From Micavibrio sp. (GTDB taxonomy: Bacteria; Pseudomonadota; Alphaproteobacteria; Micavibrionales; Micavibrionaceae), in assembly GCA_027075555.1 (NCBI GenBank), contig JALTAZ010000085.1, forward strand, positions 1-43,314: a stretch of DNA of 43,314 nucleotides, read 5' to 3'. Shown here piece after piece: positions 1 to 43,314 of this stretch. The notes under the pieces were generated by a model. The model did no database searches. It saw nothing but the letters and a program-made list of their open reading frames with translations, and had not been told where the DNA came from. The position numbers were made by a program, and so were the translations under genes. Position 1 is the first letter of the stretch; every line of letters starts with the position of its first letter.

Positions 1-18
1 GCATTACACAGAGCGCTC

Positions 19-441
19 TTAGGAAATATATTCAACATCAGGGTGAGGAAGACACTGGACAAGCGGAGCTTGAGCTGGAGTGACGCCATGGGCGTAAGCC
101 CATGGAGGTTCACGTGCTTTCATAATTAAAATTGTGCAACCATTTTTATTACACCAATAACCGTATGGAGTCTCTATATAGGCAATAGCATCTTTTAATC
201 CATCATTATTTAAATCAATTCTAGTAAAGTTATATTGTGAGAATAGCGGTGAGTTTTTATATTTTAAGTAATCATGAATTGCTTGTTTAACATAACCATC
301 GTCCATACGGATAATTTTAGAATTATATTGACTTTCCATTGGGATCAGGGCAGGCAGATCTTTATTTGTTTTATCAATTGCAGAGCAGCCTGTAATAGTA
401 GTAATTATTAGTGGTATTAAAAAGCAATTAAATAATTTCAT
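19..441 (-). CDS. Small lipoprotein of unknown function, altered C-terminus
   Basis: This 140-residue protein has an N-terminal hydrophobic signal ending in a lipobox (TITGC, Cys19), so it should be lipid-anchored in the envelope. The middle contains an Asp/Asn-rich acidic loop (DLNNDGLKDA, about residues 77-86) resembling a calcium-binding or FG-GAP-like loop, followed by a Cys-x5-Cys pair (WCNKNGC). The last ~32 residues are Pro/Ala-rich and are encoded by a G+C-rich palindromic stretch unlike the AT-rich rest of the gene, so the native end was probably replaced by an inserted repeat. It is divergent from fdxA. The family is not recognised; lipoprotein status is well supported, function is not. 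Confidence 0.7.
   Translation of the reverse strand: MKLFNCFLIPLIITTITGCSAIDKTNKDLPALIPMESQYNSKIIRMDDGYVKQAIHDYLKYKNSPLFSQYNFTRIDLNNDGLKDAIAYIETPYGYWCNKNGCTILIMKAREPPWAYAHGVTPAQAPLVQCLPHPDVEYIS
45..122. repeat. Palindromic G+C-rich element inside the lipoprotein gene
   Basis: A perfect 8-bp inverted repeat (CCATGGGC, loop GTAA, GCCCATGG) lies at about 88-107, flanked by further short symmetrical pieces (AGCTTGAGCT at 67-76). The stretch is markedly richer in G+C than its surroundings and stays open in the frame of the lipoprotein gene, encoding its last ~30 residues. This looks like the dispersed palindromic elements known to insert in frame in alphaproteobacterial genes. No second copy was recognised in this window, so the repeat nature is inferred and the outer borders are approximate. 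Confidence 0.5.
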
Positions 442-523
442 ATTAGTTTCTTTACTATTAGTTTTTAAGTTATAATATGCTTGCTTATCATTGATGTATA
501 GTTAGTTTTCTTTTTAAAACCAG

Positions 524-551
524 TTGCCTTATTAATAATCAAGATTATAGT
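524..551 (+). promoter_or_regulatory. Possible sigma70-type promoter for fdxA
   Basis: A TTGCCT box at 524-529 and a TATAGT box at 546-551 are separated by 16 bases, about 50 bases upstream of the fdxA start. The match to a housekeeping promoter is fair, but such boxes occur by chance in AT-rich DNA. Confidence 0.3.
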
Positions 552-597
552 GTGTTTCCTGTTATTGTATCAGGAGTTGAGGAGTTGAGGATTAAAA

Positions 598-936
598 ATG
601 ACTTTTGTTGTAATAGATGCATGTATAAGGTGTAAGTACACTGATTGCGTTGAGGTTTGCCCTGTTGATTGTTTTTATGAAGGGGAGAATATGTTGGTTA
701 TTCATCCTGATGAATGCATTGATTGTGGTGTATGTGAGCCAGAATGCCCTATAGAGGCTATATTGCCTGATACAGAAAAAGGCGCAGAGAAATGGGTGGA
801 AATTAATCGTAAATATGCAGAGCAGTGGCCTAATATAACCTTGCAAAAATCTCCAATGCCCGAAGCTGAGGAAATGAAAAATAAAAAAGGTAAGTTTGAA
901 ACAGACTTTAGTGAAAAACCTGGGGAGGGCGACTAA
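598..936 (+). CDS. fdxA: Seven-iron ferredoxin FdxA
   Basis: This is a small cytoplasmic electron carrier with one [3Fe-4S] and one [4Fe-4S] cluster. The 112 residues show the first cysteine set at C9, C17, C21 and C25 (with the usual non-ligand C12) and the second at C40, C43, C46 and C50, each followed by proline. The ~50-residue C-terminal tail ([17 protein letters not shown]) is typical of the Azotobacter FdI/FdxA type rather than of short 2[4Fe-4S] ferredoxins. A GAGG Shine-Dalgarno lies upstream of the ATG, within a short direct repeat of GAGGAGTT/GAGGATT. The ferredoxin-NADP reductase at 2070-3110 could be a partner, but this is inference. Confidence 0.96.
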
Positions 937-1022
937 AAATTACTGTCCAAATTCATTTAGTGTTGATGGATTACGATTTTAAATAGCTAAATATACATAA
1001 ATTCTTTAAAGGAGATATAAAA

Positions 1023-2021
1023 ATGAGTTTTCCTGAAGTTGATAACACCCAAGAGTCTATAAAACCTCAGATAGAAGCCCGTGGTAGAATTTATAATAGT
1101 ATTTTAGACACTATTGGCGCAACACCGATGGTTAGAGTTAGCAATTTTACTAAAAAATATAATATTAAAGCAGATATATTGGCAAAGCTGGAATTTTTTA
1201 ATCCTGTTGCTTCAGTAAAAGATCGTATTGGCTTTGCAATGATCGAAGCAGCAGAAAAAGCCGGAAGGATAACTCCGGGAAAAACAGTATTAATTGAGCC
1301 TACGTCAGGAAATACAGGTATATCCTTGGCGTTTGTAGCCGCAAGAAAAGGTTATAGTTTAATATTAACAATGCCTGAGAGTATGTCTATTGAGCGCAGA
1401 AAAATGCTGCGCTTTTTAGGTGCACAATTAGTTCTAACTCCTAAGGAGAAGGGTATGTCTGGAGCCATATCAAAGGCAGCAGAATTACTTGAAGAATATG
1501 AAGATTCATATACACTCGGGCAGTTTGATAATCCTGCAAATCCACAAATACATAGTGAAACTACGGCTGAAGAGATTTGGATAGATACCAAAGGTAAAGC
1601 TGATATTCTAATATCTGGTGTCGGTACAGGAGGAACTCTTACGGGGGTATCAAGGATTTTAAAGGAACGAAATCCTGACTTTAAATCCTATGCGGTTGAG
1701 CCAGAGGAAAGCCCTGTTATTGAAGGAGGGCAGCCAGGACCTCATAAGATACAAGGGATCGGCGCAGGATTCATACCATCTAATCTTGATCTGAATTTGA
1801 TTGATGGAGCTGTTAGTATTAACAGTGAAACAGCAATAGCAACTGCGAAGGAAATTGCAAAACTTGATGCTATACCTTGTGGTATATCATCGGGTGCAGC
1901 CTTTGCCGCGGCTAAAAAGGTTGCGCTTAGAGATGAAAATAAAGGAAAGCAGATTGTGGTTATTGTGCCATCATTTGCAGAACGCTATATCACAAGCCCA
2001 CTATTTGAGGGTATTGAATAA
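1023..2021 (+). CDS. cysK: Cysteine synthase A (O-acetylserine sulfhydrylase)
   Basis: This PLP enzyme converts O-acetylserine and sulfide to cysteine. Visible signatures are the PLP lysine K66 in NPVASVKDRIG, the substrate/PLP loop PTSGNTG (93-99), the phosphate-binding GTGGT (201-205) and the C-terminal GISSGAA loop with its PLP-ring serine. It has 332 residues, with about 20 residues before the usual CysK start. An AAAGGAG ribosome site precedes the ATG closely, supporting this start. It lies 86 bases after fdxA on the same strand and faces the flavin reductase gene tail to tail. CysK is preferred over CysM because of the overall PTSGNTG/SPxxxG pattern, but cystathionine beta-synthase-like relatives share these motifs. 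Confidence 0.93.
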   Translation: MSFPEVDNTQESIKPQIEARGRIYNSILDTIGATPMVRVSNFTKKYNIKADILAKLEFFNPVASVKDRIGFAMIEAAEKAGRITPGKTVLIEPTSGNTGISLAFVAARKGYSLILTMPESMSIERRKMLRFLGAQLVLTPKEKGMSGAISKAAELLEEYEDSYTLGQFDNPANPQIHSETTAEEIWIDTKGKADILISGVGTGGTLTGVSRILKERNPDFKSYAVEPEESPVIEGGQPGPHKIQGIGAGFIPSNLDLNLIDGAVSINSETAIATAKEIAKLDAIPCGISSGAAFAAAKKVALRDENKGKQIVVIVPSFAERYITSPLFEGIE

Positions 2022-2069
2022 AGCATTGTCTTTATCTACTGACTTTATATTATATAGATACAACAATAC

Positions 2070-3122
<1,053 letters not shown>

Positions 3123-3220
3123 TTAAAAAGTTTATTTATTTTTGTTTTCTGTTGTAATAGAATATAAATCGTACCAAGTAAAGAACCTGATTTTTCATTT
3201 ATAGTAGGACTGAAGTTTAT

Positions 3221-3982
3221 ATGGCATTGGATTTTGATAATTCAGTTTTTTTGTCTGTGCATGAAGTTATGGGAAAGCGTTTTTCTTCTCTTCTTGATAG
3301 CTATATTAAAAATACAGATAAATATATGAATGATATTGTGCTCTCATATAAAAGAGGCAATCTTGAAGCGGTTAAAATGGCAGCTCATCCGTTGAAGTCG
3401 TCAAGTGCTGCGCTTGGTTTTGTCAAATTATCCTCGATTGCAGAAAAAATTGAAAAACTATCGGGAGAGGGGGCTAATTCTAAGGAATTAAAAACCTTGA
3501 TTAATGATTTATCTTGTAACTTTCAAAACGTAAAAGAATTTATTTCTAATAATGATACTTCTTTGCATAATTTAGATGTTTCGGAAAAGAAAATCCGCAC
3601 AGAAGATAGAATCAGGGTTATGCATATTGATGATGATCCTGTTATTTGTAAAATAACAAGGGCTTATTTATGTGGTACAGGATTATTTTATACAAAAACA
3701 TTTTTGAGTGTTGATGAGGCCATAGCCAGTTCTCAGGATTTTATTCCTGATATAATACTTGTTGATTTTATGATGCCTGATATGGAAGGGATAGCATCTT
3801 TGCTTAATCTAAAGGCAGACCCTAGGCTATCAAATATTCCTGTCGTTTTTGTCACAGGCCTAGGTGAGGAGGAAGTTAAAACCAAGCTTGGGAGTGGAAT
3901 AATCTCTGGCTATTTGAAAAAGCCATATAGTGCTGAAACATTAATATCTCTTATAAAAGCACATGTCTTAAGTAAAAACTAA
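3221..3982 (+). CDS. HPt-REC phosphorelay protein
   Basis: This 253-residue soluble protein joins a histidine phosphotransfer domain (about residues 1-110, phosphorylatable H56 in AAHPLKSSSAALGF) to a response-regulator receiver domain (about 131-250). The receiver shows the acidic pair in HIDDDP (136-140), the phospho-acceptor D182 in LVDFMMPDMEG, the Thr in FVTG, and the conserved lysine of LKKP (K234). No kinase or DNA-binding output domain is present. It would pass phosphate between a histidine kinase and receiver domains. The next gene, a CheY-like regulator, converges on it with only 4 bases between the stop codons. HPt before REC without a kinase is less common than the hybrid kinase order. 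Confidence 0.88.
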   Translation: MALDFDNSVFLSVHEVMGKRFSSLLDSYIKNTDKYMNDIVLSYKRGNLEAVKMAAHPLKSSSAALGFVKLSSIAEKIEKLSGEGANSKELKTLINDLSCNFQNVKEFISNNDTSLHNLDVSEKKIRTEDRIRVMHIDDDPVICKITRAYLCGTGLFYTKTFLSVDEAIASSQDFIPDIILVDFMMPDMEGIASLLNLKADPRLSNIPVVFVTGLGEEEVKTKLGSGIISGYLKKPYSAETLISLIKAHVLSKN

Positions 3983-3986
3983 GCAT

Positions 3987-4358
3987 TCACTTAGATAGCA
4001 TTTTCTTTATCCTTACTATAAAGCCATTATGATCAAATGGTTTTGCGCTGTAATCATTGGCTCCAGCTTCTAGACATTGTGATACGCAGGATATATCATT
4101 TTTAGATGTTAGCATCATTACTGGAATAGATTTAGTTTTTTCATCTGATTTTATTTTTTTTAACACTTCCAGCCCGTCTATTTCTGGCATTTCCCAGTCT
4201 AAAATAATAGCTTTCGGTGGTGCAACTTTAACCATATCAATGCATTTTTGACCATTTTCAACGCTTGTTGTTTTGTATCCTTCTTTTTGTAGTATGGATT
4301 CAACAAGTATGCGTATAGTTTCATCATCATCAACAACAAGTATATATGACTTTTCCAT
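3987..4358 (-). CDS. Single-domain (CheY-like) response regulator
   Basis: The 123 residues form one receiver domain and nothing else. The acidic triad is D10-D12 (VVDDDE), the phosphorylated Asp is D54 (ILDWEMPEIDG), the switch Thr is T84 (MLTSK) and the conserved Lys is K106 (AKPF). The sequence is closer to general DivK/CheY-like stand-alone regulators than to a motor CheY, and there are no chemotaxis genes in the window. It faces the HPt-REC gene tail to tail, which suggests, without proof, that both belong to one phosphorelay. Confidence 0.9.
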   Translation of the reverse strand: MEKSYILVVDDDETIRILVESILQKEGYKTTSVENGQKCIDMVKVAPPKAIILDWEMPEIDGLEVLKKIKSDEKTKSIPVMMLTSKNDISCVSQCLEAGANDYSAKPFDHNGFIVRIKKMLSK

Positions 4359-4436
4359 TAAGAAATCTCCTTAAATGGTAGTAATTTATATACACGAAAG
4401 TATAGCTAAGCTTTTATATAATTAAAATTATAAAAT

Positions 4437-7169
4437 TTAGGGACTATTCTTATTTTTTATTTCATAAATAATATCTAGCGCATCGCGTGGGGATAAAGCA
4501 TCAGGGTCAATACTATCAATAAATTCTTCAAGCTCTGATTTTTTGTTTGAATCTTTTCTGATTTCAGAAAAAAGAGGCAAATCGTTAACTAATTGTTCAG
4601 TTTTTTGGCTATTATTTTTACTTGTTAGCAGATCCAAAATCTGTTGAGATCTTTTTATTACAGGAGTGGGTAGCCCCGCTAATTTTGCTACATGTATGCC
4701 GTAAGAGCGATTGGCAAAACCGTGGATAACTTTATGCATAAATACTATAGTATCGTTCCAATCCTTTACCTGCATGGTATAGCACGACATTTTTTTAAGT
4801 TTTTCTTTTAATGATGTAAGTTCATGATAATGTGTTGCAAATATACAGCGACACTGATTTACCTCATGTAGATATTCAATACACCCCCAGGCAATAGATA
4901 ATCCATCATAGGTTGCTGTTCCTCTTCCAATTTCATCAAGAATAACCAATGAACGTCTTGTGGCATTGTTTAAAATAGTTGCCGTTTCAACCATTTCAAC
5001 CATAAAGGTTGACTGACCGCGTGCTAGGTCATCAGATGCGCCAACGCGGCTAAAGCATTTATCAACTATACCAATATGCGCCGAATCTGCAGGTACATAG
5101 CACCCGATCTGTGCCATAATGGCTATTAAAGCATTTTGCCTTAAGAATGTAGATTTACCAGCCATATTTGGGCCAGTTAAAAGCCATAATCTGTTATTTA
5201 GTCCTATTTTACAGTCATTAGGGACAAAGGCTTCGCTTTTTGTCTTAAGAAATGCTTCAACAACAGGGTGGCGGGCATTGGTTAGTTCAAAATATAAACT
5301 ATCATCAATTTTGGGTCTTGTGTAATTATTGCAAACAGCAAGCTCTGCATTAGCTGAGCTAACATCTATTATTGAAAGTGCACTAGCAATAGATTTTATA
5401 TTTTCTGCTTGTTGCGAAACTTGATTGGCTAAATCTTCAAATATTTTGGTTTCTAGCGCTAAGATTTTATCTGCTGCACTTAAAATATCACGTTCTAGCT
5501 CTGATAGCTCAGTAGTGGTGAAGCGAACAACATTTGACATTGTCTGGCGGTGTATAAAAATATTAGTTTTATCGCTATTTGTGCTATTCTCTTTAACCAT
5601 TAGGGAGTCAGCACGTTTTGCAGGAACTTCTATAAAATATCCCAATAGATTATTAAATTTTATTTTTAATGTTTCTATATTAGAAACGCTGCGATATTTA
5701 GCTTGAAGGCAAGCTATTGTATTGCGACTATTTTCACTAATATTACGCAACTCGCTTAGCTTGGCATTAAATTCAGATTTTATTACATTTCCATCTTTTA
5801 TAGATAAAGAGGGTTCGTCATGTAACGCTGATTTAAGGATATCATGAACAGCACAAAGTTCTGGTTTTTGCTTTAGTCTTTCAAATACCTTACTATGTGC
5901 TTTAAGATATATATTATTTGATTGTAGTTCCACCCTAATAATTTCAGCCTTACTAAGACCATCACGAATATATGACAAGTCTTTAGGAGTACATCTTGAC
6001 ATCGTTATTCTAGTTAATGCGCGCTCAATATCAGGTATATTGCGCAATAAGCCTCTAATAGTATTTCTTAAGTTTGTATTATTTATATAGCTTTCAATTC
6101 TATCTAATCTAGTATTTATTCTTTTAGGATCTGTTATAGGAGCAGATAGATAATGCTGCAACAATCGTGCGCCACCTCCTGTGAGCGTTTTATCAATTAT
6201 ATCAATAAGGCTTCCCTTTTTCTCACCTGATAAAGTACGCATTATCTCAAGGTTTTTATAGGTTGAAGCATCAATTTCCATGTTTGAATTTATTGCATAT
6301 TGCTTTGGTCTATCTATATATGGCAAGTTTCCCTTTTGTGTGGTTTGTATATATTCAATAATCATAGACATAGATATGATTTCTTGATGTTGAAAATTAC
6401 TGAGAAACTTTATATCTACTTCATTGTAAATTTCTGCAATATTAGTAGCAGCATTTTCATAAGAGTGCTTTTTATCCGAAATTACTGTTAATATATGCTC
6501 TGTAATTGTAAATATTTTTTTCAAATCGTTTAATTGATTATCAACTACAATAATTTCAGAAGGTGATATGGTTTCTAGTAATGCACTGATTTGATTTTTA
6601 TTAACATGTTTAACAAAGAATGACCCTGTTGATAATTCAATCCATGCCACGCCCATTATATTTTTGTCATAATATATTGAGCAAAGATAATTATTTTGTG
6701 TCTTATTTAACAGGTCATCTTCAGTAAGTGTACCTCTTGTAACTATGCGTACAGCCTCTCGTTTTACAAGGGCTTTAGAGGGGCTTTTTCCCTCTTTCTT
6801 AGCGCGTTCCTTTGCTTGTTGTGGGGTTTCTACTTGCTCGCAAATGGCAACCTTATACCCCAAACGGATTAGCTTTGCCAAATAAGGTTGATATGAATGA
6901 TATGGAACACCACACATAGCAATATCATTACCTTGAGATTTTCCTCGTTTTGTAAGGGTTATATCTAATGCCTTTGATGCTATTACAGCATCATCATAAA
7001 ATAGCTCATAAAAATCTCCCATACGATAGAATAACAGGCAGTTGGGGTGATCTTCTTTTAGGGCATGATATTGAGCCATCATAGGGGTATGACCTTTATC
7101 AATGTATTCATCTATCTTATGATTATAATCGCAGGCAGTGTATGCTTCTATTTTTTTCACCCTTGACAT
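4437..7169 (-). CDS. mutS: DNA mismatch repair protein MutS
   Basis: This ATPase recognises mispairs and small loops and starts methyl-independent or directed mismatch repair. The 910 residues contain the mismatch-wedge Phe and Glu in GDFYELF (F53, E55), the connector, lever and clamp region, Walker [10 protein letters not shown] (666-674), Walker [12 protein letters not shown] (about 740-750) and the signature ATHYHEL. The C-terminal [11 protein letters not shown] helix typical of MutS oligomerisation is present. It is slightly longer than E. coli MutS (853), as is usual in alphaproteobacteria. An AAGG ribosome site lies 9 bases before the ATG. It is followed upstream by dut on the same strand with a 45-base gap. 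Confidence 0.98.
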
Positions 7170-7214
7170 GTATTATGCCTTTTTCACTATATCAAATTAT
7201 ACTACTTGATAACA

Positions 7215-7685
7215 TTATTCATCGCCAGTTGAGCCAAATCCCCCTTCACCGCGTTCCTTATTTTCTTTTAGGTCATCAACTACGCGCCAATTGACATGTG
7301 TATAGCGTTCAACCACCATTTGAGCAATGCGCATTCCTCGTTGAATTGTGAATGGTTCTTTACCATGATTTATAAGGATAACTTTGATCTCTCCACGATA
7401 ATCAGCATCAATAGTTCCAGGGCTGTTTAGTACAGTAACACCATGATTAAGAGCAAGACCTGATCTAGGCCTGATTTGAGCTTCAAAACCATGGGGAAGG
7501 GCGATGGATAGCCCAGTAGGTATAAGAGCTCTATCTCCAGCACCAAGTTCCAATGCTTCTTCTAAAGCAGCGGTTAAATCCATTCCTGCAGACTCGGTGG
7601 TGGCATAGGTCGGGAGCTTTAACCCCACCGCATGTTCAAGGGGTTTTAATTCAACCTCAATATTATCGTTATTTACAAATTCCAT
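7215..7685 (-). CDS. dut: dUTP diphosphatase (dUTPase)
   Basis: This trimeric dUTPase hydrolyses dUTP to dUMP and pyrophosphate, keeping uracil out of DNA and supplying thymidylate synthesis. All family motifs are visible in the 156 residues: motif 1 SAGMDL, motif 2 RPRSGLAL (72-79), motif 3 [11 protein letters not shown] with catalytic D93, motif 4 RGMRIAQM and the C-terminal P-loop-like [10 protein letters not shown]. Its start overlaps the end of coaBC by 13 bases, so translation is probably coupled. The coaBC-dut order is widely conserved in alphaproteobacteria. Confidence 0.97.
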
Positions 7686-8914
7686 TGTTTGTCCTGTACC
7701 TTTTTATCGTTTATATGTTCAATAATTTTTTTAACAAGCTTTCTTGCAATTATCGATTTTGCTTGGCGTTTCCAAGTTTCCATTTTTTTGTCAGTAACGA
7801 AATATATTTGATTTTCATTAGAACCAAAAGCCCTTTCATTGCCTAAATCATCTTTACCTACATAATTAGCAAGTATCCAATCACATCCTTTTTTTTCTAA
7901 CTTACTTTGTGCATGGGCTTCAATATTTTGAGTTTCTGCGGCAAAGCCTATTACTAAATCAGGTCTTTTAGATTTATGATTTGATATTGTGTTTAATATA
8001 TCAGGAGTTTGTATAAATGATAGTGAAGGAGATTTACTACTTTCCTCTTTTTTTATTTTTTGCGATGATTGATGCTGTGGTTTCCAATCGCTAACGGCTG
8101 CACTGCATATGCATATTTGAACTGGTAGTGCGCTTATACACGCATTAAGCATATCTTGCGCGGTTTCTATATGAATAGTTTTTACATTTTTAGGTGAATT
8201 TAAGTTTGCAGGACCAGAAACCAAAGTGACATTAGCGCCGGCTTGTTCTAAAGCTTTGGCAATTTCATATCCTTGAATCCCCGAAGATCTGTTGCCAATA
8301 AATCTTACAGGGTCTATAGGTTCATAAGTTGGTCCGGCTGTAACTAGTGCATTAATATTTTTTAACGGCTTATCGAAAAAAAAATCTTTTATGGAGGTAA
8401 GGATATCTTCAGGTTCGCTCATGCGTCCTAATCCAGTTTCACCACAAGCCATTTCCCCTTTTTCTGGACCAACTAATTTCACGCCTCTATTTATAAGAGT
8501 TTTAATATTTTCTTGGGTTGCTGTGTTGTTCCACATCTCAGGATTCATAGCTGGAACAATTATTATATTTTTATTAGTTGCCAACAGGGTTGTTGAGGCA
8601 ATATCATCGGCTATACCATGTGCCATCTTTGCTATTATATCAGCGCTAGCAGGGGCAACTACTATAAGGTCATTTTCACGGCTAAGTCTTATATGCCCCA
8701 TTTCGGCTTCATCAGTAAGTGACCATAGGTCACAATATACTTTATTTCCTGATAGGGAAGAAACACTAAGCGGCGTAATAAACTGTTCACCACCTTTGGT
8801 TAAGATACAAGTAACAGATCCGTTATTTTTTTTTATAAGTCGTATTAGTTCAAGTGACTTATAGGCAGAAATTCCGCCTGAAATAATCAGTAATATTTTC
8901 TTATCCTTAAGCAT
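7673..8914 (-). CDS. coaBC: Bifunctional CoaBC (phosphopantothenoylcysteine synthetase/decarboxylase)
   Basis: This protein makes 4'-phosphopantetheine for coenzyme A: the C-terminal CoaB part ligates cysteine to phosphopantothenate and the N-terminal flavin CoaC part decarboxylates the product. In the 413 residues I see the CoaC active-site H74 (MGHIRLSRE), the PAMNPEMW motif (121-128) and the substrate-flap cysteine C157 ([10 protein letters not shown]). The CoaB part starts near 190 with [18 protein letters not shown] and includes AAVSDW and the VIGFAAET segment. A run of nine A (T on the coding strand) at 8376-8384 encodes a Phe triplet near the domain junction; the frame stays intact. 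Confidence 0.96.
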
Positions 8915-8944
8915 TATATATTTTTATCATCTGTATAATTTAAG

Positions 8945-8974
8945 TAAAGAAAAAGCCTTACCAAAGGTAAGGCT
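8945..8974 (-). terminator. Rho-independent terminator of the Ala-rich gene
   Basis: A perfect 9-bp stem (AGCCTTACC/GGTAAGGCT, 8954-8974) with a 3-base loop is followed on the minus strand by a T-rich tract. It lies about 30 bases past the stop of the 852-residue gene and just before coaBC, so the two are probably separate transcripts. Confidence 0.85.
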
Positions 8975-9006
8975 ATATTCTATATAATATGCAATTACCA
9001 TAAGTA

Positions 9007-11565
9007 CTATGGCAACCGAGCAGCCACACCAGCGATAATATCGGGCGCATTAGTTGCAGCAGTTTGAGCATCTACTGCTATTTGTTGTGTTGCCGTAGCC
9101 GCTGTTGAGAGCTGCCCTTGAATATTATTAGCAGCACTAGTTGCAGCATTAACTGCGCTAGTCACTTGCCCTGCCACCGCCGCTGCACTTGTACTTGTAT
9201 ATGCAGGTGAACTTGTCACAGCATCGGTTACTTCTGATACTACTACATCAGTGACTGATCCCGCGGATGCATTATTAACAATAACAGCAATACCACCAAT
9301 TATGCCATCTGCATTTTGTAAGTTAGTGGCGGCACTATTAACCGCAGTATCTGCAAACGTACCTGGGTTATTTGCAATATCTCCAATTGAATCCTTATAT
9401 TGTTGAACCTCTGGGATCACATTTCCAAACATATCTAACGGTGCCAATATAACCGAAGTTAATATATCAGTAGCAGTAGATACTAGAGTTTCTATGGCAT
9501 CAGTTACAAAAGGTATGTCTGGAAGGAAATCAATCAGCTTTGCCGGTAGAGACTTGGCTGCTTGCGCCACTAGATTCGTAACGGTAGAGATATCAAGATC
9601 ACCACCTAAAGCACCCCCAATACCTCCTGCTATGCTGCTAGTAAGGTCTGTTAAGCCACCCATATCAACAGCTCCTTTTATATCACTAAGAGTGCTTTTC
9701 GCCGCTTCTTTTGCGCTAGCAATAGCTGCTGTAGGGTCAGCTGCTGTGGACATACTTGCAACCGCAGTTGTTAGGCCTGATTGTGCTGAAGATAGCAATG
9801 ACGAGGATGAACTTAGCGCCGCAGACGTGATTCCAGCTGCTGCTGATGTTGCCGCATCCTGAGCTTCTATTACGGCCTGATCATACAAGGTGCCAGCTTC
9901 TTGCTGAGGAAGTGAAGAGGTAGCGGCCATGGCTGAATCCGAAAGTCCAGATAAAGAATCCGATGCTGAACTAAGGGCAGAACCGGCCCCAGCAAGACTA
10001 CCAGTTGATGTTGAGGCTGTTACGCTGTTACTAAGAGCCGTCATATCAGCGGAGCTAGCGACAGCTTGGTCATATAAAGACTGTGCGGCGGCAGCAGCGG
10101 AGGCATCGGTTGCTGCTTGATTATCTGCTGCAGTCTTTGCTGCTTGTGCATTAGCTTCCGCTGTAACCGCAGCAGCCTCCGCTGTTTGTGCATCAGCAAG
10201 CACTGTTTGTGCATTAGCCTCCGCTGTGGTTGCGCTAGCAAGCGCAGCAGATGTTGCATTTGCCGTTGTTGTAGCGTTCGATAATGTCGTTTGCGCAGCT
10301 GTCAGCGTAGTTTGAGCGTTATTGTAATTAGTCTGGGCTGCTGCTTCCGCAGCAATCAATGCTGGGTTGGTTGGATCCGCAGCAAGTGCTGCCTGAGCTG
10401 CATTTAAGTCAGACTGAGCGGTATTATAATTGGCCTGCGCGGTTGCTTCTGCTGCTGTGGCTGCTGTTAAATCTGCCTGCGCTGTTGCATCTGCTGCTTG
10501 TGCTGCCGTAAGGTTAGTTTGCGCTGTGGTTAGGTCTGCCTGTGCTGTTGCAACTGCTGCTTGTGCTGCTGCTAGGTCTGCCTGTGCTGTTGCAAGATCC
10601 GTTGCAGCCTGAGCCGCCGCTGCGGCTGAGGCATCTGCTGTAGCTTGGGCCGCTTGATAGTCAGCTAAAGCTGTATCAACTGCTGCTGCTGCTGCTGCCG
10701 ACGCATTTGAAAGATCTGTTGCACTTGCTTCTGCCTGGGCAGATCCAGCTTGGGCTTCGGTCGCCAAACTGGTATAGTCTATGCCGGTATCAGAAACGGC
10801 ATTTGTATTTACACCAAATGACTTTCCTGATGTTTTGTTATTAGTAAGACTAACTGTTTTTATTAGTTCCTTACCCAGTGAATCTTTATCGAATAACTTA
10901 GTATCTTTACCTTTATCTTGCGATTTAGCGGTTTTCAACGCTTGTTTTAAAATAAAAGCTTGCTGTGTCATTTTAGGGCTTTTGTCTTTATCTGACGATG
11001 CCTGACCTCTTTTTTCTGCAAACTTAGAATCGCTCATGGATCTAAGCAAATTACGCTTACCAGCCTTACTTAAACTTTTATCTCTTTTCTTACTTCTTTT
11101 GTTTGCTAAGCCTGCTTTACTTCTTGCACTCTTGGTGGCTTGTTCTAATATTATATCAAGATCATCAATACTCATCCCACCCTGATTGGCCGTGGATATA
11201 CCACCTCCGCCTACTAGAACAATATATTTATTTGTATTTAATGAACCACTTTTCTCAGGGACAAAGTGCGGACCACTACTACCTTTTATGTAAGGGGAAT
11301 TTTTTGTTTTGATTTCTTTTTCTTTAATAATAGGAGTAATATCTTGGTTTTCTTGGTTTGTTTCGTCTGTAGATGTCTTAACCAATCTAGCGGTATCTGT
11401 TATCTTTGAATTTACTGGGTCGCTAATCCCAGATGCTGGAGAAATATTTGCAACATTATTAGCATCAGAGGGTGTTATATAGCTATTGTATATAGCAAAC
11501 ATACCGACCACACCAGCCGCCAAAACAGTTGTTGAGTATACTAATGACTTTGTGAAATTGCTCAT
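9007..11565 (-). CDS. Ala-rich coiled-coil envelope protein, unknown function
   Basis: This 852-residue protein is not recognised. It opens with a hydrophobic signal-anchor (about residues 8-26), then a Ser/Thr/Asn-rich linker, a Gly-rich hydrophobic patch (YIVLVGGGG, 114-122), and a strongly basic segment (about 149-186). Residues ~265-505 are Ala/Gln/Thr-dominated with repeating AxAQADL-type units, expected to form a long helix or coiled coil, and a LYDQAV motif occurs twice (497 and 560). A more ordinary part with hydrophobic helices follows (~655-745), then a final Ala/Thr/Val-rich stretch. A good AGGAG ribosome site precedes the ATG and a strong terminator follows. The gene is richer in G+C than its neighbours. 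It may be a surface or periplasm-spanning protein (TolA-like or adhesin-like), but that is only inference. Confidence 0.8.
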   Translation of the reverse strand: MSNFTKSLVYSTTVLAAGVVGMFAIYNSYITPSDANNVANISPASGISDPVNSKITDTARLVKTSTDETNQENQDITPIIKEKEIKTKNSPYIKGSSGPHFVPEKSGSLNTNKYIVLVGGGGISTANQGGMSIDDLDIILEQATKSARSKAGLANKRSKKRDKSLSKAGKRNLLRSMSDSKFAEKRGQASSDKDKSPKMTQQAFILKQALKTAKSQDKGKDTKLFDKDSLGKELIKTVSLTNNKTSGKSFGVNTNAVSDTGIDYTSLATEAQAGSAQAEASATDLSNASAAAAAAVDTALADYQAAQATADASAAAAAQAATDLATAQADLAAAQAAVATAQADLTTAQTNLTAAQAADATAQADLTAATAAEATAQANYNTAQSDLNAAQAALAADPTNPALIAAEAAAQTNYNNAQTTLTAAQTTLSNATTTANATSAALASATTAEANAQTVLADAQTAEAAAVTAEANAQAAKTAADNQAATDASAAAAAQSLYDQAVASSADMTALSNSVTASTSTGSLAGAGSALSSASDSLSGLSDSAMAATSSLPQQEAGTLYDQAVIEAQDAATSAAAGITSAALSSSSSLLSSAQSGLTTAVASMSTAADPTAAIASAKEAAKSTLSDIKGAVDMGGLTDLTSSIAGGIGGALGGDLDISTVTNLVAQAAKSLPAKLIDFLPDIPFVTDAIETLVSTATDILTSVILAPLDMFGNVIPEVQQYKDSIGDIANNPGTFADTAVNSAATNLQNADGIIGGIAVIVNNASAGSVTDVVVSEVTDAVTSSPAYTSTSAAAVAGQVTSAVNAATSAANNIQGQLSTAATATQQIAVDAQTAATNAPDIIAGVAARLP
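10051..10775 (-). repeat. Degenerate tandem repeats encoding the Ala/Gln-rich helix
   Basis: Short related units around a GCxCAGGCAGAcxT-type core recur many times, most regularly at 10430-10620, and encode successive AxAQADL/AQTNL-like helical units. The repeats are imperfect and in frame. The borders are approximate. Confidence 0.7.
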
Positions 11566-11732
11566 TTTGTAGTCTCTCCTACTTAAAACCTAAAGGTATT
11601 AAACCTTTTTAAAAAAACATCTAGACACAATAATAATGCACCATAAAGTTATGTAATGTCAAATTAAAGAGCATTTTATATTATTTTTAAGTAATATTAC
11701 TATTAGGTTTTATGTATATATCTATGATAATT

Positions 11733-12497
11733 CTATATTTTTATTCCTTGATGAATAGCAACTATACCCATCGACATGTTTGTATATTTTGCGCGTTTAA
11801 AGCCTGCATTTTCGATTCGTTGCACCAATTCCTTTTGTTTTGGAAATTTTCTAATGCTTTCGACAAGATATTGATAACTTTCACGGTCATTTACAATTTT
11901 TTCTCCTAACTTGGGAATTACATTATACGAGTATAGGTCATATGCTTTTGCCAATATAAAGGGTCTGACATGAGAAAACTCAAGACAAAAGAATTTGCCG
12001 CCTGGTTTTAGCACCCTGTAAGCCTCTTTTAGGGCGTTATCGATATGAGTAACATTGCGCAATCCAAAGGCAATTGTGTATATATCAGTCGAGCTTTCAG
12101 GCAGGGGAAGTGATTCTGCGTTGCCTGTTACCCAGTTAAAATCATTGATCCATCCTTTATCAATTGCTCTATCCCTGCCAACTGATAGCATACTATAATT
12201 GAGATCACAAAGTGTGATATTTGCTCCTGCACCAGTTTTATTACGAATTTTAAAGGCTATATCACCTGTTCCTCCTGCAACATCAATATAGTTTGTTGGG
12301 CGCCCTGCTATTGTTGCTCTAGGGCGTATCATTTTGATGAAGCGATCTTTCCACAGGCGGTGAATGCCTATGCTCATAAAGTCATTCATGAGGTCATACC
12401 TATTGGCAACACTATCAAAAACGCCAATAACTCCGCGGGTTTTTTCTTCTGGAGTAACGTTTTTTTCTCCAAACCATGATTTTTCAGGATTTTGCAT
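11733..12497 (-). CDS. ubiE: Demethylmenaquinone/2-polyprenyl-benzoquinol methyltransferase UbiE
   Basis: This SAM-dependent C-methyltransferase acts in ubiquinone (and menaquinone where present) synthesis. The 254 residues show the UbiE start (VFDSVANRYDLMNDFMSIGIHRLWK), the SAM-binding DVAGGTGDIAF (72-82), the GNAESLPLPES and IAFGLRNVT motifs and the family C-terminus GIVAIHQG. An AAGGAG ribosome site lies just before the ATG. Its start is only 37 bases from the divergent murJ start. In many alphaproteobacteria ubiE is followed by ubiB and coaBC; here the next gene is instead the 852-residue Ala-rich protein. Confidence 0.96.
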   Translation of the reverse strand: MQNPEKSWFGEKNVTPEEKTRGVIGVFDSVANRYDLMNDFMSIGIHRLWKDRFIKMIRPRATIAGRPTNYIDVAGGTGDIAFKIRNKTGAGANITLCDLNYSMLSVGRDRAIDKGWINDFNWVTGNAESLPLPESSTDIYTIAFGLRNVTHIDNALKEAYRVLKPGGKFFCLEFSHVRPFILAKAYDLYSYNVIPKLGEKIVNDRESYQYLVESIRKFPKQKELVQRIENAGFKRAKYTNMSMGIVAIHQGIKI

Positions 12498-12534
12498 ACT
12501 GTTATTCTCCTTAAATAATGGTAATAGTTAGCAC

Positions 12535-14085
12535 ATGAAATTAGTAAAAGCTATGGCTACAGTAGCAGGAATGACAGCATTGTCGCGTATTGCTGGATTT
12601 GCGCGAGATATATTAACAGCCGCATATTTGGGGGCTGGGTATGTTGCTGATGCTTTTTTTGTAGCTTTAAAACTTCCAAATTTCTTTCGCCGTGTTACAG
12701 CAGAAGGGGCATTTAGTATTGCATTTGTTCCTATTTATTCCAAAACGCGTGAAATCGAAACGCAAGATAAAGCTGATCTTTTTGCGAGTAATGCCTTTAT
12801 GGTCATGCTAAGTATATTATCAGTATTCGTAGTTATTGCACTTATTTTGATGCCATTCATTATAGCTGCAATTGCTCCTGGGTTTGTTAGTGATCCTATT
12901 CGTATGGAGCTTGCTGTAGAGTTAACTAGGATTACATTTCCTTACTTATTGCTAATGTCATTAACGGCTCTTTTGGGCGGAGTTCTTAATTCAATGGATC
13001 GTTTTGCTCCATTTGCATTTGCGCCTGTTTTATTCAATCTGTCACTTATCGTTTCGTTACTGTTAAGTGATAATTTTAAAACAACAGGACATGCTTTGTC
13101 TTGGGGATTGCTAGCTGCAGGTGTTTTACAATTTATATTTCTTTGGTTAAGTGTAAAAAGAGCGGGAGTAAAAATTACAATATCAAGACCAAGGTTAAAT
13201 GCAGATATACGAAAAATATTTAAACTTATGGGCCCTGCGGTTATTGGTGCGGGTGTTGTTCATATCAATTTGTTTGTGGATCTTATATTGGCATCATTTT
13301 TAGAAGCAGGGTCAATATCTTATCTTTATTATGCTGATCGTTTAAATCAACTTCCCCTAGGGGTGGTTGGTATAGCAGTTGGAACAGCTCTTCTTCCAAT
13401 GCTTTCTCGTGCAATGGTCAAAGAAGATAAGAGGCACGCCATTGACTTATTTAACCGTTCTTTAGAGTATTGCTTGCTTTTGGCTTTGCCAGCAGCAATT
13501 GCCTTAATGGTTATACCTTTGCCGTTAATTACAATATTGTTTGAGCGCGGGGAGTTTGATATTTCTGATAGCTTGATAACCTCCCAAGTTTTACGGGGTT
13601 ATGCTATAGGCTTGCCAGCCTATATTGCTATTAAGGTGTTCTCTACGGCGCATTGGGCAAGAGAGGATACCACAACCCCTGTTCGCATTTCTATAATAGC
13701 AACTATTACAAATATTATTGGCAGTATTATTCTTATACAGTTTATTGGGGTTGCGGGTATAGCCCTTTCAACTGGTCTTACAGGCTGGTTGCAGTTTTAT
13801 TTGCATACTCGCGCTCTAAAGACTCATGAAAAATTAAGATTTGATCGAAGATTTCTAACTAATATACATAAGATTACTCTCTCATCTTGCATCATGGGGG
13901 CAGGGGTGTATATTCTTTCAGTTCCTTTAAATGGCTGGATATTTGAAGGTAGCTGGTTAGAGCAAATAATAGCGTTGGCTATTATAGTTATTATGGGGGG
14001 GCTGATATATGCGGTTTCTATATTGCTAACTGGTGCAATTAAGTATTCTGATTTAAAGGGGTATGTAATAAAGAAAAAATCATAG
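12535..14085 (+). CDS. murJ: Lipid II flippase MurJ
   Basis: This inner-membrane protein of the MOP superfamily moves lipid II across the membrane for peptidoglycan synthesis. The 516 residues begin with the family hallmark TVAGMTALSRIAGFARDI and ADAFFVALKLPNFFRRVTAEGAF, and contain about 14 hydrophobic segments, with functional arginines in the first loops. No clear Shine-Dalgarno precedes the ATG. The very short divergent gap to ubiE means the promoters must lie partly inside the ubiE and murJ coding ends. trpS follows after 9 bases, the usual alphaproteobacterial order. A run of seven G at 13995-14001 encodes Gly-Gly. Confidence 0.97.
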   Translation: MKLVKAMATVAGMTALSRIAGFARDILTAAYLGAGYVADAFFVALKLPNFFRRVTAEGAFSIAFVPIYSKTREIETQDKADLFASNAFMVMLSILSVFVVIALILMPFIIAAIAPGFVSDPIRMELAVELTRITFPYLLLMSLTALLGGVLNSMDRFAPFAFAPVLFNLSLIVSLLLSDNFKTTGHALSWGLLAAGVLQFIFLWLSVKRAGVKITISRPRLNADIRKIFKLMGPAVIGAGVVHINLFVDLILASFLEAGSISYLYYADRLNQLPLGVVGIAVGTALLPMLSRAMVKEDKRHAIDLFNRSLEYCLLLALPAAIALMVIPLPLITILFERGEFDISDSLITSQVLRGYAIGLPAYIAIKVFSTAHWAREDTTTPVRISIIATITNIIGSIILIQFIGVAGIALSTGLTGWLQFYLHTRALKTHEKLRFDRRFLTNIHKITLSSCIMGAGVYILSVPLNGWIFEGSWLEQIIALAIIVIMGGLIYAVSILLTGAIKYSDLKGYVIKKKS

Positions 14086-14094
14086 AGTGTTGAA

Positions 14095-15096
14095 ATGAAA
14101 CGTATTTTATCGGGTATGCAGCCTACAAGCCAACTTCATTTGGGAAATTATCTTGGCGCATTAAAAAACTGGGTGGCTTTTCAAGAGCAGGCAGATACGC
14201 AGTGCCTGTATTGTGTAGTTGATTTACATGCAATAACGGTTGATTATAGTCCTAAGCAACTTGCAAATTCTACGCGGGAGATTGCTGCAGCTTATATAGC
14301 AGCAGGTATAGATCCTAAAAAATCAACGCTTTTCGTGCAATCACACGTGCCAGAACATTCACAGCTAATGTGGTTGCTAGCTACTATGGCACAAATGGGC
14401 AAGTTAGAGCGTATGACACAATTCAAGGATAAAGCAGGCAAGAATAAGGAACGTGCAGGTTTAGGGCTATTTGCATATCCAGTTCTAATGGCGGCGGATA
14501 TACTTATATATAAAGCAACGCATGTACCTGTAGGTGAAGATCAAAAACAGCATCTTGAGCTAACTCGGGATTTGGCATCAACATTTAACACTCGTTATGA
14601 TGTGGATTTCTTCCCGCAGCCTGATCCAGTGATAACAGGTCCTGCTCCAAGGGTTATGTCTTTGCGCGATGGTAGTAGAAAGATGAGCAAATCTGATGAT
14701 TCTGATATGACACGTATAAATTTAACAGATACTCCTGATTTAATCGCAAAGAAGATTAAGAAAGCCAAGACTGATTCTGATCCCCTGCCAGATAATTTGA
14801 AAGGCCTAGAGGGGCGTGCAGAAGCTATGAATTTAGTAACTTTATATGCAGCTCTTAGCGATATTAAGAAAGAAGATGTAATAAAAAAATTTGCAGGACA
14901 ACAATTTGGAAAGTTTAAGCCAGCTCTTATTGATGTTGCTGTTGAACACCTTACGCCGATAACAGAGCGAATGAATGAGCTTATGGATAATCCTGATCAA
15001 ATTGATAGGTTTTTGGTTGAAGGAGCAAATAATGCCCGGACGATTGCTAATGAAAATCTAAGGCAAGTTCAAAAAATAATGGGGTTTTTCATATAA
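14095..15096 (+). CDS. trpS: Tryptophanyl-tRNA synthetase
   Basis: This class I aminoacyl-tRNA synthetase charges tRNA-Trp. The HIGH-type motif appears as HLGN (15-18) in PTSQLHLGNYLGAL, and KMSKS stands at 196-200. The 333 residues match the usual length, and the tryptophan pocket segment around YPVLMAADILIYKATHVPVGEDQ is intact. It sits 9 bases after murJ and is probably cotranscribed. Confidence 0.98.
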   Translation: MKRILSGMQPTSQLHLGNYLGALKNWVAFQEQADTQCLYCVVDLHAITVDYSPKQLANSTREIAAAYIAAGIDPKKSTLFVQSHVPEHSQLMWLLATMAQMGKLERMTQFKDKAGKNKERAGLGLFAYPVLMAADILIYKATHVPVGEDQKQHLELTRDLASTFNTRYDVDFFPQPDPVITGPAPRVMSLRDGSRKMSKSDDSDMTRINLTDTPDLIAKKIKKAKTDSDPLPDNLKGLEGRAEAMNLVTLYAALSDIKKEDVIKKFAGQQFGKFKPALIDVAVEHLTPITERMNELMDNPDQIDRFLVEGANNARTIANENLRQVQKIMGFFI

Positions 15097-15206
15097 AAAC
15101 TTTTATTGCACTATATTATTGTGTTAATTTCGTAAAGATATTTGCTTTTTGTTAATTAAAATAGCACAATATGAACAGCGTTAACTTACTGGGATAAGCG
15201 TAAATC

Positions 15207-15863
15207 ATGTATAAGATAATCAAGTCATTTTTTGTTGGTACATTTGTGTGCTTCGCATTTGTTTCTTCGGCGCAGGCGGGGCAATTTTTCTATGAAGATC
15301 AAAAAGAGGGGTTTTCCATAAGTTTTCCTGATACATGGGCTAGGGTAATGAACCAAAAGGCAGATGATAAAATTACTATCGTTGGTCCTGGTGAGGGGGA
15401 TTATGCAACCTGTAAGGTACGCGTGAGAAATGATCGTAGATTTGTAATTTTCCCAGGTAAGTTTGATGCAGATATTCAAAAAGTTGCTTATAGTCGTAAA
15501 TTCTGGAATGATTACTTAGGTGATTACAATAATGTTGTTGTTGATTCATTTAAAGATGAAGCTGGTCTTGGGCTTGGTTATGCCAGCATGGCAGAGGCAT
15601 CTTATGAAACAGCTGAAGGAACCTTGGTTCGCAAAAGAGGCTTGATGTTTGCATCTTTATATCATGATAGAGTCTATATTGTTGACTGCTCTTCAGAAGA
15701 AAGCGTCTATATGAAATGGCGTCCGGCATTTTTATCTATTGTAAAGTCAGTTGATTTTAGCAAAGTAAGGCATAAAAAAACAAATGGTCACTATAGAGAG
15801 TTCAACAAAGACCCTAAGGTAAAGGTTGAAGGCAAGAGAAAACTTGATGTCTATACATTCTAG
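15207..15863 (+). CDS. Periplasmic PsbP/DcrB-like protein, unknown role
   Basis: The 218 residues start with a clear signal peptide (about 1-24, cleavage after AQA). The mature part begins with the pattern FYEDQKEGFSISFPDTWARV, common to PsbP/Mog1/DcrB-fold proteins, followed by alternating strands and a stretch of aromatic and charged residues. The tail after about residue 185 is basic. I assign no enzymatic role; the fold call is an analogy to the N-terminal motif, not a database match. It stands alone between trpS and the TSUP permease with intergenic gaps of about 110 bases on both sides. Confidence 0.7.
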   Translation: MYKIIKSFFVGTFVCFAFVSSAQAGQFFYEDQKEGFSISFPDTWARVMNQKADDKITIVGPGEGDYATCKVRVRNDRRFVIFPGKFDADIQKVAYSRKFWNDYLGDYNNVVVDSFKDEAGLGLGYASMAEASYETAEGTLVRKRGLMFASLYHDRVYIVDCSSEESVYMKWRPAFLSIVKSVDFSKVRHKKTNGHYREFNKDPKVKVEGKRKLDVYTF

Positions 15864-15970
15864 GGTATAACTCTCTTAATTATATTTTGATCATTTATAG
15901 CTTTCTATATAGTCTATATATTGTGGCTATGGTGTTTTTAATTGCCAAGGCGATTCTTAGGGGTGTTTAA

Positions 15971-16882
15971 ATGCAGATTTATCTGCCGATTGCTGAAATG
16001 AGTATTGCGGTAGAAGCAATCTTTTTTTTAGGCGCCTTTGTTGGTTTTATTTCAGGTGTTTTTGGTGTTGGAGGGGGGTTTTTAACTACTCCTTTTCTTA
16101 TATTCATGGGTATCCCTTCTGCTGTTGCTGTTGGCACACAGGGCAGTCAGCTAGTTGCATCTGGCCTTAGTGGTGTAATGGGTTATTGGCGTAAGGGGCA
16201 TGTTGATTTTCTTATTGGTAGCGTAATGCTCTTAGGTGGTTTTCTTGGGACAGTTATTGGCGTTTTCTTCTTTCAGTTTATCAAGTTTATAGGGCAAATA
16301 GATCTTATTATTTCGCTTTTATATATTATTCTTTTAGGTTCTATAGGAATAATGATGTTATTCGAAAGTGTCATTACTACGGTTAAGAAAAAGACTGTGA
16401 AGTCAGAATTTAATCAACTTAAATCGCGCGGGATTATATCAAAACTCCCATATAAAATGAGATTTCCTCGCTCAAAGCTATACATAAGTATATTAGTGCC
16501 AGGTGGAATTGGTTTTGTAAGTGGTTTTTTGGTGGCAACAATGGGGGTAGGTGGTGGGTTTTTGTTAGTTCCAGCAATGATATATATATTAGGTATGCCT
16601 CCACTGCTTGTCGCTGGCACTTCCTTATTTCAAATAATATTTACAAGCGCTTTTGCTACTATTATGCATGCAACATTTAGTAATAGCGTGGATATTTTTC
16701 TTGCCTTTTTTTTAATTTTAGGGGGGGTTATTGGCGCTCAACTCGGTGTTAAAGCCTCTAAATATGTTACAGGAGCTAGGGCTAGGGTTATTTTGGCATT
16801 ATTAGTGCTTGGAGTTTGTACTCAACTAGCTATTCAGTTGTTTCTAAGCCCTTCAGATCTTTTTGTTATGATAGAGAAATGA
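15971..16882 (+). CDS. TSUP (TauE/SafE) family permease
   Basis: This 303-residue membrane protein has two related halves, each carrying the family motif: GVGGGFLTTPFLI (about 32-44) and GVGGGFLLVPAMI (about 192-204). About eight hydrophobic segments are visible. Members transport small sulfur-containing or organic anions such as sulfite or sulfoacetate; the substrate here cannot be read from sequence. An AGGGGTG ribosome site precedes the ATG. The stop is followed by the Alph_Pro_TM gene after one base, so the two are surely cotranscribed and probably act together. Two poly-G runs (16073-16078 and 16721-16727) encode Gly motifs. Confidence 0.92.
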   Translation: MQIYLPIAEMSIAVEAIFFLGAFVGFISGVFGVGGGFLTTPFLIFMGIPSAVAVGTQGSQLVASGLSGVMGYWRKGHVDFLIGSVMLLGGFLGTVIGVFFFQFIKFIGQIDLIISLLYIILLGSIGIMMLFESVITTVKKKTVKSEFNQLKSRGIISKLPYKMRFPRSKLYISILVPGGIGFVSGFLVATMGVGGGFLLVPAMIYILGMPPLLVAGTSLFQIIFTSAFATIMHATFSNSVDIFLAFFLILGGVIGAQLGVKASKYVTGARARVILALLVLGVCTQLAIQLFLSPSDLFVMIEK

Positions 16883-16883
16883 T

Positions 16884-17642
16884 ATGAGGGATATTTTAAA
16901 AATCTTAATTATTGTAATGTCTTTATTACTTGGTTCTAATAGCTCAATAGCAGAAGAGTTTGCCATTGAGATAGCAGAACATCATATTGATGTTACTGTT
17001 GGCTTTACGGGGTCTTCCATCGTTCTTTTTGGTGATCGTCGCGATATTGATGCAGATATAGCAATAGTTGTCGAAGGTCCAAGAAAAGATATAACTATGT
17101 GGAAAAAAGCAAAGGTTATGGGAACTTGGATAAACCGCTATTATATGACTTTAGAGAATATGCCAGTATATTACAGCTACGCCAGCACAATAGATAACAA
17201 TATTGAAGATGATAATATCGATCTTATAATGCGTTATAATGGTATAGGGCATAAAGCATTATTCACATCAGTTGATATAAAAAAATCTGGAGCAATCAAC
17301 CATTTAGAAGAGTTTCAAGATGCCTTTTTACGTAAAAAAATAGCAAAAGGGCTATATTTTGAAAAGCCTGTAAAAATAAAATTCTATAATGATTATTTTT
17401 TTGGTGCACGGTTTAGGATTCCAGCATCAGCCCAAACAGGAGATTATAAAATACATAGTTTCTTGATTAAAGATGGCAAAGTTATTGAAAAAAGAACGCA
17501 AAAGTTAAAGGTACAACAGGTTGGTGTAAATGCATTTATTTATAACCTTGCATATAGCCACAGTTTTTTCTACGCTTTCTTATCCATAGCCCTAGCTCTA
17601 TTTTGTGGTTGGTTTGCCAGTGTAGTTAGGGTTCGCCCATAG
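16884..17642 (+). CDS. Alph_Pro_TM / TIGR02186 family membrane-anchored protein
   Basis: The 252-residue protein has an N-terminal signal (about 1-22), a large periplasmic part, and one C-terminal transmembrane helix (FFYAFLSIALALFCGWFA, about 227-246) with a short basic tail. The periplasmic part has the family features IEIAEHHIDVTVGFTGSSIVLFG and GxWINR. It belongs to the alphaproteobacterial TIGR02186 family, which is often found next to TSUP permeases; the role is unknown, with an accessory function to the permease the simplest idea. Confidence 0.88.
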   Translation: MRDILKILIIVMSLLLGSNSSIAEEFAIEIAEHHIDVTVGFTGSSIVLFGDRRDIDADIAIVVEGPRKDITMWKKAKVMGTWINRYYMTLENMPVYYSYASTIDNNIEDDNIDLIMRYNGIGHKALFTSVDIKKSGAINHLEEFQDAFLRKKIAKGLYFEKPVKIKFYNDYFFGARFRIPASAQTGDYKIHSFLIKDGKVIEKRTQKLKVQQVGVNAFIYNLAYSHSFFYAFLSIALALFCGWFASVVRVRP

Positions 17643-17659
17643 ATGTAGGAGTGTTATTT

Positions 17660-18136
17660 ATGTGTAATAATGAAGTTAAAAAACATGGTGGTGTATTTCT
17701 TGTTGTTGTTGATACAACACAGGAATTTATAACTGCAGTTGATTACGCATCTAAATTTGCGAATGCTGAAAATGGCTATGTTGCATTATTGCATGTAATA
17801 GAGCACACACCGGTTTCAGGTTGGCAGAGCATAGAAGAGCAAGTTAGAAAGGAAACAAGGTCGCAGGCTGAAATAATGATATGGGAGGCAGCCGGCCGAG
17901 TTTTGGATAATACAGGCAAAATACCAATGGTTTGTATAGAAGAGGGGGATCGTAGTGACTTTATTATCAAAACAATTGATGATAACAAAAATATAGCAGC
18001 TTTAGTGCTCGCCTCTGCTTCTGGATCATCAAACCCAGGTCCTCTAGTTTCATATTTTTCTGGAAAAGGTCTTTCCAGATTAACTGTGCCATTGTTAATA
18101 ATTCCAGGTCATTTAAGCAAAAACGATATTGCTTGA
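17660..18136 (+). CDS. Universal stress protein (UspA) family
   Basis: This is a single-domain Usp of about 158 residues. It has the opening strand FLVVVDTTQEF, a central HVIEHTP segment, and the C-terminal glycine-rich ATP-loop-like SASGSSNPGPLVSYFSGKG followed by VPLLIIPG. The ATG at 17660 was chosen because AGGAG (17647-17651) overlaps the upstream in-frame GTG at 17651 and gives 8-base spacing to this ATG. The usp-nfu-tsaB order is common in alphaproteobacteria. Confidence 0.9.
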   Translation: MCNNEVKKHGGVFLVVVDTTQEFITAVDYASKFANAENGYVALLHVIEHTPVSGWQSIEEQVRKETRSQAEIMIWEAAGRVLDNTGKIPMVCIEEGDRSDFIIKTIDDNKNIAALVLASASGSSNPGPLVSYFSGKGLSRLTVPLLIIPGHLSKNDIA

Positions 18137-18190
18137 TTTATAATGGTTTAAATCTTATAAATTTCTCTATTATAAAAAAGGATTGTCTAT

Positions 18191-18751
18191 ATGTTTATAC
18201 AAACGCAAGAAACTCCTAATCCTGCAACGATTAAATTTTTACCAGGGCAGGATATAGTTTCATCGGGCAAGACTTATGATTTTTCTTCTGTTGCTGATAC
18301 TAAGCTATCGCCGTTGGCTAGTAGACTATTTGAAATAGAAGGTGTTGTTCGTGTTTTTTTATCTAGGGATTTTGTATCTATAACAAAGGCAGAGGATACT
18401 GATTGGTCTGTATTAAAGCCTATGGTGCTTGCTTTATTGATGGAACATTTATCAACTGGGCAACAAATTATTGATGAATATGTTATAGAGAATAATAGTA
18501 AATCCATTGGTGATAACGATGTTATAGCTGAGCAAATAATTGAACTATTAAATGATCGTGTTAGGCCTATGGTTGCCATGGATGGAGGAGACATTGTCTT
18601 TGATCGTTTTGAAGATGGGGTAGTATATTTACATATGCAAGGAGCTTGTTCTGGATGTCCAAGCTCAACTATAACTTTAAAATCTGGAATAGAAACTATG
18701 CTAAAATACTATATTCCAGAGGTTGTTGAAGTACGTCAATCTATAGAATAG
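18191..18751 (+). CDS. Nfu-type iron-sulfur cluster carrier (NifU-like)
   Basis: The 186 residues combine an N-terminal Nfu_N domain (MFIQTQETPNPATIKFLPG, about 1-90) with a C-terminal NifU domain (about 110-186) carrying the cluster-binding C153-x2-C156 in GACSGCPSST. It holds and delivers a [4Fe-4S] cluster to target apoproteins, as in eukaryotic NFU1 and its alphaproteobacterial relatives. It is not the E. coli NfuA, whose N-terminal domain differs. The gene is followed 8 bases later by tsaB. Confidence 0.95.
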   Translation: MFIQTQETPNPATIKFLPGQDIVSSGKTYDFSSVADTKLSPLASRLFEIEGVVRVFLSRDFVSITKAEDTDWSVLKPMVLALLMEHLSTGQQIIDEYVIENNSKSIGDNDVIAEQIIELLNDRVRPMVAMDGGDIVFDRFEDGVVYLHMQGACSGCPSSTITLKSGIETMLKYYIPEVVEVRQSIE

Positions 18752-18759
18752 TAGAAAAT

Positions 18760-19455
18760 ATGAAACTACTTGCATTAGATAGCGCAATAAATGGGTGTGG
18801 TGTTTGTGTTTATGATGAACATCATGGGGTGTTAGCTGAAAAATATATAGATATATCTAAGGGGCAGGCAGAGCATCTAATGCCCTTAGTAGAAGATGTA
18901 TTAAATGATTCTGCTTTATCTTATCATGATATTGATCTGATAGGTGTAACCATAGGACCTGGCGCATTTACTGGTATGCGTATAGGTATAGCCACGGCAA
19001 AATCAATAGCAATGGTTTTGGAAAAGCCTCTTATTGGTGTATGCTGCTTTAAAGCTATGCTAGGTAGTTATTTAGATTTAAAATCAGATAGTAAATACCA
19101 CCCTTTTTATGCTGTTATCTTAGAAACAAAACGCAAAGATTTTTATTTCCAGATGTTTAAGGGCAGCCATAATAAAAACTATGGTGAAGCTATATCTGCT
19201 ACAACACAAAATATTATTGATTTGGTTGGTGATAAGGATTGCATTTTTATAGGTGATGGCGTGAAACGTCTAGAGCAGGAATATGGTAGAAAAATAAGTT
19301 TGTGTGATATGTCATCACTTTCTCCTCATATTATCGCTATGGAGGCATTATATAATTTCAGGTCAAAAGAAATAACGATAAACCAAATTACCCCTGTTTA
19401 TTTAAAAATGCCTGAAATAGGATCACCCAAAAACTGTCCTCGTAAGTTACTATAG
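18760..19455 (+). CDS. tsaB: tRNA threonylcarbamoyladenosine protein TsaB
   Basis: This is a pseudo-ASKHA-fold partner of TsaD in making the t6A37 modification of ANN-decoding tRNAs. The 231 residues have the family signatures LALDSAINGCGVCVYD at the N-terminus, GQAEHLMPLVEDVL, and GVTIGPGAFTGMRIGIATAK. It is probably cotranscribed with the nfu gene. In many alphaproteobacteria rimI follows directly; here there is only a gap of 145 bases, then mucR. Confidence 0.95.
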   Translation: MKLLALDSAINGCGVCVYDEHHGVLAEKYIDISKGQAEHLMPLVEDVLNDSALSYHDIDLIGVTIGPGAFTGMRIGIATAKSIAMVLEKPLIGVCCFKAMLGSYLDLKSDSKYHPFYAVILETKRKDFYFQMFKGSHNKNYGEAISATTQNIIDLVGDKDCIFIGDGVKRLEQEYGRKISLCDMSSLSPHIIAMEALYNFRSKEITINQITPVYLKMPEIGSPKNCPRKLL

Positions 19456-19600
19456 TGTTTTTACTTAATATATTACCCTATATTACTGGTATTTTTCTTT
19501 ATTATCTTGAGATTAAAAATAAATCGTGTAACTTATTCTCTATGCTGAATTATTTTTAGCATATTTGTTATAATAAAGTAGCTCAAGAGGTAGTTTTTTG

Positions 19601-20002
19601 ATGAGTGGAGAAGTAAGCCGAGTTGAATTATTATCTATGACAACTGAATTAGTGTCATCATATGTATCTAATAATAATGTTTCTATAGAAGATTTACCAA
19701 TAGTTGTAGAGCGGGTGTTTAAATCTTTATCCAGTGTTACTACTGAAGGAAGCCTGTCAGCAGATAGACCACAACCAGCAGTGCCTATTAAGCGCTCTAT
19801 TACGCCTGACTACTTGATTTGTTTAGAAGATGGTAAAAAGCTAAAAATGCTTAAGCGTCATTTAAAAACAGCTTATAATATGACACCAGAACAATATAGA
19901 GAGCGTTGGGGACTTCCTTCAGACTATCCTATGGTAGCGCCAAATTATGCAGCGCGACGTAGTGAACTTGCCAAGGATATTGGGCTTGGTACAAAAGGTT
20001 AA
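19601..20002 (+). CDS. mucR: MucR/Ros family transcriptional regulator
   Basis: This small DNA-binding protein (133 residues from the ATG) has the family hallmarks TPDYLICLEDGKKLKMLKRHL, NMTPEQYRERWGLP and DYPMVAPNYAARRSELAKDIGLG. In Ros the zinc is held by Cys, Cys/Asp, His and His; here only Cys, the Asp position and one His are present, and the fourth position reads TAYNMTP, with Ala where MucR of rhizobia has His. Such zinc-poor members are known. The ATG at 19601 is preferred over the in-frame TTG at 19598, with GAGG about 10 bases upstream. It converges on proC with a 2-base gap. Confidence 0.93.
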   Translation: MSGEVSRVELLSMTTELVSSYVSNNNVSIEDLPIVVERVFKSLSSVTTEGSLSADRPQPAVPIKRSITPDYLICLEDGKKLKMLKRHLKTAYNMTPEQYRERWGLPSDYPMVAPNYAARRSELAKDIGLGTKG

Positions 20003-20004
20003 TC

Positions 20005-20817
20005 TTATTTATTAAGTTCTATGCCTCGTTTTTGAGCATGTAATAAGGTTTCATCGAATATATCCTGTAATCTTCCATCCATTAGGATATTCAGTGCAGC
20101 TTCTGTCGTACCATTGGGGCTAGTTACATTCTCTCTAAGTTGATATATTTTCGTATTTTTTTCATGCTCAGCAAGGGCGGCGCTGCCTATAACAGTCTGC
20201 CGTGCTAATGACATGGCTAGATCACGGTCAAGTCCTAGTTTTTCACCTGACTTTGCTAAAGTTTCTATAATATAAAAAACATATGCCGGACCACTTCCTG
20301 ATAGGGCTGTTACTGCATTCATTAAATATTCATTATCTAGCCATTGTAGCGTTCCAAGTGCCCTTATAAGATCTGAAACATATTTTTTTTGCTCTGTTGA
20401 TATATTATTATTTGCTATAGCTGCATTTGCGCCTTTTCCAATGCTTGCTGGTGTATTTGGCATGGCTCTGACAATGGGCATTTTTGAACCAAAAATATTT
20501 TCAATGGATTTTATGCTCTTTCCTGCTGCTATTGAAATAATTACAGTCTTCTCAGATATTGAGTTTTTAAGTTCCATTGTAGCCTCCTCAAATGATTGAG
20601 GTTTTACGGCTATAACTAGTATATCTGTATCAATATAGTAGTTTTCTGTGTTTTTTAAGTGATTTACAAGAGGGCTATTTAAAAAGATATCAGGAATGTT
20701 TGATGGGTCAATAATTGTTATTTTTGAAATAAGATTGTTATCTATCCAAGAGTGCAACATTGCACTACCCATCTTGCCACAACCTATTAAAGTTACTGTA
20801 TATGTTTTCTTACCCAT
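20005..20817 (-). CDS. proC: Pyrroline-5-carboxylate reductase
   Basis: This enzyme catalyses the last step of proline synthesis with NAD(P)H. The Rossmann motif is LIGCGKMGSAML near the N-terminus, followed by MPNTPASIGKGANA and the C-terminal signature ALSGSGPAYVFYIIE plus TSPNGTTEAAL. I chose the ATG at 20817 (270 residues, the usual length); an in-frame TTG at 20844 would add nine residues and overlap ybjN by 14 bases. Neither has a strong ribosome site. It is downstream of the YbjN gene on the same strand and likely translated with it. Confidence 0.95.
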   Translation of the reverse strand: MGKKTYTVTLIGCGKMGSAMLHSWIDNNLISKITIIDPSNIPDIFLNSPLVNHLKNTENYYIDTDILVIAVKPQSFEEATMELKNSISEKTVIISIAAGKSIKSIENIFGSKMPIVRAMPNTPASIGKGANAAIANNNISTEQKKYVSDLIRALGTLQWLDNEYLMNAVTALSGSGPAYVFYIIETLAKSGEKLGLDRDLAMSLARQTVIGSAALAEHEKNTKIYQLRENVTSPNGTTEAALNILMDGRLQDIFDETLLHAQKRGIELNK

Positions 20818-20830
20818 TATTTTATTTTTC

Positions 20831-21346
20831 TTATGATTGTCCAACAGTATCTATCATTGCAAGATATAACATTTGTTTGTTTAATACTCTATCTGATGAT
20901 AGTATTTGAAAAATTGTCTGCTGCTGCTCACATTGAGCTAGACAAATATCAACAATATCTTGGATATTAGAATAGATTCTACTGTCACTATTAATATCTG
21001 ATAACAAACAAGTATAACGAAAACAAGGCGAGCGTTCTGGTTTTGTGAGTTCAAAGTGACCAAGTAACATGGATCGATTTATTTCCATCAATATTTCTGC
21101 TGCAAGTTCTTTATTTTCTGCACTAACATATGTATCAATTTGACATATAATTTGCATTGCGCTTAGAGATTCTTGCCAAATGAAACAAATTCTATAACTG
21201 AAAACAGATCCTGCAACATCAACAAGTAACTCATTGTTATTCATGCGGCTATATATCCAGTTATTGTCGTTAAGTATATCTTCAACGCAGTTTATAGGAT
21301 TATAATCTGGCAGTTCATTATAAGTTTCTTCAATAGCTTTGCTCAT
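20831..21346 (-). CDS. YbjN domain-containing protein
   Basis: The 171 residues resemble the YbjN family, which has a type III secretion chaperone-like fold: an N-terminal strand LLVDVAGSVFSYRICFIWQE, a central helix AAEILMEINRSMLLGHFEL and a C-terminal helical part. It is cytosolic with no signal peptide. E. coli YbjN has been linked to stress and motility regulation, but the role in alphaproteobacteria is unclear. Its linkage to proC recurs in this class. Confidence 0.8.
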   Translation of the reverse strand: MSKAIEETYNELPDYNPINCVEDILNDNNWIYSRMNNNELLVDVAGSVFSYRICFIWQESLSAMQIICQIDTYVSAENKELAAEILMEINRSMLLGHFELTKPERSPCFRYTCLLSDINSDSRIYSNIQDIVDICLAQCEQQQTIFQILSSDRVLNKQMLYLAMIDTVGQS

Positions 21347-21611
21347 ATCTATTTCCTAACTAAACAAAATAACAGTATTACAAAACACAACCCCATACCG
21401 CCGTTTAAAGCATTAAGGTTAGGTGTTTTTGCAGTAATAAATCTAACTCTTCGGATATATTCAAACTCCTATCATGGAGTTAGTCTGCCATCAAGGTGAT
21501 TCTATTTTTTTTTAATTATATATATGTGCATTAAATGTTTTTATGAATTTTTATTGTAATTAAAACATCTCAGGGCTTTTTTTTTATTTATTATAGAGGT
21601 AATCAATATGC
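21347..21611. other. Gene-free gap between ybjN and lgt with alternative RNA pairings
   Basis: The 265-base gap holds three complementary segments on the plus strand: GTTAG (21418-21422), CTAACTC (21443-21449) and GGAGTTAG (21476-21483), plus AACTCC (21464-21469), which also pairs with GGAGTT. A nine-T run follows at 21505-21513, preceded by a weak 4-bp stem (21490-21500). This may be the leader of lgt or a small RNA. No conserved small-RNA family was recognised. The ribosome site GAGGT at about 21595 precedes lgt. Confidence 0.4.
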
Positions 21612-22424
21612 ATGGAAATGTTTTTACTCAATATTGATCCGATTGCTTTTTCAATAGGACCTTTAGTTGTTCGCTGGTATGCTTTGGCATATTTAACAGG
21701 CTTTATTTTAGGGTGGAAATATTGCCTTGGACTAGTAAAAAAACAAGGCTATAAAAGACCAAATGCCGATGATATAGATAATTTTCTAACGTGGGCAGTT
21801 ATAGGCGTTATTCTAGGTGGTCGTTTGGGCTATGTTTTATTTTATAACTTTGAATATTATGTAGATAATCCACATGATATTTTGAAAATTTGGAATGGGG
21901 GAATGTCGTTTCACGGTGGTATGTTAGGTGTTCTATTTGCAATGTTCTTATATACCAGAAAGCACAAGATAAATATATTTAAACTTTCTGATATTATAAG
22001 TGCAGCAGCCCCTATTGGTTTGTTTTTTGGAAGGATTGCAAATTTTATAAATGGTGAGCTATATGGAAGGCAAACCAATTTGCCTTGGGGCGTTGTTTTT
22101 CCAGCCGGAGGAGATATTCCAAGACACCCAAGCCAACTGTATGAATCTTTCTTAGAAGGCTTAGTTCTTTTCCTTATTCTATTTTTTTTGATTAGATACT
22201 CAAAGCGCCAAGTTGGAATGGTAACAGGCGTATTTCTTTTTGGCTATGGTATTTTTAGAGCATTGATAGAGTTTGCACGTGAGCCCGATGCTCAGATTGG
22301 CTATATTGCAGGTTTTATATCAATGGGACAGGTTTTAAGCCTACCAATGATCATTGGCGGTATTGTTATTATTGTGCTTGCTGTAAAAGGAAAACTGGAC
22401 TTTGAGACAGGCAGGGTTAAATAA
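21612..22424 (+). CDS. lgt: Prolipoprotein diacylglyceryl transferase Lgt
   Basis: This inner-membrane enzyme attaches diacylglycerol to the lipobox cysteine of prolipoproteins, the first step of lipoprotein maturation, and it would serve the lipoproteins in this window. The 270 residues show FSIGPLVVRWYALAYLTGF, WNGGMSFHGGMLG and the Lgt signature GRIANFINGELYGR with its essential Arg and Asn, and about seven transmembrane helices. The methyltransferase gene overlaps its end by 23 bases. Confidence 0.97.
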   Translation: MEMFLLNIDPIAFSIGPLVVRWYALAYLTGFILGWKYCLGLVKKQGYKRPNADDIDNFLTWAVIGVILGGRLGYVLFYNFEYYVDNPHDILKIWNGGMSFHGGMLGVLFAMFLYTRKHKINIFKLSDIISAAAPIGLFFGRIANFINGELYGRQTNLPWGVVFPAGGDIPRHPSQLYESFLEGLVLFLILFFLIRYSKRQVGMVTGVFLFGYGIFRALIEFAREPDAQIGYIAGFISMGQVLSLPMIIGGIVIIVLAVKGKLDFETGRVK

Positions 22425-23478
22425 TCTTGAAATATTTATAGCCAAGCAAATAGAGCGAAATGGTTCTATGCCGTTAGGTGAGTTTATGTCCATTGCCATG
22501 ATCCACCCTCAATACGGTTACTATATAAATTCATATCCTATCGGTGCTGATGGCGATTTCATTACGGCACCTGAAATATCTCAAATATTTGGAGAAATGA
22601 TAGGGGCTTGGGTTATTGATGTTTGGCTTCAAATGGGCAGCCCTAATATTAATTTGATTGAGTGTGGCGCAGGTTACGGAACTCTTATGGCTGATATAAT
22701 AAGGGTAGGAGTGAAAATTCCTAAATTTGTGGATCTGGTTAATATTTGTATCATTGAAACACAAGGTAATATGCGTGATAAGCAAAAATCAAAACTCAGT
22801 AATTATACCGTGTCATGGTATGATAATATTAGCGAAATTATAGCAAACAAGCCAAGTATAATTATTGGTAATGAATTTCTTGACGCTCTTCCTGTAGAGC
22901 AATTAAAACTTGGTAATAACGGTTGGCAGCAGCGTTTTGTTGATTTTGATGGTAATGGTTTTAAACTTATTTGGAAAAAAGCTGATAAACATTTATTAGA
23001 GTTGTTACCTGACAAGACTTTATCAAATAAAATATATGAAATATCAAAGGCGCAAATAGGGTTCATCAAAGAAAGTAGCTTATTGATTAAAAAATTAGGT
23101 GGAGCAGCTCTATTTATTGATTATGGGCATAATAAATCTGGTTATGGGGAAACATTGCAAGCTGTTAAAAAGCATAAATATTCTGATATATTAAAGGATA
23201 TTGGACAAAGTGATATAACTTTCCATGTAGATTTTGCAGCCCTTAAACGTAATATCCCAAGTTATATAACTTCTCCTTCTATAGTAACTCAGCGTGATTT
23301 TTTACTTAGTCTTGGCATAAAGCATCGTGCGAAAGCACTTATTAACAATAATATTGATATGGAGGATATTATAAAAAAACAGCTAGATCGCTTAATATCT
23401 AAAGATCAAATGGGTGACTTATTTAAAGTTATGTGCTTTTATAATGGAGATATTAAGCCTTGTGGGTTTATTTTATAA
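22402..23478 (+). CDS. SAM-dependent methyltransferase, MidA/NDUFAF7 family
   Basis: The 358 residues begin with GSMPLGEFMSIAMIHPQYGYY and carry the SAM site LIECGAGYGTLMADI and the NEFLDALPVEQL motif, all typical of the NDUFAF7 family, whose human member methylates an arginine of complex I subunit NDUFS2. A similar role for the NADH dehydrogenase is reasonable but not proven here. The start is TTG at 22402, since AAAGGA stands about 10 bases upstream and the next in-frame ATG (22468) would cut conserved residues. It overlaps lgt by 23 bases, so translation is probably coupled. Confidence 0.9.
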   Translation: MRQAGLNNLEIFIAKQIERNGSMPLGEFMSIAMIHPQYGYYINSYPIGADGDFITAPEISQIFGEMIGAWVIDVWLQMGSPNINLIECGAGYGTLMADIIRVGVKIPKFVDLVNICIIETQGNMRDKQKSKLSNYTVSWYDNISEIIANKPSIIIGNEFLDALPVEQLKLGNNGWQQRFVDFDGNGFKLIWKKADKHLLELLPDKTLSNKIYEISKAQIGFIKESSLLIKKLGGAALFIDYGHNKSGYGETLQAVKKHKYSDILKDIGQSDITFHVDFAALKRNIPSYITSPSIVTQRDFLLSLGIKHRAKALINNNIDMEDIIKKQLDRLISKDQMGDLFKVMCFYNGDIKPCGFIL

Positions 23479-23482
23479 AAGT

Positions 23483-24274
23483 ATGAATAACGATATAAAA
23501 AAATATACAAAAAATAATTTTATAAACAGTGATGATACTGATATATCATATGGGTTTTTTACTCGAATAGGTGGGGTTAGCACTGGCATATATAAGGGGC
23601 TTAATTGTGGAACAGGTTCTAACGACCTACCAGATAATATAATAAGAAATCGATATTTAGTTGCAAAGGAAATAGGTGTTGGCTCTAGTAACCTATTGTC
23701 AACATATCAGGTTCATGGTTCAAAAGTAATTAATGTAAAAAAAGCATGGTCAGAGCGACCACAGGGCGATGCTATGGTTACAGATAAATCTGGTATAGCA
23801 CTTGGAATATTAACTGCGGATTGTACCCCTGTTTTATTTGTTGGTAAAAAAGAAAGCGGATGTGCCGTAGTTGGGGTGGCTCATGCTGGCTGGAAGGGCG
23901 CTGTACATGGAGTTCTTGAAAATACAATTTCAGGAATTATCAGCTTAGGTGCACAAAAACAAACAATAAAGGCATGTGTAGGACCTTGCATTGGTAGAAA
24001 TTATTACGAAGTTAGTGAAGATTTTATTGAACCATTTATAAAACATAATAAGGAAAGTGAGCGTTTTTTTTATGAATCGTCAAATATGGGTCACTTAATG
24101 TTTGATATTGGTGGTTATTGTGTATGGAGGATTGCTATTAAAGGCGTTAAAAATATATCTATTCTTGATAAAGACACGTATTCAAATGAAGATGAGTTTT
24201 ACAGTTATCGCAGGTCTATTCATAAAGGTGAGTGCGATTATGGTCGGCAGATTTCTGTAATAGCTATAAGATAA
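23483..24274 (+). CDS. pgeF: Purine nucleoside phosphorylase / polyphenol oxidase family (PgeF, YfiH)
   Basis: The protein has the zinc-site residues H78 (YQVHGSK), C114 (TADCTPV) and H134 (AHAGWKG) of the DUF152/laccase-domain family, and GFFTRIGGVSTGIYKGLN near the N-terminus. Members have shown purine nucleoside phosphorylase activity or have been linked to correct peptidoglycan precursor editing. An ATG at 23483, four bases after the previous stop, gives 263 residues; an in-frame start at 23414 would overlap the methyltransferase heavily. The ribosome site is weak, so coupling to the upstream gene is likely. Confidence 0.92.
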   Translation: MNNDIKKYTKNNFINSDDTDISYGFFTRIGGVSTGIYKGLNCGTGSNDLPDNIIRNRYLVAKEIGVGSSNLLSTYQVHGSKVINVKKAWSERPQGDAMVTDKSGIALGILTADCTPVLFVGKKESGCAVVGVAHAGWKGAVHGVLENTISGIISLGAQKQTIKACVGPCIGRNYYEVSEDFIEPFIKHNKESERFFYESSNMGHLMFDIGGYCVWRIAIKGVKNISILDKDTYSNEDEFYSYRRSIHKGECDYGRQISVIAIR

Positions 24275-24363
24275 TATATAAATATCTTGATTTATATAAC
24301 TTATTTTCTATAGTGCGATTACAGTAGATATGTTGGGTATGCAATAATAAAGGGTATAATCTG

Positions 24364-25296
24364 ATGAAGTTAATTTCGGGTAACTCCAACCGCGCTCTGG
24401 CAGAGCAAGTTTCGGCCTATTTAGATGTTCCTTTGACTCCTTGCAATGTTAAAAGATTCTCTGACAATGAGATATTTGTTGAGATAATGGATAATGTACG
24501 CGGTAAAGATATATTCTTTATACAATCAACTTCCTATCCTGCAAATGATCATCTTATGGAGCTGCTAATTGCCATTGATGCATTAAAGCGTGGTTCTGCA
24601 CGCAGGATTACCGCTGTGCTTCCTTATTTTGGTTATGCCCGACAAGATCGCAAAACTGGTGGGAGAACTCCTATCTCAGCTAAATTGGTGGCAAATTTAA
24701 TAATGGCTGCTGGTGCAGATAGGGTTCTTACATTAGAATTGCATACTGGGCAGATTCAAGGTTTTTTTGATATACCGACAGATAATCTAAGCTCAACACC
24801 TGTATTTGTTCCGCACATAACTGAAAAGTTCTCAAGTGAGTCAGTATGTATCGTATCACCAGATGTTGGCGGTGTTGTTCGTGCGCGCCATCTGGCAAAA
24901 CGTATAGGCGCTGATCTTGCCATTATTGATAAGCGCCGTGAAAAGGCCGGTGTTTCTGAGGTTATGAATGTTATTGGTGATGTTAATGGCAAGGTTTGTA
25001 TATTGGTTGATGATATTGTTGATTCGGGCGGAACACTTTGTAATGCCGCAGTTGCACTAGAAGAGCAGGGAGCAAAAGAGGTTCACGCCTATGTAGTTCA
25101 TGGGGTGTTATCTGGAGCAGCGGTAGAACGTGTTTCTAACTCTCCGCTTAAAAAACTTGTTATAACAGATAGTATTGCGGCAACTGATGAAATGAGATTG
25201 GCTCATAATATAGAACAAATAAGCATAGCTTCATTATTAGGTGAGGCAGCAAGACGCATAAGTGAAGAGAGGTCTATATCTGCTCTTTTTAGATAA
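24364..25296 (+). CDS. prs: Ribose-phosphate pyrophosphokinase (PRPP synthetase)
   Basis: This enzyme makes PRPP from ribose 5-phosphate and ATP for nucleotide, His and Trp synthesis. The 310 residues have [16 protein letters not shown] at the start, [10 protein letters not shown], the pyrophosphate region [11 protein letters not shown], the HTGQIQGFF segment and the PRPP-binding loop [11 protein letters not shown]. Length and motifs match class I Prs. rplY follows after a 153-base gap. Confidence 0.98.
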
Positions 25297-25405
25297 TAGG
25301 AATTAGATTGCTCTATATTTTTTTTTAGATAATAATAATTTTCTTGAAAAAAACATTTATATTTGGTTTAAGTCTGTCGTGCATATATGTGTATATTAAA
25401 ACGGA

Positions 25406-25435
25406 TTAGCACCCCTGGAGGCTGTCCATAACTAT
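25406..25435 (+). promoter_or_regulatory. G+C-rich leader segment before rplY
   Basis: A short G+C-rich stretch (around AGCACCCCTGGAGGCTG) interrupts the AT-rich 153-base gap upstream of rplY and could pair imperfectly with itself (AGC/GCT ends). It stands about 20 bases before the rplY ribosome site. It may be a leader control element, but the evidence is thin. Confidence 0.25.
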
Positions 25436-25449
25436 TAAAGGAAAATACA

Positions 25450-26124
25450 ATGTCTAAAAACTATGCTTTAAAAGCAGAAAAAAGAGAACGTGCCGGCAAG
25501 GGGATTGCTCGTTCACTTCGTCGTGCAGGGAGAACTCCTGCGGTTATTTATGGGGATAAAAAAGAGCCCATCATAATCTCTGTATCAGAAAATGAGATTA
25601 ATGTTGAATATAGTAAGGGGCAGATTTTTACAACTCTTTGTGATCTTGACCTTGATGGAGAGAAAAACCTTGTTCTTGCCCGTGATGTTCAACTACATCC
25701 TGTTACTGATATTGTTGAGCATGTGGACTTTCTTCGCGTTACTAAGAAAACTAAGCTAGCGGTTGATGTACCCGTTCAATTTATCAATGAAGATAAATGT
25801 CCAAGTCTAGATAAAAAGGGCACTGTCAATGTTGTTCGTCATACGGTTGAACTCCTTTGTAGTGCCGTTAATATTCCTGATTTTTTAGAAGTTAACTTAG
25901 AGGGAAAAGAACATGGTGACGCTGTTAAAATTAGTGATGCAAATTTACCTAAAGATGCTACTCCTGTTATTACAGATCGTGACTTTACTATTGCAACACT
26001 TGTTCCACCTAAGACTGCCGCACAAGAAGAGGCAGAGGAAGCGGCCAGTGCAGAGGCTGGAGATGGTATTGTTTCTGATGAGGAAGTTAGCGCATTAGAT
26101 AATGATGATAAAGCTGAAAACTAG
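25450..26124 (+). CDS. rplY: 50S ribosomal protein bL25 (Ctc type)
   Basis: This 224-residue form has the 5S rRNA-binding L25 domain (about 1-95; RSLRRAGRTPAVIYG near 17-31, TDIVEHVDF) followed by the TL5/Ctc C-terminal beta domain (about 100-190) and a very acidic tail of about 30 residues (EEAEEAASAEAGDG). An AAAGGA ribosome site precedes the ATG. A terminator-like hairpin follows, then pth. Confidence 0.96.
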   Translation: MSKNYALKAEKRERAGKGIARSLRRAGRTPAVIYGDKKEPIIISVSENEINVEYSKGQIFTTLCDLDLDGEKNLVLARDVQLHPVTDIVEHVDFLRVTKKTKLAVDVPVQFINEDKCPSLDKKGTVNVVRHTVELLCSAVNIPDFLEVNLEGKEHGDAVKISDANLPKDATPVITDRDFTIATLVPPKTAAQEEAEEAASAEAGDGIVSDEEVSALDNDDKAEN

Positions 26125-26171
26125 TTTATAGTGTTTAAGCTGTTTAAAAAAATATCAAAATTTTGTAGAAA

Positions 26172-26200
26172 AAGAGCCTTTATTAGAAGGCTCTTCTTTG
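26172..26200 (+). terminator. Hairpin after rplY, likely terminator
   Basis: A 9-bp stem AAGAGCCTT/AAGGCTCTT (26172-26195) with a 6-base loop is followed by a T-rich but imperfect tract (CTTTGT). It lies about 50 bases past the rplY stop and 22 bases before the pth start, so it may terminate or attenuate reading into pth. Confidence 0.6.
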
Positions 26201-26221
26201 TATTCGAAAAAGGATTGTAAA

Positions 26222-26797
26222 ATGTGGTTGTTTGTCGGTTTGGGAAATCCAGGGGCAAAATATGATAATAACCGCCATAATGTTGGTTTTATGGTTATCG
26301 ATAAGATCCAGGATAACAAGCCATCATTTGGCAGCTTTCGTTCCAAATTTCAAGGCAAATTGTCAGAGGGAAGATTGTCAGGACAAAAGGTTGTGCTATT
26401 AAAGCCAACAACATATATGAATAATTCTGGGCAGTCAGTTGCTAAGGTTTCTAAATTTTATAAAATTCCTTCGGAGAATATAGTTGTGTTCCATGATGAA
26501 CTTGATATTAAAGCAGGAGATATTCGTGTAAAACAAGGTGGAAGCAATGCAGGTCATAACGGTTTAAGGTCAATTCAAGCGCATTTGGGAACTTCAGACT
26601 TTTGGAGAGTGCGTATAGGAATAGGACGTCCTCACCCTAACGCAGATATAAGTGGCTATGTACTTGATAATTTTTTAAAAGAAGAACGCATTTGGTTAGA
26701 ACCACTTATTAATGCTTTATCAGATCAATCATATAAAATAATTGAAGATAATCCAAAGTCTTATTGTGATTTTATAAAATCTAATATAAGCAGTTAA
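26222..26797 (+). CDS. pth: Peptidyl-tRNA hydrolase
   Basis: This enzyme frees tRNA from stalled peptidyl-tRNA. The 191 residues carry GLGNPG (6-11), the catalytic H19 (RHNVGF), N67 in KPTTYMNNSG and D92 in VVFHDELD, plus GGSNAGHNGLRSI. The ATG at 26222 is preferred over an in-frame TTG at 26198 because AAGGAT lies just before it and it places GLGNPG at the usual distance from the N-terminus. The TTG would fall inside the preceding hairpin's tail. Confidence 0.97.
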   Translation: MWLFVGLGNPGAKYDNNRHNVGFMVIDKIQDNKPSFGSFRSKFQGKLSEGRLSGQKVVLLKPTTYMNNSGQSVAKVSKFYKIPSENIVVFHDELDIKAGDIRVKQGGSNAGHNGLRSIQAHLGTSDFWRVRIGIGRPHPNADISGYVLDNFLKEERIWLEPLINALSDQSYKIIEDNPKSYCDFIKSNISS

Positions 26798-26830
26798 TAT
26801 CTTGTGAAATGCTAATTGGAAGGAGCTGTT

Positions 26831-27934
26831 ATGGGGTTTAATTGTGGAATTGTAGGTCTGCCTAATGTTGGAAAATCAACCTTATTTAATGCGCTTACTG
26901 CAACTGCGGCGGCGCAGGCTGAAAACTTTCCATTTTGCACTATTGAGCCAAATGTTGGGCGTGTAGCTGTTCCAGATGAGCGTTTGGAAAAAATAGCCAA
27001 TATAGTGGGTTCTGCTAATATTTTACCAGCTCAGCTTGAGTTCGTGGATATCGCAGGTCTTGTTAAAGGTGCATCTCAAGGAGAAGGGCTAGGAAATCAG
27101 TTTTTATCACATATTCGCCAAACTGATGCAATTATCCATGTTGTACGCTGTTTTGAAGATGATGATATTCACCATGTTGATGGCTCAGTAGATCCGTTGC
27201 GTGATATTGAAACAATTGAAACTGAATTGATGCTTGCCGATTTAGAAAGTTTGGCTAAGCAGATTGATAGCCTTAAGAAAAAGGCAAGGTCAGGAGATAA
27301 GGAAATATTGGCGCAAAGCAAGTTTTTGGAGCGCGTAAAAACATTGTTAGATAATGGTAAGCCCGCTAGATTTGTAGGTGATATAGATGAAGATCAGGAA
27401 AATTGGCTCAATATTGCACAGCTTATTACAGCAAAGCCCATTCTTTATGTTTGTAATGTATCTGAAGAAGATGTAGCGCAGGGAAATGAGTTTTCAAAAC
27501 AAGTACAAAACCTAGCTAATGAGCAAGGAGCGCAGAGTGTTATAATCTGTGCGTCTATTGAATCTGAGATTGCTCTGTTAGAAAATATAGAAGAAAAAGA
27601 AGAATTCCTTAAAGCTATGGGATTAGAAGAGCCTGGTTTGAATAGGGTTATTCGCGCGGGGTATGACCTTTTGGGGCTACAGACATATTTTACAGCAGGC
27701 CCTAAGGAAACCAGAGCTTGGACCATTCCTATTGGTGTAAAAGCTCCGCAGGCTGCGGGTGTTATACATACTGATTTTGAAAAGGGGTTTATTAAAGCAG
27801 AAACAATTTCTTATGATGATTTTATCGCTTATGGCGGTGAGCAAGGCGCAAAAGATAGAGGTAAAATGCGCCAAGAGGGTAAAGAATATGTGGTTAAAAA
27901 TGGTGATGTTATATTATTCAGGTTTAATGTATAG
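26831..27934 (+). CDS. ychF: Ribosome-binding ATPase YchF
   Basis: This Obg-like P-loop protein binds ribosomes and hydrolyses ATP. The 367 residues have G1 GLPNVGKST (9-17), the [20 protein letters not shown] switch region and the NVSE motif in place of NKxD, which explains the ATP preference, plus the C-terminal TGS domain with [15 protein letters not shown]. The ATG at 26831 follows GGAAGGAG, so the in-frame TTG at 26816 was not used. It converges on the sensor kinase gene after 17 bases. Confidence 0.97.
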
Positions 27935-27951
27935 CAATTCATCTAGAAAAA

Positions 27952-29328
27952 TTAAATCGGCAGGGTAATATGAACGGCAAGACCACCATGTTTGCTTTTA
28001 TCTAGCCATATTTCACCACCATGAGAGTGAATAATATCCATTGCTATTGGTAGTCCAAGCCCTATACCACCTGTATCAATATTTCTGGAGCTATCAACCC
28101 TATAAAATGGTCTAAAAACTTCTTCAAACTTATCTTCAGGAATACCTTCGCCATTATCTTCAATAATAATTTCTATTTCATTCTTTGATTTTTTGTTAAG
28201 GGTTATCCATATGTGATCTGCATATTTTATTGCATTACTAACTATATTTAGCAAACTTCGCTTAAACGCAGTTTGTCGCAGCATAATAGAGCATTTAATT
28301 CCGTTTAACTCTAAATCCACGGTGCAGCCCTGTCGCTTTGCTGAAATGGTTATATTCCTTAATAATTCATTTATTTCAGTGTATTGTGATTTTTCACGAC
28401 CTTCACCTCTTACAAAATTTAGATAGCCTTCGATCATTTTTTCCATTTCATTTATGTCTTTTTTCATCTCATAAATATCTGGGCTATCCCCCATCATAGA
28501 TATTTGTAATTTGAGACGTGTTAATGGAGTTCTAAGGTCGTGTGAAACGCCAGCTAGCATATCTGTTCTTTGTGATATTTGTCTTTGTATTCTTGTTCTC
28601 ATATCTAAAAATGCTTGACCAGCTTGCCTAACTTCGCTGGCTCCTTCAATTTTAAAATTTGTAACATTTCTTCCTTTACCAAAATTTTCTGCGGCCGTTG
28701 ATAATCTACGTATAGGGCGTATTTGATTACGCATAAAAATAACAGAAATAATAAGGAGAACAAGAGATGCACCAAAAACCCAAAGCAAGAATATATAAGT
28801 GGTTGTTGAAAATAAACGTCTTTGAGGAATATCTACATATAATACGCCATTATCCATTTGAATTTGTACGCCAACCCATTTTTCTGAAAAATCAACTTTA
28901 ACAATAAAATTTTTATCTATTGCCTTATGTAATTCATGACCCAAGGTTTTTTTTATCATTGTTTCCCAGCTTAGCGCTATTGCCTCATCTTGGGGGCTAT
29001 TATTTATTTGAATAATATCAGAAATCTTGTAGGTAATTAGTAAATCAAGTTTTTGGGACATTAGATATATTATTCTATCTATATCATCGCGGCTTTCATT
29101 ATCATCTATATATGAAACAACAAGAGCGATTTCTCCTGATACTGCGTAAGCTAGGCGAGTTGTCATCTTGCCCCAATGGCGGTCAAAGAAAACAACGGTA
29201 AGTATAATTTGTATTAGGAAAATTGGGGTTATAAGAATAAGCAAAGATCTAAAGAAAAGTGTTTTAGGAAGTATACGTTTAATTCCCTTATATTCTTTTA
29301 TACGGCTTTGTTTGGGTTTTGCATCCAT
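27952..29328 (-). CDS. EnvZ-like sensor histidine kinase
   Basis: The 458-residue inner-membrane kinase has TM1 (about 27-48), a periplasmic sensor of ~125 residues, TM2 (about 175-198), a HAMP linker, and a HisKA domain with H263 in GVSHDLRTPLTRL. The ATPase domain shows the N box N365 (NIVSNAIKYA), DNGEGIP (391-397) and GGIGLGL (420-426). It starts 8 bases after the stop of the OmpR-like regulator, so the pair is an operon. The signal is unknown; EnvZ-like family calls do not imply osmolarity sensing. Confidence 0.95.
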   Translation of the reverse strand: MDAKPKQSRIKEYKGIKRILPKTLFFRSLLILITPIFLIQIILTVVFFDRHWGKMTTRLAYAVSGEIALVVSYIDDNESRDDIDRIIYLMSQKLDLLITYKISDIIQINNSPQDEAIALSWETMIKKTLGHELHKAIDKNFIVKVDFSEKWVGVQIQMDNGVLYVDIPQRRLFSTTTYIFLLWVFGASLVLLIISVIFMRNQIRPIRRLSTAAENFGKGRNVTNFKIEGASEVRQAGQAFLDMRTRIQRQISQRTDMLAGVSHDLRTPLTRLKLQISMMGDSPDIYEMKKDINEMEKMIEGYLNFVRGEGREKSQYTEINELLRNITISAKRQGCTVDLELNGIKCSIMLRQTAFKRSLLNIVSNAIKYADHIWITLNKKSKNEIEIIIEDNGEGIPEDKFEEVFRPFYRVDSSRNIDTGGIGLGLPIAMDIIHSHGGEIWLDKSKHGGLAVHITLPI

Positions 29329-29336
29329 TATATTAA

Positions 29337-30047
29337 TTAAACTTTCTCGGCTCGCAGCATATAGCCTTTTCCTCTAACAGTTTGTATATATTTAGGCATT
29401 TTAGTGTTTTCTTCAATTTTTCGTCTTAGGCGCGTTACTTGAACATCTATTGTGCGCTCTCCTGCATCTAGATCACACCGTAGAGCCAAGTCATCGCGAC
29501 TGACTGGAGATCCTGATGAATTTGCTAATGCTCTTAACAATGTTGCTTCGACTGATGTTAGTCGTATCTCTTTATTGTTATTATTATCCTTTAACTCATC
29601 AAAATTAGGGTCAAAAAACCATTTACCTATAATATAACCGCTTCTAATTTTCTGTTCCTTTTTTGTTCGACGCAATATGGATTTAAGGCGCAATACAAGC
29701 TCTTTTGGTTCAAATGGCTTAATCAGATAATCATCAGCCCCCGATTCAAGCCCTGATATTCTATCCTCAACCTCTCCTAATGCTGTAAGTAATAAGATGG
29801 GAGTATCTAAAGATTTATTTCTTATCCTCTTTGTAAATTCAATTCCTGTTTCATTGGGCATCATAATATCAACTACCAAGGCATCAAATTCAAATATTTG
29901 TAATAAATTATATGCTTCCTTGGCATTTCCTGCTGTAAGAGTTATAAAATTATGCTCATTCAGATATCTTGAAACGAGGTCGCGGATACGAGTATCATCA
30001 TCAACAACTAATATATGTGCTTTTGATTTTAAATAATTTTTAGTCAT
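29337..30047 (-). CDS. OmpR-family response regulator
   Basis: This two-domain regulator has a receiver domain (phospho-acceptor D60 in VVDIMMPNETG, T88, K110 in YLIKPF) and a C-terminal winged-helix domain (about 140-232, with RTIDVQVTRLRRKIEE and the YIQTVRGKGYML ending). Length is 236 residues from the ATG at 30047; an in-frame GTG at 30077 would add ten residues, neither with a strong ribosome site. It is the partner of the adjacent kinase. ilvE lies divergently; this kinase-regulator-ilvE neighbourhood recurs in alphaproteobacteria. Confidence 0.95.
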   Translation of the reverse strand: MTKNYLKSKAHILVVDDDTRIRDLVSRYLNEHNFITLTAGNAKEAYNLLQIFEFDALVVDIMMPNETGIEFTKRIRNKSLDTPILLLTALGEVEDRISGLESGADDYLIKPFEPKELVLRLKSILRRTKKEQKIRSGYIIGKWFFDPNFDELKDNNNNKEIRLTSVEATLLRALANSSGSPVSRDDLALRCDLDAGERTIDVQVTRLRRKIEENTKMPKYIQTVRGKGYMLRAEKV

Positions 30048-30185
30048 AATTGACAACAGGGCCTGCTTTTTCTGCACAAGATACTAAATAATATATATTA
30101 TTTTAATGTTTATTCTTATCAAAGATACATATAATCTAACCAAAATAAAGTATATTAAGTAAGAACACTATGAAAGGTTCAAATA

Positions 30186-31058
30186 ATGTCAGTAATACCT
30201 TTTGATGAACGTGATGGTTTTATATGGATCAATGGTAATATGCTTGAGTGGAGGGATGCAAAAATTCATGTTTTAAGTCATGGTCTTCATTATGCGAGCT
30301 CTGTTTTTGAAGGGGAGCGTATGTATAATGGCAAGATTTTCAAAAGCCGTGAACATTCAGAGCGCTTCCATAAATCTGCAGATATTCTTGGTATGAGAAT
30401 TCCATATAGTGTTGATGATCTTGAAGAAATTAAATATGAAGTTTGTAAAAAGAATAATTTAGATAGTGCTTATATACGTCCTGTAGCTTGGAGAGGGGGA
30501 GAGCAAATGGGGGTTTCTGCAAAATTAACCAAGACACATGTTGCTGTTGCGGCTTGGTCATGGGGGAAATATTTTGATGAGGAAAAAATGGATAAGGGAA
30601 TATCTCTTAAAACCTCTTTGTGGCGCCGACCTGCGGCTAACACAGCCCCTACACAAAGTAAGGCTGCTGGGCTATATATGATATGTACAATGTCAAAACA
30701 TGCTGTTGAAGATGCTGGATTTGATGATGCGCTGATGCTTGATTATCGAGGTTATATTGCCGAGGCATCAGCGGCTAATTTTTTTGCTGTAAAAGATGGA
30801 ACTTTGATAACTCCTACACCTGATTGTTTTTTGAATGGCATAACTCGTCAAACAGTAATATCGTTGGCAAAAGATATGGGAATTCCTTTTGAGGAACGTC
30901 ACATTAAACCTGAGGAACTGCCAGATTTTCAAGAAATATTTGTAACAGGAACGGCAGCAGAAGTAACCGCAGTTGGTCAAATTGATGATCATTACTATAC
31001 CGTAGGACCAGTTACTAAGAAACTCAGGTCTGCTTATGAGAAGCTTGTGCTTGTTTAA
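30186..31058 (+). CDS. ilvE: Branched-chain amino acid aminotransferase
   Basis: This class IV PLP aminotransferase transfers the last amino group in Leu, Ile and Val synthesis. In the 290 residues I see the PLP lysine K159 (TQSKAAGLYM), E193 in YIAEASAANFF and the phosphate-binding GITRQTVI and GTAAEVTAV segments. N-terminal WRDAKIHVLSHGLHYASSVFEGER is typical of IlvE rather than D-amino-acid transaminase. It stands alone on the plus strand. Confidence 0.95.
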   Translation: MSVIPFDERDGFIWINGNMLEWRDAKIHVLSHGLHYASSVFEGERMYNGKIFKSREHSERFHKSADILGMRIPYSVDDLEEIKYEVCKKNNLDSAYIRPVAWRGGEQMGVSAKLTKTHVAVAAWSWGKYFDEEKMDKGISLKTSLWRRPAANTAPTQSKAAGLYMICTMSKHAVEDAGFDDALMLDYRGYIAEASAANFFAVKDGTLITPTPDCFLNGITRQTVISLAKDMGIPFEERHIKPEELPDFQEIFVTGTAAEVTAVGQIDDHYYTVGPVTKKLRSAYEKLVLV

Positions 31059-31149
31059 ATAGCCTTTAAATTTGACTTGAATATACAAAAGACCTATAAT
31101 CTGCGGTAAACTAAGAATAATTTGGTTATGGTGATAACCAAGGGGTGAA

Positions 31150-33195
31150 ATGGCAGGTTTTAACGCGCAAGGTAGCAATATTGAAGTTTCCGGTTTAAGC
31201 GAGTCGGAGCGTTTGGCATTGATCGCTTTTGAAAAAACCCTAAATAGGCGCTTGCCGGAGATTTTGCCTGAATTAAAAGGTCAGGGTATGAGCGTTAAAG
31301 AAGATGGTGATCCAAGCAATAAGGCGCTTGAATATCTTTTGAGGAAATATGTCTTAAATGATGATGTGATTTCCCAAAATCCGGAAATGCAAGAGCTCAA
31401 AGATATTTATAAGAGTTTGCCTAGTAATGTCCGGCCTGTTCCATTGCCTGAAAACAATGAGGTTAATGAAGTTTCATCTTTTACAGATGAGGAGTTAGCC
31501 CTTGCCAGTTTTAAGCAAAAATTGAATGAGTATTTACCTAGGATATTACCAGAAACTAGTGACATGGCTTTAAAGGTTGATGGGAATCCTTTAGATGGTG
31601 CTCTTATTTACATTTTAGATAATTATATTTTTAATGGTGATAATATAACTCAAAATCCTGAGCTATTGGAATTAAGAAATTCGTACATGAATCTACCAGA
31701 TAATATCAGGGATAGAATAGAAACCTATAAAGATTTTTTTATCAGACCTGACGATTCTAAAGGGTTTGAAAATCAGGGGCGGGCTGTCCTTGAGCAAGCT
31801 CAAAAATATTTAGGAATCAGTGAAATATCTCCTAGCTCAAAAGATGGTATTAAAGTTGAGATTGGAACGCGTACGGCTAGGGCATTAAGGGCACGTATTG
31901 AGCAGCTTCAAGATATAGGAGAAATTAGCAATGATCTTGACCCTAGGGAGTTTGATCAGCGCGTAGTAGAGGCTTTAGATCATTTAGTTAAAGATAGAAT
32001 GAAAGATGCATCTATATCTTCATATTCAGAGCTTAACTCAATGATTGTTAATTTATGGGCACTAGGTAAGAGCAAAGATGGCGATTCTTTGCCAACACGT
32101 GAAGAGCTAGATTTAGGCGAAGCTGTATCCTTAAGAAATATAATGAATTTCATAGTTAATTCAGAGCTTCCTAGCGGTGCAAAAGCTCCCACCCCTGTAA
32201 TAGATGTTAGATGGGATTCACAATGGACCAATAATGATTCAGGGGATCGCTTTTTTAACGATGCTACATATAGAGATTTATACAGCTCTAAGTTCACGGC
32301 GACTGATGTTCTTTATGATAAATCAGGATATAGTGAAGAGAATTACAGGGTTTTAATAAAGGCTTCTGAGAGACTTGGTATTGATATGCGAAATGGTCGC
32401 ATTATGTCAGAGTTAGAGGTTGGAAGAATTGCAACTGAAATATTAAGCCTAAAAGCACAAGATGCTTGGTGTATGATTAGCCCTGATACAGAATTTGATG
32501 AGAAAAAAATACATGAGATGATTCATGCGGGTAAGTTTATGCCACATATAGATGATTTAGCCTTAGCAGAAAAAGGGTTTGGTTTGCCTCAGACTGAATT
32601 TTTTAGAAAAAAAGTTGATGAATATGGTCCTAAGGAATCATGGCGACTTGAGTTTGAAGAGCGTACAGGGGTTTTGGCATATAGGGCTCAGGAATTTTCT
32701 AATAGGTTTGGAGAAATTCCACAATATGCTGTCACGCAAAAAGCAATTGCAGAACATGAAACAGAAAACCATATTAGACACTCTTATGGAACTCCATCAT
32801 TATATTTTGGTTCTGTAAGAAGTCTTTTTGGGTCAACTAAGCAAACTAAATATGAGCATGATCGCGATATATATCTTGAGAAATATCAAAAATTTAAAGA
32901 GGATATTGGAACATGTGATGTTGAGCCTGAACCTGTAAAAAATCCTGAAAATCTAGATTGTACAGTTGAATCTGTTATTCGGGGCGAAGCCGTTAGGCCT
33001 GCTGCTGATTGTAGTGTTGAGGCTGTTTTATTAAGAGGTGAAGATTTTTCTGATAAAACAAAATTAGATAGAAGCATTGATGAATGTATTAGCTCAAACA
33101 TCAGTGATATAACAGGTGGCGCTCAAGGGGAGTGCTCTGTTGAAGGGGAATGGGATAATCGCCTTGATTATAAGAACATTATAAAGCCAAACTAG
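31150..33195 (+). CDS. 681-residue protein with duplicated module and Cys-rich tail, unknown
   Basis: I do not recognise this protein. It has no signal peptide or transmembrane helix. Residues 15-96 and 109-188 are two copies of one module (shared LALIAFxxxLNxxLPxILPE, GxPxxxALxYxLxxYxxN, I(S/T)QNPExxEL and LPxNIR patterns). The middle part is mostly helical and charged. The tail contains three closely spaced C-x-V-E motifs (C589, C604, C621), then C646 and a last CSVE at C662, separated by acidic linkers. An AAGGGGTG site precedes the ATG closely. The neighbours give no hint. A lineage-specific cytoplasmic or secreted effector, or a scaffold with disulfide or metal-binding tail, is possible; none is shown. 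Confidence 0.85.
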   Translation: MAGFNAQGSNIEVSGLSESERLALIAFEKTLNRRLPEILPELKGQGMSVKEDGDPSNKALEYLLRKYVLNDDVISQNPEMQELKDIYKSLPSNVRPVPLPENNEVNEVSSFTDEELALASFKQKLNEYLPRILPETSDMALKVDGNPLDGALIYILDNYIFNGDNITQNPELLELRNSYMNLPDNIRDRIETYKDFFIRPDDSKGFENQGRAVLEQAQKYLGISEISPSSKDGIKVEIGTRTARALRARIEQLQDIGEISNDLDPREFDQRVVEALDHLVKDRMKDASISSYSELNSMIVNLWALGKSKDGDSLPTREELDLGEAVSLRNIMNFIVNSELPSGAKAPTPVIDVRWDSQWTNNDSGDRFFNDATYRDLYSSKFTATDVLYDKSGYSEENYRVLIKASERLGIDMRNGRIMSELEVGRIATEILSLKAQDAWCMISPDTEFDEKKIHEMIHAGKFMPHIDDLALAEKGFGLPQTEFFRKKVDEYGPKESWRLEFEERTGVLAYRAQEFSNRFGEIPQYAVTQKAIAEHETENHIRHSYGTPSLYFGSVRSLFGSTKQTKYEHDRDIYLEKYQKFKEDIGTCDVEPEPVKNPENLDCTVESVIRGEAVRPAADCSVEAVLLRGEDFSDKTKLDRSIDECISSNISDITGGAQGECSVEGEWDNRLDYKNIIKPN

Positions 33196-33367
33196 ATATA
33201 GTTATAAATTATATGTGCATTTCTTTTTATAATAAGTTAATCCGATTGTCCTAATATATTTTATTGTTCATTATTGGCTTAGGGTTGTCGAAACTGTTAT
33301 TATTTTTCTGTAAGCATTATAATACTCTTAATACCTTTAAAAAAGCGTTTTATATGACTGTAAATAT

Positions 33368-35929
33368 ATGAGTAAAGATAGAAAATTTAATATAAAAAAT
33401 CCTAAAAATAGAACGAAGTCTATCTGGCTTACATCGGGGCTGGCTCAGTTCATAGTTTTATTAAATGGTATGATCATAACCATTGCAGCATTTATGGTCT
33501 TTAGCTATTTCATTAACAGCATGACTACAGAAGAACATAAGCGTACTTCTGATGAGGCAGGAAGGGCTCTATTTGATAGTATTTCTAAACTCGAAAACTC
33601 TATGCGACTAATTGCTAGTATTATACAGCTATCAGATAATAAAAATAAAGATCGTCTAGTTGCAAGAATACGCCGAAATATATCTGATTTGGGTAATTTT
33701 GATCAGTTAATATGGCTTTATGAAGAAACCCCCGGAAATTGGCAGTTTAAAACTATATATGATCATAGTTATTCATCTGAAACTAAAAATATATATCGTC
33801 TAATTCCTGATAAAGAATTTATAACAAGAATTGTAAAGGATGGTTTTTTTAAAGATGAAAGGCTTAGATTTGTTTCTGACTTTGTGGGTATGGATTATAT
33901 TGAAGAGAAAAGCGAACCTAAGACTATGGCTCGTTCTTTTGCGTTCTTAAAATCTGTTAAAGAAGGGGATTCTAGTAAAGGCATTGTCATAGGTATAAGT
34001 CGTGCGGAGCTCTTATTTGACCAGAGCCTGATTTCAGAAGATAGATCTGTATCAAGGATAACTATAAAGGATAAGGCCAATGATAGAAGATTATATCATA
34101 TGAAAAGAACAGACTTTCTTGATAATTCGTTAGAACAAAGCGAGGTAAGCCAAGAATATGGTTTTTCTATTGGAGATAGTGAGTGGAATATTGTTATTGA
34201 ATTTACTAAAACGCAAAATGCAATTTTACTAGAGAAAATCCCTTATATAATGCTGTTTTTTGGCATTATATTAACAGCAATAGGAACCTTATTTATAAGG
34301 AATAATAGCAAACAATCTAAAAAGTTAGCTGAAATAAATTATAAGTTAGAACAAAAAAACTTTGAGTTACAATCTGAAATATCAGAGCGTTCTAGGTTAA
34401 ATGAAGCGCTTGCTATAGCCGAGCGTGATAATAGAGCAATTATAGATTCCGTTAGTGATGTTATATTTGAAGTAGATATTTATGGTACCGTTCTATTTTT
34501 AAGCGCAGCGTGGCAAACCATTACAGGGTTTGAAACTGAGCGTTCATGTGGTGGTAATATTTTTTCTATGATCTATCCTCAAGATCAAGATAAGCAAAGG
34601 CAAGATTTTGAGCTATTGGTAAAAGGGCAAAAACATGCATATCGTTCTTTTACTAGATTGCGCGTTTCAGACGGAACATTTAGAGCTGTTGAGCTTGCTT
34701 TTTCTATGATAAGGCAAGATGAAAATAAGAAATTACGTGTCGTTGGTACAATTACAGATGTTGAAGAGCGTCGTAGAGCCGAGAGGGCACTGGCAGAGGC
34801 TGAGAAGAAATACCGCACCATAGTTGAAAATGCTGCGGGGGGGTTATACCAACTAACGCCAGAGGGTATATATCTAAGTGCTAATCCTGCAATGGCAAGG
34901 ATTCTTGGATATGCTTCACCAGAAGAGATGTTACGCAATATTAAAAATGCTAATGGTGTTGTTTATCCAGATAAGAATGAACGTAATAAGTTATATGAAA
35001 CATTGATCTCTCAAGGTCAGGTTTTTGGTTATGAAAGCAAAGTTATAAAAAAAGATGGCTCAAAAATATGGGTCAGGGAAAATATCAGGGTGGTTAGGGA
35101 TGATCAACAAAATATAATGTATTTTGAAGGTTCTATGGAAGATATTACCAAGCGTAAGGAAGCTGATATTGCTTTAATGGAGGCGAAAATACAGTCTGAT
35201 ATGGCAAGTAGAGCAAAGACAGAATTTATAGCAAATATGAGCCATGAATTAAGGACTCCACTTAATGCTATTATTGGTTTTTCAGAAATAATGAAAAACG
35301 AAGTTTTAGGACCTTTGGGGCAAGAGGTATATAAAGAATATGCAAAAGATATAAATGAAAGTGGAACAGGGTTATTAAAAATAATCAATGAAATACTTGA
35401 TATTTCTAAAATTGAATCTGGCAATAAAGAGATAAATGAAAGTGAATTTTTATTAAGTGAAGTTGTTGAAACTTGCCTAGATTTATATAGTTCCAGAGTT
35501 AAAGAGAAAAATATAATGATTATAAATCAAGCCAATAATTATCCTGTAATAATTGGAGAGGCTCTTTCAATTAAGCAAGTATTAGGTAATGTTTATTCTA
35601 ATGCTATTAAATATACCCCTGATGGTGGACGAATAACCATATTTACAAATTATGACATGGATGGAACATTTAGACTGTCAATTACCGACACTGGTGTTGG
35701 GATGAGCCATTCAGAGGTAAGTAAGGCTTTATCTCCATTTGGGCAATTGGATAATGATCTAGATAGATCGTCATCTGGAACAGGTTTAGGTTTGCCTCTT
35801 TCAAAGGCAATTATGGACGTTCATGGAGGGCGCCTTGAAATAATGTCTGAAAAATCGATAGGAACTACGGTTACTTTAGTGTTTCCATCCGAAAGAGTTA
35901 TCAGGCACTCAGAGCCTGTTAGTAGTTAG
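33368..35929 (+). CDS. Membrane sensor histidine kinase with two PAS domains
   Basis: The 853 residues are arranged as TM1 (about 26-49), a periplasmic sensor of roughly 240 residues, TM2 (about 292-312), a coiled-coil linker, two PAS domains (about 350-470 and 480-600, each with a PAC-like GTITDVEERRRAE or GSMEDITKRKEAD ending), HisKA with H626 in FIANMSHELRTPLNA, and an ATPase domain (NVYSNAIKYT, DTGVGMS, GTGLGLPLSK). There is no receiver or HPt domain, so it is not a hybrid kinase. A kinase of this kind could feed a single-domain regulator or the HPt-REC protein at 3221-3982, but that is speculative. A seven-G run (34837-34843) encodes a Gly pair in PAS2. Confidence 0.94.
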   Translation: MSKDRKFNIKNPKNRTKSIWLTSGLAQFIVLLNGMIITIAAFMVFSYFINSMTTEEHKRTSDEAGRALFDSISKLENSMRLIASIIQLSDNKNKDRLVARIRRNISDLGNFDQLIWLYEETPGNWQFKTIYDHSYSSETKNIYRLIPDKEFITRIVKDGFFKDERLRFVSDFVGMDYIEEKSEPKTMARSFAFLKSVKEGDSSKGIVIGISRAELLFDQSLISEDRSVSRITIKDKANDRRLYHMKRTDFLDNSLEQSEVSQEYGFSIGDSEWNIVIEFTKTQNAILLEKIPYIMLFFGIILTAIGTLFIRNNSKQSKKLAEINYKLEQKNFELQSEISERSRLNEALAIAERDNRAIIDSVSDVIFEVDIYGTVLFLSAAWQTITGFETERSCGGNIFSMIYPQDQDKQRQDFELLVKGQKHAYRSFTRLRVSDGTFRAVELAFSMIRQDENKKLRVVGTITDVEERRRAERALAEAEKKYRTIVENAAGGLYQLTPEGIYLSANPAMARILGYASPEEMLRNIKNANGVVYPDKNERNKLYETLISQGQVFGYESKVIKKDGSKIWVRENIRVVRDDQQNIMYFEGSMEDITKRKEADIALMEAKIQSDMASRAKTEFIANMSHELRTPLNAIIGFSEIMKNEVLGPLGQEVYKEYAKDINESGTGLLKIINEILDISKIESGNKEINESEFLLSEVVETCLDLYSSRVKEKNIMIINQANNYPVIIGEALSIKQVLGNVYSNAIKYTPDGGRITIFTNYDMDGTFRLSITDTGVGMSHSEVSKALSPFGQLDNDLDRSSSGTGLGLPLSKAIMDVHGGRLEIMSEKSIGTTVTLVFPSERVIRHSEPVSS

Positions 35930-35995
35930 TATATCTCCATTTGTAAACACTATAAAAACCAAGGAGCTTTCTCCGTATAGCTTAGCTTGTTTCCA

Positions 35996-36544
35996 TTAAT
36001 AAGTAATTTCATCGTCAAATGATATTTCAAATATTTTGCTAGCTGTGCTATATGAAAATCCTGCTCTAGCAAATATCCCAAGTGATTTTTTAATATTCTG
36101 ATCTTCTCCCACATAAAAGGGACCAATCTTTCTTCTTTTTGCAAGTTTAAGGGCAGCAACCATTTCTGCATCATATTTATTGGCATGGTTATCAATATCC
36201 AATCGTTCTATAGCCTGTATTGTAAGTTCTTTATTTATGCCTTTTTTTTGCATTTTTGCAATAATAGCGTTTCGAGAAAGTCCTTTACGTCTAAGAGATG
36301 ATACGCAAGAATCTGTGTAATTTTTATCATTTAATAAGCCACATTTTTCAAACTTATCTGCCAGCTCACTAACCATTTTAGCGCATTTTTGATAATCTTG
36401 ATCTTTATAATAGATACAAGAACGCTTAACTTTGCGTAACATAACTTTCTTAAAATGCTTTTTACTTGAGGCAAAACGTTCAAGATAATATAAACCTGAA
36501 TTGTGTAGATATTGGCTAGTTATCTTTTTTGGTATCTTATTCAT
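35996..36544 (-). CDS. recX: RecX family regulatory protein
   Basis: RecX binds RecA filaments and limits their activity. The 182-residue protein has the RecX helical repeats, LNDKNYTDSCVSSLRRKGLSRNAIIAKMQKKGI, and the alphaproteobacterial C-terminal pattern ALKLAKRRKIGPF, followed by GIFARAGFSYSTASKIFE. It is highly basic and cytosolic. No recA lies nearby. It converges on the PAS kinase and is divergent from hslO. Confidence 0.88.
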   Translation of the reverse strand: MNKIPKKITSQYLHNSGLYYLERFASSKKHFKKVMLRKVKRSCIYYKDQDYQKCAKMVSELADKFEKCGLLNDKNYTDSCVSSLRRKGLSRNAIIAKMQKKGINKELTIQAIERLDIDNHANKYDAEMVAALKLAKRRKIGPFYVGEDQNIKKSLGIFARAGFSYSTASKIFEISFDDEITY

Positions 36545-36675
36545 TTATTTATTTATTGTTTGAATAGTTTTCTTGTTTGTAACTGTTTCTTGAGCTTTTT
36601 ATATTCATGTATTGTGTTTTTCGTTGTGGCATAATCCATTAGATCCTTTGCTTATTATGAGGGGAAGGCAAAATA

Positions 36676-37611
36676 ATGCCAACAGATAATTTCGTTCAAA
36701 CTTTTCAGTTAGAAAGTTCTTCAATAAGGGGGCGTATAGTTCGCCTTGGTTGTGTTTTAGATGATATTTTAAATGCTCATAACTACCCATTGCCAATATC
36801 CCACTTAGTCGCAGAAAATATTACTTTATCAATAGCATTATCTTCTATGCTAAAATATGAGGGTATATTTACGCTTCAGGCTCAGGGCGATGGTCCTTTG
36901 CGTATGCTAGTTTCCGATATAACAAGTGAAGGAGTGGTTCGTGGCTGTGCCTCTTTTGATATGGATCGTTTTCAAAACTCAAGAGAACAAATATCGGCAC
37001 TAAGAACAAAGGAAAGCTCTCAAAATCACCTAGCTCAATATTTGGGAAAAGGGTATATAGCTTTTACTGTAGATCAAGGAAAAAATTGTGAACCATATCA
37101 AGGAATTGTTGAGATTAAAGGTTCATCTATGGTCGATTGTGTTCAGCATTACTTCTCTCAATCAGAGCAGATAGGCACGGGGATAAAGATGGCTGTTGGT
37201 AAAAGAGATGGAAAATGGCGCGCAGGAGCCATTATGCTTCAAAATATGCCAGAAGATAAAATAAACCCAAATGCAGTCATTGGAAATTTAGGAGAAGATG
37301 ATTGGAGAAGGTCTATGATATTGCTTAATAGCTGCACCGAAGATGAAATGCTCTCTATTTATATAGATTCTAATGAATTATTGCTGCGCCTGTTCCATGA
37401 AGAAGGGGTTAGGGTTTATGAACGCAAAACCGTATCAAAAGGATGCAGATGTGACAAGCAACGAGTAGAAAATATTTTACTTACAATGAGCACTGAAGAT
37501 ATTAAACATATTAGCGTTGATGAAAAGATAAATATGACATGTGAGTTTTGCAGTAATAACTACACCTTTGATAAACAGGATATTCTTAAAAAATTAGATT
37601 TTGCTAAATAG
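36676..37611 (+). CDS. hslO: Redox-regulated chaperone Hsp33 (HslO)
   Basis: This holdase is switched on by oxidation and unfolding. The 311 residues have the N-terminal domain (IRGRIVRLGCVLDDIL, QAQGDGPLRMLV) and the zinc switch: C257-x-C259 in SKGCRCDKQRVENIL and C289-x2-C292 in TCEFCSNNYTF, the four expected cysteines. A GGGGAAGG ribosome site precedes the ATG. A small lipoprotein gene follows 36 bases later. Confidence 0.97.
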   Translation: MPTDNFVQTFQLESSSIRGRIVRLGCVLDDILNAHNYPLPISHLVAENITLSIALSSMLKYEGIFTLQAQGDGPLRMLVSDITSEGVVRGCASFDMDRFQNSREQISALRTKESSQNHLAQYLGKGYIAFTVDQGKNCEPYQGIVEIKGSSMVDCVQHYFSQSEQIGTGIKMAVGKRDGKWRAGAIMLQNMPEDKINPNAVIGNLGEDDWRRSMILLNSCTEDEMLSIYIDSNELLLRLFHEEGVRVYERKTVSKGCRCDKQRVENILLTMSTEDIKHISVDEKINMTCEFCSNNYTFDKQDILKKLDFAK

Positions 37612-37647
37612 ATAGTATGTACGCACTGAAATTTATGAGGTTAATTT

Positions 37648-38223
37648 ATGAAACATAAAATTATAGTTTTTAAAGCCTTTCTTCTATCATTTTTATCTGC
37701 ATGTACATTTAGTAATAATGATGGAAGTGTTCTAGCTCAAATGACGTTTAATAATGTAAAAGCATTTCCTGTTTATGTTGCTTCTTACGAGCCAGTAAAT
37801 ATAAATAAAGGGAAAACACATTTATTACCAGAAGGCTTGGTTACTGACCCCGCACCATTGATATATGACTATTTAAATAATCGTTTTAAGGCATCAGGAA
37901 ATCAGGGTAAGCTTAGAATTGAGATAAGGGATGTTATAATACGCCATGAAATATTAAAATCTGATAAAAGCCTTCAGGCTGTTATAGGTTTTGGGAAAAA
38001 AGATCATTATAATATAAAAGCATATATAGATATTACAGTTTTTGGGAGTGGTGATACTGATAACTTTTCACAAAGTATGATCGTAAGCCGTAATATTTAT
38101 GTATCTGAATATCTATCTTTAGTAGATCGTGAGAAGTTACAAATGCAGGCTATTGACAATATGATTGATGATCTTGATATTGCACTACGAAAGATTTTAA
38201 AAGATAAATTTAAAATCTTGTGA
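37648..38223 (+). CDS. Putative lipoprotein, unknown function
   Basis: The 191-residue protein starts with a signal peptide ending in a lipobox (LSAC, C19), so it is a likely substrate of Lgt. The mature region shows DPAPLIYDYLNNRFKASG and beta-rich segments (RIEIRDVIIRHEIL, YNIKAYIDITVFG). The pattern is reminiscent of small alphaproteobacterial outer-membrane or lipid-transport lipoproteins, but I cannot name the family. It follows hslO and converges on trkH with 4 bases between stops. Confidence 0.8.
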   Translation: MKHKIIVFKAFLLSFLSACTFSNNDGSVLAQMTFNNVKAFPVYVASYEPVNINKGKTHLLPEGLVTDPAPLIYDYLNNRFKASGNQGKLRIEIRDVIIRHEILKSDKSLQAVIGFGKKDHYNIKAYIDITVFGSGDTDNFSQSMIVSRNIYVSEYLSLVDREKLQMQAIDNMIDDLDIALRKILKDKFKIL

Positions 38224-38227
38224 TGGT

Positions 38228-39670
38228 CTAACCTTTCCAGAATTTAGGAGATAACATTACAAGAATAGTAAATATCTCAAGACGCCCTATAAACATTCCT
38301 AAGGACAATATCCATTTTGCGCTATCAGGCAAAGGCTTGAATGTTCCTGTAGGTCCTATTATGTCCCCCAATCCTGGACCAACATTTGATATTGATGTAG
38401 CCGCTCCAGACATTGCTGTGATAAAATCCAGTCCAACAAATGACAAAGACATTGCAAGAAATGAAAAACCTAACGCATATATAAAGAAAAACCCCATAAC
38501 AGACGAAGGAACATCTTTTGGTATTGGTTTTCCATTATAATGAGGAATGAAAACTCCATTTGGGTGTAGTAGGCTACTTATTTGAGCCTTTGTTACACTA
38601 TATAGAACCTGAAAGCGGAATATCTTTATTCCACAAGATGTAGAGCCAGCGCAGGCACCTACTACCATAAGAAAGAAAAATATACTTACAGAAAAACCGC
38701 CCCAAGCATTAAAATCCCCATTGCCAAACCCCGTTCCGGTCATAACTGATACAATATTAAATAAAGATCGCCTTATTGATTCATCAATGCTCATATTCTC
38801 TTTGGTTGATAGATATATGCTCATAAATATAGTTGTAAATATTATAATAGAGATAAACCATCTTACTTGGGAATCATTTATTAGTGATTTCCAGCTTCCC
38901 TTAATGGTTTTTAAATAAAGAACAAAGGGCATACCTCCTATTATCATAAATATAATACACACAATTTCTGGACCTAAATCAGTATAATGGCTAAATGATG
39001 TATCAAATGTTGAAAAACCACCTGTGGATATTGTTGTTAATGCATGGGCTATTGCATCAAAAATTTCTAATCCAGTCATCATATAAAGAATGGCACATAA
39101 TCCTGTAAGAAAAATATAGATTATAGCAATAGAGCTAGCAAGGCTAGCTGTGCGAGGTAGAACCTTCTCATTTTCTGATAATTCTGTTTTAAATATTTGC
39201 ATTCCACCAACTTTGAGAAATGGTAAAATGGACATAGCCATAATGATAATACCTATACCGCCTAGCCATTGTAATATTGCTCTCCATAATAATATTCCTT
39301 TTGGCGCATAATCTAAGCCTGTAATGACGGTTGATCCTGTTGTTGTTATGCCTGACATAGATTCAAAAAATGAATCCGTAAACGACATTTCAAGAGATGA
39401 AAACCAAAAGGGTAGTGAACCGAATAATGCAAGAGATATCCATACTGAATTTGTAAGTAAGAAAGCTTGGCGTGTATTTATATTAAATTTATGCCCCATA
39501 TTACCTAGAATTAAAGCACCACCAAAAAATGCGGTTATAATTAAACATGAAAAGAAAACCATCCAATCGTCATAACCAAAATATAGATCTGCAAGCATGG
39601 GGAAGACCATGCTTAGTGCTAGAATGGAAAGCAAGAGCCCATTAATATACAATATAGGGCGTAGATCCAA
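38228..39670 (-). CDS. trkH: TrkH/KtrB family potassium uptake protein
   Basis: This membrane subunit conducts potassium uptake. The 480 residues include four pore-loop motifs with the selectivity-filter glycines: SGITTTGSTV, TTISTGGFST, SVMTGTGFGNG and SISNVGPGLGD, plus multiple transmembrane helices. The start is TTG, with AAAGG about 9 bases upstream and no closer ATG. No trkA/ktrA regulatory gene is nearby, so a distant partner is expected. Confidence 0.94.
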   Translation of the reverse strand: MDLRPILYINGLLLSILALSMVFPMLADLYFGYDDWMVFFSCLIITAFFGGALILGNMGHKFNINTRQAFLLTNSVWISLALFGSLPFWFSSLEMSFTDSFFESMSGITTTGSTVITGLDYAPKGILLWRAILQWLGGIGIIIMAMSILPFLKVGGMQIFKTELSENEKVLPRTASLASSIAIIYIFLTGLCAILYMMTGLEIFDAIAHALTTISTGGFSTFDTSFSHYTDLGPEIVCIIFMIIGGMPFVLYLKTIKGSWKSLINDSQVRWFISIIIFTTIFMSIYLSTKENMSIDESIRRSLFNIVSVMTGTGFGNGDFNAWGGFSVSIFFFLMVVGACAGSTSCGIKIFRFQVLYSVTKAQISSLLHPNGVFIPHYNGKPIPKDVPSSVMGFFFIYALGFSFLAMSLSFVGLDFITAMSGAATSISNVGPGLGDIIGPTGTFKPLPDSAKWILSLGMFIGRLEIFTILVMLSPKFWKG

Positions 39671-39765
39671 TTTGTTTACCTTTCTATATTACATATTAGA
39701 TATATTTATATTTATTCAGTAATTATCGTTTTTTTAAGTTTATTTGATAATAAAGCGTTATTTAT

Positions 39766-39795
39766 AAAAAAAGAAGCGCATTTTGAAGCGCTTCT
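39766..39795 (-). terminator. Rho-independent terminator of the OmpA-like gene
   Basis: An 8-bp stem AGAAGCGC/GCGCTTCT (39772-39795) with an 8-base loop is followed on the minus strand by a run of T. It lies about 35 bases beyond the stop codon. Confidence 0.85.
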
Positions 39796-39831
39796 AAAGT
39801 TAATTTAGATATCCATAATTTTATGTCATTG

Positions 39832-40704
39832 TTATTTGAATGAGATATTAACACGCCTGTTGGCTGGTTCACGAATGCCATCAGGTGTTTCAACCAATAG
39901 CTCTTCTTCTCCGCTACTTTCTACAGATATAATATCCTCACTTACACCTCTTTTAACTAGAGCATCACGAACTGCATTAGCTCGCTTAAACCCTAGACGC
40001 TCGTTATAATCCTTGCTACCTGAAGTATCGGCATGACCATCAACAATTATTTGTGATGGAGGATTTTTTATAACTTCTTCTGCAACAGCATCTAAAACAT
40101 TTTGAGCTCCCGAGCTAAGATCGTATGAGTCCCAGTTGAAAAATACTAGGTACATAGCCTCTTCAGGAATCATTGGAGGTGGCTCTTGAGTATTTGTCTC
40201 AGGCGCTTGTTGAACCAGACCTTCAAGCTCTGCTATGGCATCCATAAACTCTTTCTTGCATGAAAGATCTTCCGTTGACTTCCAGTTTTCTTCTTGCTGC
40301 TCAATCCAGCAATCATATTTAGCCTGAGCAAGAGCTGCTGTAGCAGGGGCTACTTCACGACCACCAAGATCAAATGCTACAATTAAGCGTCCGCGCGCAG
40401 CGGCTAGTTCTCTTACATGGTTTTCACTCAAATTCCAATCCGTAACCGGTTCAGGCATAACAGCCTCTCCAGAAGCGGCAGCCAACCCTTTGCGCGCAAA
40501 GTGAAGGGCATCAGGATAATCAAACATTTCTTCTAGTTGGTTATTTGCATAATCTTTATATTCTTTTGCTAATGACTGTGTGAATGGACTGCCGACAGCC
40601 TTAGCCTCATTCAGCGCATCAACTTCGCTGTATGTATCAAACATTGTACAACCACCTAGGGTTAGGACACTGGCTGCCAAAACAAGGGTACGCACAGATT
40701 TCAT
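39832..40704 (-). CDS. OmpA-family lipoprotein
   Basis: The 290-residue protein has a signal peptide with lipobox (LGGC, C19), an alphaproteobacterial N-terminal domain (FDYPDALHFARKGLAAASGE, about residues 60-80) and a C-terminal OmpA peptidoglycan-binding domain (about 177-290) with VDGHADTSGSKDYNERLGFKRA and the terminal PANRRVNISF. It likely tethers the outer membrane to the cell wall. A strong AAGGAG ribosome site and terminator suggest its own, well-expressed unit; the gene is somewhat G+C richer than its neighbours. Confidence 0.93.
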   Translation of the reverse strand: MKSVRTLVLAASVLTLGGCTMFDTYSEVDALNEAKAVGSPFTQSLAKEYKDYANNQLEEMFDYPDALHFARKGLAAASGEAVMPEPVTDWNLSENHVRELAAARGRLIVAFDLGGREVAPATAALAQAKYDCWIEQQEENWKSTEDLSCKKEFMDAIAELEGLVQQAPETNTQEPPPMIPEEAMYLVFFNWDSYDLSSGAQNVLDAVAEEVIKNPPSQIIVDGHADTSGSKDYNERLGFKRANAVRDALVKRGVSEDIISVESSGEEELLVETPDGIREPANRRVNISFK

Positions 40705-40966
40705 AATTTTCGCTCCTTAAAAGTAACTCATAGTATAATATTATTATTATAATTTTTTTAGTAATGATACTCTAAACCAATATTTTGATTCCTTATCAAT
40801 ACATTACATATGTATCCTCAACAGAGATAAATGTAAAGAATTGTTTGTTTTTTTATGTTTTCACTTAATCGTAAGTCAAATTTAAGCAAAATATTTTTGC
40901 ATTGCACAAAATATAGTAATTGTGTATCTTATGTTATGTTTAATGGCTATTGTTGGGTTACTTCTT
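40705..40966. other. AT-rich gap upstream of the DJ-1-like gene and the OmpA-like gene
   Basis: This 262-base gap between divergent genes is very AT-rich and must hold the promoters of both. I see no hairpin, repeat or short gene in it apart from weak in-frame upstream starts (GTG 40922, ATG 40931 and 40943) of the DJ-1-like gene. Confidence 0.6.
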
Positions 40967-41590
40967 ATGTATTCATTGGAAACTGTTATAAAAAAGGCGG
41001 CGTTTTTAGTTGAGAGCGGTTTTTGTGAGCGTGAATTGACGCAGGCGCAAGAAGCTCTTAGAGAAATAGGCTTTGATTGTAGGGTCATATCGTCTGAAAA
41101 TGAAGTTGTGCGTGGCTGGAATGAAGAAAAATGTGAAGGTGATAATTATTGGGGCAAAAGCTATGCTGTTGATTCATCAATTAAAAGGGTATTAGCGGCT
41201 AATTATGATGTTTTAGTTATTCCCGGAGGTCATAGAAGTATTGATAAATTAAAGTTAGATAATGGGGTTAAGAGCTTTATTTCTGCTTTTTTAGGTACAG
41301 GGAAGCCTGTTATTGCCTATAATTATGCAATAGATCTTTTGATGCATACTGACCTAGTGGCAGGTTATTCAGTAGCAGCTAAAAATGAGATATGTGATAC
41401 GGTTAAGAATGTCGGTGGAAGGTGTGCTGCTCCTTCGTTTGTGGTGAGTAAAAATCTTATAACTTTATCACGCTATAGAGATGTTAATGATAAAATTCAA
41501 AATGCAGTTAAATCCATTATTGATGGTAAGCCTTATATAGAAAAGATTGTCTCATCTGATAATATGCCTTATTCGCATAAGGTGGCTTGA
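40967..41590 (+). CDS. DJ-1/PfpI-like family protein lacking the nucleophile cysteine
   Basis: The N-terminus (KKAAFLVESGFCERELTQAQEALREIGFDC) and VLVIPGGHRSIDKLK mark a DJ-1/PfpI fold of about 207 residues. The usual elbow motif A-x-C-H is replaced by VIAYNY (residues 115-120), so the nucleophile cysteine and its adjacent His are missing. Other cysteines occur (C19, C151, C160 by approximate count) but not at the elbow. It is therefore unlikely to be a standard glyoxalase or protease. The ATG at 40967 was chosen to match the usual domain start; no ribosome site clearly supports any of the upstream in-frame starts, which would add a hydrophobic stretch. Confidence 0.78.
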   Translation: MYSLETVIKKAAFLVESGFCERELTQAQEALREIGFDCRVISSENEVVRGWNEEKCEGDNYWGKSYAVDSSIKRVLAANYDVLVIPGGHRSIDKLKLDNGVKSFISAFLGTGKPVIAYNYAIDLLMHTDLVAGYSVAAKNEICDTVKNVGGRCAAPSFVVSKNLITLSRYRDVNDKIQNAVKSIIDGKPYIEKIVSSDNMPYSHKVA

Positions 41591-41664
41591 TTTTTAATAT
41601 CTTTCAATATTATTGTTTATTATTGTTTTTGCTTCTTTTAATTATTTTTTATTGGAATTGATTT

Positions 41665-42763
41665 ATGCGCGCGGAGATTGAAAATTTAACAATAGATATA
41701 CGTGATACAATATCTTTACTTCGGAGGCATCTTTGACTGGGATAAAGCAAAGTTGCGTCTAGAAGAGCTTGATGCATTAAGTGAAAATCCTGATTTGTGG
41801 TCTGATGCATCTAAGGCTCAGTTGCTTATGAAAGAGCGCACTCAATTAGAGCAAAGCATAAATTCTATAAATGAGTTAGAAACATTATTAGATGATAATA
41901 TAGAACTTATTTCTATGGGAGAGGAAGAAGGCGATAGTGAGATTGTAACTGATTGCGAAAAAGTTATAGAAGATTTAAGTATAAAAGCATCTAAATTGCG
42001 TTTGAAGAGCCTGTTATCGGGAGAAGCTGATGCAAATGATGTTTATCTTCAGGTTAATGCAGGGGCAGGGGGAACAGAAGCTCAAGACTGGGCAGAAATG
42101 ATTTTACGTATGTATATAAGATGGGCGGAGAATCAGGGTTTTAAATGTTCAATATTAGATCGTAGCAATGGTGAAGAAGCAGGAATAAAGTCAGCAATAG
42201 TAAAAATAGAAGGGTATCAGGCCTATGGATGGTTAAAGACTGAAACAGGTGTTCATCGTTTGGTTCGTATCTCTCCTTTTGATTCCAATGCTAAGCGACA
42301 TACAAGTTTTGCTTCTGTTTTTGTTTCACCAGTAATTGATGATTCAATAAATATTGATATTGATGAAAAAGATTTACGAATTGATACTTATAGATCAAGT
42401 GGTGCAGGTGGGCAGCATGTAAATAAAATAGATAGTGCTGTTAGGATAACTCATATTCCCACAGGGGTGGTAGCATCTTGTCAAAATGGTCGCTCTCAAC
42501 ATCAAAACAAGGCTCAGGCCATGGAAATGTTAAAGGCTAGGCTTTATGAACGTGAGCTTGCAAAACGCGAAGAAGAACAGGCAAAAGAGCATAGCGAAAA
42601 AAGTGATATAGCATGGGGAAATCAGATACGTTCTTATGTTTTGCACCCTTATCAAATGGTTAAAGATTTGCGTACCAATGTTGAAACATCTCAAATTCAA
42701 GCTGTATTAGATGGTGACTTAGATCAATTTCTCGAAGCTTCATTGTCCGCAAGAATGTCATAA
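41665..42763 (+). CDS. prfB: Peptide chain release factor 2 with programmed +1 frameshift
   Basis: RF2 terminates at UGA and UAA. Reading from the ATG at 41665 gives 23 codons and then an in-frame TGA (41734-41736); a +1 shift at CTT TGA C continues to the stop at 42763, giving 365 residues. The shift site has the classical arrangement: a Shine-Dalgarno-like GGAGG (41723-41727), then CAT, then CTTTGAC. The rest has the anticodon-mimic SPF (RISPFDSN), GGQ in SSGAGGQHVNK and the family N-terminal FDWDKAKLRLEEL. This autoregulatory frameshift responds to RF2 level. Confidence 0.95.
41731..41737 (+). promoter_or_regulatory. prfB programmed frameshift site CTTTGAC
   Basis: The slippery CTT, the stop TGA and the following C are in the conserved order, with a GGAGG ribosome-pairing element 3 bases upstream of the CTT. 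It matches the E. coli prfB site in layout. Confidence 0.9.
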
Positions 42764-43058
42764 ATGCCTAAATGTTATAAATATCTAATGGTCATAGGAC
42801 GCTCTTCTAAGGGTGGTAAGGTAGCAAATCAGCCAAATTTTTTACATAAATTTTCTTTTTATACTTTATACATAAGTCTCTAAAAGTTTTGCTGACGCGG
42901 TTTTTTTCTGTATAGGGATATATTTGTGGATTGATAGTGAAAACTGGTGTGATAGCTTAATCTTAGACCATAAGGCGTGTTTTTTCTTGTGTTTAAAATG
43001 TTGCCATAATAGTATTGCTGGCATTCCTTAAATTTGTAATTAGGCTGGAGATATTACA
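42764..43058. other. Gene-free gap after prfB
   Basis: I see no gene in this 295-base gap. A possible promoter (TTGCTG at about 42890, TATAGG about 16 bases later) precedes the following gene. There is no convincing terminator for prfB. The segment near 42800-42835 is somewhat G+C-rich and tRNA-like in feel but does not fold as a tRNA. Confidence 0.5.
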
Positions 43059-43314
43059 TTGCATAAAATTACTGTTTTTGTATTGTTATTTATATGCATT
43101 TCAAATAATGCTTTGGCTGGGAATTATTATAATTTATATAAAAGCCCCATGCATCACAATGTTGGCTGGGAAACTAAGAATCTTAATACTCAGACTAGGA
43201 CAATAGCAATCTTAGGTAAGAAGATTGAAAAACTAGAAGATGAGAATGAACAACTTCGCAATAGTATAAATCGTTTAATTTCCGAAGGTAAAAAAAACTA
43301 TCAGATATCAGAAA
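43059..43314 (+). CDS. Start of a secreted coiled-coil protein, cut by the window end
   Basis: A TTG at 43059 has GGAG (43047-43050) eight bases upstream and opens a frame that runs past the end. It encodes a signal peptide (ITVFVLLFICISNNALA, cleavage after ALA), then a short aromatic/Asn-rich stretch and a clear coiled-coil segment (IGKKIEKLEDENEQLRNSINRLI-like heptads; only a part is given here). The protein is partial and lacks any recognised domain. Internal ATG at 43150 would remove the signal peptide, so TTG is favoured. It may be a periplasmic scaffold protein, which is inference. Confidence 0.65.
   Translation, partial: MHKITVFVLLFICISNNALAGNYYNLYKSPMHHNVGWETKNLNTQTRTIAILGKKIEKLEDENEQLRNSINRLISEGKKNYQISE

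Follow-up and report, generated by a model that had tools for sequence, protein, structure and literature searches.

A membrane-anchored protein of unusual length from an undescribed family in Micavibrio-type bacteria, with a candidate LapG-type box

The window analysed here is the whole 43,314-nucleotide stretch of Micavibrio sp. DNA, the minus strand of which carries mutS, dut, coaBC, the gene studied (here called X, as is its product) and ubiE, with murJ and trpS also lying in the neighbourhood of X. The X open reading frame is real, and alanine makes up 23% of its 852-residue product (Table 1). A preliminary description of this DNA had pictured a long, alanine-rich, signal-anchored frame between ubiE and coaBC with a ribosome site and terminator of its own, and all of these features, including a single hydrophobic segment at the N-terminus, were found in place. 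It had also called X richer in G+C than its neighbours, which held (0.45 versus 0.34–0.43 in six neighbouring genes); at fourfold-degenerate sites, however, X was ordinary (0.28 versus 0.24–0.31 in the six neighbours), and the excess was therefore attributed to its alanine codons; a foreign origin, as the high G+C might have suggested, was rejected on the fourfold-site values. A tblastn search for a phage or plasmid origin of X likewise gave no match. Two plus-strand frames, one of 157 aa antisense to coaBC (8391-8864) and one of 122 aa antisense to X (9494-9862), are probably shadow ORFs.

Table 1. Features of the X locus and of the X protein, in window coordinates
Feature	Position	Strand	Basis or remark
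X, Ala-rich protein, 852 aa, predicted inner-membrane-anchored	9007..11565	-	ORF, ATG start
Ribosome-binding site of X, AGGAG	11576..11580	-	ends 10 nt 5' of ATG
Intrinsic terminator 3' of X	8954..8974	-	9-bp stem, then T-run
ubiE, neighbour upstream of X	11733..12497	-	
coaBC, neighbour downstream of X	7673..8914	-	
dut, beyond coaBC	7215..7685	-	
Membrane anchor, ~residues 8-27, family-conserved	11485..11544	-	alignment and hydrophobicity
Box ISPASG, residues 41-46, LapG-like site drifted in this copy	11428..11445	-	alignment
Lys/Arg-rich linker, ~residues 147-245	10831..11127	-	
Predicted antiparallel Ala coiled-coil hairpin, residues 264-517, heptad period	10015..10776	-	AlphaFold2 and sequence
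C-terminal region, residues 518-852, no relative found, fold without confident prediction	9010..10014	-	

The gene order ubiE-ubiB-coaBC-dut is common in alphaproteobacteria. In the window, ubiE, coaBC and dut keep their order and strand and the gap holds no UbiB-like frame, as had been noted in the preliminary description, which went on to propose that X had replaced ubiB; this replacement, however, vanished on comparison with relatives. The window genome encodes one ABC1/UbiB-family protein, on contig C143, which scored 178 bits against TIGR01982 (cut-off 487.55). A TIGR01982 match of any strength was obtained in 53 of the 58 genomes of the order, none of them passing the cut-off, and in 10 of 14 control genomes, two of which passed. 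When the UbiB-like protein of the window genome was searched by tblastn against 40 related loci around coaBC, none was matched, and in two genomes of another family of the order (G048 and G051) ubiE and coaBC are separated by gaps of 29 and 20 nt with nothing between them. It was therefore concluded that X did not displace ubiB here, and that it seems novel at this locus because the window copy exceeds the other members seen several-fold in length. The adjoining ubiE might still suggest that X replaces UbiB or serves ubiquinone synthesis, but this is very improbable, given that X lacks an ABC1 domain (Pfam to E 1) and has its own terminator, that a UbiB-family protein is encoded elsewhere in the same genome, and that X is retained at three loci (L053, L059 and L062) where ubiE was not found beside it. 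The genomes carrying these three loci (G002, G008 and G011) also gave no TIGR01982 match, a hint that ubiquinone synthesis has been lost in them, although two of the genomes are just 74–76% complete.

X belongs to an undescribed family of membrane-anchored proteins from Micavibrio-type bacteria, within which its length is exceptional. Whole X gave no match in Pfam up to E 1 or in PHROG, PADLOC and the PDB sequences at 0.01, and its three parts, searched separately, were also unmatched in Pfam. NCBIfam returned one sub-threshold coiled-coil match, to the SEC10/PgrA surface exclusion family (TIGR04320), with which X shares a heptad coiled-coil stretch at residues 316–396 while scoring well below the curated cut-off (27.3 versus 70 bits). 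No title on the family was found among open-licence publications. The earlier expectation of an undescribed and lineage-restricted protein was borne out.

Family genomes are here those of the taxonomic family of the window genome, with counts taken over 103 or 104 of them, and the order set comprises 58 genomes. A search of the latter with X retrieved X itself and 19 relatives through alignments confined to residues 1–90, and M1, F4, S7, Y10, S11, V14, L15, G18 and P42 were invariant in 21 aligned N-termini. The family is defined by about the first 50 residues, which comprise the membrane anchor and a P-A-[AS]-G box. A profile built from these 21 rows matched 75 of 104 family genomes, once in each, which is a lower bound, as further members (for example at L064 and L081) were added by reading loci. 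At the 32 family loci read, X was present in 29; two of the others (L078 and L079) had no ubiE that could be found beside coaBC, and the third (L080) had a gap of 56 nt. In other families of the order, an X-like gene, assigned from its place and box, was seen at three of eight loci. The named GTDB collection yielded no confirmed relative when scanned with full-length X, and 36 loci, from Micavibrio sp. or Alphaproteobacteria bacterium, when scanned with the N-terminal anchor alignment; coaBC lay downstream of X in all 36 and ubiE upstream in 33. Of 33 loci scanned for terminators, 18 showed a terminator-like hairpin 3' of X. An X-type gene upstream of coaBC is thus resident across the family, and what sets the window copy apart is its length: stop-to-stop frames span 88–329 aa in 74 other members and 860 in the window member, and among 51 distinct sequences the other 50 span 80–316 aa, the next longest being 316 aa. 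Net charge was negative in 31 of 32 other members, with alanine contents of 6–39%.

Hydrophobicity in X is restricted to the one N-terminal segment (KD19 1.78 at residue 7, with no later window above 1.6), which is flanked by positive charge on its N-side and negative charge on its C-side. By the positive-inside rule, the N-terminus is predicted to be cytoplasmic and the tail periplasmic, and the box would accordingly be extracytoplasmic, as judged by sequence alone from the hydrophobic segment and its flanks. AlphaFold2, run on the single sequence, produced helices at residues 264–396 and 401–517 on either side of a DPTN turn (397–400), with block pLDDT values of 79–97 over residues 291–500 and a whole-model mean of 54; confidence may be inflated when heptad repeats are modelled from one sequence. 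A rise of 0.15 nm per residue would give the modelled hairpin a length of about 20 nm. The C-terminal part of X folded by itself reached a mean pLDDT of 45, and Foldseek with the X model gave no match at E 0.001 and generic coiled coils above that value. The last 297 residues were found only in their own genome among 58 genomes, and for the last 335 there were matches in 8 of 289 class genomes, one of them their own; the other seven scored 15–19 bits and were taken as chance. Against other X tails the window tail scored 50–56 bits at best, with 20 shuffles reaching up to 46; after composition correction only the tail from G007 was left (E 0.052), and homology among the tails is not claimed.

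In combining an N-terminal anchor with a long periplasmic spacer, X resembles TonB and TolA in the way that it might work, and a TonB of a relative (G018) also carries the box; X differs from both in having no TonB_C, TolA C-terminal or other Pfam domain. Anchor and coiled coil are likewise combined in Mitofilin/Mic60 (PF09731), which one relative (L072) matches weakly (21.4 versus 27.4 bits), whereas X is unmatched and a PF09731 gene above cut-off lies on contig C8 of the window genome.

Most of the 21 aligned rows carry I-x-P-A-[AS]-G after the membrane helix, about 15 residues outside the membrane, with A43 and G45 conserved in at least 90% of rows beside the invariant P42. PAAG occurs in 39 of the 51 distinct sequences and the other 12 deviate; a second box-like motif is present beyond residue 90 in 24 of the 51. 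The published LapG consensus is [T/A/P]AAG, cleaved between the alanines (PMC13090378). The FrhA peptide becomes insensitive when its PAAG is mutated to PRRG (PMC6890996), and APAAGED occurs in a putative site from Vibrio fischeri in a 2011 table (PMC3032553). The 39 PAAG members thus match the consensus of LapG (BTLCP, Peptidase_C93) substrates such as LapA, FrhA and CraA, whereas the window copy, with PASG, does not. Known LapG substrates further differ from X in having a targeting helix and a DP turn before the motif, neither of which is evident in X: no DP precedes the box in the 21 rows, and no helix was predicted within residues 28–46 in a low-confidence model. Nor does X look like a LapA-type adhesin, since it is predicted to be anchored in the inner membrane, has no retention module, RTX repeats (no Pfam match) or adjacent type 1 secretion genes, and has ubiE, coaBC, dut, mutS, murJ and trpS as neighbours. 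The tails of the family, conserved in composition only and spanning the lengths given above, would also suit a passive envelope spacer or filler, in which an anchor bears a fast-evolving, low-complexity tail and the box is kept structurally. This is distinctly unlikely, as the distance from box to membrane is fixed while the surroundings vary, and as the box is found elsewhere in these genomes.

A LapG-type protease is encoded in the window genome (PF06035, G000:C36:563-910, 1.2e-20), as it is in 100 of 103 family genomes and all 79 good ones, against 1 of 14 controls. The three family genomes without a match (G026, G027 and G108) are 84–86% complete and all have X. As PF06035 is near-universal in the family, its co-occurrence with the box is without power. 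Cys229, His264 and Asp279 were invariant in all seven aligned LapG-type proteins, that of the window genome (L215) among them. A profile of the seven matched LapG structures over positions ~160–310 (4u65, 2.9e-31; 4fgo, 1.7e-29) and c-di-GMP-binding PilF/MshE domains over positions ~16–80 (6f8l, 1.9e-22; 5htl, 9.1e-11), and MshEN was not among eight families listed by Pfam. The window protein (L215:41-1009; G000:C36:41-1009) has an MshEN-like N-terminal domain, a membrane segment and a LapG-type protease in one chain, and the other six have a similar layout; such a fusion may already be in print. The two MshEN motifs contain arginine (PMC5013675), where the window protease has K and P, leaving its domain a candidate nucleotide binder. 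The same genome encodes a LapA-type VWA/RTX adhesin of 1746 aa (L243:5005-15663; G000:C42) with IEPAAGD near residue 126, 3' of which lie OEP, ABC-transporter and HlyD genes, the same layout as in the Lap adhesin operon.

A DNA pattern for I-E-P-A-A-G-[E/D] was present in 81 of 103 family genomes, with a maximum of six per genome, and the reversed pattern in none of the 103. In the class sample it occurred in 16 of 279 genomes, three of which are family members, leaving 13 of 276 others; the reversed pattern occurred in 4 of 279. The box lay inside an open frame at all 30 family box loci listed, of which 16 encode large proteins with N-termini resembling those of type 1-secreted adhesins and 14 encode membrane or signal-bearing proteins with a hydrophobic segment upstream, the adhesin part of this classing rule having been drawn up after the sequences were viewed. 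With the same rule applied at a random position, 25 of 81 box-free ORFs from these same loci passed (1 adhesin-type, 24 membrane/signal); among 9 non-family loci, 2 passed (0 adhesin-type, 2 membrane/signal). Box bearers with Pfam matches comprised TonB (L246), an I78 protease inhibitor (L244), PpiC-type PPIases (L198 and L245), an HTH_25/RodZ_C protein (L200), a polysaccharide deacetylase (L182), DUF481 (L178), a beta-helix protein (L190) and TcpQ (L249). At L228 the box falls within an OmpA domain and may be a coincidence, and the bearer at L247 has, by eye, no obvious N-terminal export segment.

LapG proteases are switches for giant adhesins. In the plan proposed for the X family, a few cytoplasmic residues lead into a single membrane helix, followed by the P-A-[AS]-G box and a variable, mostly acidic tail. 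The box would be the cut site of the one-chain protease described above, so that c-di-GMP would govern the release of the tail from its anchor. The chances are about even that the family consists of such membrane-anchored LapG-type substrates; for the window copy itself, with its PASG, cleavage is less certain than this family-level reading. In the window species, the tail would have expanded into the coiled-coil hairpin and a further region, and could serve as a periplasmic rod or spacer.

More tentatively, a one-protein, c-di-GMP-gated sheddase, with its MshEN-like domain in the cytoplasm and its LapG domain in the periplasm, might cut I-E-P-A-A-G-[E/D] across envelope proteins well outside the adhesins (X, TonB, RodZ-like, PPIase and protease inhibitor) and release their periplasmic parts, X being the anchored substrate found family-wide and its tail a long coiled-coil rod in the window species. 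If true, the LapG switch would reach past the release of adhesins and serve to remodel the cell envelope in general. That the box occurs in unrelated proteins, at times two or three per protein, and stands at the extreme C-terminus of the L198 PPIase, where cutting would free almost nothing, would also fit a docking or sorting motif, common to many envelope proteins and bound uncut, with X as the anchored partner of some receptor. We consider this rather unlikely, because the adhesin box is N-terminal, like the LapG sites of published systems, lies beside Lap-type secretion genes and fits [T/A/P]AAG.

Among the individual box bearers, the TonB at L246:1346-2059 (G018:C5) has IEPAAGEE shortly after its membrane segment. 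A small anchored protein at L244:1564-1941 (G062:C20) consists of a membrane segment, IEPAAGEE and an I78 protease-inhibitor domain, and so shares the plan of X but with a known payload. Outside the family, the large genomes G157, G285 and G382 (class family f40) contain two or three box matches each.
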